DNA from: Candidatus Nitrosotenuis cloacae
GTDB taxonomy: Archaea; Thermoproteota; Nitrososphaeria; Nitrososphaerales; Nitrosopumilaceae
Direction of reading: 5' to 3'
Assembly (NCBI RefSeq): GCF_026768455.1
Contig: NZ_JAPPVQ010000008.1
Coordinates: forward strand, 1 to 51,470
Length of the DNA stretch: 51,470 nucleotides
Shown piece after piece: positions 1-51,470 of this stretch. Under the pieces are notes generated by a model, which did not search any database, had not been told where the DNA came from, and was given only the letters and a program-made list of their open reading frames with translations. The number at the start of each line of letters is the position of its first letter. Position 1 is the stretch's first letter. A program made the position numbers and the translations under genes.

Positions 1-112
1 CAAAACCAGAACCAAAACCAGAACCAAAACCAGAACCAAAACCAGAACCAAAACCAGAACCAAAACCAGAACCAAAACCAGAACCAAAACCAGAACCAAA
101 ACCAGAACCAAA
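1..112 (+). repeat. 12-bp perfect tandem repeat encoding KPEP
   Basis: Nine identical copies of the 12-mer caaaaccagaac fill positions 1-108, and the first four bases of a tenth copy follow before the array decays. Read in the frame of the downstream gene, each unit encodes Lys-Pro-Glu-Pro. Because 12 bp is four codons, gain or loss of units keeps the frame. The array runs into the left edge, so its full length is unknown. Confidence 0.95.
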
Positions 113-389
113 GAACACAGGTGATCCGTTCGAGGGGATCAAGGACTCAGACATATCCGTATTCGCAGACATGTATGACGTAGCACCGCCTGAAACAGAT
201 GATCAGGCGTTTGCCATGGCAAGGAGGATCCGAAAGTGGATTGAAGAGGGACGTCCAAAACCAGGTGAGCAACCAAAGAAGGAAGAAAAGAAACCATCAG
301 TTGAGGAAAAACAACAAGACGAAGACAAAGTTAAAGAAAAGGAAGACAAACAAAAGAAGAAAGGACTTTTCGGTTGGCTCAAAAAATGA
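3..389 (+). CDS. KPEP-repeat, charged C-terminal protein (5' partial)
   Basis: This open frame enters from the left edge and stops at 387-389. The visible part begins with at least nine KPEP units, an extended Pro-rich charged linker. A short, possibly folded segment of about 60 residues follows (starting near DPFEGIKDSDISVFADMYDV). The end is a Lys/Glu-rich tail closing in GLFGWLKK, where the Trp/Phe plus lysines could touch a membrane. I do not recognise a family. The gene overlaps argF by ATGA, so the two are probably co-transcribed. An internal ATG at 171 would give a 72-residue protein, but the frame clearly continues through the repeat, so 171 is unlikely to be the true start. Confidence 0.7.
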   Translation, partial: KPEPKPEPKPEPKPEPKPEPKPEPKPEPKPEPKPEPKNTGDPFEGIKDSDISVFADMYDVAPPETDDQAFAMARRIRKWIEEGRPKPGEQPKKEEKKPSVEEKQQDEDKVKEKEDKQKKKGLFGWLKK

Positions 390-1291
390 TCAAAACTAAA
401 GACCTCCTGACACTTGGGGAGCTTGACAAAAAACAAGTCATCCAGATTGTGGATCTCGCACTGAAACTAAAAAAAGATCTCAAAAAGGGAACTGCAAAAC
501 CGTTACTAAAAAATAAAACACTTGCAATGATATTCCAAAAGCCGTCCACAAGGACGCGCGTCAGCTTTGAGACCGGCATGTTCCAACTTGGAGGACACGC
601 AATCCACCTGTCGTCGCAGGACCTACAGCTGTCTAGGGGCGAGACAATAGATGACACCGCAAAGACACTTTCAAGATACGTCGATTTCATAATGGCGCGA
701 GTGTATGATCATTCCACAATCGAGTCGCTTGCAAAAAACGCAACAGTGCCTGTGATTAACGGCCTGTCAAACTCGTTCCATCCGTGCCAAATCCTTGCCG
801 ATCTGATGACGATAAAAGAAAAGAAAGGAAAGCTTGACGGGCTCAAGCTCGCCTGGATCGGGGACGGAAACAACGTGTGCAACTCGATGCTGTATGGCTG
901 CGCCAAGGTCGGAATCTCAGTGTCCGTTGCAGTGCCAAGGGGATTTGAGCCAAACCCACAGGTGGTAAAGGAATGCAAAAGCCTCGTCGACATTGACCTG
1001 ACACAGGACCCGCAAAAGGCCGCCAAGGACGCAGACGTGGTGGTAACTGACACCTTTGTATCAATCCACGACAGCCCAGGCCGACTGCGAAAGTTCTATC
1101 CGAAATATCAGGTAAACTCGGCACTGATGGCAAAAGCCAAAAAGAGCGCCATTTTCATGCACTGCCTTCCGGCAAAACGCGGACAGGAGGTCACATCATC
1201 TGTGATCGATGGATCACAGTCTGTAGTCTGGGACGAAGCAGAAAACCGATTACACTCACAAAAGGCGTTGCTTGCCTCATTGCCGCTCTAA
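386..1291 (+). CDS. argF: Ornithine carbamoyltransferase
   Basis: Catalyses carbamoyl phosphate + ornithine to citrulline + phosphate in cytoplasmic arginine synthesis. Family signatures are visible: the carbamoyl-phosphate loop STRTR near residue 55, HPCQ near 132 and the ornithine-binding HCLPAKRG near 259. The length of 301 residues is normal for an OTCase. I chose ATG 386, which overlaps the upstream stop as ATGA. A TTG at 374 would add four residues (MAQK). The neighbours are a repeat protein upstream and ribosomal genes downstream, not other arginine genes, so the argF location is stand-alone here. ArgF is separated from aspartate carbamoyltransferase by the HCLPA motif. Confidence 0.93.
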   Translation: MIKTKDLLTLGELDKKQVIQIVDLALKLKKDLKKGTAKPLLKNKTLAMIFQKPSTRTRVSFETGMFQLGGHAIHLSSQDLQLSRGETIDDTAKTLSRYVDFIMARVYDHSTIESLAKNATVPVINGLSNSFHPCQILADLMTIKEKKGKLDGLKLAWIGDGNNVCNSMLYGCAKVGISVSVAVPRGFEPNPQVVKECKSLVDIDLTQDPQKAAKDADVVVTDTFVSIHDSPGRLRKFYPKYQVNSALMAKAKKSAIFMHCLPAKRGQEVTSSVIDGSQSVVWDEAENRLHSQKALLASLPL

Positions 1292-1293
1292 CG

Positions 1294-1301
1294 TTTATAA
1301 G
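1294..1301 (+). promoter_or_regulatory. TATA box of the rpl18 operon
   Basis: The sequence tttataag lies in the 39-bp gap between argF and rpl18. Its centre is about 33 bp before ATG 1331, which predicts transcription starting near 1324 with a leader of only a few bases. Confidence 0.6.
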
Positions 1302-1330
1302 AGCTGTTTCGAGATTTGTCCAATATCGCA

Positions 1331-1813
1331 ATGGCTTATTCAACAATCCTACGACGTTTACGTGAGGAAAAAACCAACTATAAGAAGCGCAAGCTAATGT
1401 TGTTGAGCAGACGCAATTTTGTAACAGTCCAGATTTCAAATGAAAATACTCTAGTTCAGATTCACAAACCAGAATTCACAGGCGACAAGGTAATCGCATC
1501 AGCACACTCTAGATTCCTCATCCAAAAAGGATGGAAGGGCTCAAGAAAGAACGTGCCTGCGGCATATCTTACCGGCTACTATGCAGGCAAAAAGGCACTC
1601 TCAAAGGGAGCAACAGATGTCATCCTGTACAGCGGCACAAGAAAATACACACAGAGAATGGCTGCAGCACTCAAGGGAGTAATTGATGCGGGACTAGAGG
1701 TCCCAGCAGGCGAAGAGTCACTGCCACCAGCAGACCGACTTAACGGAGATCACCTTACAGTAAAGAACGACGTTGCAAAGATAAAGTCAACAATCGACGG
1801 GGATGTCAAATAG
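1331..1813 (+). CDS. rpl18: Large-subunit ribosomal protein L18 (uL18)
   Basis: Binds 5S rRNA in the large subunit. The N-terminal segment YSTILRRLREEKTNYKKRK and the later ASAHSRFLIQKGW are typical of archaeal uL18. The length of 160 residues is normal for archaea. I chose ATG 1331 (MAYSTILRR); a TTG at 1316 would add five residues and would probably lie before the transcription start predicted from the TATA box. It is the first gene of the conserved order rpl18-rps5-rpl30-rpl15-secY, but the upstream spc genes normally found here (such as rpl19e) are replaced by argF. Confidence 0.95.
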   Translation: MAYSTILRRLREEKTNYKKRKLMLLSRRNFVTVQISNENTLVQIHKPEFTGDKVIASAHSRFLIQKGWKGSRKNVPAAYLTGYYAGKKALSKGATDVILYSGTRKYTQRMAAALKGVIDAGLEVPAGEESLPPADRLNGDHLTVKNDVAKIKSTIDGDVK

Positions 1814-1815
1814 GT

Positions 1816-2463
1816 ATGAGCACCACCGAGCAGAGACCGCAGCGAGAGAGACGAGGCCCTAGAAGAGAGGAAGAGGCGCCGTGGGTACCAAGAACGGAAC
1901 TCGGAAAGAAAGTGTCTGCCGGCCTTATCACAACAATGGATGAGATTTATGCTAACGGACTACGAATTCAAGAAGCAGGTATAATCAAGAAACTGCTACC
2001 TGATCTAAAGACAGAGGTAATCGATGTCGGAATGGTCCAGACAATGACCCCAAACGGCCAGCGAACAAAGTTCAAGGCAATGGTGGCAGCAGGAAACGAA
2101 AACGGATACCTCGGAATCGGCCAAGGAAAATCAAAACAGATGAGGGTTGCAATCGAAAAGGCGACCACAAACGCATACCTTAACGTCAGTCCAGTCAAAC
2201 TCGGATGTGGAAGCTGGGAATGCAGATGTGACCAGTCTCACTCAGTACCGTTCAAAGTAAGAGGAAAGGGCGGAAGCGTTGTAGTAGAAATCGTTCCAGC
2301 ACCAAGAGGATTAGGCTTGGTAGCTGGAGGCAAAGTGAAGAACCTCCTCAAGCTTGCAGGACTAAAAGACGCATGGACCACAGCAAAGGGCTCCACTGCG
2401 ACAATGAACTCTACATCAAAAGCAGTTTTGGAATGTCTCAGACAGACATTCAGCCAGGGTTGA
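1816..2463 (+). CDS. rps5: Small-subunit ribosomal protein S5 (uS5)
   Basis: Decoding-site and accuracy protein of the 30S subunit. A basic, Arg/Glu-rich N-terminal extension of about 40 residues precedes the double-stranded RNA-binding S5 domain and the C-terminal S5 domain with the GGSVVVEIVPAPRGLGLVAG stretch. The archaeal insertion GCGSWECRCDQSHSVPF, with three Cys and one His, is present. The length of 215 residues fits archaeal uS5. It starts two bases after rpl18 and is part of the same operon. Confidence 0.96.
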   Translation: MSTTEQRPQRERRGPRREEEAPWVPRTELGKKVSAGLITTMDEIYANGLRIQEAGIIKKLLPDLKTEVIDVGMVQTMTPNGQRTKFKAMVAAGNENGYLGIGQGKSKQMRVAIEKATTNAYLNVSPVKLGCGSWECRCDQSHSVPFKVRGKGGSVVVEIVPAPRGLGLVAGGKVKNLLKLAGLKDAWTTAKGSTATMNSTSKAVLECLRQTFSQG

Positions 2464-2468
2464 TCCAG

Positions 2469-2936
2469 ATGGCAAAAGCATACCTTGTCGTCAGAATGAC
2501 TGGACAGATCAACGTTCCGCACTGGGCAAAGACCACACTTGAATTATTAAAGCTAGACAAAAAATTCAGAGCAACCATCATTCCTGCCAAAGACAACACA
2601 CTTGGAATGCTGGACAGGGTAAAGCACTACATCTCATGGCAGGAAGTAGACCCAACACTTGCAAAGGAACTCTTCACCAAAAAGGCAAGAAAGGCAGGAT
2701 ACAAGAAAATAACAAACGAGGATCTAGCACCGCTCGGCTTTAAGACAATCGACGAGCTTGCAGCATCCGTAACTGAAGGAAAACTATCAATGAATAAAAT
2801 CAAACCAATCAAACCTTGGTTTGCACTCTCTCCACCACGACACGGCTTCAAGCGAAGCACCAGAAAGACATACGGTGAAGGAGGAATTCTCGGACAGAAC
2901 AAAGATCTCACAGAGCTTGTCAGGAGCATGATTTAG
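2469..2936 (+). CDS. rpl30: Large-subunit ribosomal protein L30 (uL30)
   Basis: Large-subunit protein of the archaeal/eukaryotic L30/L7 type. The length of 155 residues reflects the C-terminal extension absent from the roughly 60-residue bacterial protein. The core begins AYLVVRMTGQINVPHWAKTT, and the C-terminal RHGFKRSTRKTYGEGG is an archaeal feature. I chose ATG 2469 (MAKAYLVV). A TTG at 2460, overlapping the rps5 stop, would add MIQ. The frame also runs upstream through rps5, but that part is only an overlap. It ends directly against rpl15. Confidence 0.94.
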   Translation: MAKAYLVVRMTGQINVPHWAKTTLELLKLDKKFRATIIPAKDNTLGMLDRVKHYISWQEVDPTLAKELFTKKARKAGYKKITNEDLAPLGFKTIDELAASVTEGKLSMNKIKPIKPWFALSPPRHGFKRSTRKTYGEGGILGQNKDLTELVRSMI

Positions 2937-3359
2937 ATGGCAACTAGAATGCGAAAGACAAGAAAGTTCCGAGGCTCAAGAACACACGGCTGGGGACAAA
3001 TTGGACAGCACAGAGCAAGTGGCCACAAGGGCGGACTTGGCAAAGCAGGACTTCACAAGCACCTCTTCAGCACACTCCTAAAGGACAACCCAGATCACTT
3101 TGGTCACGATTCAACTCATCCACCTCACCCGATCATCACAAAAAAATGGGCAAGCATCAGGGACCTTGACAACATGTTCGGCAAATACGGCAAGCAAGAT
3201 GGCGGCAAAAAGGTAATCGACCTTGACGGCCTGGGCTACGACAAACTGCTAGGTGGAGGACAAGTAAAAGGCGCATATTCTATCCGAGTCCAGCGATACA
3301 CCGCTTCTGCAGAAGAAAAGATCAAAAAGGCAGGGGGAGAGGTGTTAGCTGTTGAGTGA
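2937..3359 (+). CDS. rpl15: Large-subunit ribosomal protein L15 (uL15)
   Basis: Late-assembly 50S protein near the peptidyl-transferase centre. The Arg/Gly/His-rich N-terminus (TRKFRGSRTHGWGQIGQHR, then GHKGGLGKAG) is the hallmark of the archaeal/eukaryotic L15/L27A type, which threads into rRNA. The length of 140 residues is normal. It starts immediately after the rpl30 stop and overlaps secY by 8 bp, so it is translationally coupled to it. Confidence 0.95.
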   Translation: MATRMRKTRKFRGSRTHGWGQIGQHRASGHKGGLGKAGLHKHLFSTLLKDNPDHFGHDSTHPPHPIITKKWASIRDLDNMFGKYGKQDGGKKVIDLDGLGYDKLLGGGQVKGAYSIRVQRYTASAEEKIKKAGGEVLAVE

Positions 3360-4782
3360 AAGAACAACCACCGGTATAATCAAACGAATTGTTGAAAAAA
3401 CAGAACCATACCTAGTTCAGGTACCAAAACCGAAGAAAAAACTCTCACTGCAGACCAGGCTGATCTGGTGCGGAATCGCACTCTTGATCTACCAAGTAAT
3501 GGGGCAGACTCCTCTCTTTGGGGCAACGGCACCGCAGTTCGACTTTTTACAGTTTGCAAGGGTAATCTTTGCATCACAGCAAGGCACACTAGTCGAGCTT
3601 GGAATCGGACCAATCGTAACTGCAGGATTGCTCATGCAGCTGCTAAAGGGCTCAGAAATACTCAAATTCGACTTTACAAAGCCTGACGAGCGAGGCGTAT
3701 TCCAGACAGCAACAAAGCTTGTCACTTACATCGTAATAGTGGTGGAATCAATAGTGTATGCAGTAGCGGTGTATGGCCCCGGAATCACAAATCCTACGGT
3801 GCTGTATGTGATAATAGGGCAGCTAATCTCTGCTTCTGTAATAATCATGTTCTTAGACGAATTAATCCAGAAGGGCTGGGGTCTTGGAAGTGGAATCAGT
3901 CTTTTCATCATGGCAGGTGTCGCACAGCAGATTCTCTGGAGTATATTCAGCCCGCTTGCGGCAGGCGACGGCAGCATGATTGGGGTTCTTCCATACGTGA
4001 GCCAGTCAATAATGCAAAACGACATATCACAAATCTTCTTTAGGGCAAATCAGCTCCCAAGCATATTCGGGCTCTCGATTACGGCAGGCATCCTGCTGAT
4101 TCTGGTGTACACCCAGGCAATCAAAGTGGAGATCCCGATCGTATCCACAAAATACAGGGGATTTGCAGCCACCTATCCAATCAAACTCATGTATGTATCA
4201 AACATCCCAGTCATCTTGGCATCAGCACTTACTGCAAACGCTGTGTTTATCGGACAGATGATGTGGGCAAACTTTAACCCAAGAAACAACAACGTATTCT
4301 TTAACATTGTAGGGCAGTTCGATCCGACCAGCCCATCCACTCCAATTGGGGGAATCATATACTACATCACACCTCCAAGGGGGCTTGATATTGCGGCACT
4401 TGATCCTCTCCGCGCAGTATCCTACGTGATATTCATGATTGCAATTGTGGTAGTATTCGGACGACTCTGGGTGGAGCTTGGAGGACTGTCGCCAAAGAGC
4501 GCAGCAAAAAGCCTTCTGGACGCAGACGTGCAGGTTCCAGGATTCAGAAAGTCAAACCAGCCAGTCGAGGCTCTTTTGAACAGATACATCCCATCTGTTA
4601 CAATCATAGGCTCGGCCATACTCGGCGCGCTTGCCGGTCTCTCAGACGTGCTTGGCGTATTTGGAAGCGGAATTGGAATCTTGTTGATGGTCGACATTTT
4701 GATAAACTATTATCAGCAGCTAGTTCGCGAACAAGTCGAAGTGGTCATGCCTCGTCTGGGTGCGTTACTTGGGCGAAAGTAA
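3352..4782 (+). CDS. secY: Preprotein translocase subunit SecY
   Basis: Pore subunit of the SecYEG/Sec61 channel in the cytoplasmic membrane. The 476 residues show about ten hydrophobic segments, beginning with LIWCGIALLIYQVMG (about 37-51). The plug region follows, then the second segment, which contains GIGPIVTAGLLMQLL. The long cytoplasmic loops carry basic residues, including ISTKYRGFAATYPIKLMYVS, equivalent to the ribosome-contacting loop. Translation starts at TTG 3352 inside the end of rpl15. The position after rpl15 is conserved across archaea. Confidence 0.96.
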   Translation: MSERTTTGIIKRIVEKTEPYLVQVPKPKKKLSLQTRLIWCGIALLIYQVMGQTPLFGATAPQFDFLQFARVIFASQQGTLVELGIGPIVTAGLLMQLLKGSEILKFDFTKPDERGVFQTATKLVTYIVIVVESIVYAVAVYGPGITNPTVLYVIIGQLISASVIIMFLDELIQKGWGLGSGISLFIMAGVAQQILWSIFSPLAAGDGSMIGVLPYVSQSIMQNDISQIFFRANQLPSIFGLSITAGILLILVYTQAIKVEIPIVSTKYRGFAATYPIKLMYVSNIPVILASALTANAVFIGQMMWANFNPRNNNVFFNIVGQFDPTSPSTPIGGIIYYITPPRGLDIAALDPLRAVSYVIFMIAIVVVFGRLWVELGGLSPKSAAKSLLDADVQVPGFRKSNQPVEALLNRYIPSVTIIGSAILGALAGLSDVLGVFGSGIGILLMVDILINYYQQLVREQVEVVMPRLGALLGRK

Positions 4783-5347
4783 AAAAGTCATCATAGTGGG
4801 AATTGCAGGCGTCGGCAAGACAACCCTTGTCGCAAAAATTGTCGAGATACTGAACTCCAGAAAGAAGAGCGTCAGCGTTCACAGCTTTGGCACTGTGATG
4901 TTTGAGGAAGCAAAAAAGATGGGAATCATAGATAGGGACGAGCTGAGAAAGCTGTCCGTTGACAAGCAGAAAAACCTCCAAACCGTTGCAGCCAAAAAAA
5001 TCGCAGAATTCAACGACAACGTGGTCATAATCGACACTCACGCATTCATCTCAACTCCTGAGGGATTCTATCCTGGTCTGCCGTACCACGTGCTTGAGGA
5101 GCTCAAGCCTGCAAACTTTATCTCCGTGTCCGCAAGGCCGGAGGAGATCTACAACAGACGAATGAACGACTCAACAAGACACCGCGACATCATCTCAATT
5201 GACTATATCAAAAAAGAACTGGCGGTGCAGGAAGCAATGCTCTCCAGCTGCGCGGTGCTGACCGGCTCTCCAATGAAATCGATTCTGAATTCGGAGGGAA
5301 AGGTTGAAGAGGCAGCTAATGAGGTAATAAACGCAATAGGTCTTTGA
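4760..5347 (+). CDS. adkA: Archaeal adenylate kinase
   Basis: Makes 2 ADP from ATP and AMP. A P-loop GIAGVGKTT lies at about residues 14-22, and the segment VIIDTHAFISTPEGFYPGLP is typical of archaeal AdkA. The length of 195 residues also fits; bacterial Adk has a longer lid and different motifs. The start at GTG 4760 overlaps the last 23 bp of secY, and TTG 4769 is an equally possible start. Its place between secY and the DUF106 gene is the standard archaeal arrangement. Confidence 0.88.
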   Translation: MRYLGESKKVIIVGIAGVGKTTLVAKIVEILNSRKKSVSVHSFGTVMFEEAKKMGIIDRDELRKLSVDKQKNLQTVAAKKIAEFNDNVVIIDTHAFISTPEGFYPGLPYHVLEELKPANFISVSARPEEIYNRRMNDSTRHRDIISIDYIKKELAVQEAMLSSCAVLTGSPMKSILNSEGKVEEAANEVINAIGL

Positions 5348-5348
5348 A

Positions 5349-5966
5349 ATGGAACCCGTCATAATTTTACAATTCCTTCAATCAATGTTTCTGCAGGGCG
5401 ACTTTTTTGGGATACACCAGGGCCCACTGGGAAGCGCAGACCCTGTAGTCAAGGGAATGATTCCTGCAATGTTTGGTATCATCGGATTCGCGATTCTCCT
5501 AAACCTGTTTAACGCAGCAGTGAGGCGCAAGCTGGTAGACCAGCAAAAGCTGCAGCGAATCATGAGGGAGACTAGGGCGTGGCAAAAGGAGCGAATGGCC
5601 GCATTTAGGGCAAAAGACAAGGAAAAGCAGGCAAGCCTCGACAAGAAATCCGCATACATGTCCCGACTCAACCAGGAGATGATGCAGATGAACATGAGGC
5701 CGATGATGATCACATTTGTCCCGCTGATTCTGATATTCTACTTTGTACTGCCGCCGCTGTTCTCGTATACTGTGGCAATGTCGCCAATCCCACTCAACGT
5801 GATTCCTGGCAACTACTTTGAGCTTACATGCACTGCCGAAAAGATTGACGACAAGATCTGTCACAACGTCAACGAAGTCTACTTCTGGGCCTGGTACTTT
5901 CTGGCATCCGTTGCGCTTAGCGGCATAATCATGAAGATAACCAAGACCTCAATGGACCTAACTTAA
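5349..5966 (+). CDS. DUF106 membrane protein (YidC/EMC3/Get1-like insertase)
   Basis: Predicted membrane-protein insertase of the Oxa1 superfamily that works beside SecY in the cytoplasmic membrane. Three membrane segments are visible at about 37-56, 118-140 and 178-195. A charged, probably coiled-coil cytoplasmic hairpin (about 57-115) sits between the first two, as in archaeal Mj0480-type DUF106 proteins. The external segment around 155-172 contains two Cys that could form a disulphide. The length of 205 residues is usual. It lies between adkA and cmk, one base after adkA, in the same operon. Confidence 0.85.
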   Translation: MEPVIILQFLQSMFLQGDFFGIHQGPLGSADPVVKGMIPAMFGIIGFAILLNLFNAAVRRKLVDQQKLQRIMRETRAWQKERMAAFRAKDKEKQASLDKKSAYMSRLNQEMMQMNMRPMMITFVPLILIFYFVLPPLFSYTVAMSPIPLNVIPGNYFELTCTAEKIDDKICHNVNEVYFWAWYFLASVALSGIIMKITKTSMDLT

Positions 5967-5967
5967 C

Positions 5968-6528
5968 TTGCCAAAGTCAATCATTGTCTCAGGCCCACCT
6001 GCTATTGGCAAAACTACTGTGTCAAAGGGGCTTGCAAAGCAGTTCGGCATGCAGAACCTGAGCGGCGGCGACGTCCTAAAAGAGATAGCCAAGGATCAAG
6101 GCTTTGACACAGACGGGGCCGACTGGTGGGACACGCCGGACGGAATGAAGTTCCTAAACCAGAGAAAGAACAACTATGAATTTGACCACAAGGTGGACGA
6201 GAAGCTAAAAGAAATCTTCCAAAAGGGCAACGTGGTCATCACAAGCTACACGCTCCCCTGGCTCGTAAATGATGGAATCAAGATCTGGCTGGACGGGTCG
6301 CGCGAAAACAGTGCAAAACGGATGCAGACAAGAGACAACATGTCCCATTCTGACGCACTTGAAATAGTCGACAAAAGATACAACGAAAACAAGATACTCT
6401 ACAAACAACTGTACGGATTCGACTTTGGCAAAGACATGTCCGTATTTGATATTATAATAAACACCGACAGCCTTGACGCCGACGGCGTCCTAAAGCTGGC
6501 AATACAGAAGGTAAGTGATCTTCTTTGA
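5968..6528 (+). CDS. cmk: Cytidylate kinase
   Basis: Phosphorylates CMP/dCMP with ATP. The P-loop SGPPAIGKTT is at residues 8-17. NLSGGDVLKEIA and the segment WLDGSRENSAKRMQTRD match the archaeal type of about 180 residues. The start is TTG 5968, one base after the previous gene. The location between DUF106 and cbf5 is the conserved archaeal order and supports this call over another adenylate-kinase-like enzyme. The end overlaps the cbf5 start by 4 bp. Confidence 0.87.
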   Translation: MPKSIIVSGPPAIGKTTVSKGLAKQFGMQNLSGGDVLKEIAKDQGFDTDGADWWDTPDGMKFLNQRKNNYEFDHKVDEKLKEIFQKGNVVITSYTLPWLVNDGIKIWLDGSRENSAKRMQTRDNMSHSDALEIVDKRYNENKILYKQLYGFDFGKDMSVFDIIINTDSLDADGVLKLAIQKVSDLL

Positions 6529-7523
6529 CGCTGCCGCAACTGCAAAACCTGCTAGTGCTTGACGAGGACGTGACAAACGACCAGTACGGCGTATACTATG
6601 ACAAAAGATCAATCAAGGACCTGCTCAATTACGGACTGATACTGCTTGACAAGCCGCCCGGACCGACCAGCCACGAGACGGTCGCATGGGCAAAACGAAT
6701 TCTGAAAATTCCAAAAATCGGGCACAGCGGAACACTGGACCCGCAGGTATCTGGGGTACTGCCACTTGGACTTGGGGAGGCGACAAAGGCACTTGGTGTT
6801 TTGCTGATTGGGCCAAAAGAATACTATGGACTTGGCAGACTGCACTCGCTACCAAGCAAGGAAAAATTGCAAGACGTGCTTGACCAGTTCATCGGGGAGA
6901 TATATCAAAAACCTCCACAGCGTTCCGCAGTGTTGCGACAGACAAGGACGCGTCACATTTACGAGCTTGAACTTGTGGAACAAAAAGAGCGATTGCTGCT
7001 TTTACGCGTCTTGTGTGAGGCTGGAACTTACATTAGAAAACTATTCTATGACGTAGGGGAGATACTGGGACCTGGCGCAACCATGATAGAATTGCGGCGT
7101 TCTCGAGTCCAGCAGTTCAACGAGTCACAAAAACTTGTCACGCTGCACGAGCTGGCAGACGCATACGCCGAATGGGAGGAAAAAAACGACGACACAAAGC
7201 TGTACAAGCTCATACTTCCAATAGAATACGCACTCACCGAAGTCAAGTCGGTCGTAATACGCGACTCTGCAGTCGATGCGTTGTGCCATGGAGCGCAGCT
7301 CGCAGTGCCAGGCGTACTGCAGATATCGCCAAACCTCTCAAAGGGGGACCTAGTTGCAGTGTACACTCAAAAAGGAGAGGTGGTTGCTCTTGCAGAGGCG
7401 CTAATGTCGGGGCCTGAGATAAAGGACGCAGTAAAGGGATACGCCTTTGAGACAAGGAGAATCATCATGGCTCCAAACACGTACCCGAAGAGCTGGCGCA
7501 CAAAGCCGACACCTGAAAAGTAA
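6525..7523 (+). CDS. cbf5: H/ACA RNA-guided pseudouridine synthase aCbf5 (TruB family)
   Basis: Catalytic subunit of the archaeal H/ACA ribonucleoprotein, and possibly also the guide-independent tRNA psi55 enzyme. The catalytic Asp is D72 in GHSGTLDPQVSGVLP. KPPGPTSHE precedes it, and a C-terminal PUA domain spans about 235-315 (DALCHGAQLAVPGV). The length of 332 residues is typical of aCbf5 and longer than a minimal TruB. The start is TTG 6525, overlapping the cmk stop. Nop10, Gar1 and L7Ae are not in this window. Confidence 0.92.
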   Translation: MTLPQLQNLLVLDEDVTNDQYGVYYDKRSIKDLLNYGLILLDKPPGPTSHETVAWAKRILKIPKIGHSGTLDPQVSGVLPLGLGEATKALGVLLIGPKEYYGLGRLHSLPSKEKLQDVLDQFIGEIYQKPPQRSAVLRQTRTRHIYELELVEQKERLLLLRVLCEAGTYIRKLFYDVGEILGPGATMIELRRSRVQQFNESQKLVTLHELADAYAEWEEKNDDTKLYKLILPIEYALTEVKSVVIRDSAVDALCHGAQLAVPGVLQISPNLSKGDLVAVYTQKGEVVALAEALMSGPEIKDAVKGYAFETRRIIMAPNTYPKSWRTKPTPEK

Positions 7524-7963
7524 TGTTCCCAAAAAGCCTAGTGATTGCAGTACTGTCAGGAATTGTCGCATCGGCATCACTTGGAACATTTTTCATCACG
7601 CTGAACATGCAGCAGCAAGAGTTAGAGTTCGTAGACGGTCCATCCGTGTCCATTCTGGCGGACAAAATTGACTACAAACTTGGGGAAAAAGTCGTCATAA
7701 CTGTGGTAAACACCGGAACATCAAAAATATCGTTCCAAGCAGAGATGCCGAGCTTGAGGATAAGGGCCCTTGATGGCACGGTGTTCTTTTCCACATCCTT
7801 TGGGGGCCTGGCACTTGAGCCGGGGCAGCAACACGTCTTTGAGTGGAACCAGCTGAAAAACGACAACTCGCAGATACTTGAGGGAAGGTACGTGATCGAC
7901 TCATTTGCATACGGTGACGGCGAGCAGCTGGGCGACAGCGCCACAGTCAACGTACACAAGTAG
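7523..7963 (+). CDS. Membrane-anchored Ig-like (BsuPI-type) protein
   Basis: The 146-residue protein has one N-terminal hydrophobic segment (about 6-26, LVIAVLSGIVASASLGTFFI). The remainder looks like an all-beta domain outside the cell. Segments such as YKLGEKVVITVVNTGTSKISF and GLALEPGQQHVFEWNQ resemble the BsuPI/Ig-like fold. That fold gives structure and binding but no catalysis, so the substrate is unknown. ATG 7523 shares its A with the cbf5 stop. It is probably the last gene of the ribosomal/Sec operon. Confidence 0.6.
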   Translation: MFPKSLVIAVLSGIVASASLGTFFITLNMQQQELEFVDGPSVSILADKIDYKLGEKVVITVVNTGTSKISFQAEMPSLRIRALDGTVFFSTSFGGLALEPGQQHVFEWNQLKNDNSQILEGRYVIDSFAYGDGEQLGDSATVNVHK

Positions 7964-7966
7964 GAA

Positions 7967-7975
7967 AATTTAAAA
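7967..7975 (+). promoter_or_regulatory. TATA box upstream of ino1
   Basis: The element aatttaaaa just follows the previous stop codon. Its centre is 31 bp before TTG 8002 but only 19 bp before GTG 7990. The downstream start therefore fits a near-leaderless transcript better. Confidence 0.5.
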
Positions 7976-8001
7976 CAAGTCCGACTAAAGTGGCATTAGG
8001 T

Positions 8002-9093
8002 TTGGCAAAAAAGATCAAAGTGGGTCTTGTCGGAATAGGCAACTGTTTTTCCGGGCTTATTCAGGGAATTGAATACTACAGACAAAACCCAAAGCAAAAA
8101 GTAATCGGTATCATGCACGAGAAAATCGGCAGCTATTCCATTCATGATTTAGATTTTGTAGCAGGATTTGACGTAGGAATCAACAAGGTAGGCAAGACAA
8201 TCAACGAGGCAATCTACGAGTACCCAAACATGGTAAACTGGGTGCCAAAAAACAAGATGCCAAAGACAAAGGCGGAGGTGTACGAAAGCCCAGCCCTTGA
8301 CGGAGTCGGCATCTGGGTGGAAAACCGCGTCAAGCCAATCAAGAGCAAGCGAACCACCGAGCAAATCACAAAGGAAATAAAAAAGACAATCGAGAAGACC
8401 GGCGCGGAAATCATAGTGTCTTACCTTCCAGTAGGCTCCGAAAAGGCGACGCAGCACTGGGCACAAATCTGCCTTGACACAAACACTGCATTCGTAAACT
8501 GCATCCCGTCGTTTATTGCGTCTGGCAAAAAATGGGGGCAAAAGTTTGCAGACAAAAAGATTCCAGTAATTGGCGACGATATCAAAGGCCAGGTGGGTGC
8601 GACGATCGTGCACCGAACACTGGCAAAGCTATGCGACGACCGCGGAACGAAAATCGAAAAGACATATCAAATCAACGTGGGCGGAAACACGGACTTTTTG
8701 AACATGAAGGAGCAGGATCGACTCGTCAGCAAGAGAATATCAAAAACAGAAAGCGTACAAAGCCAGCTCTCAGAAAGGCTGGCCGATGATCAGATTTATG
8801 TCGGACCATCCGACTTTATCCCGTTCCTTGGCAACACCAAGCTGATGTTCATGAGAATCGAGGGAAGGCAGTGGGCCAACATCCCGTACAACATGGAGGT
8901 CCGTCTGGAGGTTGACGACAAGGCAAACTCGGCGGGAATTGTAATTGACGCAGCAAGACTGGCAAAGATTGCCCTTGAAAGAAAGATGGGCGGCCCGATA
9001 GTTCCAGCATGCGCATACCTGATGAAGCACCCCCCGCAACAGATGAGCGACCCACAGGCAAAGGCTGAGCTTGAGAAATTTATCAAGGGTTAG
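8002..9093 (+). CDS. ino1: myo-Inositol-1-phosphate synthase
   Basis: NAD-dependent isomerisation of glucose 6-phosphate to inositol 1-phosphate, the first step to archaeal inositol phospholipids. The N-terminal Rossmann motif GLVGIGNCFSGL, central VSYLPVGSEKATQHWA and GDDIKGQVGATIVHR, and NVGGNTDFLNM are characteristic of the archaeal/actinobacterial type. The length is 363 residues. I chose TTG 8002 (giving MAKKIKVGLVG) from the TATA spacing; GTG 7990 would add MALG. Monocistronic, followed by a tRNA gene. Confidence 0.92.
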   Translation: MAKKIKVGLVGIGNCFSGLIQGIEYYRQNPKQKVIGIMHEKIGSYSIHDLDFVAGFDVGINKVGKTINEAIYEYPNMVNWVPKNKMPKTKAEVYESPALDGVGIWVENRVKPIKSKRTTEQITKEIKKTIEKTGAEIIVSYLPVGSEKATQHWAQICLDTNTAFVNCIPSFIASGKKWGQKFADKKIPVIGDDIKGQVGATIVHRTLAKLCDDRGTKIEKTYQINVGGNTDFLNMKEQDRLVSKRISKTESVQSQLSERLADDQIYVGPSDFIPFLGNTKLMFMRIEGRQWANIPYNMEVRLEVDDKANSAGIVIDAARLAKIALERKMGGPIVPACAYLMKHPPQQMSDPQAKAELEKFIKG

Positions 9094-9120
9094 CAGATCT
9101 TAAAATCAAAAAAATCGCCA

Positions 9121-9130
9121 CTTATATAAT
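9121..9130 (+). promoter_or_regulatory. TATA box of tRNA-Ser
   Basis: The sequence cttatataat is centred about 38 bp upstream of the mature tRNA 5' end. That predicts a short 5' leader removed by RNase P. Confidence 0.55.
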
Positions 9131-9163
9131 CAAATTTTGAATGGGATTTTGTCGAAAAGACGT

Positions 9164-9262
9164 GCCGGGGTCGCCTAGCCTGGTAGGGCGCGCGCCTGGA
9201 AATCTAAAAACCATAAAGCGCGTACTCGCAAGGGTCCGAGAGTTCAAATCTCTCTCCCGGCG
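9164..9262 (+). tRNA. tRNA-Ser (GGA), intron-containing
   Basis: A cloverleaf can be drawn. The acceptor is gccgggg (9164-9170) pairing with tcccggc (9255-9261), with discriminator G 9262. The anticodon stem is cgcgc (9191-9195) with gcgcg (9218-9222), and the long variable arm of a serine tRNA spans about 9223-9237. The T arm is gagag-ttcaaat-ctctc (9238-9254). The anticodon GGA is at 9198-9200. The anticodon loop is 22 nt instead of 7, so about 15 nt (about 9202-9216, after position 37) should be an archaeal intron removed by the splicing endonuclease. Only CC of CCA follows in the DNA. Confidence 0.9.
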
Positions 9263-9303
9263 CCTTCATAATCCATTAATGGTTCGATACCGCAAAATCC
9301 GCA

Positions 9304-10605
9304 TTGCACAAGTTTGACATCGCAATTATCGGCGGCGGAATTCTCGGCACCGCAGTCTCATACTGGCTCTCCTCTCTATACGACATGAAATTGTGCGTAA
9401 TTGAAAAGGAGCAACACGTGGCCGCGCACGCAAGCAGCCGAAACACGGGAGTGGTCCACTCGCCGTTCTACTTGGATCCGCAAAAAAAGAGGGAGATTGC
9501 TAGGGCCGCACTGATATCGCACGACCTGTGGCGCGACTTTGCAGTTCAGAAAAGCCTCCCATGGAAGCAGTGCGGAACAATCGAGGTGGCACTGGACGAC
9601 TCTCAGCACAAGTCCCTGGAAAAATACCTCAAATGGGGCAGACAAAACGGAATCCCCGATTCTGAGCTGGAATTGATGGACTCAAGGGACGTGGCAAAAA
9701 AAGAGCCGAACATAAAATGCACATCCGGTCTTTACTGCAGCCGCGACGTCTCTACTGATTACGGTATTATGACTGGCGAATTGCACAAGATGTCTGAGAA
9801 CTATGGCACGAAATTTCTTTTCGGACATAGTGTTGCTGGCATATCTGAGGCAGGAACGGTGATGCTTGATGACGGCTCGTCAGTAGAGTGCTCATTTCTG
9901 ATCAACTGTGCAGGAGGGCATTCGCTTGGAATTGCAAAAAAGATGGGACTTGGCAGAGATTACTCTGCACTGCACTTTAGGGGGGAGTACTGGGTGGCAG
10001 AGCAAAAGTATGCGGACCTGGTAAACACCAACGTATATTCCGTTGCAAAGTTTGCAAATTTTCCATTCCTTGACCCGCACTGGATAAAAAAGGCAAACGG
10101 TCAAACCGAGATTGGGCCAAACGCAGTACCTGTGGCGGATCCTGAGACATATTCTGGATACGTGGGAAGCATCTCTGGCGCACTTGCAAAGCTTAGGGAG
10201 GTTCTCGGCGGAAACTCTAGAAAGCTGCTACTGAATCCGGAATTTCTGGCACTTGTATCAAAGGAATGGAAAAGCTCGCTCTCAAAAAACGCGATGGTGA
10301 ACAGAGTAAAGCAGTTCATTCCGAGCGTAAAGCCGTCGTTTTTTGTAAAAAAAGGGACGGCTGGAATCAGGAGCCCGATTGTGACTGACAGGGGGGAGTT
10401 TCTCTCAGATATCTTGCAGCTAAAAACGCAAAACTCACTTCACGTGATAAACTATAACTCGCCTGGGGCTACGGGGGCACCCGCGTACGCCGCACTGCTG
10501 GTCCGGGGACTGCACGATGCAGGCATACTAAAGGAGCCGACAAAGGCAAAATCCACAATATGGAACTTTGATAGGGTGACCGAGCAGATGAGCAACCAAA
10601 ATTAA
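9304..10605 (+). CDS. lhgO: FAD-dependent oxidoreductase, L-2-hydroxyglutarate oxidase-like
   Basis: Predicted to oxidise L-2-hydroxyglutarate (or a related 2-hydroxy acid) using FAD. The N-terminal dinucleotide motif IIGGGILGTA is at residues 7-16. HASSRNTGVVHSPFY and the C-terminal NYNSPGATGAPAYA are family features of LhgO/DAO proteins. The length of 433 residues is slightly longer than bacterial LhgO. TTG 9304 fits a TATA-like element near 9274-9281. The gene stands alone between a tRNA and a small gene. Specificity is inferred from family resemblance only; glycerol-3-phosphate or other DAO substrates cannot be excluded. Confidence 0.75.
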   Translation: MHKFDIAIIGGGILGTAVSYWLSSLYDMKLCVIEKEQHVAAHASSRNTGVVHSPFYLDPQKKREIARAALISHDLWRDFAVQKSLPWKQCGTIEVALDDSQHKSLEKYLKWGRQNGIPDSELELMDSRDVAKKEPNIKCTSGLYCSRDVSTDYGIMTGELHKMSENYGTKFLFGHSVAGISEAGTVMLDDGSSVECSFLINCAGGHSLGIAKKMGLGRDYSALHFRGEYWVAEQKYADLVNTNVYSVAKFANFPFLDPHWIKKANGQTEIGPNAVPVADPETYSGYVGSISGALAKLREVLGGNSRKLLLNPEFLALVSKEWKSSLSKNAMVNRVKQFIPSVKPSFFVKKGTAGIRSPIVTDRGEFLSDILQLKTQNSLHVINYNSPGATGAPAYAALLVRGLHDAGILKEPTKAKSTIWNFDRVTEQMSNQN

Positions 10606-10631
10606 TATTGTTTTGAGTGCACCACAACTCA

Positions 10632-10895
10632 TTGTTCCCGGACAGGTGCTCTATTAAGGAAAAGGGGCGCAACTGCGTCAATCCGCCGGAGTTTGTAATA
10701 TCCATTGCAACAGACAAGGACGAGTACATGATCGGCGTCACCTGCGAGAAACACAAGAACGTATTTTCCGGAAGGCTTGGGCATCTGCAAAATGACGGCA
10801 AGCTGCCACAGGGACGGATAAACTTTACAAAGCTAAAGGCAATTGGCACCGACTGCATCAAGGCAAGCCCTGACGACCTGATTCAGCTGGACTAG
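10632..10895 (+). CDS. Small Cys-containing hypothetical protein
   Basis: About 87 residues, with Cys near positions 6, 15, 38 and 70 and a CEKHKN motif, so a single metal site is possible but unproven. I do not recognise a family. A TATA-like element at about 10601-10607 favours TTG 10632 (MFPDRCSIKEKG); GTG 10617 would add five residues. Its TAG stop shares the bases CTAG with the stop of the opposite-strand dehydrogenase, so the two transcripts must overlap. Confidence 0.65.
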   Translation: MFPDRCSIKEKGRNCVNPPEFVISIATDKDEYMIGVTCEKHKNVFSGRLGHLQNDGKLPQGRINFTKLKAIGTDCIKASPDDLIQLD

Positions 10896-11863
10896 ACGTC
10901 CACAGAGTATACCATCTTCTTTCCGCCAAGACCCAACACCAAGTTGTCAAGCGTTATCTCTGCCATCTTTCTTCTTGTCTCCTCAGACGAGCTTCCTATA
11001 TGTGGTGCAAGCACCACGTTTTCCATCTTTGTCAGAGGATGATCTCTTCCAATCGGCTCCGACCCAAATACGTCCAACGCGGCGCCTGCGATTGTCTTTG
11101 ATTTCAGGGCGCGCACAAGATCCACCTCATTTACTATCTTGCCCCGCGCAGTATTGATCAAAAACGCGCCGCGCTTCATCATACGGAATACCTTTTTGTC
11201 GATGATTTCATGCGTGTCACTTCTGTACGGGACGTGGATGGAAAGAATGTCGCTATCTCGGATGAGTTCGCCAAATCCTACGTATTTGACTCCAAGCTGA
11301 ATCTCAATTTTTTTTGAAAGCCTAGTCCTGCTATGATATATGACGTTCATGCCAAACGGTGCAGCCCTTCTTGCAACGGCCTGCCCAATCCTGCCTATTC
11401 CAAATATGCCAAGGGTCTTTCCGTGCAGATCCGAGCCGACATAGTCGTGGGGCCCAAAGATCACACTCCACCTTCCCGCCCGAATCAGCCTGTCGCCCTC
11501 AGTTACGCGCCGCATCACGTCAAGAATCAGGGCAACCGTAAGGTCGGCAGTCGCGTCGGTGAGCACGCTTGGGGTGTATCCTATTCTGATTTTGCGCCGT
11601 CTTGCGGCCTGCAGGTCTATGTGATCGTATCCTACACTGTACGTGCTGATTACCGTGAGGTTTCTTGCGCTTTCAATCACCTCTCCATCTATTACATCAT
11701 ATGGAAAGCAGACCAGGCCGTCCACGTCTGCTATCTTTTGTAAAAGTAGTTTTTTTGGCATCGGGATCTTTCCGTCGTGTACTACCACCTGGTATCTCTT
11801 TTGAAGCTCCTTCATCGCAAAATCGTGCAACCTGCGTGTCATCAGAATCTTTTTTTTGATCAA
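10892..11863 (-). CDS. gyaR: D-2-hydroxyacid dehydrogenase (glyoxylate reductase-like)
   Basis: NAD(P)H-dependent reduction of a 2-oxoacid such as glyoxylate or hydroxypyruvate. The catalytic triad is visible as R240 (in NTARGKIVNE), E269 (DVFGSEP) and H288 (APHIGSSS). The nucleotide motif GIFGIGRIGQA is near 152-162. The 323-residue length matches GyaR and lacks the ACT/ASB domains of SerA, so phosphoglycerate dehydrogenase is less likely. The start is TTG 11863. It shares a symmetric TATA element with the divergent zinc-ribbon gene. Confidence 0.83.
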   Translation of the reverse strand: MIKKKILMTRRLHDFAMKELQKRYQVVVHDGKIPMPKKLLLQKIADVDGLVCFPYDVIDGEVIESARNLTVISTYSVGYDHIDLQAARRRKIRIGYTPSVLTDATADLTVALILDVMRRVTEGDRLIRAGRWSVIFGPHDYVGSDLHGKTLGIFGIGRIGQAVARRAAPFGMNVIYHSRTRLSKKIEIQLGVKYVGFGELIRDSDILSIHVPYRSDTHEIIDKKVFRMMKRGAFLINTARGKIVNEVDLVRALKSKTIAGAALDVFGSEPIGRDHPLTKMENVVLAPHIGSSSEETRRKMAEITLDNLVLGLGGKKMVYSVDV

Positions 11864-11881
11864 TTACAGCCAACAGTCCGT

Positions 11882-11900
11882 CAAATCTTTATAAGATTTG
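11882..11900. promoter_or_regulatory. Palindromic bidirectional TATA element
   Basis: The sequence caaatctt-tat-aagatttg has perfect 8-bp arms around TAT. The centre (11891) lies 28 bp from the start of the minus-strand dehydrogenase (11863) and 30 bp from the start of the plus-strand small zinc gene (11921). One TATA element therefore appears able to serve both directions. Confidence 0.6.
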
Positions 11901-11920
11901 TTGTCACTAGAAAAGTCAGC

Positions 11921-12058
11921 TTGGCAGACACAGAAGAAGAGTTTGCACTTTGCGTAGAATGCGGAAATGCAATTGAGAAATGTGTCTGCGTCTGTCCTTA
12001 CTGTGGTGAGCGGGACAAGTGCGAATGTGCGCTTTTTGAGGCTGCCACCGGCGGTTAG
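11921..12058 (+). CDS. 45-residue Cys-rich zinc-ribbon-like protein
   Basis: Starts at TTG 11921, placed 30 bp after the TATA centre, so the transcript should be essentially leaderless. Eight Cys occur at residues 11, 14, 21, 23, 25, 28, 34 and 36 (CxxC, CxCxC, CxxC, CxC). That is enough for two tetra-Cys zinc sites or one cluster. Function is unknown; such tiny ribbons are often nucleic-acid or protein adaptors. The frame is open further upstream to 11777, but that part lies antisense inside the dehydrogenase gene and is not used. Confidence 0.75.
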   Translation: MADTEEEFALCVECGNAIEKCVCVCPYCGERDKCECALFEAATGG

Positions 12059-12101
12059 AAATTATCCATATTCTTAATAATCAACAACTCATAGTAAGAC
12101 A

Positions 12102-14012
12102 GTGAGCACTGACATCAACTGGCTGATCGGAGGCCCGCAGGGAAGTGGAGTCGAGTCTGCCGCAAACATCTTTTCTCGCGCATGTGCCGCAATGGGCTAC
12201 CACATCTTTGGAAAAAGAGAGTTCTATTCCAACATAAAAGGGGAGCACAGCTACTTTACAGTCAGAATATCTGACAAGGTGATTCGCTCAAACGTAAACA
12301 ATGTGGAACTGATGGTGGCCTTTGACGCGGAGACCGCATTCCGTCATTACACCGAGGTGAGCAAGGGCGGTGCAATAATCTATGATTCTGACATGTCCGC
12401 AACCAAAGTCGACGAGGTGCACACAATAGATGCCCCATACAAATCCCGACTGCTGTCACACCTTGCATCAAAGAACAAGAGCCCGACCGTCCAGGGCGTC
12501 TTGGATGTGGCAAAGGAAAACGGGGCCAAACTGTACCCGATATCCTTCAAAACCGTCCTATCCAACATGGCAGACGAGGTCAACAACCCAAAGTTGAAGG
12601 GAATGGTCCGAATGTACAACGTACTTGGGGTATCATTTTCGCTTGGGATTCTCAAGATGCCCCCGCCTACGCTGCTTGACTCAATCGATGCCATATTCTC
12701 AAAAAAGCAGGCAGTCGCAGACCTGAACAAAAAGGCTGCAACGTATGCCTACAACTATGCATCCGCAAAGTTTACCGATTATGATCACACACTAAAGCCG
12801 ACAACGAAGGAACCTGACACCATCCTAGTCCAAGGATACCAGGGAACGGCACTGGGAAAAATGGCATGCGGCTGCAGATTCCAGCCGTACTATCCAATCA
12901 CTCCAGCTTCCGATGAGAGCGTGTTCCTGGAATCAAACGAAATAGTCGACGTCAGGGACAACCGGCCCGGCTCGACCCTGGTGGTACAGACCGAGGATGA
13001 GATTGCCGCAATAGGGATGACAATAGGCGGTGCACTGACTGGCACGCGCTCTGCAACATGTACATCGGGTCCTGGATTTTCTCTAATGGCAGAAGCCCTT
13101 GGCTGGGCCGGAATAAACGAGGTCCCAATAGTTGTCACAATGTACCAGAGGAGCGGGCCGTCGACTGGCCTTCCAACAAGGCACGGACAGGACGACCTGA
13201 TGTTCTCAATTTATGCAGGACACGGCGAGTTCCCAAGAGTCGTATACGCGTCAGGTGACATCGAGGAGAGCTTTTACGACACAGGCAGGTGCTTCAACTA
13301 CGCCGACGTCTATCAGGTGCCTGTGATACACCTAATGGACAAATTTCTGGCAAGCTCAGTTATCACGTGCAAGAGATTTGACACTGAAAAAATTACGATC
13401 AACCGGGGCAAGCTTCTCGAAAAAGTCACGGACGCAAACTACAAGAGATTCGCACTTACAAATGACGGAATATCGCCAAGATCAAAGCTGGGGCTTGAAC
13501 ATGGAATCTTCTGGAACACCGGTGATGAAAGCGACGAGTCAGGACACATCACAGAAGATCCCGAACTGCGAATCAAGATGATGGACAAGCGACTCTCAAG
13601 ACTCACATACATCCTCAAGACGATGCCCGATGACGAGCAGGTAGTCTCATTTGGCACATCACAGATATGTGTGGTAAGCTGGGGCTCTCCAAAGGGCCCA
13701 ATACTTGATGCGCTTGAAATGCTAAAGAAGGAAAACATCAACGTCGGCTTTATCCAGATAAAGCTGCTAAACCCGTTTCCAAAGGACTATGTCCAATTCC
13801 TACTAAAGGACGTAAAGACACTAATCGACATTGAGGCAAACCACACAGGACAGCTTGGGGATATACTAAAGCAGAATCTTGAGCGCGGGCCTGACTACTA
13901 CATTCTAAAATACACCGGACGACCAATGACTAGTACGGAAATTTACGAATCTTTGAAAAACATAATTGAAAACAAGGCCCAAAAGAGGCAGGTGCTAAGT
14001 CATGGATCTTAA
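12102..14012 (+). CDS. korA: 2-Oxoacid:ferredoxin oxidoreductase, fused gamma-alpha subunit
   Basis: Converts a 2-oxoacid (2-oxoglutarate or pyruvate) plus CoA to acyl-CoA, with electrons to ferredoxin. The gamma domain comes first (about 1-190; [18 protein letters not shown]). The alpha domain follows from about 243 ([14 protein letters not shown], then [14 protein letters not shown]). This gamma-alpha fusion of about 630 residues is the archaeal two-subunit OFOR architecture. The start is GTG 12102, 25 bp after a TATA-like cttaataat (12073-12081), so probably leaderless. It overlaps the beta-subunit gene by 11 bp. Substrate preference cannot be read by eye. Confidence 0.9.
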
Positions 14013-14967
14013 GCTGGGCGACTACAAAACCGACGTACACAATGACTGGTGTGTTGGTTGTGGTGATTACGGGATAGTAAACGCGATCCAGATGTCTCTT
14101 GTAGACATGCAGATTCCAAGGCACAAGGCAGCGATATTTTCCGGAATAGGATGCTCCGGCAAGACGTCCCACTTTATCAACGTAAACGGTGTTCACACAC
14201 TCCACGGAAGGGTGCTAACTTTTGCGCAGGGTGCCAAGCTTGCAAACCCTGACATGACAGTAATAGCTGTGGGCGGCGACGGCGACGGACTTGGAATCGG
14301 AGCAGGCCACTTTGTCGCAGCAGGGCGAAGGAACCTCGACATCACATATCTGATATTCAACAACGGAGTGTATGGGTTGACAAAGGGCCAAGCGTCGCCG
14401 ACTCTAAAGCTTGGCGAAAAAACAAAGTCACTTCCCAGCCCAAACACAAACTACAGCGTAAACCCGATCGGCCTTGCAATCGCAAGCGGATTCACATTTG
14501 TTGCAAGAAGCTACGCATACGACGTAAGACACCTCAAGGACACCATAACTGCCGCGGTGCGACACAAGGGACTTGCATTCATAGACGTATTGCAGCCATG
14601 CCCCACCTACAACGACATCAACACACGCGACTGGTATGCTGGACAGGACCAAGTAGACGAGGTGACAAAGATGGCAAAGCCGCGAATATACAAGCTGGAG
14701 GAGACAGGCTACGACCCACTCGTTCACTATGATGCGGAAACAGAACTCAACGAAAAGATGACCCAGGCACTCATCAAGTCGCTGGAATGGGACAGCAAGA
14801 TCCCAATTGGAGTATTTTACAAAAACGAGATAATCAGCCAATACGGAAGGAGAATTGCCGACAAGATTCCAAACTATCTGGAAAACCCTCCTGCATCCCA
14901 GGTGATATCCTCAAACGGCAAGCCCACCACAGACATATCTAAAATACTGGACTCGCTATCTGTTTGA
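14002..14967 (+). CDS. korB: 2-Oxoacid:ferredoxin oxidoreductase, TPP-binding beta subunit
   Basis: Carries thiamine diphosphate and a [4Fe-4S] cluster. Likely cluster Cys are C17 and C20 (WCVGCGDYG), C50 (GIGCSGK) and C199 (LQPCPTYN). The TPP/Mg motif begins [13 protein letters not shown] at residue 90 and ends at the NN of LIFNNGVYG near 119-120. The length of 321 residues is typical. It overlaps the alpha gene by 11 bp, so the subunits are translationally coupled. It probably feeds 2-oxoacid interconversion linked to autotrophic carbon metabolism; that role is inference. Confidence 0.92.
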
Positions 14968-14969
14968 CT

Positions 14970-15425
14970 ATGTCTGAGAACGGCAAAAAACCAGAAGAAT
15001 ACCTCTCAATATGCGACGTCTGGAAGGACAGCGTCCACAAAATAATAACCAAGATGGAATACCAAACACCAATCTATCTGCAGGCTTACACGCAGGTGCA
15101 CACCGAGATGCTCCGCTGCATAGACAACCTGTTTGGTACCTGCTATCTATGGCAAAAACAATATTTTGACAAACTTGGAATCACCAAGGAGGCAGTCGAC
15201 CAGTACGGCAAGATGTACGACGAGTTTGTCACCAACGTGACAAAGGCAATGGACGTGTATGCAAACTACCAAAAGCAGCAGGCAGACGCAATGGTGGAGA
15301 CGATGGAAAACGGCAACAAGTACCTGCACGAATACATCGGCATGTATGGAAAGGTAATGTCCTACTGGATGTCGCAATTCAAGACCCAGTCCTCCCAACC
15401 TACGGGCCAGTCAGGACCTGCTTAG
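14970..15425 (+). CDS. All-helical phasin-like protein downstream of OFOR
   Basis: About 151 residues, rich in Tyr, Gln and Met with no Gly-rich motifs, predicted nearly all helical (for example GITKEAVDQYGKMYDEFV and the Gln-rich tail). The look resembles phasins or PhaE-like polyhydroxyalkanoate-granule proteins, but this is a compositional impression only, and no PHA synthase is in the window. It starts two bases after the korB stop (ATG 14970; TTG 14964 is possible), so it is likely co-transcribed. An accessory role for the oxidoreductase is an alternative. Confidence 0.55.
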   Translation: MSENGKKPEEYLSICDVWKDSVHKIITKMEYQTPIYLQAYTQVHTEMLRCIDNLFGTCYLWQKQYFDKLGITKEAVDQYGKMYDEFVTNVTKAMDVYANYQKQQADAMVETMENGNKYLHEYIGMYGKVMSYWMSQFKTQSSQPTGQSGPA

Positions 15426-15514
15426 CGCGCGCACAAAACAGCAAAACCTGTGTAGAATCACAAGCCAGTAATCTGGAAATTAATTTAACCTCGTTATACA
15501 TGGAGTATCTGTAA

Positions 15515-15949
15515 TTGAACCTGACTGAGGCAAACAAGATATTTCGAAAATCCATAATCAAGGGATACTTTGAGCCGAGTCTGATGAATCTTGACTTTGG
15601 AAAATCCAACATCAAGCATCCCGTCCTGCCCGACGACGGACTCATGCAGTCCAACTTGTTGCACATCTTCTTTGACATTGACACAGGCTCCGACTATCCT
15701 GACGGCGACGAATGGGTGATAGCAGAGTTCCTCTTCCCATACAACATAAAGGTCCCAGACTCCATAAAGGGGCCCGACTACTTTACAACCCTCTCACTGC
15801 CAGACGGAAGCAACTTTTGGCACCATCGGGAACTCATCCGATTCAAATACGGAAAATCAAAAAAGCTCGGAGAATCACTGGAATTCCTGGATTCCAAATA
15901 CCGTGAGCTTCACTCTCTTCTGGAACCGCTTGAAAAAGACATCAAGTAA
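15515..15949 (+). CDS. Hypothetical protein, 144 residues
   Basis: I recognise no family. The protein looks globular and soluble, with a mixed alpha/beta pattern, an acidic middle (FDIDTGSDYPDGDEW) and a basic-acidic C-terminal helix. The start is TTG 15515, about 28 bp after an AT-rich TATA candidate (aatttaacc near 15482-15490). Its 3' end overlaps the opposite-strand gene by 8 bp. Confidence 0.65.
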   Translation: MNLTEANKIFRKSIIKGYFEPSLMNLDFGKSNIKHPVLPDDGLMQSNLLHIFFDIDTGSDYPDGDEWVIAEFLFPYNIKVPDSIKGPDYFTTLSLPDGSNFWHHRELIRFKYGKSKKLGESLEFLDSKYRELHSLLEPLEKDIK

Positions 15950-16478
15950 GTGGCTTCCACACGTTGTTCACCAGTACGAACCTCTTCTCGTTTGTAAGCA
16001 GCATGTGCATCTTCCATTTTCTTGTCTCTATGTCGAACTTGTAGATGACCTTTGAGACGTCGTGAGGTATGTTCACAGAGCTAAGCTGGAACGGGAGCAG
16101 CTCTATTACAAAGTCCAGCTTTTCAAGTGCGCTATCAAACCAGCTTCGCTCCTCCACATCTAGGATGAATCCTATCTTTGGCACCCCGAGAAACCCGATC
16201 TCTATTTTCAGCGCGTTGTTCTTGCCTCGGCGCCTCTTCATCTCCATAAAGATGGACTTTACCTTGTCCCACCTCCTGTACTCAAACCATTTGAAGAACT
16301 CCTCATTGAACTCCAGTGGAATTGATATGCTGATCATGCTTGCAAAGTCCGGCTCGCACTCTGCAAGCTCCTGCTGCTGTATGGTAAATCGCTCCCGAAA
16401 TATTCCATAGATTACCTCGGATTCCCACGGCGAGACGCCAAAGTGGCTCAGAGATGCTGTAAGGTATCCCTCTTTCAA
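15942..16478 (-). CDS. Hypothetical protein, about 178 residues
   Basis: No recognised family. It is a soluble protein with aromatic- and Arg/Lys-rich middle segments (FFKWFEYRRWDKVKSIFMEM). The C-terminal half appears beta-rich, with LLPFQLSSVNIPHDVSKVIY. I chose TTG 16478 (MKEGYLTASLSHFG). The frame extends upstream to 16592, but that part overlaps the end of the next gene and includes the likely promoter region (ctttaattag). It lies 41 bp downstream of the membrane-anchored gene on the same strand and may share its transcript. Confidence 0.55.
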   Translation of the reverse strand: MKEGYLTASLSHFGVSPWESEVIYGIFRERFTIQQQELAECEPDFASMISISIPLEFNEEFFKWFEYRRWDKVKSIFMEMKRRRGKNNALKIEIGFLGVPKIGFILDVEERSWFDSALEKLDFVIELLPFQLSSVNIPHDVSKVIYKFDIETRKWKMHMLLTNEKRFVLVNNVWKPLT

Positions 16479-16519
16479 TGAATGCTGTGTGTCTAAAATT
16501 CTAATTAAAGTTTCAAAAC

Positions 16520-17074
16520 CTAGATTGTGTTGAGGTACTTCCACAGATAGAATATGCCTACAGTGGATATGACAAACACCATCGGCTTCCATGCAAACAC
16601 CGGTATGCTTGGAGTCGTCAATCGTATCTTGTAGTTGTCAAATACTGTGTGCACGTAGTTTTTGACCCTGTCGCTCCAGACGGTGTACTCTATCTGGTAT
16701 TTTTTGAGCATGCTTTCCACCTCGTATATGACTGGCGTTCTCTGGCAGAACAGGTGCTGCAGATAGTCCCTTGAGACTTCAACTTCTGCCTGTATTGCAA
16801 CGACTCCCTTCTTGATGTCGAACAGCCTTAGGTGCATCTCCCACGGCTTGTTCAGCTTTAGGGAAAAACCGCTGCCAATCTGTGCAATCTGCTTGTGCTC
16901 GAACTTTACCTTTGTGAATCCCTCCTTTGTCAGGATCTTTAGCATCTCTTCTGCGCTCTTTTTGACAAACACGGTGAGCTGCTCGACTCCCTTGTCGTCA
17001 AACTTGATGGTCTGCTTTTGACCATTGCCAATGGAGATCGTCTTCGGATAGCGTGTTTGGTACTCTTGCGCCAA
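16520..17074 (-). CDS. C-terminally membrane-anchored hypothetical protein
   Basis: 184 residues: a soluble N-terminal region of about 155 residues with beta-like segments, then one hydrophobic helix near the C-terminus (about 162-179, PMVFVISTVGIFYLWKYL). This tail-anchor topology would leave most of the protein in the cytoplasm. I do not recognise the domain; it loosely resembles lipid- or polyketide-binding folds in its alternation of strands. The start is TTG 17074. A TATA candidate on this strand is tttaaataa at about 17098-17106. Confidence 0.65.
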   Translation of the reverse strand: MAQEYQTRYPKTISIGNGQKQTIKFDDKGVEQLTVFVKKSAEEMLKILTKEGFTKVKFEHKQIAQIGSGFSLKLNKPWEMHLRLFDIKKGVVAIQAEVEVSRDYLQHLFCQRTPVIYEVESMLKKYQIEYTVWSDRVKNYVHTVFDNYKIRLTTPSIPVFAWKPMVFVISTVGIFYLWKYLNTI

Positions 17075-17134
17075 CGCTGGGATTTCTAAAAACCAGTTAT
17101 TTAAAGCAATGATCTACTAAATTAACAAAAAACT

Positions 17135-17899
17135 CTATTCTTTGTTCTGAAACCCTCTAATGTACACGCACATTTCAGACGACACTGTCATCTCGCCTGG
17201 GGATATCCTCCTGTCTGTGAGAACTGCGCCAGATCCCTTCACTATTGCAATCGGCGTCGATTCTGCGCCTTCACCCATCTTGTGATTTGCAATTGATGCA
17301 ATGTTGTCCGCAGTAGCCTTTAGCGTCACCTTGAGCGGATTGCCGTCAAGATCCTTCTGCCCCCGCATGTCCTGAATCGGCTCAAAGCCTGCGCACGCAA
17401 TAGTCACACCTATGGTACCTGCCCTTGCAGGCATCAGCCTGCTGTCTACTACTATGATCCCAACATGAATCCCAAGATCCAAAAACAGCTTACGCCGCAG
17501 CTGCTCTGAGACCAAGTATGACTCGTCCGGATATAGAACGACCTTTCCCTTTTTGACGTTCGACTTGTCTATTCCGGCATTTGGTGCAAGAATCTCATCT
17601 GACGATGTAAGCACAAATCCTGAGACTCCGCCAAATATCCTGTCCGATTCGCGCAGAATTATCTCTGCAAACTTGGGGTCCATCTTGTATTGTCCTGCAA
17701 CCGATACTGCGGCATCTGACGGAACGGTGCCACTCATGTCTATTATCCTGTTCTGCGAGTTTGCTATGTATTTGCTTGATATCACTATGACGTCCCCCTC
17801 ATCCAGCCTGGTGCTGCCAAGCGAGCTCACCAAGTCCCTGTACAGATCAAACGGGCCGTCCTTTTTTTCCACCCTGAGTGGAATCACCGCAAAAGACAC
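17135..17899 (-). CDS. cofE: Coenzyme F420-0:L-glutamate ligase
   Basis: Adds gamma-linked glutamates to F420-0 with GTP. Family features include EGDVIVISSKYIANSQNR, ESDRIFGG, the segment IHVGIIVVDSRLMPARAGT and the Gly/Ala-rich C-terminal half. The length of about 255 residues matches archaeal CofE and lacks the FbiB nitroreductase extension. I prefer GTG 17899 because the minus-strand TATA candidate (17921-17930) then lies at about -26; TTG 17908 would add three residues. Divergent from the first leuC-type gene. No other F420 gene is in the window. Confidence 0.87.
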   Translation of the reverse strand: MSFAVIPLRVEKKDGPFDLYRDLVSSLGSTRLDEGDVIVISSKYIANSQNRIIDMSGTVPSDAAVSVAGQYKMDPKFAEIILRESDRIFGGVSGFVLTSSDEILAPNAGIDKSNVKKGKVVLYPDESYLVSEQLRRKLFLDLGIHVGIIVVDSRLMPARAGTIGVTIACAGFEPIQDMRGQKDLDGNPLKVTLKATADNIASIANHKMGEGAESTPIAIVKGSGAVLTDRRISPGEMTVSSEMCVYIRGFQNKE

Positions 17900-17940
17900 A
17901 CAATTCAAACGAATATCGCACTTTTATTTTATCTCCAAAG

Positions 17941-17948
17941 CTTTTAAT
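17941..17948 (+). promoter_or_regulatory. TATA box of the first leuC/leuD-type pair
   Basis: The element cttttaat is centred about 27 bp before GTG 17972, fitting a leaderless start. It sits between the divergent cofE and leuC-type genes. Confidence 0.5.
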
Positions 17949-17971
17949 CCGAATTCCGTCATGTGTGCTCT

Positions 17972-19243
17972 GTGAATCTAACAGAAAAGATACTCGCAAG
18001 GGCATCTGGCAAATCCAGGGTCGCACCAGACGACATCGTGTTCGCAAAGGTGGACAAGGCCATGATTCACGATGTCTCAGGACCCGGCGTAATCAAGGTA
18101 TTTGACAAGCTCAAAAAGCAGGGAATGAACGTGGACAAGCTATGGGATGCCTCAAAGGTCTGGGTTGCAGAGGACCACTTTGTGCCGTCAGCCGAAAAGA
18201 TATCCGCAGAAAACATCGTCAAACTATCAAACTTTACCAAGCAGTATGGAATTGAAAAACACTTCAAGTACGGGATGGGCCAGTACGGGATATGCCACAC
18301 GTTATCCCACGAGGAGGCAATGGTGCTCCCAGGCGAGGTCTACGTAGGAGGCGACTCTCACACAAATACCACTGGCGCAATGGGCGCATTTGCGTGCGGT
18401 CTTGGACACACAGACGTAGCATACGTATTGCTAAACGGAAAGATCTGGTTCAAGGTGCCAGATACGTTATACTTTAAGCTAAACGGCAAGTTGCCTGACA
18501 GCGTGATGGCAAAGGACTTTATCCTAAAAATAATCGGCGATATAGGAACCGACGGCTCCGCGTACTCTGCAATGCAGTTTGGAGGAACCGGCATATCTGA
18601 CATGTCAGTAGAGTCGCGACTCACACTCTGCAACATGACAACCGAGGCTGGCGCAAAAAACGGAATAATCGCGCCGGACCAAAAACTCTTTGACTATTTG
18701 GCAGAACGCGGCGCTACAAACTATTCTCCGGTGTACGACGATCCTGACGCGGAGTACTCCAAAGTCTTCGAGTACGAGGCCTCCGAACTAGAGCCGATAG
18801 TGGCAAAGCCGTTCTCACCTGAAAACATTGCACCCGTAGGAGATGTAGCAGGAATCGAGCTTGACAAGTCATACATCGGATCTTGCACCGGCGCAAAGTA
18901 TGAGGACCTTGAGGCGGCAGCAAAGATTCTCAAGGGAAGGAAGGTAAAGATTCGAACCGAGATACTGCCTGCTGCAATCTCAATTTACAAAAGAGCCATG
19001 GAAAACGGACTGCTCAAGATATTCCTTGATGCCGGAGTCACGGTGGGCCCGCCTACATGCGGTGCGTGTTGCGGTGCTCACATGGGGGTGCTTGCAAAGG
19101 ACGAAGTATGCATCAGCACCACCAACCGAAACTTCCCAGGAAGGATGGGACACGTGGAATCAAAGACATACCTTGCATCACCACTGGTTGCCGCAGCATC
19201 CGCGGTTACTGGCAAAATAACGGACCCGCGTGATCTAGTATGA
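17972..19243 (+). CDS. leuC: Archaeal-type isopropylmalate dehydratase/homoaconitase large subunit
   Basis: [4Fe-4S] hydro-lyase of the aconitase superfamily. Cluster Cys are visible in GSCTGAKYED and in PTCGACCGAHMG. VGGDSHTNTTGAMGAFACGLG is the family's active-site segment. At 423 residues it is of the shorter archaeal LeuC/HacA class, not the bacterial 465-residue class. GTG 17972 fits the TATA spacing; an upstream in-frame ATG 17963 is less likely. It overlaps the small-subunit gene by 4 bp. The substrate could be isopropylmalate, homocitrate-type acids or methylmalate-type acids; motif reading cannot decide. Confidence 0.87.
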   Translation: MNLTEKILARASGKSRVAPDDIVFAKVDKAMIHDVSGPGVIKVFDKLKKQGMNVDKLWDASKVWVAEDHFVPSAEKISAENIVKLSNFTKQYGIEKHFKYGMGQYGICHTLSHEEAMVLPGEVYVGGDSHTNTTGAMGAFACGLGHTDVAYVLLNGKIWFKVPDTLYFKLNGKLPDSVMAKDFILKIIGDIGTDGSAYSAMQFGGTGISDMSVESRLTLCNMTTEAGAKNGIIAPDQKLFDYLAERGATNYSPVYDDPDAEYSKVFEYEASELEPIVAKPFSPENIAPVGDVAGIELDKSYIGSCTGAKYEDLEAAAKILKGRKVKIRTEILPAAISIYKRAMENGLLKIFLDAGVTVGPPTCGACCGAHMGVLAKDEVCISTTNRNFPGRMGHVESKTYLASPLVAAASAVTGKITDPRDLV

Positions 19244-19725
19244 CTGGCAACGTCATAAAATACGAACGTGACAACATAGACACGGACGTCATACTTCCAG
19301 GACAGTACCTAAAGCTTCACGACTACGACGAGATTGCCAAGCACGCAATGGAGGGAATCGACCCAAACTTCCACTCCCGCGTCAAGATGGGCGACTATAT
19401 CGTGTCTGGCAAGAACTTTGGATGTGGCTCAAGCAGGGAGCATGCGCCAATTGCGCTGAGCCACTGCGGAATAAAGGGCGTACTTGCTGTGTCCTTTGCC
19501 AGGATCTTTTACAGAAACGCCGTGGACGGGGCATTCCTGCTGCCAATTGAAATCGACGAGCAGACATACCAAAAGATATCCGACGGGGACAAAATCGAGG
19601 TAGACACGCAGAAAAACGAGATCAAAAACCTCACAAAGAACGAGACCTACAAGATGAAACCCTTCTCGGACATCGTCTCAAAGATAATTGCCGCAGGCGG
19701 ACTGTTCAAGTACAAGCCGGACTAG
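19240..19725 (+). CDS. leuD: Archaeal-type isopropylmalate dehydratase/homoaconitase small subunit
   Basis: Swivel domain that completes the active site of the preceding large subunit. IDTDVILPGQYLKLHDYDEI contains the substrate-specificity loop, and KNFGCGSSREHAPIAL is the conserved Ser/Arg/Glu segment. The length of 161 residues is typical. The loop reads YLKL. From memory, methanogen isopropylmalate enzymes have YLRT and homoaconitases YLVY, so this loop matches neither exactly. Translation is coupled to the large subunit by ATGA overlap. Confidence 0.87.
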   Translation: MTGNVIKYERDNIDTDVILPGQYLKLHDYDEIAKHAMEGIDPNFHSRVKMGDYIVSGKNFGCGSSREHAPIALSHCGIKGVLAVSFARIFYRNAVDGAFLLPIEIDEQTYQKISDGDKIEVDTQKNEIKNLTKNETYKMKPFSDIVSKIIAAGGLFKYKPD

Positions 19726-19771
19726 ACACGTCTTACAATTTTATACCTATGGAGCGCTAGCTTGATTGTAA

Positions 19772-21178
19772 ATGCAGCAGACTCTCTTTGAGAAAATCTG
19801 GAACAACCACAAGGTGGTCGACGTTGACGGAAGGACGATCATCTATATCGACAGGCACTTGGTGCACGAGGTCACATCGCCGCAGGCATTTGACGGACTG
19901 CGGATGAACAAAAGAAAGGTGCGCAGACCTGATCTCACATTTGCCACCATGGACCACAACGTGCCCACATCCAACCGATCCCTTCCAATCGTGGACCAGA
20001 TATCTGCAATCCAGATAAAAGCACTTGAGAACAACTGCAAGGAGTTTGGAATACCATTGTTTGACTTGAACAGCCCGTACCAGGGCATAGTCCACGTAAT
20101 AGGCCCTGAGCTTGGAATCACACTTCCTGGAACTACCATCGTGTGCGGGGACAGTCACACCTCAACACACGGCGCGTTTGGCGCGTTTGCACTTGGAATA
20201 GGCACAAGCGATGTGGAGCACGTGCTTGCAACCCAGTGCCTCGTGCTAGACAAACCAAAGACGTTTGAGATACGCGTGGACGGGAAAAGGAAAAATCCAC
20301 ACGCGGTGACCGCAAAGGACATCATACTATCAATAATAAAAAAAATAGGGACCGGTGGAGGAACAGGCACCGTAATAGAGTACAGGGGCCAGACGATCTC
20401 CGACCTCTCCATGGAAGAAAGGATGACCATCTGTAACATGTCAATTGAGGCGGGCGCGCGCGCAGGACTTGTCGCCCCAGACGAAAGGACGTTTGACTAC
20501 CTGAGAGGAAGAAAATACGTCCCAAAAAACTACGACGATCTTGTGGATGACTGGAGGAAGAACCTCAGAACCGACGACGGCGCAAAATTCGACAAGACCT
20601 TTACTCTAAACGCAGCGGACATTGCACCGCAGGTAAGCTGGGGCACAAACCCAGCAATGACTACTGACGTCACAGGAGTGGTGCCAAACCCGGACGAGTA
20701 CGCAAAGGGTGACATGGGCGAGGAAAACGCGGCAAAAAAAGCACTCGAGTACATGGACCTCCGACCGGGAACGCCAATCACGGACATCAAGGTGGACCGC
20801 GTCTTCATAGGCTCCTGCACAAACGCAAGGCTGCAGGACCTAGTAGAGGCCGCAAGCATCATTCAGGGAAGAAAGGCGTCTCCAAACGTCCGGGTGATGG
20901 TGGTCCCAGGATCGCAGCAGGTCAAAAAGAAGGCAGAGGAGATGGGACTTGACAAGATATTCCAAAATGCAAACTTTGAGTGGAGAGAGTCCGGATGCAG
21001 CATGTGCCTCGGAATGAATCCTGATATCCTGGCAAGGGGCGAGAGGTGCGCTAGCACATCCAATAGGAACTTTGAGGGAAGACAGGGAGCAGGAGGTAGG
21101 ACGCACCTTGTGAGCCCCATCATGGCAGCAGCTGCCGCAATCGCGGGGCACTTTGTTGACGTAAGGGAGTGGTCATAG
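19772..21178 (+). CDS. leuC: Bacterial-type 3-isopropylmalate dehydratase large subunit
   Basis: Second LeuC, 468 residues, of the longer bacterial class. It begins [16 protein letters not shown] and contains the [16 protein letters not shown] block, [20 protein letters not shown], and cluster Cys in [10 protein letters not shown] and [12 protein letters not shown]. It isomerises 2- to 3-isopropylmalate in leucine synthesis. It has its own TATA candidate (ttttatac, about 19738-19745), 30 bp before ATG 19772, so it can be expressed apart from the archaeal-type pair. It is followed by its matching small subunit. Confidence 0.93.
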
Positions 21179-21179
21179 A

Positions 21180-21746
21180 TTGGAAAAGTTCCACACCGTA
21201 TCTAGCATCGCTACCCCGCTTGACCGCTCAAACGTGGACACGGACCAGATGGTGCCAAAACAGTTCCTCAAGCTGGTCCAGAGGACGGGCTTTGGCAAGT
21301 TCCTCTTCCACGACTGGCGCTTTGAGCAAGACGGCTCGCCAAAAAAAGACTTTGCACTAAACGACCCTAAATATTCAAACTCGCACATCCTGATATCCGG
21401 CGAGAACTTTGGATGCGGTTCAAGCAGGGAGCACGCAGCATGGGCGCTAAAGGACTATGGGTTTGACGTGGTGATTGCTCCGTCATTTGCCGACATATTC
21501 TATAACAACTGCTTCAAAAACGGGATACTGCCGATATCTGTGAGCCGGGACGTGCTAAATGATCTCCTAAAGACCAGTCTGCAGATGACCGTGGATCTGA
21601 GCAATCAGACAATTCGGTACGGCGACAGGACGATATTGTTTGAGATCGAGGAAAACAGAAAGAGGACGCTGCTTGAGGGGCTGGACGACATAGCACTCAC
21701 CCTACAGCAGGAGGACAAGATCCTTGCGTACGAGAAATCTCACTGA
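21180..21746 (+). CDS. leuD: Bacterial-type 3-isopropylmalate dehydratase small subunit
   Basis: 188-residue partner of the preceding LeuC. NVDTDQMVPKQFLKLVQRTG and the conserved ENFGCGSSREHAAWALKDYG are bacterial LeuD signatures. The protein is about 27 residues longer than the archaeal-type small subunit upstream. TTG 21180 starts one base after the leuC stop. The 3' end overlaps the opposite-strand nucleotidyltransferase by 7 bp. Confidence 0.93.
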   Translation: MEKFHTVSSIATPLDRSNVDTDQMVPKQFLKLVQRTGFGKFLFHDWRFEQDGSPKKDFALNDPKYSNSHILISGENFGCGSSREHAAWALKDYGFDVVIAPSFADIFYNNCFKNGILPISVSRDVLNDLLKTSLQMTVDLSNQTIRYGDRTILFEIEENRKRTLLEGLDDIALTLQQEDKILAYEKSH

Positions 21747-22459
21747 CCCATCAGCTTGATTATCTTTTTCACGGTGTCCTTTTTTCTCTCAAGGATGGTT
21801 GGGGACTCGACATCAAGCCAGTCGGTACTTCCGATATCAAAGGAGCTGACAAGTCTCTCCTTTGAGAGGTCCTGCAGCACGTCGTATGACAGGTTCAGGC
21901 CCTTCTTTTTCTTTGACTTTTTCTTGATAATCTCAATTATCTTCGGGCTCAGCACGTAGATCCCGGTGCACTCAAAGTCCTGCATCTTTACTAGTGGCTT
22001 TTCAATGAACTGCGAGACTATTCCATCATGCACCTTTGCAAAGCCGGTCTCCTCCCTTCTGTACTGGCGCGTCGCAATGCACGCAAGGCTCTTCTTTGAG
22101 ACAAAATGCCTGTACATTTTTTTCAAATCCACCGCCCCTATGTTATCTGCAAACCACAAGAAAAACGGCTCTTTTTTTATCATCTTTTCTAGGTGCATGA
22201 GGTCGCCTGCGGTGCCACTTGCAGAGTCCTGCACGAACGTGATCTTTGGATTGTCCGCAAAATAATGCACTATCTGGCCGCCAAGCCCTGCGCCGTCAGT
22301 GACTATTATTATCTCAGATATGAGGCTGGACGACGAAAGATAATCCACAACGTGGCTGATCAGCGGCCTGCCGTTTACTGGAATCATGGCCTTTGGAAAA
22401 TACTCGGTAAAGGGCCTTCCACGCGTGCCCTTTCCACCCGCTAAGATTACCGCTTTCAA
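21740..22459 (-). CDS. Sugar-phosphate nucleotidyltransferase
   Basis: Makes an NDP-sugar from NTP and a sugar 1-phosphate. The N-terminal signature KAVILAGGKGTRGRPFTEYF, then PKAMIPVNGRPLISH, is the NTP-transferase pattern. WFADNIGAVDL holds the metal-binding Asp region and VKMQDFECTGIYVLSP the later substrate region. The length of 239 residues means there is no left-handed beta-helix acetyltransferase domain, so this is not full-length GlmU. TTG 22459 starts two bases after the rps9 stop; the frame continues upstream into rps9 but is only an overlap there. Sugar and base specificity are unknown. Confidence 0.82.
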   Translation of the reverse strand: MKAVILAGGKGTRGRPFTEYFPKAMIPVNGRPLISHVVDYLSSSSLISEIIIVTDGAGLGGQIVHYFADNPKITFVQDSASGTAGDLMHLEKMIKKEPFFLWFADNIGAVDLKKMYRHFVSKKSLACIATRQYRREETGFAKVHDGIVSQFIEKPLVKMQDFECTGIYVLSPKIIEIIKKKSKKKKGLNLSYDVLQDLSKERLVSSFDIGSTDWLDVESPTILERKKDTVKKIIKLMGQ

Positions 22460-22460
22460 T

Positions 22461-22907
22461 CTACCTGTATGATTTCTGCTTTCTTCTTCTGGCGCCAGGA
22501 CCTCCAAATTTCTTTGGCTCCTTTCGTCTTGCATCGCCGCTTAGAAGATGTTTATCGAAATCATTGATTTTCTTTTTCAGCTCGCTTCTGACCGGCTTTG
22601 TGAACGGGTGCTCCTTTGGCTCCTTCTTGGACTTGGTCCATCCTGTCAGCGCTCGTGATATGGCAGTTGCCGCAGCATATGCTTGGCCCATGAATCCGCC
22701 GCCCTTTACTCTGACTGAGATGTCCACCTTCCCTCTCAGGTCTCCTGCCACCTCAAGCGGACTCAAGATTATCTCTCGTGCCGTCTCTTGTGGTATCATC
22801 TCTGCAGGAACGTTGTTTATTCTAATTCTACCTGAACCCTTTGTTATGTACACGTGAGCCCTGGATGTCTTTCTTGTTGCAAAATAGATCTCTGTCTTTG
22901 GTGTCAT
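22461..22907 (-). CDS. rps9: Small-subunit ribosomal protein S9 (uS9)
   Basis: 30S protein whose C-terminal tail reaches the P site. It ends in the expected basic tail GGPGARRRKQKSYR, with the terminal Arg that contacts P-site tRNA. The core has VRVKGGGFMGQAYAAATAIS. The length of 148 residues is archaeal-like. It overlaps rpl13 by 4 bp. The order rpoD-rpl18e-rpl13-rps9 is a conserved archaeal operon, but rpoN and rpoK, which often follow, are absent and replaced by the nucleotidyltransferase. Confidence 0.95.
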   Translation of the reverse strand: MTPKTEIYFATRKTSRAHVYITKGSGRIRINNVPAEMIPQETAREIILSPLEVAGDLRGKVDISVRVKGGGFMGQAYAAATAISRALTGWTKSKKEPKEHPFTKPVRSELKKKINDFDKHLLSGDARRKEPKKFGGPGARRRKQKSYR

Positions 22908-23347
22908 TGTGTGCCGCCTACCTCTTTTGAAAGCTCTTCCATCGTGGTGTAGTTGGCAGAAGGCCTTGTTATCTTTGCCTTTTCCAATACCGTCTTACTT
23001 GATGATCTTAACTGGCTTGGCACGCCGATGTATGTCCTCAGCCTTCTTAGTGCCGCGTCTCCTGACGGCTTTTTCCTTGGGAGCATCCCTCGAATCATTC
23101 TTGCAATTATGGTGTCAGGTCTCCTTGGGTGGTATGGTCCGTGTTCTGGGTGCAGAACGCTGGAGACTCGCAAAAAGTCCTTGTACTCGTCAATTATGTT
23201 TCGTCTTCTTCCGCTAATCATTATCTTCTCGCAGTTTACCACTGTCACGTGGTTTCCCTGAAGCAGCAGCTTGGCAACATTTGAACTGAGTCTGCCTGCA
23301 AGCAGGTCTGTTCCGTCTACCACTATGTTCTGGGGCTGCTTATCCAA
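22904..23347 (-). CDS. rpl13: Large-subunit ribosomal protein L13 (uL13)
   Basis: Early-assembly 50S protein. VVDGTDLLAGRLSSNVAKLL, then EKIMISGRRRNIIDEYKDFL and GPYHPRRPDTIIARMIRGML are diagnostic of uL13. The length is 147 residues, as in other archaea. Both ends overlap neighbours (rpl18e by 8 bp, rps9 by 4 bp), consistent with tight translational coupling. Confidence 0.95.
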   Translation of the reverse strand: MDKQPQNIVVDGTDLLAGRLSSNVAKLLLQGNHVTVVNCEKIMISGRRRNIIDEYKDFLRVSSVLHPEHGPYHPRRPDTIIARMIRGMLPRKKPSGDAALRRLRTYIGVPSQLRSSSKTVLEKAKITRPSANYTTMEELSKEVGGTQ

Positions 23348-23687
23348 TTATTCTCACTCCCTTGCCTGTTGGAAACTTTGAGATCATGTCTGAATGGTTG
23401 ACTATCTTGCCGCCTGCACCTATGATCTTCTTGGCTGCAGCGGTGGAAATTGAAAATGAGCAGATTGTGATTTTGTGCGTGATATCGCCAGTTCCTAGAA
23501 CCTTTCCTGGGACTACGATCACGTCGTTTTCATTTGTGACCTCGTCAATTTGGCTGAGGTTTACCACTCGCTTTGCGATGGTTGGTTTTAGGGCCATCTC
23601 TGCCAGCTTGGACCATATTGGCGCCTGGTTCTTTGCGGATGCCTGCTTTAGCTCCTTTACCATTTTAATGACAAGCTGGTTGGTCAT
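23340..23687 (-). CDS. rpl18e: Large-subunit ribosomal protein L18e (eL18)
   Basis: Archaeal/eukaryotic 50S protein related in fold to L15. WSKLAEMALKPTIAKRVVNL and DVIVVPGKVLGTGDITHKIT identify it. The length is 115 residues. I chose ATG 23687 (MTNQLVIKM); the frame runs upstream to 23711, but that part lacks conserved character. Second gene of the rpoD operon. Confidence 0.94.
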   Translation of the reverse strand: MTNQLVIKMVKELKQASAKNQAPIWSKLAEMALKPTIAKRVVNLSQIDEVTNENDVIVVPGKVLGTGDITHKITICSFSISTAAAKKIIGAGGKIVNHSDMISKFPTGKGVRIIG

Positions 23688-23728
23688 AAGTAAAACGCAT
23701 TTGAGACCCAAATATAATATGTATGCTT

Positions 23729-24367
23729 TTACGCCTTGAGTTCTGCCATTACGCCCTTGAACTCTTCAAGTCTTTGCTCAAGTTCGTCTACTGCAGCTGT
23801 GATTATCTGCTCAGGGCCTAGTGCGCCAGTCGTCTCCACCGTAAGGATGTATTCTTCTGGCTTGTCTGTGTGAGTCAGCACCGCCACATTTGCAGAGTTC
23901 CACTTGGCGTGGTCCGATCCGCGGCCAAGCCTTGCATATGCTTCGAGCTTTATGTTCTGTCCCGGGGCAATCTGCACTATTGGAACCTTGTCTGAGACCG
24001 GCTTTACGGTATCGTCCTCTGAGCTGAGCTCGGCGGACGTGACTGTCCTTGTTGTGTCTGCGATCCCAGAATCAACCACAAGCATGACTCGGCAGTTTGA
24101 GCAGCCTGCCTTGCTTTGGCACGAGCACTTGGACGGTTCTGCAAATCTCTTCAGATCCGTCCTTATTGGAATCAGGCCCAATCTGTGGGCGATTCCCTCG
24201 TCTGACATTACGGAAGAATTCTCAATGATGTCTACTGTGTCTATTGCAAATACCGGCACGCCGTTGAGGCAGATTCTCCTCAGTGCGTTTGCGTACTGCA
24301 AGGGGACTCCCTTGAGCTTAACTGACATACGCTGTTTATCTTGTGAAATTATCTCTAAAGAAGGCAA
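23729..24367 (-). CDS. rpoD: DNA-directed RNA polymerase subunit D
   Basis: Archaeal homologue of bacterial alpha N-terminal domain and Rpb3, the assembly platform with subunit L. Features are VPLQYANALRRICLNGVPVF and the dimer/assembly segment TVETTGALGPEQIITAAVDE. The length of 212 residues is at the shorter end of the family. A four-Cys motif, C81-x-C83-x5-C89-x2-C92, sits where some archaeal RpoD proteins have an iron-sulphur ferredoxin-like domain; here only one motif is seen. TTG 24367 is the likely start. First gene of the operon. Confidence 0.92.
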   Translation of the reverse strand: MPSLEIISQDKQRMSVKLKGVPLQYANALRRICLNGVPVFAIDTVDIIENSSVMSDEGIAHRLGLIPIRTDLKRFAEPSKCSCQSKAGCSNCRVMLVVDSGIADTTRTVTSAELSSEDDTVKPVSDKVPIVQIAPGQNIKLEAYARLGRGSDHAKWNSANVAVLTHTDKPEEYILTVETTGALGPEQIITAAVDELEQRLEEFKGVMAELKA

Positions 24368-24450
24368 ACTTAGAAAAAATTTTGCAGGTCCACATAAAAA
24401 TCTAGCGAGTTTTTGACAGAGATAAATACCAAGATTTCCTAACCCATCCC

Positions 24451-25137
24451 ATGACCGACGTTACCGTAATCCGGCACTCCGTGGCAGGCGAAAAGTTTGA
24501 AATCCTCGTAAAACCGGACCCCGCGCTCGAATACAAGCTGGGCAAGAGAAAGGACGCCTCGACGGTCTTAGTCTCCGACGAGGTCTATACCGACTCGCAC
24601 AAGGGAACTAGGGCATCATCTGAGAAACTACTCAAGGCGTTTGGCACCCAGGACACTGGAGAGATAATTGAGATAATCCTAAAGAAAGGCGATCTCAACC
24701 TCACCACCGACCAGCGGAGGAAGATGGTCTCCGAGAAAAGAAAGCAGATCGTCGAGTACATTGCAAAGACGTTTGTCGACCCAAGATCACACCTTCCGCA
24801 CCCGCCGCTTAGAATTGAGCAGGCCCTCGAGTCGGCGCGAATCTCAATTGACCCGTTCAGAAATGTTGACGAGCAGTCAAAGGATGTAGTAGAAAAACTC
24901 CGAACGATAATTCCGCTAAAGTCCGAGAACCTGCTTTTGGACATCACTGTTCCGGCGCAGTATGCGGGCCAGTCGTATGCGGTTTTGAAATCGACTGGGA
25001 CTTTGAAAAAAGAAGAATGGCAAAATAACGGTTCACTTAAAGCAATACTAGAAATACCTGCGGGAGCAAGAGCAAACGTGATCGATAGACTGGGCTCTAT
25101 AACAAAGGGCACTGCAACAGTGGAGATGGTAAGGTAA
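24451..25137 (+). CDS. sbds: Ribosome maturation protein SBDS/Sdo1
   Basis: Releases the anti-association factor (aIF6) from the new 60S/50S subunit together with an EF-2-like GTPase in eukaryotes; the archaeal role is inferred. Three domains can be followed: the N-terminal FYSH domain (VLVSDEVYTDSHKGTRA), the central helical domain (IAKTFVDPRSHLPHPPLRIE) and the C-terminal ferredoxin-like domain. The length of 228 residues is standard. It is the head of the archaeal exosome operon and overlaps rrp4 by one base (TAATGG). Confidence 0.94.
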   Translation: MTDVTVIRHSVAGEKFEILVKPDPALEYKLGKRKDASTVLVSDEVYTDSHKGTRASSEKLLKAFGTQDTGEIIEIILKKGDLNLTTDQRRKMVSEKRKQIVEYIAKTFVDPRSHLPHPPLRIEQALESARISIDPFRNVDEQSKDVVEKLRTIIPLKSENLLLDITVPAQYAGQSYAVLKSTGTLKKEEWQNNGSLKAILEIPAGARANVIDRLGSITKGTATVEMVR

Positions 25138-25817
25138 TGGACGATGTCAAGCGCAAGTACGTTCTGCCTGGCGACGTAATTACCACTGGACCATACAGGG
25201 CAGAGGACAACGTTCACCTTTTTGGCGACAAGATGATTGCAACTGCGGTTGGAATCTCTGAAGTTTTTGACAGCGGAGTGCGAGTAATCCCGCTTACCGG
25301 CATCTACATTCCGAGAATTGACGATTTCATCATTGGCAAGGTAAAGTCACACACATCTCTTTCGTGGGAGCTTGACATCAACTCATGCTATCCGGGAATT
25401 CTTCCGGCACAGGATGTGTTTGGGCGTGACTTTAACCCAAAAACACACGAGCTCACATCCCGACTAAAGGCAGGCGACTTGGTCGCGGCGCGAGTTGCAA
25501 ACTTTGACAGATCCCGCGACCCGCTCATAACTGTCGGCGACAGGGACCTTGGCAAAATCGAGGACGGGGATCTGATAAAAATATCCCCAAGCAAGGTACC
25601 GCGACTGATAGGAAAGCGCGGTTCTATGATTCAGACTATAGAAAACGCTACAAAGGCGATGATTACAATAGGACAAAACGGATACGTCGTGGTGTCATCC
25701 GAGAATCCAGAGGGATTATTAAAGGCCCTAGACGCCATCAAAATGGTAGAAGAACAGGCACATGTTCCAAATCTTACCGAAAAAATACAAGAAATGTTAG
25801 GATCAAACAGTGAATAA
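25137..25817 (+). CDS. rrp4: Exosome RNA-binding subunit Rrp4
   Basis: Cap subunit of the archaeal exosome that feeds RNA into the Rrp41/Rrp42 ring. It has an N-terminal domain (VLPGDVITTGPYRAEDNVHL), an S1 domain around 65-140 and a KH domain around 150-210 (VPRLIGKRGSMIQTIENATK). The length of 226 residues is normal. It lies between SBDS and rrp41 in the conserved archaeal superoperon. Confidence 0.95.
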   Translation: MDDVKRKYVLPGDVITTGPYRAEDNVHLFGDKMIATAVGISEVFDSGVRVIPLTGIYIPRIDDFIIGKVKSHTSLSWELDINSCYPGILPAQDVFGRDFNPKTHELTSRLKAGDLVAARVANFDRSRDPLITVGDRDLGKIEDGDLIKISPSKVPRLIGKRGSMIQTIENATKAMITIGQNGYVVVSSENPEGLLKALDAIKMVEEQAHVPNLTEKIQEMLGSNSE

Positions 25818-25819
25818 TA

Positions 25820-26554
25820 ATGGGTGTAAAAAAAACAGACATAGTATTACTAGATGACAAAGGCATCAGATGCGACGGCCGAAAGATAAACGAGCCGCGT
25901 AGAATCATGATAAAGGCAGGAGTGCTGAAAAATGCAAACGGCTCCGCATACATCGAGTTTGGAGAAAACAAGATTCTTGCAGGAGTGTTCGGCCCACGCG
26001 ACGTCCACCCAAAACACCTCGCAAACACGGACCGGGGAATCTTACGTTGCAGATACCACATGCAGCCTTTCTCAGTAAGTGAGAGAAAAAACCCAGCACC
26101 ATCAAGAAGAGAGATTGAGATATCCAAAGTAATCAAAGAGGCACTAGAGCCGGCAGTAATGCTTGAAAACTTCCCAAGAACCGTAGTGGACGTCTTCATA
26201 GAGATTCTCCAAGCAGACGGAGGCTCCAGATGCGCAGCACTGGATGCGGCTGCGGTGGCACTTGCAGATGCGGGAATCCCGATGAGGGACATGGTATCTG
26301 CTTGCGCTGCAGGCAAGGTTGCAGACACCATCGTGCTTGATATCAACAACGAGGAAGACCAGGAAGGCCAAGCGGACATGCCTGTCGCATACATGCCAAA
26401 TCTTGAAAAGGTAACACTAATCCAGCTTGACGGAGTCCTAACTCCGCAGGAATATGAAAAATGCGTCACAACCGCAGTTGAGGGATGCAAGCTTGTCTAC
26501 GAGGTACAAAAGAACGCACTTCGTGAGAAATTCTTTGGAGACAATGCAGCATGA
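25820..26554 (+). CDS. rrp41: Exosome catalytic subunit Rrp41
   Basis: Phosphorolytic 3'-5' exoribonuclease subunit of the RNase PH fold, which alternates with Rrp42 in the hexameric ring. It begins with DDKGIRCDGRKINEPRRIMI. CRYHMQPFSVSERK and EIEISKVIKEALEPAVMLEN follow, with the catalytic-side DAAAVALADAGIPMRDMVSA. The length of 244 residues is standard. It overlaps rrp42 by ATGA. Confidence 0.96.
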   Translation: MGVKKTDIVLLDDKGIRCDGRKINEPRRIMIKAGVLKNANGSAYIEFGENKILAGVFGPRDVHPKHLANTDRGILRCRYHMQPFSVSERKNPAPSRREIEISKVIKEALEPAVMLENFPRTVVDVFIEILQADGGSRCAALDAAAVALADAGIPMRDMVSACAAGKVADTIVLDINNEEDQEGQADMPVAYMPNLEKVTLIQLDGVLTPQEYEKCVTTAVEGCKLVYEVQKNALREKFFGDNAA

Positions 26555-27357
26555 GTAACACTATCCTTGATGAACTGAAAAAGAAAAAAGTGACAGCACT
26601 CATTGCCGACGGTCAGAGAATCGACGGCAGAGCGCTTGACGAGCCACGACCACTGACAATCGACGTCGGCGTCATTCCAAAGGCGGAAGGTTCTGCAAGA
26701 ATACGACTTGGCGACACGGAGGTAGTATGCGGAGTCAAAATACAGCCGGACAAACCGTTCCCAGATCTTGGTGACAGGGGCATCTTCATCTGCACCGCAG
26801 AGATACTGCCGCTGGCACACCCAAGCGTAGAGCCGGGTCCGCCAGGGGAGGAGGTAATTGAGCTTGCGCGAGTCGTGGACAGGGGAATCAGAGAAAGCGG
26901 AATGATCGACCTTACAAAACTCGTGCTGCAAAAGGACAAGTCTGTAATTGGAATCTTTGTTGATAACAGCGTAACCGACTATGACGGCAACTTATTTGAT
27001 GCCTGCTCTTACGCGTCTGTGGCAAGCATCCTTTCATGCAGGGTGCCAAAATGGGAGATGAAGGACGAAGGGCCATCCCGAGTTGCAGACGAGTTCATCG
27101 AGCCACCAATTAAGACAATACCTGTGTCAGTTACAATGGGCAAAATCGCAGACCAGATAATAGTCGACCCGAACGCAGACGAATGGCAGTGCATGGACGC
27201 AAGAATCACCATGACTACCAACTCCGACGGAAACATCTGCGCAGTTCAAAAGGGCGGGGAGAACGGATTTACAGTCGAACAACTTATGAGATGCTCCAAG
27301 ATTGCAGTTGCAACCGGAGCAAAAATAAGGGAGACAATAAAGGCCATAGGTAAGTAA
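26551..27357 (+). CDS. rrp42: Exosome subunit Rrp42
   Basis: Non-catalytic RNase PH-like ring partner of Rrp41 that shapes the RNA path. It is identified by DGQRIDGRALDEPRPLTIDV, LAHPSVEPGPPGEEVIELAR and the longer C-terminal half typical of Rrp42. The length is 268 residues. It overlaps rrp41 by 4 bp and is followed one base later by rpl37ae. Confidence 0.95.
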   Translation: MSNTILDELKKKKVTALIADGQRIDGRALDEPRPLTIDVGVIPKAEGSARIRLGDTEVVCGVKIQPDKPFPDLGDRGIFICTAEILPLAHPSVEPGPPGEEVIELARVVDRGIRESGMIDLTKLVLQKDKSVIGIFVDNSVTDYDGNLFDACSYASVASILSCRVPKWEMKDEGPSRVADEFIEPPIKTIPVSVTMGKIADQIIVDPNADEWQCMDARITMTTNSDGNICAVQKGGENGFTVEQLMRCSKIAVATGAKIRETIKAIGK

Positions 27358-27358
27358 C

Positions 27359-27571
27359 ATGCTGAAAAAAGGCGGATCTTTGATTGGTTTTGGGGCCAAG
27401 TATGGTATCAAGCACAGAAAAAAGTTCACACAGGTGCATGTCACACTAAAGGCAAAGAGAAAGTGCCCTGAATGCGGCTCACTGAAATTTGGAAGACGCG
27501 CAGTGGGAATCTGGGAGTGCAAGAAATGCGGATACAAGGTTGCCGGAACTGCTTTCGATGTTGCAGTTTAG
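27359..27571 (+). CDS. rpl37ae: Large-subunit ribosomal protein L37Ae (eL43)
   Basis: Zinc-ribbon ribosomal protein of 70 residues. Zinc ligands are C36, C39, C54 and C57 (CPEC and CKKC). GGSLIGFGAKYGIKHRKK is the conserved N-terminal rRNA-binding segment. It follows rrp42 by one base and overlaps the pcc1 start by 14 bp. The position after the exosome genes is conserved in archaea. Confidence 0.95.
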   Translation: MLKKGGSLIGFGAKYGIKHRKKFTQVHVTLKAKRKCPECGSLKFGRRAVGIWECKKCGYKVAGTAFDVAV

Positions 27572-27803
27572 TGCCATCATACAAGTAAGCGCAAAAGAAA
27601 AGACAAAGGCAATTTTTGACTCGATAAACACCGACAACATATTCTATCCTGAGAACCCGACCAAGACCAGAATCACGCTGAAAAAAAACACACTTGACGT
27701 ATCAATCGAGTCCGCAGAGCTGTCCCACCTTCGAGCAAACGTGAACTCGATTCTGCGACTGATACAGGCAAGCAACGACTCCATCGAATCGGTAAGGTTA
27801 TAA
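27558..27803 (+). CDS. pcc1: KEOPS complex subunit Pcc1
   Basis: Small dimerising subunit of the KEOPS complex that makes the t6A modification of tRNA. The 81 residues, with the C-terminal helix AELSHLRANVNSILRLIQA and the beta segment KTRITLKKNTLDVSIESA, match archaeal Pcc1/CTAG-Pcc1. I chose ATG 27558 (MLQFSAIIQVS), overlapping rpl37ae by 14 bp; TTG 27561 is possible. The frame continues upstream to 27489 inside rpl37ae but is an overlap. Context between rpl37ae and prefoldin beta supports the call. Confidence 0.83.
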   Translation: MLQFSAIIQVSAKEKTKAIFDSINTDNIFYPENPTKTRITLKKNTLDVSIESAELSHLRANVNSILRLIQASNDSIESVRL

Positions 27804-27826
27804 GAAAACCGGGCAGGTTGTGTTTG

Positions 27827-28198
27827 ATGTCGTCAGGCCAGCAGATTCCTCCATGGTTGCAAGAACAGATAATGAAGCTGCAGCAATCACAACAAAACCT
27901 GCAGTCGATAATGGCGCAAAAGCAGCAGCTCGACTTGGAACAGATCGAGTCAGAGCGCGCACTTGAGGAACTAAGAAAGGTCGGGGAGACGGATCCTGTG
28001 TACAAGCATGCAGGGGCGATTCTGATAAAATCGACCAAAGCAGCACTGATTGCAGAACTCGAGGAGAAAAAAGAGCTTGCAAACACGCGCGTCGCAGTGC
28101 TTGCAAAACAGGAAGCAAGAGTCAAGGAAAGCATCAAGGAGCAGGAAACAAAAATCAACGAGATGATCCGCGGCGGACAAAAGCCGGGACCGCAATAA
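27827..28198 (+). CDS. pfdB: Prefoldin beta subunit
   Basis: Co-chaperone that delivers unfolded proteins to the thermosome; the hexamer has two alpha and four beta subunits. The 123 residues form two long coiled-coil helices (WLQEQIMKLQQSQQNLQSIM and the C-terminal repeat) joined by the short beta hairpin containing VYKHAGAILIKST. I chose ATG 27827 (MSSGQQIPPW); TTG 27818 is an upstream alternative. The gene order with rpl37ae and pcc1 is conserved. Confidence 0.92.
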   Translation: MSSGQQIPPWLQEQIMKLQQSQQNLQSIMAQKQQLDLEQIESERALEELRKVGETDPVYKHAGAILIKSTKAALIAELEEKKELANTRVAVLAKQEARVKESIKEQETKINEMIRGGQKPGPQ

Positions 28199-28229
28199 GA
28201 TATTAACGATAAAACAGTTTTTACATTGA

Positions 28230-28913
28230 ATGAATATTGAGAGCCTCAGAATAGTAGTTGACGAAAGGGAGCGAAAGAGCGGCATCCCTGATTTACTAAA
28301 GGCAGTAGGCGTCAACTTGGAGGTAAAGACGCTTCCCGTGGGCGACTACATCGTGGCGCCTGAGACAATAGTGGAGCGAAAGAGTGTCTCCGACTTGATA
28401 TCTTCGATCTTTGACGGCAGGCTGTTTGATCAGTGCAACAGACTCAAGGAGCACTTTGCGCATCCTGTGATTCTGATGGAAGGCAACGTCGAGGAGATTG
28501 AGCAGATAGTCGAAAACCCGCTCGTGTTTTACGGCGCAGTGGCATCGGTTGCAATCGACTTTAAGATTCCAATAATTCCGACCCCCAGCGCCACGCACTC
28601 TGCAAAGCTGCTCATCTCGATGTGTTCCAGAAAGGATGCCTCAAAGGGGCCGTTCCTAAAGAAGATAAAAAAATCAGACGACGTACAGAGACAGCAGCTG
28701 TCCGTGTTGTGCAGCCTCCCCGGAATAGGAGAAAAGCTGGCAGTCAGGATGCTTGAAAAGTTCGGCTCACCATCACGCACGATTAACGCGTCTCTTGCGG
28801 ACCTCTCAAAAGTGGAGGGGCTGGGCGAGGCAAGGGCAAAGAAGATCAAACAGATGCTTGAAAAGGAAAGCAAATTTAGAAAAGAGTCAAACCAGTCGAC
28901 ACTTGATGCATGA
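28230..28913 (+). CDS. xpf: XPF/ERCC4-type structure-specific nuclease
   Basis: Cuts branched DNA such as 3' flaps. The ERCC4 nuclease domain (about 7-130) contains VDERERKSG and the active-site pattern GDYIVAPETIVERKSVSD (GDx-nERKx3D). A double helix-hairpin-helix follows (about 155-215; LPGIGEKLAVRML, then KVEGLGEARAKKIK). The 227-residue short form lacks a helicase domain, as in Crenarchaeota, where the enzyme needs PCNA. The C-terminus NQSTLDA resembles a PCNA-binding QxxL motif without the aromatic pair. The end overlaps the rhodanese start by ATGA. Confidence 0.92.
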   Translation: MNIESLRIVVDERERKSGIPDLLKAVGVNLEVKTLPVGDYIVAPETIVERKSVSDLISSIFDGRLFDQCNRLKEHFAHPVILMEGNVEEIEQIVENPLVFYGAVASVAIDFKIPIIPTPSATHSAKLLISMCSRKDASKGPFLKKIKKSDDVQRQQLSVLCSLPGIGEKLAVRMLEKFGSPSRTINASLADLSKVEGLGEARAKKIKQMLEKESKFRKESNQSTLDA

Positions 28914-29680
28914 TGGCCGACCTGATAGTTTCCTACCAATGGCTTGACGAGCACTTGGACGACCCGAATTTGGTTATACTCGACACGCGCCCCAAGATCG
29001 CATACATGTACGGACACATTCCAAACTCGGTGCAACTTGCAGTTGATCAGATAATCAAAATAAGCGAGCACGGCGCGCACCTTGCGCCGGATGCAGATGC
29101 GGCTGCTGCCGTGTTCGGCTCACTCGGCATAGACGGAACAAAGACCGTAATAGTGACCGGCGAGGCAATGGACCCATCGCTTGCAAGAGTCGCTTGGACA
29201 CTTCAGTATTTCGGACACGGCAACACAAAGATGCTAAATGTCGGAATTGGCACGTGGCAGTCGCTTGGACTAAAGATGACCCGGGCGCAAAAGCCGCCCG
29301 TTCCAACAGAGTTTGTTCCAAAGATAATCCCAGAGATGCGAATCGAGTCGGACGAGCTGCAAAGACTGCTCGGGAAGGTGACTGTAATCGACGCACGCTC
29401 GCCGCAAGAGTTCTTCGGCGGACATCTGCCCGGCTCGATTCTAATTCCGTTCACCGACGGCCTTGGACAGAGCGGAACCGTGTTTGAGCCAGAGGAGTCG
29501 CTTCAGAAGATGTTTGCAGAAAAACAAGTTGCAAATGACAAGGAAATAGTCTGCTACTGCATGCACGGGCACAGGGCCTCCAGCCTGTTCTACCAGCTAA
29601 AGCTGGCAGGATTGGAAAAGGTGCGTCTCTACGACGGCTCGTTCATCGACTGGTACTCAAAACGTCTTGCGCTTGAGTAA
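28910..29680 (+). CDS. Tandem-rhodanese sulfurtransferase
   Basis: Transfers sulphane sulphur, probably from thiosulfate or mercaptopyruvate. There are two rhodanese domains: an inactive N-terminal one (about 1-120) and an active C-terminal one (about 140-256), with catalytic C217 in the loop CYCMHGHRA. C215 lies two residues earlier. The length of 256 residues is slightly short for the family. Starts at ATG 28910 or 28913, overlapping xpf. The 3' end overlaps the opposite-strand Nob1 gene by 24 bp. Confidence 0.87.
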   Translation: MMADLIVSYQWLDEHLDDPNLVILDTRPKIAYMYGHIPNSVQLAVDQIIKISEHGAHLAPDADAAAAVFGSLGIDGTKTVIVTGEAMDPSLARVAWTLQYFGHGNTKMLNVGIGTWQSLGLKMTRAQKPPVPTEFVPKIIPEMRIESDELQRLLGKVTVIDARSPQEFFGGHLPGSILIPFTDGLGQSGTVFEPEESLQKMFAEKQVANDKEIVCYCMHGHRASSLFYQLKLAGLEKVRLYDGSFIDWYSKRLALE

Positions 29681-30145
29681 CTTTTTGCTCAGGGTGCTCC
29701 CGCATATGGGGCACTCTGTTTTTGCTGAAAACTCTTTTCTGCACGCAGGGCAGTAATAGTTCCACCTTCCGACGTCCTTTATGCCCTTTGTCATGATCGG
29801 GTGGACCTGAAGGTTCATGTTTTTCGCAAGATTTGATACTGCAAAGTCGTCGGTGATGATCTGGCCACCTGTCTGGTAGCACAGTGCCACTGCAGATATG
29901 TCTGCCTCTGAGAGCTCCTGATAATCTCCTGTCTTCTTTGCATGCTCGATTGCAGCACGCACGCTTTCTGGTTCGGCGTCCATTATTCTGAGCCTGTCAG
30001 TCTCTAGCAGGATGTCTAGCGCCCCATGGCTCTTCTTGATGTGCTTTATCTCCTCGAATACGTGCGTCGTGGTGTATCCCTGCTCCTGAGATGCGAACGG
30101 GACTCCTGCATAGAATGCGCTTGCATCGTATATTCTAAAAACCAA
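29657..30145 (-). CDS. nob1: Nob1-like ribosome maturation endonuclease
   Basis: Predicted to cut the 3' end of pre-16S rRNA. The PIN domain is in the N-terminal 120 residues, with acidic residues at D7 (YDASAF), E31/E32, E80/D82 and D99/D100. A C-terminal zinc ribbon has C132, C135, C145 and C148. The length of 162 residues matches archaeal Nob1. TTG 30145 overlaps the end of the NAD-kinase gene by 11 bp, so the two are co-transcribed. Its last 24 bp overlap the convergent rhodanese gene. Confidence 0.87.
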   Translation of the reverse strand: MVFRIYDASAFYAGVPFASQEQGYTTTHVFEEIKHIKKSHGALDILLETDRLRIMDAEPESVRAAIEHAKKTGDYQELSEADISAVALCYQTGGQIITDDFAVSNLAKNMNLQVHPIMTKGIKDVGRWNYYCPACRKEFSAKTECPICGSTLSKKLLKRKTF

Positions 30146-30950
30146 GCTTGCTCATCTGTCTGAGTCCCTGCCTTTTGATTCTGACAAAGACTGCTTGGAC
30201 CTTGTGCTTTTTGATGACGATCGGATCCTCAAAGCCGGCCGTCTTGACCACCTGCGCATCCATCACTATGTTGGTGTCATGCGAGCAGATGATCTGAATC
30301 TTCTCGTCTGGGACAACGATTGACGGGAGACGTCTTACTGGAGCCACTGGTGTGATAATCAGTACGTCCAGGCTTTCGTGCAGGATTGGGCCACCAAGTG
30401 AGAATGAGTGCCCAGTCGATCCGCTTGGAGTCGACACCATGACTCCGTCCATTTTTTGCTTTACTACGTCATTTTGGAATTTGATGTCAAACTCTGACGT
30501 CTTCGTGAGATTCTGCCTGTTGATGTAGATCTCATTTAGGGCAGGCGGGAACTCCTCACCTCCCACCGATGCGACGACCCTTGTTCTCTTGTCAAGCCAG
30601 ATCTTGTTCGACCTGATGTCGTCAATTGCGTGGTCTATTCTGTCAATTGTAATCTCTGATAATATGCCGCGGTTTCCACCCACATTGATGGTAAGAAGCG
30701 GCGTCTCTGTCTTTAGGCTTCGGAACGTACGAAGCGTGGTGCCGTCCCCTCCCAACGTAACGATGAGGTCCAGCTTTTTGTCGCTGAGGTCGTCAACTGA
30801 TTCTACCTTCTTTGCACCCTCGACGAACACCGGCGCAATCGTGAACACCTCGGATCTGTTGGCAAGAAATTTCTTTGCCACCTTTTTTGCAGCGTTTTCG
30901 GACTCTTCTGAGCCGAATTTGCTCACTATTGCGACGCGACCTAGTTTCAA
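30135..30950 (-). CDS. nadK: NAD kinase
   Basis: Makes NADP from NAD and ATP or polyphosphate. The diagnostic GGDGT motif is at residues 67-71 (VTLGGDGTTLRTF). The second signature MVSTPSGSTGHSFSLGGPIL and the NEIYINR stretch (usually NE[AV]) are also present. The length of 271 residues is normal for archaea. TTG 30950 is the start; the gene precedes nob1 on the same transcript and is divergent from the second rhodanese. Confidence 0.94.
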   Translation of the reverse strand: MKLGRVAIVSKFGSEESENAAKKVAKKFLANRSEVFTIAPVFVEGAKKVESVDDLSDKKLDLIVTLGGDGTTLRTFRSLKTETPLLTINVGGNRGILSEITIDRIDHAIDDIRSNKIWLDKRTRVVASVGGEEFPPALNEIYINRQNLTKTSEFDIKFQNDVVKQKMDGVMVSTPSGSTGHSFSLGGPILHESLDVLIITPVAPVRRLPSIVVPDEKIQIICSHDTNIVMDAQVVKTAGFEDPIVIKKHKVQAVFVRIKRQGLRQMSKLGF

Positions 30951-31041
30951 CCACCAAGCATTGTGTCTCTTTATTTAAAAATCATCGGCTTGGCGAACAA
31001 GAAAAACAATTAAGTATGAAAGCAGTTTGTTCTAATTTGAA

Positions 31042-31887
<846 letters not shown>

Positions 31888-31888
31888 G

Positions 31889-32200
31889 TTGAGCCAAGAA
31901 CTGCCGATTTTAAAGAAGGGCGCGTACTATACTATTCGCGACGGACAGGATGACATCATAATGGAGGACAGGACAAAGCGGGGCCTCACACTTAGGGAGC
32001 ATTCAGTCGACGAAAAACTCCAAGTTATGGCAGACAAGGGGATGATCCACGACATGGACGGGATCGGTCATTTTGTGCCAATTCGCTGGTATTTTCCAAA
32101 ATCCAAGTACGGCCTGGACCACGTGCTTGTCCATGCCGAGTCAATGGAGAAAAAATACGCCGAACTTCGCGAACTTACGTGTCCGGACGACTCTGTATAG
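31889..32200 (+). CDS. Small hypothetical protein after the rhodanese gene
   Basis: 103 residues, soluble, with an acidic-basic mixture and the segments YYTIRDGQDDIIMEDRT and VPIRWYFPKSKYGLDHVLVH. There is one Cys near the C-terminus (ELTCPDD). No known domain is recognised. TTG 31889 follows the rhodanese stop by one base, so the products are probably made together and a sulphur-related role is possible but unproven. Confidence 0.65.
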   Translation: MSQELPILKKGAYYTIRDGQDDIIMEDRTKRGLTLREHSVDEKLQVMADKGMIHDMDGIGHFVPIRWYFPKSKYGLDHVLVHAESMEKKYAELRELTCPDDSV

Positions 32201-32235
32201 AGAAGATTTTTAAATAAATTGGCCACAGTTAGCTC

Positions 32236-33198
32236 ATGTCACTTTTACTAAAAGATCGAGTTTACACAATGGAGTCCCCGACCGCAAAAAGGGGAGTTTA
32301 CCCGCTACACGGCTACAAGCTAGGACTGTACCGATTACCAATAAAACTGGAAGAACCAGCAGAGATGAAGTCCATCTTTGATGGTCTCAAAAAGACATTC
32401 GTAATGGACATGTTTGCCGACAGAATCTTTGCAACATACAACTGGACCGAGGAGAACATGCCGGATCCGGAGGCAAAGGGATACGAGCAGGCAAAGCTGT
32501 CAATCACAGTAGAGATTGTGTCCGGCGAGGTGGTCGACATCATATACCAGATCTTCCCAATTGAAAAGTTCGGGGATCCGCAGTGGGTAAAGGACTATCG
32601 CAAAAAGGCGGACTATTACGCAAAGATGATAATTGACACGATTCTGCGAAACACGATTCTTGCGGACAAGATGATAGAATACTTTGTCAAGAACGACAAG
32701 ATAGAGCAGCAGGCAGCAGTGCAGAAACTAGAAGAGATAACGCCACTTGCAAAGATCGTTCCAAACGCAAAACCAAAACCAAAGGTGGAGGTACCTGCCG
32801 GCACAGAGCAACCGCAGCAGGAAGCCCAGATGGAGGTTCCAGACGGAGCAAAGCCTGGACCAATCGACGTGGAATACAAGGCACACATGAAGCCAAGCAC
32901 CCCGTATACCGTGGCATCCAACAAGAACGTGATAAAGACATGGGGCCGAGTGGGAACTGATAACCAGGTACTCGGAGTCTGGGGAGAGTTTGTCGCAGTT
33001 GATTACGATATATGTATTGCAGACGGCGCATGCATAGACGCCTGTCCTGTAGGAGTTTACGAATGGTTTGATACACCAGGAAACGTCGCATCTGAGAAAA
33101 AGCCGCTCATGGCACGAGAACCAGACTGTATCTTTTGCCTGGCATGCGAAGGGGTATGTCCGCCACAAGCAATCAAGATATTCCAGAGAAAATCCTAA
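32236..33198 (+). CDS. Ferredoxin (3Fe-4S/4Fe-4S) with a large unknown N-terminal domain
   Basis: The C-terminal 90 residues are a Sulfolobus-type ferredoxin. C260, D263, C266, C270 and then C298, C301, C304, C308 reproduce the spacing C-x2-D-x2-C-x3-C ... CxxCxxCxxxC of the 3Fe-4S plus 4Fe-4S protein. The zinc-binding His of Sulfolobus ferredoxin are absent (LGVWG replaces LGIHG). Residues 1-170 form an extra domain I do not recognise, rich in alpha/beta segments. A Pro/Gln linker (about 176-212) joins the two. A TATA candidate (ttttaaataa, about 32207-32216) precedes ATG 32236. Confidence 0.85.
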   Translation: MSLLLKDRVYTMESPTAKRGVYPLHGYKLGLYRLPIKLEEPAEMKSIFDGLKKTFVMDMFADRIFATYNWTEENMPDPEAKGYEQAKLSITVEIVSGEVVDIIYQIFPIEKFGDPQWVKDYRKKADYYAKMIIDTILRNTILADKMIEYFVKNDKIEQQAAVQKLEEITPLAKIVPNAKPKPKVEVPAGTEQPQQEAQMEVPDGAKPGPIDVEYKAHMKPSTPYTVASNKNVIKTWGRVGTDNQVLGVWGEFVAVDYDICIADGACIDACPVGVYEWFDTPGNVASEKKPLMAREPDCIFCLACEGVCPPQAIKIFQRKS

Positions 33199-33234
33199 GA
33201 GTCATAAGCGCATCCAGGAAACGCTGAGATGTAA

Positions 33235-35250
33235 ATGGCGGTAAATCCATTCACTGTATTTGTCTTCTATATCTTCATCTTCTCAGCATTCCTGCTAACT
33301 GCGTACACATTCAATTTCTACTATCTGGCAATCCGCTCAATTAGAAGAAAAGACAAGTACCCAGTAGCATCTCTTGGGACCCCGACCGTTACAATTCAGC
33401 TTCCAATTTACAACGAGCGATATGTGGCGTCAAGGCTTGTCAAATCCGTGTGCGAAATGGACTATCCAAAAGACAAGATGAAGATAATGGTGCTCGATGA
33501 CTCTGACGACGACACAGTAGAGCTTGTCGGAGACCTTGTGACCGAATACCAGAAGAAGGGCTTTGACATTGCGCACATTCGTCGCGGCTCAAGGAAGGGG
33601 TACAAGGCGGGGGCGCTAAAATACGCAATGAAGACGACTGACACGGAGTTTGTTGCAATCTTTGACGCGGACTTTATCCCGCCGTCGTGGTTCCTCAAGA
33701 AGGCGATTCCGTATTTTGCAAAATCCGACATAGGCCTGGTGCAGTGCAGATGGGGCCATGTCAACGAGAATTACTCCGCGATGACCCAGGCGCAGGCACT
33801 AAGCCTTGATTTTCACTTTCTAATTGAGCAAAAGGCAAAGAGCGGCTCTCACCTTTACATGAACTTCAACGGAACCGCAGGAATCTGGAGGACAGAGTGC
33901 ATCGAGGATGCGGGCGGATGGCACACGTCCACACTTGTGGAGGACCTGGACCTCAGCTACAGGGCGCAGATGAACGGCTGGAGGTGCATATTCATCCCGG
34001 ATATCGTAGTGGATGCAGAACTGCCAGTCCAGATGAACGCAGCAAAGAGGCAGCAGTTCAGGTGGGCAAAGGGGGCAATCCAGTGTGCAGTAAAGCTGCT
34101 CGGCGACATTTTGGTAAAAAGAAAGATACCGTTTGAGACAAAGATACAGGCATTTGTACAGCTTACCAGGCATTTTGCGTATCCTCTTCTACTAATCCAG
34201 TTCCTGGCGCTTCCGGTGCTTCTTGCATCCAACATGAACCTGCACGTCATAAAGTACGTGCCGGCACTCACAATTGCCACGTATCTTGCGCTGGGACCAA
34301 TGGCTTATCTTTTGGTGATTTACAATCTGTGGGGCAAGGACTGGAAGCAAAAGGCAAAGGTGCTGCCGTTCCTGCTGATATACTCTGCCGGCATGGCAGT
34401 AAACAACACCGTGGCAGTGTTTGACGGAATATTTGGCAAAAAGAACGAGTTCCTCCGCACCCCAAAGTACGGAATAGTCGAAAAGACCGACGACTGGAAG
34501 GACAAGGCGTACAACCTGCCGTTCACAAAGACTACGCTGCTTGAGCTGTTCTTTGGAGTGTACGGATTGCTTGGCATAATGATTGCGATATTCTCGAAAA
34601 ATCCCGTGTTTGCACCAATTATCGCAATTCCGACGATCGGGTTCTTCTACATCGCCTATCTGAGCCTTGCGCACTCGCAATTTAAAAGAATTAAATCACG
34701 CCCCGCCAGATCGAGGACAGAAAAGATGGCAGACAGTTACTACAAAATGGCACTCATCGGAATGTTTGCAATCATTGTGTTTGGCGCATACATGGCATAC
34801 AAGGGATACCAGACAGACGTGTACCCGCTGGACCTTTCCCGCGGATACCTTGACAGAATCGCAGCAGGAGGCAGTCCTGAGACGATGCTAGAGTATCTCA
34901 ACAAGATAAAGACGACAATGCCTGATGAGGGAAATCCTGTATGGATATTCTCTACTGACACTACGGACTTTGGGCTCATTCAGAAGGACATCGACTATAT
35001 GATTGAAACCGTGCGAGGCGTGCAGAACGAGCCGCCAAACAGCGTGGCGTTTACCAATGCAATGATGGACATTCACACAAGGGCGATTCAGGTAAGGCAG
35101 AACTTGATGGACGCAACACCGTACATGTACGCAAGCTTTTCAAACATTGTGTTCAGCTCAATCTGGATTGCGGCAATTCTTGGAATCTTTGCCGTACTAA
35201 AAAGAAAGAAGGACCGACTTACTGCATACGACAAGTCAGACGACGTCTAG
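33235..35250 (+). CDS. Membrane glycosyltransferase, GT2 family (cellulose-synthase-like)
   Basis: Processive-type GT2 enzyme, 671 residues. A membrane segment spans about 8-32. The cytoplasmic catalytic domain has IQLPIYNE near 54-61, DxD at 144-146 (FDADF), the ED acid at 236-237 ([12 protein letters not shown]) and QQFRW at 273-277. Several membrane segments lie in about 305-490 and 515-530. A C-terminal external region of about 100 residues (about 540-630) and a last helix near 636-655 follow. It probably makes an extracellular or lipid-linked glycan; the sugar is unknown. Its stop shares CTAG with the convergent chemoreceptor gene. Confidence 0.88.
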
Positions 35251-36620
35251 TTGCGAAGAAGTCTTGAGAGTATTGTCTTTTTCTCCGCTTGCTCGTTTTG
35301 TACCTTGGATTCTTCGATCTTGAACTTTGAGATTATTTTCTGCAACTGATCTGCAAGCTCCGACATCTGGTTTGACGCGGTGGCAATCTCCTGAGTCTGG
35401 GCAGTCTGCTGCTCTATTGCGGCCGACGTCTCCTCCGTTGCGGACGCATTTTGTTCTGCAACTGCGGCAATCTCGCTTGTATTTGCTGACACGGCCTTTA
35501 CCTTGGATACCTCGTTTTGCGCCGAGTCTGAGAGCTTTTTCACGTTGCTTGACATACTCTGTATCTGTGCTGCAATCTCGTCAAGTGAGCGCAATGACGA
35601 GTCGATTACCATCTTTCCCTGGTTTACCTCATTTGCGCTGATCTCGATGTCTTCAACTACCACCTGCGCGTCATCCTGAATCTGCTTCAGCTTTGTGTCT
35701 ATCTCCTCTGATGACTTTGCGGAGCTTTCTGCGAGGCGTCTTACCTCGTCTGCTACGACTGCAAATCCGCGGCCAGCCTCGCCTGCTCGCGCCGCCTCGA
35801 TTGCAGCGTTGAGTGCAAGCAAGTTTGTTTGGTCGGCAATCTGCTTTATGACGTCAAGTACAGTTGTGATCTCGTTTGTCTTTTGAGCAAGACCGCGCAC
35901 CTTTTGCGCCGACTCGTTTGTAACTTTGATGATGTTGTTCATTCTCTGGCCTGCCTCCTTTGCAGATTCAGAGCCTTTTGCGGAAAGACTGCCAACCCTG
36001 TTTGTCATCTCGACTGATTCCACTGCGTCTGTGGCAAGCTCGCCCATCGTGTCGGAGAGCTCCTCTACTATCTGCCTAGACTTGGCAAGTCCTTGGGCCT
36101 GGGATTCAGATCCCCTTGATACCTGGTCAACAGTGGATGCTATTTGCTGGATGGATGAGTTCAATTCGTTGCCCGATGCGGCAATCTGCTGCGCGTTAGC
36201 AGAGACAGACTGTGCTGCCATGTTTACCTCTGATATCATACTCTTCAAGTTTGCAGCCATCTGCTCCTCTGCTGCAAGCAACCTGCCTATCTCGTCATTT
36301 GACTTTGATTTTTCCACCACCACTGCCAGATCTCCCTGGCTGATCTTTGTGGCAATGTCTGTGGCCCTGACGATTGGTTTTGTGATGCTTCGTGAAATGA
36401 AAAACGCGAAAATGCCTACTCCTATGTTTACTGTGATCCCAAGCACGATTGCCTGGGTTGTCATGCCGGAAAGATACTCACGTGATGCGGAATCTCCAAG
36501 CTTTTCAACTAGCTGGCTTGAGGAATAGTAACTACCCAGCGAAATGGCAACTACCGATACTATTGCTATTGCATTAAACAGTAACTGAAGCTTCCAGTTT
36601 AGAGAACCGAACCCCTTCAT
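35247..36620 (-). CDS. Methyl-accepting chemotaxis-type protein without an external sensor domain
   Basis: 457 residues. TM1 is about 11-32 and TM2 about 55-77, with only about 22 residues outside. HAMP spans about 77-130 ([17 protein letters not shown]). The long signalling coiled coil has the conserved tip near 260-300 ([20 protein letters not shown], then [15 protein letters not shown]). With no periplasmic domain it likely senses membrane or internal state. No cheA, cheW or archaellum gene is in the window. A TATA candidate on this strand (ctataatc) is near 36643-36650. Confidence 0.92.
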
Positions 36621-36708
36621 ATGTGATGTTTTTCATAACTTCTGATTATAGGTGCCAGTGTGTTTGGTATAAACAGATAATTTTTCAGGCCCACTCGTGG
36701 CTATTTTG

Positions 36709-36730
36709 TAGGTAATTGTGCAATTACCTA
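36709..36730. promoter_or_regulatory. 22-bp perfect palindrome upstream of the C2H2 gene
   Basis: taggtaattg-tg-caattaccta has perfect 10-bp arms with a 2-base spacer. It abuts the upstream side of the TATA element at 36732-36740, the usual place for an archaeal activator or repressor site. Confidence 0.6.
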
Positions 36731-36731
36731 G

Positions 36732-36740
36732 ATATTAATA
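36732..36740 (+). promoter_or_regulatory. TATA box of the C2H2 gene
   Basis: The sequence atattaata is centred 27 bp before ATG 36763 and is flanked on both sides by palindromes, a compact promoter layout. Confidence 0.55.
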
Positions 36741-36759
36741 GTACGGTACCATACCGTAC
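36741..36759. promoter_or_regulatory. 19-bp perfect palindrome over the predicted transcription start
   Basis: gtacggta-cca-taccgtac has 8-bp arms and a 3-base spacer. It lies between the TATA box and the start codon, where a bound protein would block transcription. Confidence 0.6.
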
Positions 36760-36762
36760 CAT

Positions 36763-36870
36763 ATGATTACTTGTGAATACTGCACCAAGCAGTTTGTAGA
36801 AAACATGAACGGTCTTACCGAAAAGACGTTGCATGAGATACTCCATGGACCAGAATTGGTCAATGAGTAG
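36763..36870 (+). CDS. 35-residue C2H2-type zinc-finger-like protein
   Basis: ATG 36763 to TAG 36868-36870. The residues CEYCTKQF (CxxC followed by Phe three residues later) and LHEILH (HxxxH) give the order Cys-Cys-Phe-Leu-His-His of a single C2H2 finger. The spacing between second Cys and first His is 16, longer than the classical 12. The whole protein is one finger, so it may act as a dimer or a protein adaptor. The elaborate promoter just upstream, with two palindromes, supports real expression and tight control, perhaps autoregulation. Confidence 0.65.
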   Translation: MITCEYCTKQFVENMNGLTEKTLHEILHGPELVNE

Positions 36871-36927
36871 CTACATTCTTTTTTATCTTATTTTAGCCGC
36901 ACCTTTTATTATCGATGACGCTTCCTA

Positions 36928-38436
36928 ATGTCAGTGAGCACCAAAAAATCTACCAAGCCTGCAAAATCGACTGAAAAATCAGTATCTACAGGACTTGCAA
37001 AAAAAGACTCTGCAGCACTTGCCAAGAAGGTTGCCGCAGTCTCTGATTCTACTAAAACACTCTCAAAAGAGATCAAATCTATGTCAAAGATATTTTCAGA
37101 CAACCAGAAGGTGCTAATCTCAATTAAGGACATGATTGACACGCTTACCAACGCACTGGAGCAGATCCAAAAACAGTCAAAACAGATGACGATGCTTGAG
37201 GAGGACAACGAGCGCCTCTTTGCCGGGCTGAATCAAGTGCGAGCTCAGGCATCATTAATTACAAAGATAAACGATCATGCAACACGCCTGCAAGAACAGG
37301 TAAACAAAATATCTCAGGTACAAAAAGAGTCGCCCGACTCTGGCAGCATAATGAAGGTGATTGCGGACAACCAGAACTCCATTCAGAATAACACTCACAT
37401 GATAATCAAAATCGCGCAAAGGATAGACAACATAAAGGACGATCTAGGCCAGCTCTCATCGAAGACTGAGCAGGTTTCGTCTGTCGGCGCTGAAATCGAC
37501 AAACTTCGTGAAAAGATTCAGGCGATGCACGACAGGTCGCAAAAGAGCAACATCGAGTCTGACATTGAGTCTCTAAAGACCGGACTGCAGAGCATCATCG
37601 CAAAGACTGAGACTGCATCAAAGGTTGCTCAGGAACTTGAGGCACTGCGCGACAAAATAGGCTCACTTTCGGATAAAGCGGACAAGATAGGACAGCTTGG
37701 AGACAAGGTCCAGGAACTGCAGCAGGAGTTGTTCACAAACATGGCAAGAACTGATGCTGTAACGCACCTCTCCGGCGAGATCCAAAAGATAGAGTCCGAG
37801 ATTGACTCACTCGTAAAGCGGGCGGACAGCACCGCGTTTGTGGGGGAGGGATTAAAGTCCGTCCAGAGCGACTTTGCGTCATTCAAGGATACTGTGTTTA
37901 ACAAGACAAACACAATCGACCAAAAGATCTCCACCATGACAGAGATGCTCAAAAGATCCGATGCGTCAATGTCAGAATTCCACAAAAAGACGGACGGCGT
38001 CTTTGGCAGCTTGATGGAGGTAAAGAATGCCACCAACAAGTCGTCGTCCAACACCTCAAAGGAAGTGATGGCGCTGCTCAAGCTGTCCGAATTCCAATCA
38101 AACATCAGAATAATCACGGAATCCAAGTATGGCGACCTCAAGGACATCGAAAGAATGGCCGAGCAGACTGCGTCGATTGTCAACCTGTTTGACAAGATTG
38201 CAATCGAGTCGCAAGAAAAGGTGTCGCTGCCTCTAGAGGTACGCCAATGGGCCGTAAGCAAAATGCTTGACTGTGCAGACAAATGGGAGATACGATTCTC
38301 CGACTTGTTCAACGTCTTGATTGCCAAGCTCGGAAAGGAGCTCGTAAAGGGGGCAATTCGTATACAACAGGTACGTGACATCTTTGGAATTCGAGGCGTC
38401 GACGAGATAAGAAAAGAGCTAAACATCCCGGCATAG
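36928..38436 (+). CDS. Long coiled-coil protein with six 24-residue repeats
   Basis: 502 residues, almost entirely heptad-like helix. A Lys/Ser/Thr-rich N-terminus of about 25 residues is probably disordered. Residues 178-320 contain six repeats of 23-24 residues, starting at 178, 202, 225, 249, 273 and 297. The pattern is [KR]-[TA]-[ED]-x4-hydrophobic-x2-E-hydrophobic-x2-Leu. The last 75 residues (after about 430) look globular (LEVRQWAVSKMLDCADKWEI, then GAIRIQQVRDIFGIRGVDEI). No TM segment or ATPase motif. No family recognised. A TATA candidate (cttttatt) is near 36903-36910. A cytoskeletal or chromosome-organising role is only inference, from its shape and ATPase neighbour. Confidence 0.8.
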   Translation: MSVSTKKSTKPAKSTEKSVSTGLAKKDSAALAKKVAAVSDSTKTLSKEIKSMSKIFSDNQKVLISIKDMIDTLTNALEQIQKQSKQMTMLEEDNERLFAGLNQVRAQASLITKINDHATRLQEQVNKISQVQKESPDSGSIMKVIADNQNSIQNNTHMIIKIAQRIDNIKDDLGQLSSKTEQVSSVGAEIDKLREKIQAMHDRSQKSNIESDIESLKTGLQSIIAKTETASKVAQELEALRDKIGSLSDKADKIGQLGDKVQELQQELFTNMARTDAVTHLSGEIQKIESEIDSLVKRADSTAFVGEGLKSVQSDFASFKDTVFNKTNTIDQKISTMTEMLKRSDASMSEFHKKTDGVFGSLMEVKNATNKSSSNTSKEVMALLKLSEFQSNIRIITESKYGDLKDIERMAEQTASIVNLFDKIAIESQEKVSLPLEVRQWAVSKMLDCADKWEIRFSDLFNVLIAKLGKELVKGAIRIQQVRDIFGIRGVDEIRKELNIPA

Positions 38437-38687
38437 TATTATAGAAAAGCAGTCAGATACCCCAGGTCTCACTCTACATTAATTTCAGATGACCTAATCA
38501 TCACCCTGCAAGGCACATTTGACGACGTTTCCTAATAAGTTCTGACCCTGCCAGGCCGGCACGAGTTTGACGGCTGGGTGATTCTGAGCGTGGAATGCCA
38601 AAAAGCAAACAATACGTAACAATTTTTAACAAAATTGTAATACAAGTCGACCTTTCCCGTTAAAAAAAATTTTGGGAATCCTAAGGC
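38437..38687 (+). other. 251-bp intergenic region before the wHTH-ATPase pair
   Basis: I find no open frame of interest here. The region holds the palindrome at 38619-38638, an A-rich TATA candidate at 38660-38668 (ttaaaaaaa, 24 bp before ATG 38688) and part of the inverted repeat 38673-38698. A weak C/D-box-like pattern on the minus strand near 38460-38520 is not convincing. Confidence 0.5.
38619..38638. promoter_or_regulatory. Palindrome upstream of the winged-helix gene
   Basis: acaatttt-taac-aaaattgt has perfect 8-bp arms and a 4-base spacer. It is about 22 bp upstream of the TATA candidate, so it is a candidate operator, possibly for the winged-helix protein itself. Confidence 0.5.
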
Positions 38688-38698
38688 ATGAATTCCCA
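38673..38698. promoter_or_regulatory. Inverted repeat spanning the winged-helix start codon
   Basis: tgggaat (38673-38679) and attccca (38692-38698) are perfect 7-bp arms with ATG 38688 in the loop. If the transcript is leaderless, the left arm is not in the RNA and this would be a DNA site over the transcription start. With a longer leader it could hide the start codon. Confidence 0.4.
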
Positions 38699-39233
38699 GA
38701 TTCTTGATAGGGTAGTAGCTTCAGGAATCTGCGGAATAAAAAAGGCCGAACTGAAGAAGATCTTCGGAAAGGACTGCGACTCGTCGCTTGAGACCCTCGC
38801 AAAAGACGACAAAATCATCGTGGACAACAAGGGTGTTGCGCACTATGTGTGGAGCAAGGAGAACTATCTGTCTCACATCTCAGAGCACGACCCGAAATTC
38901 AAGATAATCTCAAGGCTGGTTCGAAATCTGGAAAACTCGGTAAATCAGCTAAAGACGGACCTTGCGGCAACGCCGGCAAAGGGCCACTCCGAACTGCCAT
39001 TTAAGACGCATTTTGATCAAACCATTATCGGACTCTCCACCTCGCTTGGCTGGGTGCCGTTTGCAAACATACGCCAGAAGGTGTGCGAGTCGCTGCAGAT
39101 CACGACTGAAAAATTCTACTCCCTTGCGTCAGAATTAATCGAGGCAAATCAGGGCAAATATGAGATTTCAACCGGGGGCCAGGAAGGCATCCATGTACGC
39201 GGCCTGCTACACGGGTACGTGAGAAAGCTATGA
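38688..39233 (+). CDS. Winged-helix-like protein of the coiled-coil/ATPase locus
   Basis: 181 residues. The N-terminal 70 residues (ILDRVVASGICGIKKAELKK and the following LAKDDKIIVDNKGVAHYVW, a wing-like hairpin) look like a winged helix-turn-helix. The middle segment (about 75-105) is a short coiled coil. The C-terminal part (VPFANIRQKVCESLQITTEK, then LIEANQGKYEISTGG) may be a second winged-helix domain. It could bind DNA or act as a protein-binding adaptor as in SMC-associated kite proteins; this is inference. ATG 38688. It overlaps the ATPase gene by 4 bp. Confidence 0.65.
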   Translation: MNSQILDRVVASGICGIKKAELKKIFGKDCDSSLETLAKDDKIIVDNKGVAHYVWSKENYLSHISEHDPKFKIISRLVRNLENSVNQLKTDLAATPAKGHSELPFKTHFDQTIIGLSTSLGWVPFANIRQKVCESLQITTEKFYSLASELIEANQGKYEISTGGQEGIHVRGLLHGYVRKL

Positions 39234-40834
39234 CATACCCGTACGGCCTAAAAGACAACCCATACCCTAGCAGCCCGACTCCGACTGAGCAAGACGCGCG
39301 AATTCTCGGGGGCACAAAGCACCAGGAGGCAAAGGCCACAATCGTGGACTGCATCTCGGATTTATACAAAAAGACCTCGAGAAGAAACTCGACCGATGAC
39401 GATTTCAGATTGATCACACTCGTGCAGGACGTAGGAAGCGGAAAGACACACCTTGCACTTCACATCAAGACCCTCAAAACCAGGCAGGACATAGTTACAA
39501 GCTACGTGGACCTCTCGTCGATATCACCAAAGACCAACGAGAGCATCTACAATTCAATAGTTAACGGATTCAGCAAAGAGATGTTCTCCGAATTGAGGGG
39601 GAAATTCATCTGGCAGATATGCGACAAGGCGCAAAAAGGCGACGTGCTGGCAAAAAGAGTACTTGGATACGGGTTCGTAGACAAGCTAAAGGGAACTACA
39701 ATGAAGCAAAAGGCAGAGGACATAATTTATGACAAAAAGATGATTTCACAAGAGTCGTTGGCAGCGTACCTTGCATCAAACTATTCGCAGCACGAATCGG
39801 TCGTGATACAAAACGTGATCAACAAGTCGTTTGGGAGAATAACCAACCTAGACGAACTGCACGGGCGACTTGGAGCCATAGCAAAGTTCAGCCACAACCT
39901 GCTCGGAAAGGTGATCCTCTTTGAGCTGGACGAGTTTGATTCCCAGGAGGGGACACTTGAGTTTGTAAAATCGCTCATCAACGCGCACATTCCGGCATCG
40001 ATTCTACTGTTAATTACAACTCCATCCGTGTACCTTGAGGTGCAAAACACCAACCCGTCGGTCTTTGACAGGCTGGAGAAGGCAAACTACAAAATCGATC
40101 TTGCCGGCGCAAACTCCGTCGACGAACTAATCGAGATAGCAATCGAGTACATCAAGGAGGCAGACAAAACGGAGAGATTCAACAAAAAGGAACAGCAGGA
40201 CCTGGCAGCAAAGATAAAGGTCCTCTGCGACGAGTTCCCTGAGTTCAGAAACGTCCGCTCGATAATCAACATACTAAACCATGCAGTCGAAAAGGCAGCA
40301 GACCTCGGCGCATCAGAGATATCTGAGGCAGTAATCGATGAGACGATAAAGCAGACTTATCCGGGACTGAAGATCAAAGGCAGCATCATGGAGGTTCCAA
40401 TATCTGACTTTATCAAAATAAAGCGAACATCGGGCACTACGCAGGCTCAGGTGCGACAGGCGGTGTCGAATCTGGTAAATTATGCGCACGAAATAGGCAA
40501 CATCTCAAAGTCGAGCAAACCGAACCCGTCGTTTGACGTGGTGTACTCTGACCCGTTTGGCACAAAGATCGGCATAACCGTGGTAATGGACAACAACCAC
40601 ACAAAGAACTTTGAGACGATCTCAAATGTGATAAAGTCGTCTGCATTCGTCGACAAGCTGATAATCCTGACAAACACCAGCCTTCCGCAGTCAAACCAGG
40701 CCACGATCGTGATTGTGGACAAGTCCAAGGTAATCGATCTACTCTACTTTAACAACCAGTACACCGAGCACAAACTGGAAGAACCCGAGTCGGAAAAGGC
40801 AAAAATGCTCGCAAAAACAATCTGCGTCATCTAA
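39230..40834 (+). CDS. AAA/ORC-like ATPase with a C-terminal unknown domain
   Basis: 534 residues. The N-terminus YGLKDNPYPSSPTPTEQD resembles the entry segment of ORC/ExeA/TnsC-like ATPases. Walker A is VGSGKTH (about 68-74), Walker B is VILFELDE (228-235) and a sensor-1-like LLLITTPS follows (about 259-266). A helical lid spans about 290-375. The C-terminal 120 residues (about 415-534; SFDVVYSDPFGTKIGITVVM) look like an alpha/beta domain, perhaps nuclease-like, with no catalytic motif I can assign. Translationally coupled to the winged-helix gene. The partner could be DNA or the coiled-coil protein; function unknown. Confidence 0.75.
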   Translation: MTYPYGLKDNPYPSSPTPTEQDARILGGTKHQEAKATIVDCISDLYKKTSRRNSTDDDFRLITLVQDVGSGKTHLALHIKTLKTRQDIVTSYVDLSSISPKTNESIYNSIVNGFSKEMFSELRGKFIWQICDKAQKGDVLAKRVLGYGFVDKLKGTTMKQKAEDIIYDKKMISQESLAAYLASNYSQHESVVIQNVINKSFGRITNLDELHGRLGAIAKFSHNLLGKVILFELDEFDSQEGTLEFVKSLINAHIPASILLLITTPSVYLEVQNTNPSVFDRLEKANYKIDLAGANSVDELIEIAIEYIKEADKTERFNKKEQQDLAAKIKVLCDEFPEFRNVRSIINILNHAVEKAADLGASEISEAVIDETIKQTYPGLKIKGSIMEVPISDFIKIKRTSGTTQAQVRQAVSNLVNYAHEIGNISKSSKPNPSFDVVYSDPFGTKIGITVVMDNNHTKNFETISNVIKSSAFVDKLIILTNTSLPQSNQATIVIVDKSKVIDLLYFNNQYTEHKLEEPESEKAKMLAKTICVI

Positions 40835-40838
40835 AACC

Positions 40839-40858
40839 AAAATCATTTTAATGATTTT
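40839..40858. promoter_or_regulatory. 20-bp perfect palindrome between ATPase and antiporter genes
   Basis: aaaatcatt-tt-aatgatttt has 9-bp arms with a 2-base spacer, inside the 36-bp gap. It overlaps the likely TATA region of the antiporter (ttttaat), so it may be an operator. It could alternatively act as an A/T-rich terminator hairpin for the ATPase transcript. Confidence 0.5.
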
Positions 40859-40870
40859 ATTTTCAACTAT

Positions 40871-42175
40871 GTGTTGCAAAACTATCTTCTACAAGTAGTC
40901 GACCACTCAAAAAGCATGGTTGACAGCGCCATGCAGGGCGCATCCCAGAGCATGTCTCCGCATAACTCATCATTTATCACCGATCTTGCAATAATCATGA
41001 TTCTTGCGTCCGTTGTGACGCTTGCATTCTTCAAAATGAGGCAACCTCTGATAATTGGGTACCTTTTTGCAGGGATGCTCATAGGCCCGCTCTCTCCTCT
41101 GTGGAGCTGGTTTTTGCCCGAGGGCAGCGGAGTGCTGGGGCTCGGCGGGCAGATACTCTCGGATCTGAACGTACTCAACATATTTGCCGAACTTGGAGTC
41201 ATACTACTCCTGTTTGTCATCGGAATAGAGTTCCCATACTCAAAGATCCGCTCAATAGGCAAGGTGGCAATAGGTGCAGGCACCATCGGACTGTTCCTGA
41301 CACTCGGAGTCGTGTTTTACGTGTCAAGTGCGATGGGGTTGAGCTTCTTTGACTCTTTGTTTTTGGCGGCGGCACTCTCCATTAGCAGTACTGCGGTACT
41401 AGTCAAGATACTTGAGGACACAGGCAGGATCAAAAGGGAGTCGTCGATTCTTGTCTTGGGCATACTGATTGTGGAGGACGTGATTGCAGTCATACTGCTT
41501 GCGACACTAGAGTCTGTGGCACTTGTGGGAAGCGTCTCGTACGAGGGAATAATTGTAATCATACTGATTGCGGCAGCACTAATCGGCGGAACGCTGACAA
41601 TTGGAACGAAGGTAATTCCAAGACTGATTGACAGGGTCGCCGCAACCCAACACAAGGAGATACTGCTTCTGTCAGTTCTCGGCGTGTGCTTTGGATATTC
41701 ATTGTTTGCAAGTTTTGTCGGGCTCTCAGTTGCAATCGGCGCATTTCTGGCAGGCGTCCTTGTCGCGGAATCAAAGTCGTCTGAGGTCTCAAAGATCCTT
41801 GCCAGTCCTATCAAGGACATGTTCGTTGCGATATTCTTCGTCTCCGTTGGAACGCTGATGAATGTGTCTGAGCTTGGAAACTATGTATTTCTGGCACTGG
41901 GACTCATAGTGCTTGCGATTGTGGTCAAGTTCGGAGGCTCGATGATTGGGAACTTTTTGTTCGGGCAGGGACGAGCAAAATCACTCCGCTCATCATTTGC
42001 GCTGGCTGGCCCAAGAGGGGAATTCTCGATAGTCATGGTGAAAACAGGCGTCGACATCGGTGCCGTAAGTACTTTTGTGTTTCCGTTAATCGGAGTCATA
42101 TCTATAATTACTGCATTCATAACACCATTCTTGATTAGGGCAAGCGATAAACTCGTATCAAAGATTGAGGAATAA
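40871..42175 (+). CDS. Cation:proton antiporter, CPA2 (KefB/NapA-like) family
   Basis: 434 residues with about twelve membrane segments. GYLFAGMLIGPLSPLWSW, LLLFVIGIEFPYSKIRSIG and AALSISSTAVLVKILEDTGR are hallmarks of CPA2 Na+/H+ or K+/H+ antiporters. The region GILIVEDVIAVILLATLE contains the membrane acidic residues ED that bind the cation. It lacks the C-terminal TrkA-N regulatory domain of KefB/C. GTG 40871 start. The next gene overlaps no sequence but starts two bases after the stop, so a soluble partner may be co-expressed. Confidence 0.9.
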   Translation: MLQNYLLQVVDHSKSMVDSAMQGASQSMSPHNSSFITDLAIIMILASVVTLAFFKMRQPLIIGYLFAGMLIGPLSPLWSWFLPEGSGVLGLGGQILSDLNVLNIFAELGVILLLFVIGIEFPYSKIRSIGKVAIGAGTIGLFLTLGVVFYVSSAMGLSFFDSLFLAAALSISSTAVLVKILEDTGRIKRESSILVLGILIVEDVIAVILLATLESVALVGSVSYEGIIVIILIAAALIGGTLTIGTKVIPRLIDRVAATQHKEILLLSVLGVCFGYSLFASFVGLSVAIGAFLAGVLVAESKSSEVSKILASPIKDMFVAIFFVSVGTLMNVSELGNYVFLALGLIVLAIVVKFGGSMIGNFLFGQGRAKSLRSSFALAGPRGEFSIVMVKTGVDIGAVSTFVFPLIGVISIITAFITPFLIRASDKLVSKIEE

Positions 42176-42176
42176 A

Positions 42177-42611
42177 ATGTCAGAAGATGAAATGAAGAAA
42201 CTAATGGATCGGGTGCACGTAGGCGTTACGTCATTCAACTATAACGGAATCGCAGTACCATGCGTCATTTTAGCTGAGAAAAAGTTTGACGAAATAATGG
42301 CAAAGGTGGCCGGAAAGCCGCTCTCGGTGGACACCAACCTAAACATACTGCAGGACGGCCTTGGACACGTGTTTGTGGAGGTGGTTCTCACATTTTCGGA
42401 GGGGGGAGTGGAGGAAAAACTCCTACTTTATGCCAACGAATCGTTGGAGTTCTTTGAATCACTTGCAACCAGCTCAATGCTGGCCCTTTCGTCTCCTCAT
42501 TCGCAGGTCGGAAAGGACAACGTGTTCATGATCCAACTTCCAAGGCCCGAGAAGATCTCAGACGCCCTGGACATCATCAAAAAGGGACTGGCCGCAAAGA
42601 CTGAGACCTGA
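42177..42611 (+). CDS. Soluble hypothetical protein coupled to the antiporter
   Basis: 144 residues, alpha/beta, no Cys-rich or membrane segment. DGLGHVFVEVVLTFSEGGVE looks like a beta hairpin and NESLEFFESLATSSMLALSS like an amphipathic helix. No family recognised. ATG 42177 (MSEDEMKKLMD) begins two bases after the antiporter stop; a start 12 bp earlier is possible. A role as regulatory subunit of the antiporter is a guess from position alone. Confidence 0.65.
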   Translation: MSEDEMKKLMDRVHVGVTSFNYNGIAVPCVILAEKKFDEIMAKVAGKPLSVDTNLNILQDGLGHVFVEVVLTFSEGGVEEKLLLYANESLEFFESLATSSMLALSSPHSQVGKDNVFMIQLPRPEKISDALDIIKKGLAAKTET

Positions 42612-42793
42612 GCAAGTTCGACTCAGAACCCAAATGTCTTTGCATCATGACAATTAGATCGCAAGTTCTGATTTCAAAACGATCCGACGTCGAATTGATC
42701 CGTCATTATTGGCGGCATTTGGATCATTTTTGTCGGAATTTTTTTGCACCGATAAAGATAAAGGCACAGGAAACTCTGAAAAGCAGAAGAAAA

Positions 42794-42865
42794 ATGGCAA
42801 CTAAGAAAACCACAAAGAAATCTACAGCAAAGAAATCTGCTACAAAGAAAAAATCCAAGAAATAA
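42794..42865 (+). CDS. 23-residue Lys-rich histone-tail-like peptide
   Basis: ATG 42794 to TAA 42863-42865. Of 23 residues, 11 are Lys, and the rest after Met are only Thr, Ser and Ala, in a KK-(S/T)-x pattern like the tail of histone H1 or bacterial HU/H1-like proteins. The frame is open back to 42647, but the upstream residues look random. A TATA-like gataaagataaag is near 42751-42763, 30-40 bp upstream, and a T-rich stretch follows the stop. It could compact DNA or RNA. It is short enough that a chance frame cannot be excluded. Confidence 0.5.
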   Translation: MATKKTTKKSTAKKSATKKKSKK

Positions 42866-42898
42866 CTACGACATCTTTCTTTCTTTTTCTACAAAACT

Positions 42899-43828
42899 CT
42901 AGTTGTTTAGAATCACAATCGTCTTGTTCATCAGTTCCTTGGTTGGAATGACGATGCTTTCATTCTTCTCGTTTGTGATTATCACATGAAGCAACTGTGC
43001 TGCGGTAACTGTACCTGTTATCTCGCCGATCCTGACCTTCTGACCTACCTTAAGTACCGATCTCTGGTGCGATGCGCCGATTATGGATGCCGGTATGATG
43101 TCTTTTAGCGCAAATCCTAGGCCGACTGCTATTGCCGCACCTATTGCCACCGCTATGCTCCACGAAAAGGCCGCCACGAGGATTGGGATTATCGACTCGC
43201 CTATTCCAAGCTGCGTGAATCCTACTGCGAATACTATTCCGTATATGACTGCCTTGATTGCAGTCGTGATGAACCTCTGGCTGCCTATGTGGTGGTCAAG
43301 CAGCTGGTGTTCGACCCATTTTGTCACAAAGTTGACGACAATTGAGCCTACTACGATTATTAGCACAAATGCGAGCAGGTTTGGAACCCACAGCCACAGG
43401 TTTGTCAGGGCACTGGTAAGCTGCTCAAACTGCATGGCGTTTACGGCTGCCACTATAAAGAACAGGTACACGAACCAGCGGACGGTGGCAGATATGAGGC
43501 GAACCGAATCAAACTTGTTCGGCACTCCCTCCAGAATCTCGGCGCCATGGTTCTGCTGGCGTGTCTTTTGCAGGATGTTTCGAGCTGCCTTGGTGACTAC
43601 TCGACCCACCACCTTTCCTACTATGAAGCCTATTACGAGAAGTATGACTGCGGCAATTATCTTTGGAATGCTTGCTGCTACGTTTACTGCAAATTCTGTG
43701 AGGGCCTCGCTTGTCGGGCTATATATCCCCCGGAGTATGTCCTCCTGCGCGAATGCCGTTTGATTGGTAAATATGATCAGTGAGAATACTGCGACAAAGA
43801 GCAGCGTTTTCTGTTTCAAAGATTGCAT
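42899..43828 (-). CDS. Small-conductance mechanosensitive channel (MscS family)
   Basis: 309 residues. An N-terminal signal-like helix ends TNQTAFAQED. Four or five membrane segments follow, two of them in AASIPKIIAAVILLVIGFIV and WLWVPNLLAFVLIIVVGSIV. The pore helix region is Gly/Ala-rich (AIGAAIAVGLGFALKDIIPA). The beta domain is VGQKVRIGEITGTVTAAQLL. An N-terminal conserved TM-helix repeat, as in many archaeal MscS proteins, is visible. It releases solutes on osmotic downshock. The C-terminus is short, lacking the usual large cage domain. Convergent with the Lys-rich ORF. Confidence 0.87.
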   Translation of the reverse strand: MQSLKQKTLLFVAVFSLIIFTNQTAFAQEDILRGIYSPTSEALTEFAVNVAASIPKIIAAVILLVIGFIVGKVVGRVVTKAARNILQKTRQQNHGAEILEGVPNKFDSVRLISATVRWFVYLFFIVAAVNAMQFEQLTSALTNLWLWVPNLLAFVLIIVVGSIVVNFVTKWVEHQLLDHHIGSQRFITTAIKAVIYGIVFAVGFTQLGIGESIIPILVAAFSWSIAVAIGAAIAVGLGFALKDIIPASIIGASHQRSVLKVGQKVRIGEITGTVTAAQLLHVIITNEKNESIVIPTKELMNKTIVILNN

Positions 43829-44032
43829 TCTTTAACGCAAATTCCAGAGTCAATTTAAACGAAGTGAGTGAATATTGTATACTGGAATTTTTTATTTTAT
43901 TGACAAGATTTACGAGATAGGAGTGGTCGTTGGGGCACCGGCGAGGAATCCCCAATCCACTAGCAAAGAACCATTTTCATGATATTAAAGGCGCACGAAG
44001 AAATTATCAGTGATGTGAAAAAAGAGGTGTTG
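43829..44032 (+). other. 204-bp intergenic region with a strong hairpin
   Basis: No convincing protein gene. A TATA-like tttttatttta run (about 43889-43900) is followed by the stem-loop at 43922-43961 listed below. The remaining bases are AT-rich. Confidence 0.5.
43922..43961 (+). ncRNA. Candidate small RNA hairpin
   Basis: agtgg (43922-43926) pairs with ccact (43957-43961) and ttgggg (43930-43935) pairs with ccccaa (43950-43955). The two helices are separated by a small asymmetric bulge and close a GC-rich 14-nt loop. A TATA-like run about 26 bp upstream could start a transcript near 43918. The strand is uncertain because the hairpin is symmetric; it could also be a terminator or regulatory site for the flanking minus-strand genes. 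Confidence 0.35.
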
Positions 44033-44230
44033 TTACAGACTGACCTGCTTTCTGGTTCCGTCTTTACTGTACAGATAGATCTTGCCCTCTTCCTCGCCGG
44101 CGGTTTTCTTGTGTGAGCCGTCGCAGAAAGGCTGCCCGTTGCTGAGCCCGCACATGCAGATCCATTTCGACTCTCCTCCCACCGTGATCTCAAGTGGGCC
44201 TGTCGCGTCTCTTTTTACCACTCTAGTCAT
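44033..44230 (-). CDS. CDGSH iron-sulphur domain protein
   Basis: 65 residues carrying a [2Fe-2S] cluster with the three-Cys, one-His ligand set C25, C27, C36 and H40. The segment CMCGLSNGQPFCDGSH matches the CDGSH consensus exactly. One copy of the domain, no membrane helix, so a soluble redox or cluster-transfer protein. ATG 44230 lies 26 bp from the centre of a TATA element on this strand (gatatatt, near 44253-44260), consistent with a leaderless mRNA. Confidence 0.92.
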   Translation of the reverse strand: MTRVVKRDATGPLEITVGGESKWICMCGLSNGQPFCDGSHKKTAGEEEGKIYLYSKDGTRKQVSL

Positions 44231-44347
44231 AAGGGTAATAGTACTGCTTTACGATATATTATTTCTGTGCCTGAATCAATGCCGTTTTACCTATTGTGCC
44301 TGAAACCTCAGCATATTTTTAACAAAGCAATTTAATTCGAAGTCAGA

Positions 44348-45460
44348 TTGGCGCAGGATAACTGGCATAACTTGGGATCCGTCGAAAAGCTGAGGGAAAG
44401 GGAACTATCCGAGGTGACTATTGATCAGACACCAATTGCCATATCGTATCGTGACGGCAAATTCGGGGCAATCTCTGGAATATGCCTGCACGCTGCAGGG
44501 CCTTTGGGACAGGGATTGTTGGACGGTGACTATGTAGTATGTCCGTGGCACAATTGGAGATTCCACAGGGAAACAGGATCCGTCATGCCAGAATACGGAG
44601 AACAATGGGTATCGCGATATGATCTAAAGATAGAGAACGGCAATCTCTTCATAAATTTGGAGCCTGCCAGGCAGTCGCGTATGCTTCCTCCAAAAAAACA
44701 TCCTCTGGAACGAGAGATCCCAAAAAGAAACCCAGGTGATCCGATTCGAGTCGCCGGAATCTCTACTACTATAATGGATGCGCAACATCCGCGGTATTCC
44801 ACCTCTGACAAGTTGCTTGAGATTGCATTAAACCACGCAAAGGACGAGCTTGGCGCGCAGACGTTGATGATAAAGCTAAACGACCTCAAGTTTCGAAGCT
44901 GTGAGGGATATTACTCAAAAAGTGCGCACGCATGCACTTGGCCATGTTCTATCACGCAGATGGACGAAGCGGATCAGCTGACCAATGTTTATGAGGCATT
45001 GATCTTCTGGGCCGACATCATACTGGTCTCAACGCCAATTCGGTGGGGGGCGGCAAGCTCGCTGTACTACAAGATGGCAGAGCGACTAAACTGCGTCCAA
45101 AACCAGATCACGATAAATGACCGCGTGCTAATTCAGGACAAGGTGGCAGGATTTATCATCACTGGTGGGCAGGACAACGTTCAGGCAGTGGCAGGCCAGA
45201 TGCTGGGATTTTTTGCGGAACTTGGGTTCACATTCCCGCCATTTCCATACATTGCTCATTCCAGGGGCTGGTCCGCAGAAGACATGGAGCGAAACATCGC
45301 ATACGTTGAAAACAGCAGTGATCTTCGTGAGGGGGCAAAAGCACTGGTGGAGCGCTGCATGGATGCAGCAAACGCCCTGCACAAAACTCGTCATGCTGCA
45401 AAACATCTCGAACACGGGGGAAGAAAGGCACAACCGCTGAGTTTTGAAAGTGATGTCTGA
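44348..45460 (+). CDS. Rieske [2Fe-2S] - flavodoxin-like (FMN reductase) fusion protein
   Basis: 370 residues. The N-terminal Rieske domain (about 5-105) has cluster ligands C46, H48, C65 and H68 (CLH and CPWH). A linker of about 25 residues follows. Residues about 133-345 are a NADPH-dependent FMN-reductase/flavodoxin fold (DPIRVAGISTTIMDAQHPRY, then LVSTPIRWGAASSLYYKMAE). C185, C196 and C200 sit where iron-sulphur flavoproteins carry a compact Cys motif, so an extra cluster is possible. Such a fusion could pass electrons from flavin to Rieske centre internally. Start TTG 44348. Function and partners unknown. Confidence 0.85.
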   Translation: MAQDNWHNLGSVEKLRERELSEVTIDQTPIAISYRDGKFGAISGICLHAAGPLGQGLLDGDYVVCPWHNWRFHRETGSVMPEYGEQWVSRYDLKIENGNLFINLEPARQSRMLPPKKHPLEREIPKRNPGDPIRVAGISTTIMDAQHPRYSTSDKLLEIALNHAKDELGAQTLMIKLNDLKFRSCEGYYSKSAHACTWPCSITQMDEADQLTNVYEALIFWADIILVSTPIRWGAASSLYYKMAERLNCVQNQITINDRVLIQDKVAGFIITGGQDNVQAVAGQMLGFFAELGFTFPPFPYIAHSRGWSAEDMERNIAYVENSSDLREGAKALVERCMDAANALHKTRHAAKHLEHGGRKAQPLSFESDV

Positions 45461-45490
45461 GAATATCTGCAAATGCGTTCAAATTTTGAA

Positions 45491-45564
45491 TGCGGCTGCC
45501 GGGATTTGAACCCGGGTCACAGAATTGGCAATCCCGCGTACTGGCCAGGCTATACTACAGCCGC
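45491..45564 (-). tRNA. tRNA-Gly (GCC)
   Basis: On the minus strand, gcggctg at the 5' end pairs with cagccgc at the 3' end, with discriminator A. The anticodon arm is cggga-ttgccaa-ttctg, giving anticodon GCC. The T arm is around gttcaaatc. No intron; CCA is not encoded. Confidence 0.93.
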
Positions 45565-45611
45565 ATGATCGTTTACATTAAATCAAGTCTATTAAACCGT
45601 AACGCTTCAAA

Positions 45612-45932
45612 TTGTCCAAAGACGGGATGCCATCAGTTTTAATCGCAGATCGTCGTACTCTTTATGTGGACAAAAAACTGGAGGACAAGATCAACGAAAA
45701 AATCCGAGATGCCATCTCTGGCACAAGTGAGATTGACGCCCTTGCAAAATCAATGGATTCTGCAAAAGCAGGCGACAAGTCGTTTAGGTACGGTGTAATA
45801 GTGGGCAGACTGTACAACTCGTTCTACTACCAGTGCAGGAGAATCCTAAAGCGGGATCCAACGGATGGCGAATTTGCCGAGTTTGTTGAAATTCTGGCTA
45901 AGCGACGTGACGAGATTCTAAAAAATCTCTAG
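45612..45932 (+). CDS. Hypothetical protein, 106 residues
   Basis: Soluble, charged protein with several helices (EDKINEKIRDAISGTSEIDA and GEFAEFVEILAKRRDEIL) and the segment YGVIVGRLYNSFYYQCRRIL. It may bind nucleic acid, since the C-terminal half is rich in Arg and Tyr, but I recognise no family. Start TTG 45612. Its TAG stop shares CTAG with the opposite-strand rpl10e stop. Confidence 0.65.
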   Translation: MSKDGMPSVLIADRRTLYVDKKLEDKINEKIRDAISGTSEIDALAKSMDSAKAGDKSFRYGVIVGRLYNSFYYQCRRILKRDPTDGEFAEFVEILAKRRDEILKNL

Positions 45933-46429
45933 TTCTTCTTTATTGGTATTACTTTGATTGCCGGTGTGATTGGAAGCTTTACACATGCACCAGACAGAGC
46001 CTTTTTTGCAGCCTCTAGATGATCCTTTTTGACATGCATTTCCATGATGCACTGGTCCTGTTTGACTCTGGCTGCAAGGCTTACTGCCTTTCCGAATGCG
46101 CGTCTCATTCCTTCCTGAAGCCTGTCTGCACCTGCGGTTGCAATCATCTTGTTTTCACGAAGCATTATGTGTGGATAAACTCTGAGAACTGAAAAGTAAC
46201 CTGATTCGCCGGTGGTCTGCTCCAGTGTTTTGTTTGCAGCAAGTCTTGCGGATTCGATTGCCATATGGCGTATCTGCATCTTTTCGTTTGAGCACAGCTG
46301 AACGATAAAGTCGTACTCGCCTTTCTTTCCGCCTTGGTATTTTGCTATCTTTGACTGCGGTTTTCCTTTGATGAACTCCTTACGTGTGTAAGGTTGTCCG
46401 TTTCCTATTCTATAACATCCGCCGTGCAT
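45929..46429 (-). CDS. rpl10e: Large-subunit ribosomal protein L10e (uL16)
   Basis: 50S protein near the A-site tRNA. It begins GGCYRIGNGQPYTRKEFIKG, and the core has YDFIVQLCSNEKMQIRHMAI and AGADRLQEGMRRAFGKAVSL, which are L10e/L16 signatures. The length of 166 residues is normal. It stands alone, divergent from the splicing-endonuclease gene, outside the other ribosomal operons in the window. Its end shares CTAG with the small neighbouring gene. Confidence 0.95.
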   Translation of the reverse strand: MHGGCYRIGNGQPYTRKEFIKGKPQSKIAKYQGGKKGEYDFIVQLCSNEKMQIRHMAIESARLAANKTLEQTTGESGYFSVLRVYPHIMLRENKMIATAGADRLQEGMRRAFGKAVSLAARVKQDQCIMEMHVKKDHLEAAKKALSGACVKLPITPAIKVIPIKKN

Positions 46430-46541
46430 AATATCACCGATGAAGCCCGATGTATAATACCTATATTTTAACGGTTAGAAGCCCAATCGGCAACTGACAT
46501 CTTTATTACGCTTATATGGAAAGCTGAACAATTTTTGCCAA

Positions 46542-47117
46542 ATGAGCTCAGAGTCGGAGCCGACAATTGAGGGGGTACTAGTCGACGATCACACCGTTGT
46601 CTCAAACAAGGAGATCCAAAACTACCTTGAGCAGCGCGGCTACGGAGAGGTAAGACACGGCAAGTTTCTCCTAAAACCGTTCGAGTCGCTGTACTTTCTG
46701 TTCTATAACAAGCTGGAGATAACAAAGGCGAAAAAAAAGATGACATTTGATCAGTTGCTGCAGGTATGCTCGGAATTTGATGAAAACGCCCTGACCAAGT
46801 TTTTGATATACAGAGACTTGAGGGTGCGGGGGTATGCAGTAAAGGACGGCTTTGGCTTTGGCTCTGACTTTAGGGTGTATGAGCGCGGGCAGTTTGGAGA
46901 AAAGGGTGCAAAATACCTAGTCTTTGGCCTGGCCGAGGGAAAGCAGGAAAAGGTCGGACAGCTGCAAAAAAACATTGAAGAGATTACAAAGATGGGCAAG
47001 GAGCCAATACTGGCAGTGATTGAGCGGAGGGGGGAGGTCATCTACTACAAGATATCGCAAGTAAAGTTCGTGGAGAACACAAAGAACCTTGATGCCTCTG
47101 GGTTTGTGTTTAGTTAG
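46542..47117 (+). CDS. endA: tRNA-splicing endonuclease homologue, catalytic His missing
   Basis: 191 residues with an N-terminal domain (about 8-70) and the C-terminal nuclease-fold domain. FLIYRDLRVRGYAVKDGFGF and SDFRVYERG are diagnostic, with Y113 and K170 as the Tyr and Lys of the usual triad. The His normally found in the G-H-S/A-x-Y-L-V segment is absent: the sequence reads EKGAKYLVFGL, with Gly-Ala at that place. This suggests a structural (beta) subunit of a heterotetramer. The catalytic partner is not in this window. It relates to the intron-bearing tRNA-Ser at 9.2 kb. TATA-like cttatat near 46509-46516. Confidence 0.82.
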   Translation: MSSESEPTIEGVLVDDHTVVSNKEIQNYLEQRGYGEVRHGKFLLKPFESLYFLFYNKLEITKAKKKMTFDQLLQVCSEFDENALTKFLIYRDLRVRGYAVKDGFGFGSDFRVYERGQFGEKGAKYLVFGLAEGKQEKVGQLQKNIEEITKMGKEPILAVIERRGEVIYYKISQVKFVENTKNLDASGFVFS

Positions 47118-47766
47118 TGCTCTCTATTGCCCAGGCAGAGTCATATTTTAGCAGGTTGTGCTCGTTTGCATATGTAAAGTCGTATACCTCAACATAGTCT
47201 GTCTCGTTGTTCCAAAGTTTCTCAAAATCGGACATCTTTTTTTCGACCCGCTCCCTATCGTTCCACGAGGTAAATACGTCCACCGATTCAAAATTCATGT
47301 TTTCCACGTTGAATGTCTCATTTGACGTGCCGGTGTATGCGACAGCGTTTCCCTCCTCGTCCTTGAATATGCCTATTCTCTCAGAGAATGAACCGTCCAC
47401 CATCTCGGAATTCGGAATGGCAATCTTGATCTGAATTTTGTTCTTCTGAATCATGTTCTGCAGTATCTCTATTTTGTTGCCGTGAATCGAGTTGCCGTTT
47501 GTAATTTTTTTCTTGTTGTATAGCTTGGTGAGTATGTTGAGGTCAGCCGACTTGTACCTGTGGCCTGTGAGGAGCCGTATCTTCCCTTCATGCTCCAACA
47601 GATTCTGCAGTCCCAAAGATAATGTGGATATGCTTTTTAGAGTGACATACTCGACTGCCCTGTCGTATTCTATGGAGTTGCTCAGGCAGGGGATGAAAAA
47701 GTCTGTAACCATGTTGTCCTGGTCCGTTCTGTATTGTATCTTCAGCGGAATGCCGCGCAGCGTCAT
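47110..47766 (-). CDS. Orphan phospholipase D-like domain with a degraded HxK motif
   Basis: 218 residues that resemble the N-terminal PLD-like domain attached to SNF2/DEAD helicases in phage-defence-type loci (MVTDFFIPCLSNSIEYDRAV, then FKDEEGNAVAYTGTSNETFN, then NFESVDVFTSWND). In that family the second motif usually reads H-x-K before GIF; here it is SER (residues 128-130), so the active site looks broken. No helicase gene lies beside it. It could be a remnant, or a domain kept for binding. The 3' end overlaps endA by 8 bp. TATA on this strand near 47783-47790. Confidence 0.65.
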   Translation of the reverse strand: MTLRGIPLKIQYRTDQDNMVTDFFIPCLSNSIEYDRAVEYVTLKSISTLSLGLQNLLEHEGKIRLLTGHRYKSADLNILTKLYNKKKITNGNSIHGNKIEILQNMIQKNKIQIKIAIPNSEMVDGSFSERIGIFKDEEGNAVAYTGTSNETFNVENMNFESVDVFTSWNDRERVEKKMSDFEKLWNNETDYVEVYDFTYANEHNLLKYDSAWAIESTN

Positions 47767-47908
47767 AAGCCGTCTAGCCTCCTATGTTATTTAAGTCAGG
47801 GCGCAGGCCTTTCCAAACCGTATCTGGGATGTGTGCGTACTGGGACAAAACAATTCCTTGCAAATCAAACAAACACAAAACTAAGTACCTTACAATAAAC
47901 TACCAAGT

Positions 47909-48538
47909 GTGGCGCGCAAGTACATTTCCAGAAAAGACATCGACGATTCCGAGTTTCTATCCGGCATAGAGAACAAGCTGGACGTAGTTGATGCATCTGA
48001 TGCTCAGGACCGAAGTATTCATTTTACTGCCACACAGAGGCCTCAGACGCCGTCGGAGATTGCCGCAGAAAAAGCACAAGAGCTGACGTCCGCATCCGAG
48101 GACGCAAGTCAGTATATTGAGCAGGTAAACTCGCATTTTAACAAGCAGATCTCGACAATTGATAAACTCAAGCGACAAAAGGAGGAATTTGAAAAAGAGA
48201 TGAGGCTCCTGCAGGGCGAGGAAGAAACAGTCGCACCGCCAACTCCGATGCAAAGGCAGGAGAAGATGGCAGAGATGCGCACTCTTGCTCAAAAGAAAAG
48301 AGTTGAGGAACAAAAGCTTGCGGACTTGGACAGCCAGATCTCGCAAGCAAAGGCGCAGATTCAAAGATTCAGGCAGTCCCCACCAGTTGAAAATGCCAGT
48401 GCTGACGTACCGATCTCGACACTGAGCGATTCCCAAAAGCAGGCACTTGCAAGATTCCTGTCAAATACGATGGGTAAAAAAATCGACAGCTCGGCCCTGT
48501 CGAAGACGCTAGACGAACTGTCCTCAAACACAGAATAA
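47909..48538 (+). CDS. Coiled-coil hypothetical protein
   Basis: 209 residues. The first 55 are probably disordered. A long coiled coil spans about 60-105 (QISTIDKLKRQKEEFEKEMR), with a second part at about 120-152 (LAQKKRVEEQKLADLDSQIS). The last 40 residues form a small helical domain (LSDSQKQALARFLSNTMGKK). No enzyme motif. Start GTG 47909. No family recognised. It lies between the PLD gene and tRNA-Glu, with its own upstream region of 142 bp. Confidence 0.65.
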   Translation: MARKYISRKDIDDSEFLSGIENKLDVVDASDAQDRSIHFTATQRPQTPSEIAAEKAQELTSASEDASQYIEQVNSHFNKQISTIDKLKRQKEEFEKEMRLLQGEEETVAPPTPMQRQEKMAEMRTLAQKKRVEEQKLADLDSQISQAKAQIQRFRQSPPVENASADVPISTLSDSQKQALARFLSNTMGKKIDSSALSKTLDELSSNTE

Positions 48539-48577
48539 AAGTTTCAGATTACGTCATTTGATTTGTAAAGTAAAAAA

Positions 48578-48653
48578 TGCTCCCGCCGGGATTTGAACCC
48601 GGGATCACTGCCTTGAGAGGGCAGTATGCTTAACCGGACTACACCACAGGAGC
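48578..48653 (-). tRNA. tRNA-Glu (CTC)
   Basis: On the minus strand, acceptor gctcctg pairs with cgggagc at the 3' end, with discriminator A. The anticodon arm is ctgcc-ctctcaa-ggcag, giving anticodon CTC. The T arm is cccgg-gttcaaa-tcccgg-like. No intron; CCA is not encoded. Confidence 0.93.
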
Positions 48654-48774
48654 TTGAACAAACCGTAATTTTGACACAATTTAAAGGATTACTCGATTCG
48701 TGTTTCATTATTGGATTGATTGGTTAAAAAATAATCATTGGAACCCTTAAGAAAATTAAAGCTCGACTTCACTC

Positions 48775-49656
48775 GTGGATCTAAAGCAGACATTGCAGAA
48801 CATGTCGTTAGGCAGTTACCCTGTAGGGCTTGGAGGGTGCAAAAATTATGAACATACGCTTGCATGCTGCGAGTACGACGTGACTGTGTTCGATGGAAAA
48901 ACGGAAAAATCGGAGATTCTCAAAGTCGGAGGCGATTTAATTCGCATTCATCATGGGTCTATTGACGAATCAAACTCGGACTTGCTGCAAAAGTATGACG
49001 GTATGACCGTTCTCTTGGACAGTGACTGGAGCTTAAAGATGCTACTCTCAAAGATAAAAGAAAAGAGTGACAAGATCCGACTCTCATGCGTCAAGAGCTG
49101 CTTGGTGGATGCGGCGTTTTACGCGACAAAGGCAAAGCAGGGACTGCAGGCGGATCCATTTGCGCCCGCATGGACAAAATGCGCGGCGTATTTTATCGCA
49201 GACGCACTCGTGCTGTACAACGGAAAAAATCGCAGCCCGACGCACATGCTGGAGTTCATACGCAGGTTCCAAAAAAACAGGGCAAACGAGTTCTCCCTTG
49301 TCGCAGAGGCAATAGGTCTTGAGCGAGCAACCCCCTCACTGCTTGAGAGAATGTTCAAGTCCACAGTGGGATTCTCGGACATGACTGAGAACAACGGGCA
49401 TGCCAAGATAATCGAGCGAAAATACCAGTATCTGGCAAGCAACTCTCTCTTATCTGACTGCTACTTTTATCTGGGATACATAAACAAAAACAACCTGGTC
49501 TCAATCAGGGATGAGATCAACAGGCGGCAGGAACTGGTGCATGTTCTGAAGACGGCACTGGACTTTGAGCACGATCCCACCAAAATCGAGCAGCAAGCAA
49601 ACTCGCTGCACAATGTGGCCAATGAGCTTATTTGTAATATGCAGGAGTATACCTAG
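48775..49656 (+). CDS. Hypothetical protein, 293 residues
   Basis: Soluble protein with an N-terminal alpha/beta part (about 1-100; YDGMTVLLDSDWSLKMLLSK) and a C-terminal all-helical part (about 105-290). Six or more Cys are scattered, including a CC pair near residues 31-32. The N-terminal part could be a degenerate nucleotidyltransferase-like fold and the helical part HEPN-like, but I cannot identify catalytic residues, so no function is assigned. Start GTG 48775, about 25 bp after an AT-rich TATA candidate (gaaaattaaag). Monocistronic. Confidence 0.65.
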   Translation: MDLKQTLQNMSLGSYPVGLGGCKNYEHTLACCEYDVTVFDGKTEKSEILKVGGDLIRIHHGSIDESNSDLLQKYDGMTVLLDSDWSLKMLLSKIKEKSDKIRLSCVKSCLVDAAFYATKAKQGLQADPFAPAWTKCAAYFIADALVLYNGKNRSPTHMLEFIRRFQKNRANEFSLVAEAIGLERATPSLLERMFKSTVGFSDMTENNGHAKIIERKYQYLASNSLLSDCYFYLGYINKNNLVSIRDEINRRQELVHVLKTALDFEHDPTKIEQQANSLHNVANELICNMQEYT

Positions 49657-49683
49657 TCAACTTTTCAAAAAATTTTTGATAAG

Positions 49684-49691
49684 CTTTAAAA
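49684..49691 (+). promoter_or_regulatory. TATA box of the metallothionein-like gene
   Basis: The sequence ctttaaaa is centred 27 bp before ATG 49715, supporting a leaderless mRNA. Confidence 0.55.
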
Positions 49692-49714
49692 CTATGTAAT
49701 AAGATCCACCCTAC

Positions 49715-49861
49715 ATGGTAGATCAAGCTTGCGGATGCGAAGCAGATAGCGGCGATCCTGATTTCACATGTGATTGCGAAATGCAAGGACACTGCCTTTG
49801 CAGCGCAGATTGTAAATGCAATGCTTCAGTTTGCAAAGAAGCAGTTGCAGAATTAAGATAA
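49715..49861 (+). CDS. Metallothionein-like Cys-rich protein, 48 residues
   Basis: ATG 49715 to TAA 49859-49861. Nine Cys (19%) occur at residues 6, 8, 19, 21, 27, 29, 33, 35 and 40, forming four CxC pairs plus one single Cys. There is one His (26). The acidic N-terminal half and absence of aromatic residues except one Phe are typical of metal-binding metallothioneins. It could bind Cu(I), Zn or Cd; the sequence cannot tell which. A good TATA box and a candidate terminator bracket the gene. It does not match the zinc-ribbon (CxxC) pattern, which favours metallothionein over a zinc finger. Confidence 0.75.
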   Translation: MVDQACGCEADSGDPDFTCDCEMQGHCLCSADCKCNASVCKEAVAELR

Positions 49862-49894
49862 GCACATCTTACCTCTACTTTTTGTTTTATTCCT

Positions 49895-49916
49895 AAAACG
49901 CCTAGGCGCGGTTTTT
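49895..49916. terminator. Candidate bidirectional terminator
   Basis: The palindrome cgcctaggcg (49899-49908) is flanked by aaaa on the left and ttttt on the right, between two convergent small genes. A T-rich stretch (49878-49891) precedes it. Archaeal termination mainly needs the T-run, so the hairpin may be incidental. Confidence 0.4.
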
Positions 49917-49931
49917 GGCTATTTTGTAAGT

Positions 49932-50108
49932 TTAGATGAGTTTTTCGTCTTCAGGATCTAATCCCCACGACTTGACCAGCTCATTTTGGAACTTTTCGAG
50001 CTGGGCCTCGTTTAGAGAAAAGCCGCAGTTCTTGTGAGTTGGAACGACTGTCATACCTGCAAGCTTGTACTCGACTTCAAACATGTGAACTTTGGCACAG
50101 TCGCACAT
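49932..50108 (-). CDS. Small Cys-containing hypothetical protein, 58 residues
   Basis: ATG 50108 to TAA 49932-49934. Cys at residues 2, 4 (MCDCAK) and 28 (HKNCGF), with two His, may form one metal site. The C-terminal half is a charged helix (EAQLEKFQNELVKSWG). A TATA element on this strand (caaatatag near 50133-50141) lies 26-30 bp upstream, a good sign that the gene is real. No family recognised. It is divergent from the secreted protein and convergent with the metallothionein-like gene. Confidence 0.65.
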   Translation of the reverse strand: MCDCAKVHMFEVEYKLAGMTVVPTHKNCGFSLNEAQLEKFQNELVKSWGLDPEDEKLI

Positions 50109-50193
50109 TACATTTCGGACTCCATAATTCCTCTATATTTGCCTAGCTTTGGTGAATAACCTTTAACTATGCAATTCGTGCAAAAATAACTGT

Positions 50194-51470
50194 TTGAAGA
50201 GGACATTACTAGTTGTACTACTTGCAGTTTCATTAATCTCTACTAATTTCACAAGCGGTGCATTCGGACAGCTCCAAGCGGGCGGAGTAAACAAGGAGGG
50301 GACTTGGTATGTGGGTGAGGGGCTGAAGATAGGTGACCAGTTCAGCTATTCGTTATGTTATGTTGATTACAAAGACTGCACTCCATTCCAGATAGACTTT
50401 TGGGTCGAGTCGTCCCAAAAAGTCGGAAGCGAAGATCAGTGGAAGCTTCAGGTAGTGGTGTATGACGGCAGACAGACACACAAGGGAACAATGAATCTGG
50501 GCAAGATTGCGCCAGAGCCAACAAGCAGCACGGAGAATCTAATTCCGTACCGTGCAGCATTCAAGTCTTCGATTGTCTGGCTTTCAGCTTATGCTACTGC
50601 GGATCCTACCCCGAACTCAATCAAGGGACCAAAGACATTCACAGCACCGTCATGGGGAAAAATTGGCAACATTGGCGGAGAGCAGATAATTCCAAAGTCC
50701 GAGGAAAAGGTCGCAGTACCTGAGGGAATATTTGACACTGTTGTAATCGCATGGAAGACAGGCGGAAAGGAGAACAGGGTCTGGATTGTGGACGACTTTC
50801 CGTTCCCAGTAAAGGCAGACACGTATGCGCATGTGGCAGAGGGCGTGCCTCCACAAGAGTATCGATTTGAACTGTTATCGTATCAGCCAAACGTAAAGAC
50901 AAACCCGTTTGTGAGCATCAAGGACACCGGAATGACACAGCAGGAGCTTGGATGCGAGACCAACTATGACTTTGTGCGAGTTACAAAGAACACCAACACA
51001 AACACCATGATAATTGATCTAAAATACGGACCTCCAAAACCAAAGGCCGGCTGTGAGCTGGAATTCATCATCAATTTCAAGAGATCCGTAAACCAGGAAG
51101 AGTTTGAAAACGAGATCCATTACGACGTACTTGTGGTGGAACAGACACCTCAGGGCTTGTCACCGAAAAGATCTATTGCAGATGAGGAAAAACGAAACTC
51201 ACTGTTTAGTACATCCGGCCAGGTCCGAAGATCAATTGACGTCAAGGAATCGGGATTAACAAAATATGCAATATTCGTATATGGCACTGGCGCTGAGAAC
51301 GCAGAGCCAAACATTGCAAAGGCAGGATACATTGCCTTTGATGTTGCAGTGCAAGGCACAAGTACCACTACGCCTACTCCAACCGTGGAGATCCCATCAT
51401 GGATTAAGAACAACGCAAAGTGGTGGGCCGACGGCACAATAGGTGATACCGACTTTATCTCGGGAATCCA
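50194..51470 (+). CDS. Secreted protein with thaumarchaeal W-W-A-D-G repeat (3' partial)
   Basis: Starts at TTG 50194, about 30 bp after a TATA-like ctttaact, and runs off the right edge after 425 codons. An N-terminal signal peptide (about 1-25; RTLLVVLLAVSLISTNF, then SGAFG) is followed by a beta-rich external region with Cys pairs. The visible end IPSWIKNNAKWWADG, then DTDFISGI, matches the short repeat found on many secreted thaumarchaeal proteins (two Trp, then D-G, then a Phe-x2-GI). Probably cell-surface; the ligand is unknown. Confidence 0.8.
   Translation, partial: MKRTLLVVLLAVSLISTNFTSGAFGQLQAGGVNKEGTWYVGEGLKIGDQFSYSLCYVDYKDCTPFQIDFWVESSQKVGSEDQWKLQVVVYDGRQTHKGTMNLGKIAPEPTSSTENLIPYRAAFKSSIVWLSAYATADPTPNSIKGPKTFTAPSWGKIGNIGGEQIIPKSEEKVAVPEGIFDTVVIAWKTGGKENRVWIVDDFPFPVKADTYAHVAEGVPPQEYRFELLSYQPNVKTNPFVSIKDTGMTQQELGCETNYDFVRVTKNTNTNTMIIDLKYGPPKPKAGCELEFIINFKRSVNQEEFENEIHYDVLVVEQTPQGLSPKRSIADEEKRNSLFSTSGQVRRSIDVKESGLTKYAIFVYGTGAENAEPNIAKAGYIAFDVAVQGTSTTTPTPTVEIPSWIKNNAKWWADGTIGDTDFISGI

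Follow-up and report, generated by a model that had tools for sequence, protein, structure and literature searches.

A linked archaeal gene pair encoding a tandem winged-helix protein and an initiator-type AAA+ ATPase

Three consecutive genes on the forward strand of a 51,470-nucleotide stretch of Candidatus Nitrosotenuis cloacae DNA (the window, meaning the whole stretch that was analysed) encode a coiled-coil protein, a winged-helix protein and an ATPase. A preliminary description had taken them together as a candidate new system reminiscent of SMC/kleisin/kite loci. Do these genes form one unit, and what might that unit do? All three open reading frames were confirmed at the lengths first reported, as was the 4-bp overlap between the winged-helix and ATPase genes, which most congeners and several of the distant relatives share. 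The features discussed below are as follows.

36928-38436, + strand: coiled-coil gene, 502 residues; an independent neighbour outside the module
38616-38641, + strand: conserved inverted repeat of the GTAACAA-N12-TTGTTAC type, lying 47-72 bp ahead of the winged-helix start
38688-40834, + strand: two-gene module (winged-helix and ATPase genes)
38688-39233, + strand: tandem winged-helix gene, 181 residues; in the AF2 model an N-terminal winged helix (N-WH, residues 1-60), a long helix/linker (57-101) and a C-terminal winged helix (C-WH, about 102-181)
39230-40834, + strand: initiator-type AAA+ ATPase gene, 534 residues
39230-40396, + strand: AAA+ core and lid, residues 1-389, with Walker A (66-74), Walker B (D234/E235) and conserved Arg (R281, R343)
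40397-40831, + strand: C-terminal domain, residues 390-534, reading as PD-(D/E)XK-like in topology, without the catalytic DxK, which this lineage has lost
42165-42611, + strand: gene for a 148-residue protein of no family; a conserved neighbour outside the module

Database searches place neither module protein in a family. Nothing exceeded the Pfam or NCBIfam cut-offs for the window's winged-helix protein or ATPase, a search of the PDB by sequence returned nothing informative (matches to RecA were confined to the P-loop region), and in Rfam tRNAs alone rose above threshold across the window. Our literature searches found no paper on the pair; SegC surfaced as a separate subject.

The preliminary description proposed checking whether the three genes stay together in related genomes, and named scattered homologues as grounds for refutation. 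The winged-helix and ATPase genes do, and the coiled-coil gene does not. Nineteen of the 21 ATPase-positive relatives also carry the winged-helix gene; in one of the remaining two the ATPase gene is at a contig edge, and in the other the ATPase is solitary. Among 41 relatives there was none with the winged-helix gene and without the ATPase. At greater distance, a winged-helix profile matched strongly in 59 of the 300 genomes sampled from the phylum, and in all 20 of the distant loci that were opened an AAA ATPase gene directly follows, its product homologous by profile and BLAST. Solitary ATPases occur without the winged-helix gene in three loci (L059, L073 and L054), and the partner is therefore not always needed. 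These results support treating the winged-helix protein and the ORC-like ATPase as a unit without an assigned family; the pair is an ancient, unnamed archaeal gene pair that no curated family covers.

The coiled-coil gene occurs without the ATPase in six of the 41 relatives (G007, G012, G015, G017, G018 and G019), and the ATPase occurs without it in four (G025, G026, G031 and G036; in G026 the sole match to the coil gene is a short stretch of coil, E 6.5e-4). Other genera carry it on the opposite strand, beside the glycosyltransferase gene. A three-gene SMC/kleisin/kite-like or chromosome-organising system that includes the coil protein could draw on the coil-type matches of that protein to SMC/Rad50/Jet families and on the tandem winged helices, as in kite proteins. 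However, those matches fall far below the cut-offs and cover the coil only, the coil protein sequence contains no P-loop, and the ATPase is of the initiator-type AAA+ class, without a long coil, and not an SMC. With the coil gene inherited independently, we give this reading almost no credence; the three-gene unit itself is ruled out by presence/absence and synteny, since some genomes carry one part but lack the other. The gene for the 148-residue protein lies directly 3' of the ATPase gene in most other ammonia-oxidising archaea (AOA), and it too is left outside the module, because it is kept where the pair has been lost.

Both module genes are absent from the same site in G015, G018 and G019. 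In a large genus belonging to the same family, most of the members sampled also lack the pair, which is thus dispensable; since whole genera are without it, we regard it as accessory and not essential. ATPase distances correlate at 0.98 with those of the neighbouring glycosyltransferase and at 0.96 with those of the winged-helix protein. On these sequence comparisons, the history of the pair in AOA is one of vertical descent with repeated loss.

The AF2 model of the ATPase (pLDDT 83) bears out the earlier label "ORC-like". In a structural search in which the match covered residues 1-389 and not the C-terminal domain, the best hit was archaeal Orc1/Cdc6 (2qby_B, Z 15.2; next 1w5t, Z 14.6), followed in order by ORC subunits, TnsC, MuB and BrxC. 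The two nucleotide-binding motifs that had been described are confirmed: an alignment of 24 homologues shows no variation at the residues of Walker A (QDVGSGKTH, K72/T73) or Walker B (ILFELDE, D234/E235). R281 (in DRLEKANYK) and R343 are invariant columns of the same alignment, and from their positions they would be the Arg-finger and sensor-2 residues. Weak nSTAND/NB-ARC Pfam matches were seen in relatives of the ATPase, and these STAND-type resemblances, like those to BrxC, leave room for signalling or defence.

Residues 390-534 are modelled as a mixed alpha/beta domain with secondary structure a-b-b-a-b-b-a-a, an order that fits a REase-like fold, and we read the domain, from model and sequence, as PD-(D/E)XK-like. 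The D...DxK motif is intact in distant relatives (VDVY..VLDVKI in L064, PDIYF..IGDIKI in L223, and also L069, L229 and L239), and a weak Mrr_cat match was obtained in L054. The D...(D/E)xK catalytic motif is absent from the window ATPase, which has FDVVYSD..ITVVM in its place. The motif in some relatives, together with structural matches to BrxC (Z 12.1) and RdrA and the patchy presence of the pair, could suggest a defence or anti-plasmid system composed of a winged-helix recogniser and a BrxC/RdrA-like ATPase with a nuclease-like domain. We consider this improbable: the nuclease motif is lost in AOA, the pair keeps a fixed syntenic place and descends vertically, no defence gene was seen among the neighbours scanned, and in PADLOC the ATPase matches just PglZ at E 0.05 and the winged-helix protein nothing. 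No copy of the pair was found on the plasmids and phages searched, nor in viral contigs, for which a single peptide pattern was used. A mobile or defence island was likewise considered and rejected on these viral, plasmid, phage and PADLOC searches.

The earlier term "winged-helix-like" proved correct but understated for the first protein of the pair, as its AF2 model (pLDDT 80) contains two winged helices. N-WH matches the winged helices of SelB and RPC39 (Z 9-10) and also resembles MarR/ArsR types, and C-WH matches winged helices that include the Cdt1 C-terminal domain (Z 8.2, a score shared by MarR types). The protein ranges from about 160 to 419 residues in relatives, and the linker varies in length.

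The palindrome previously noticed upstream of the winged-helix gene was confirmed at 38616-38641 and aligns in 11 congeners and other genera; upstream of the pair it is conserved in AOA. A search of 13 genomes found a single copy per genome in 7 of them, in every case ahead of the winged-helix gene, and none in G015, G018 and G019, which are without the pair; the reversed-pattern control gave 0 matches. A degenerate pattern built from the window's repeat and its relatives gave 0.00 chance matches in shuffles of the window. The repeat is probably an operator or binding site. The second palindrome of the preliminary description, after the ATPase gene (about 40837-40866), is genuine, yet it apparently goes with the downstream antiporter gene: a similar sequence precedes the antiporter gene in a pair-less congener (L173).

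The place of the repeat, immediately 5' of the promoter region, the likeness of N-WH to MarR/ArsR types and the weak nSTAND/NB-ARC matches would also suit a STAND-like or transcriptional switch, in which the ATPase would serve as an ATP-driven sensor and the winged-helix protein, under its control, would be an ordinary transcription factor acting on few targets. This seems to us unlikely, though it deserves some weight: no regulon is seen, because the repeat occurs once per genome, no sensor repeats are seen in the ATPase, its C-terminal domain reads as REase-like and not as a repeat sensor, and ORC/Cdc6 are its best structural matches. We lean instead, with slightly more belief than doubt, towards the pair being an initiator-type ATPase module that is bound to DNA and serves some transaction of the chromosome, in which the winged-helix protein is the targeting subunit and probable autoregulator. 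That protein, whose two winged helices flank a flexible or coiled spacer, would bind specific DNA, including the inverted repeat before its own gene, and so regulate itself. It would also form a complex with the ATPase and recruit it to DNA, where the ATPase, a member of the Orc1/Cdc6-TnsC initiator class, would assemble in an ATP-dependent manner and serve some other DNA machine as its loader or switch. In some lineages the C-terminal domain may cut DNA; in AOA it may serve only for binding or as a scaffold. Such a module would most likely take part in the replication or repair of the chromosome.

Could the pair serve replication directly? In four genomes, all of one distant genus to which the linkage is confined, gins and mcm lie directly downstream of the pair. 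Canonical Orc1/Cdc6 is encoded elsewhere in the genome of the window, by a separate gene over the TIGR02928 cut-off in a genome-wide search. In the congener G013, the pair lies about 0.43 Mb from orc1, and no cumulative GC-skew turn was seen at the locus, skew being a weak test (1.2 of 1.62 Mb covered). A 479-residue ORF that we read as the DNA polymerase D small subunit adjoins orc1 in this genome. A bolder form of our proposal would make the pair a helicase-loading or replisome-assembly module that has gone unrecognised in archaea. Its split Orc/Cdc6-like ATPase and Cdt1-like tandem winged-helix protein would work together on MCM-GINS, and the module, spread widely across Thermoproteota, would have been lost secondarily from many AOA; we rate this a long shot. 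It is very unlikely that the repeat marks an origin and the pair is its initiator, as for oriC3-whiP in Sulfolobus. A single conserved repeat beside its own Orc-like and winged-helix genes, the Cdt1 resemblance of C-WH and the precedent of WhiP, a relative of Cdt1 (PMC4010727, PMC5333045), speak for a second replicator-initiator, but a lone repeat in a promoter position is more in keeping with an operator, orc1 lies elsewhere, and the skew at the G013 locus, weak test as it is, shows no turn.

A deep, consistently linked and unnamed pair in one archaeal phylum is a promising candidate for a component still missing from our picture of archaeal chromosome biology. According to a published review, archaea are without a clear Cdt1 homologue, and the same review raises the question of what loads the helicase (PMC5333045). 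With an Orc-like ATPase whose partner is possibly Cdt1-like, and with gins-mcm next to the pair in one genus, the helicase-loader question becomes testable in genetically tractable hosts. Even if its role differs, the pair separates ATPase and DNA-binding parts that are united in one Orc1/Cdc6 chain.

Compared with known systems, the DNA-bound initiator-type module that we favour is closest in its ATPase to archaeal Orc1/Cdc6, with which it shares the AAA+ core and lid and the Walker A/B motifs over residues 1-389. It differs in that a PD-(D/E)XK-like domain appears to replace the in-chain C-terminal winged helix, the winged helices are encoded by a second gene, and the window ATPase is not among the TIGR02928 matches (NCBIfam, E up to 1). 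WhiP consists of tandem winged helices, and the first protein of the pair is likened to it by this layout; to Cdt1 it is likened by C-WH, whose matches to the C-terminal domain (3a4c, 8s0e) are tied at their score with many winged helices. The SMC-kleisin-kite and Wadjet systems also set a tandem winged-helix protein beside an ATPase, and the kite subunit ScpB (6juv) matches the N-terminal winged-helix domain only, at Z 8.2; here, however, the ATPase is not an SMC, and the coil protein is unlinked and has no P-loop. DUF234-type archaeal ATPases carry a C-terminal REase-like domain, as the window ATPase appears to, but ATPase_2 is weak in its relatives and gives no match in the window ATPase, and DUF234 was not detected. 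TnsC/MuB/BrxC-type ATPases differ in their accessory domains, and no transposase or BREX genes were seen among the neighbours examined; they nevertheless belong to the same ATPase class (Z 12-14) and are targeted through a separate DNA-binding partner, as we infer for the pair in the window.

Three ORFs lie at 36928-40834 of the window (contig C8 of a 1.68 Mb genome), as the preliminary description gave them:

36928-38436, plus strand, coiled-coil gene (502 aa)
38688-39233, plus strand, winged-helix gene (181 aa)
39230-40834, plus strand, ATPase gene (534 aa)

That description took all three as one candidate system reminiscent of SMC/kleisin/kite. We scored the same 41 relatives for each gene. 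The ATPase is present in 21/41, and the winged-helix gene occurs in 19 of these 21 and in none of the ATPase-less genomes. The coil gene is found in 24, one of these through a short coil match only; six genomes carry it but lack the ATPase, and the reverse holds in four. In the congener G015 the gene order runs coil, antiporter, 148-aa gene with no gene between, and the pair is likewise missing from the same place in G018 and G019. These empty sites, together with the presence/absence counts, indicate that the winged-helix and ATPase genes behave as one block in presence and absence. Elsewhere in the family, several genera have the coil gene turned round and tight against the glycosyltransferase gene. 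Independent presence/absence and synteny thus refute the coil gene as a third partner, and the likeness to SMC systems fails.

The coil gene often adjoins a glycosyltransferase gene, and the C-terminal stretch of its product (about residues 390-500) is well conserved and seen only within this archaeal family. The 148-aa protein (42165-42611, plus strand) has no family and is conserved beside the locus across ammonia-oxidising archaea (AOA), even where the pair is lost. We list two further elements of the window here:

38449-38509, minus strand, non-coding element immediately downstream of the coil gene, conserved in most congeners, one that lacks the pair among them
9164-9262, plus strand, 99-nt tRNA (Rfam, 39.4 bits; missed by ARAGORN)

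The non-coding element resembles a C/D-box guide RNA in its GTGATGA and CTGA boxes and its terminal GCAG/CTGC stem, and it has no match in Rfam. The tRNA probably contains an intron.

The pair is ancient. Of 300 genomes sampled from the phylum, 59, belonging to nine families, match a profile of the winged-helix protein strongly (E of 1e-7 or lower) by our own tally, and in 20/20 opened loci of more distant families an AAA ATPase ORF directly follows the winged-helix ORF, with a 4-bp overlap in several. Homology of the distant ATPases to that of the window is supported at the sequence level by an ATPase profile (E 2e-7 and weaker) and by BLAST between distant groups (E down to 7e-21). The ATPases take two main forms: the longer (about 445-620 aa) has a C-terminal domain, which the shorter (250-275 aa) lacks. 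Solitary ATPase genes with no adjacent winged-helix gene occur at L059 7840-9450 (minus), L073 3021-4637 (plus) and L054 3681-5351 (plus); a search lacking a positive control returned no winged-helix gene elsewhere in the genomes of L059 (G325) and L054 (G036). Within AOA, ATPase distances track those of the neighbouring glycosyltransferase (r 0.98) and of the winged-helix protein (r 0.96), which argues for mainly vertical descent with losses. No copy of the pair was found in the sampled viral, phage and plasmid records.

The ATPase model (pLDDT 83) bears out the earlier term "ORC-like": over residues 1-389, the span of the structure search, archaeal Cdc6/Orc1 is the best match (Z 15.2), followed by ORC subunits, TnsC, MuB and BrxC. 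Foldseek agrees at modest E-values, and the Walker A and B residues, noted previously, are invariant among 24 aligned homologues. The C-terminal domain (residues 390-534) reads as PD-(D/E)XK-like, a predicted fold argued from motif and topology, as the helix/strand order of the model and the family-wide alignment fit such a domain. The catalytic D...DxK pattern is intact in five loci (L064, L069, L223, L229, L239) and lost in all AOA aligned. Two paralogous pairs coexist in some genomes of family f35 (L223 and L224; L229 and L230); in each of these genomes the motif is intact in one pair and degenerate in the other.

In its model (pLDDT 80) the winged-helix protein has two winged helices, with a long helix and a linker between them; the linker lengthens by >200 residues across relatives. 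The N-terminal winged helix resembles those of SelB and RNA polymerase III (Z 9-10); its C-terminal counterpart resembles many winged helices, the Cdt1 C-terminal domain (Z 8.2, tied) among them. At L053, L056 and L063 the protein reaches 405-419 aa, a long coil-like linker separating two conserved ends.

In the window, the winged-helix start is preceded at 47-72 bp by an inverted repeat, GTAACAA...TTCAC...TTGTTAC, and its placement is similar in aligned upstream regions of other genera. A degenerate pattern allowing three mismatches occurs exactly once per genome in seven genomes, each time before the winged-helix gene, and not at all in three genomes without the pair; the reversed-pattern control gave no matches. 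The copies of three pair-bearing congeners have diverged beyond its reach. The repeat is a putative operator.

We consider it very probable that the unit is a DNA-acting module of a winged-helix protein and an initiator-type ATPase. Genes for GINS and then MCM (Pfam Sld5, E 3e-6; MCM, E 3e-101) follow the winged-helix and ATPase genes in four genomes of one distant genus; sister genera of that family, some on short sequence pieces, gave no GINS or MCM match beside the pair. We lean towards a fuller model in which the winged-helix protein would target DNA, with autoregulation through the inverted repeat, and the ATPase would act in replication or repair much like a loader or switch. Less likely alternatives are, in falling order, signalling or control of transcription, defence and an extra replication origin. 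G013, a congener with a complete genome, has orc1 at the start of its record and the pair at 1.19 of 1.62 Mb with no GC-skew turn, a weak argument against a second origin.

Compared with known systems, neither the ATPase nor the winged-helix protein matches above curated cut-offs in Pfam or NCBIfam. In the libraries and papers searched, a scope outside which arCOG-type catalogues fall, no name exists for this combination of two genes, for its distribution or for the C-terminal domain; the winged helices and the class of the ATPase are of known kinds.
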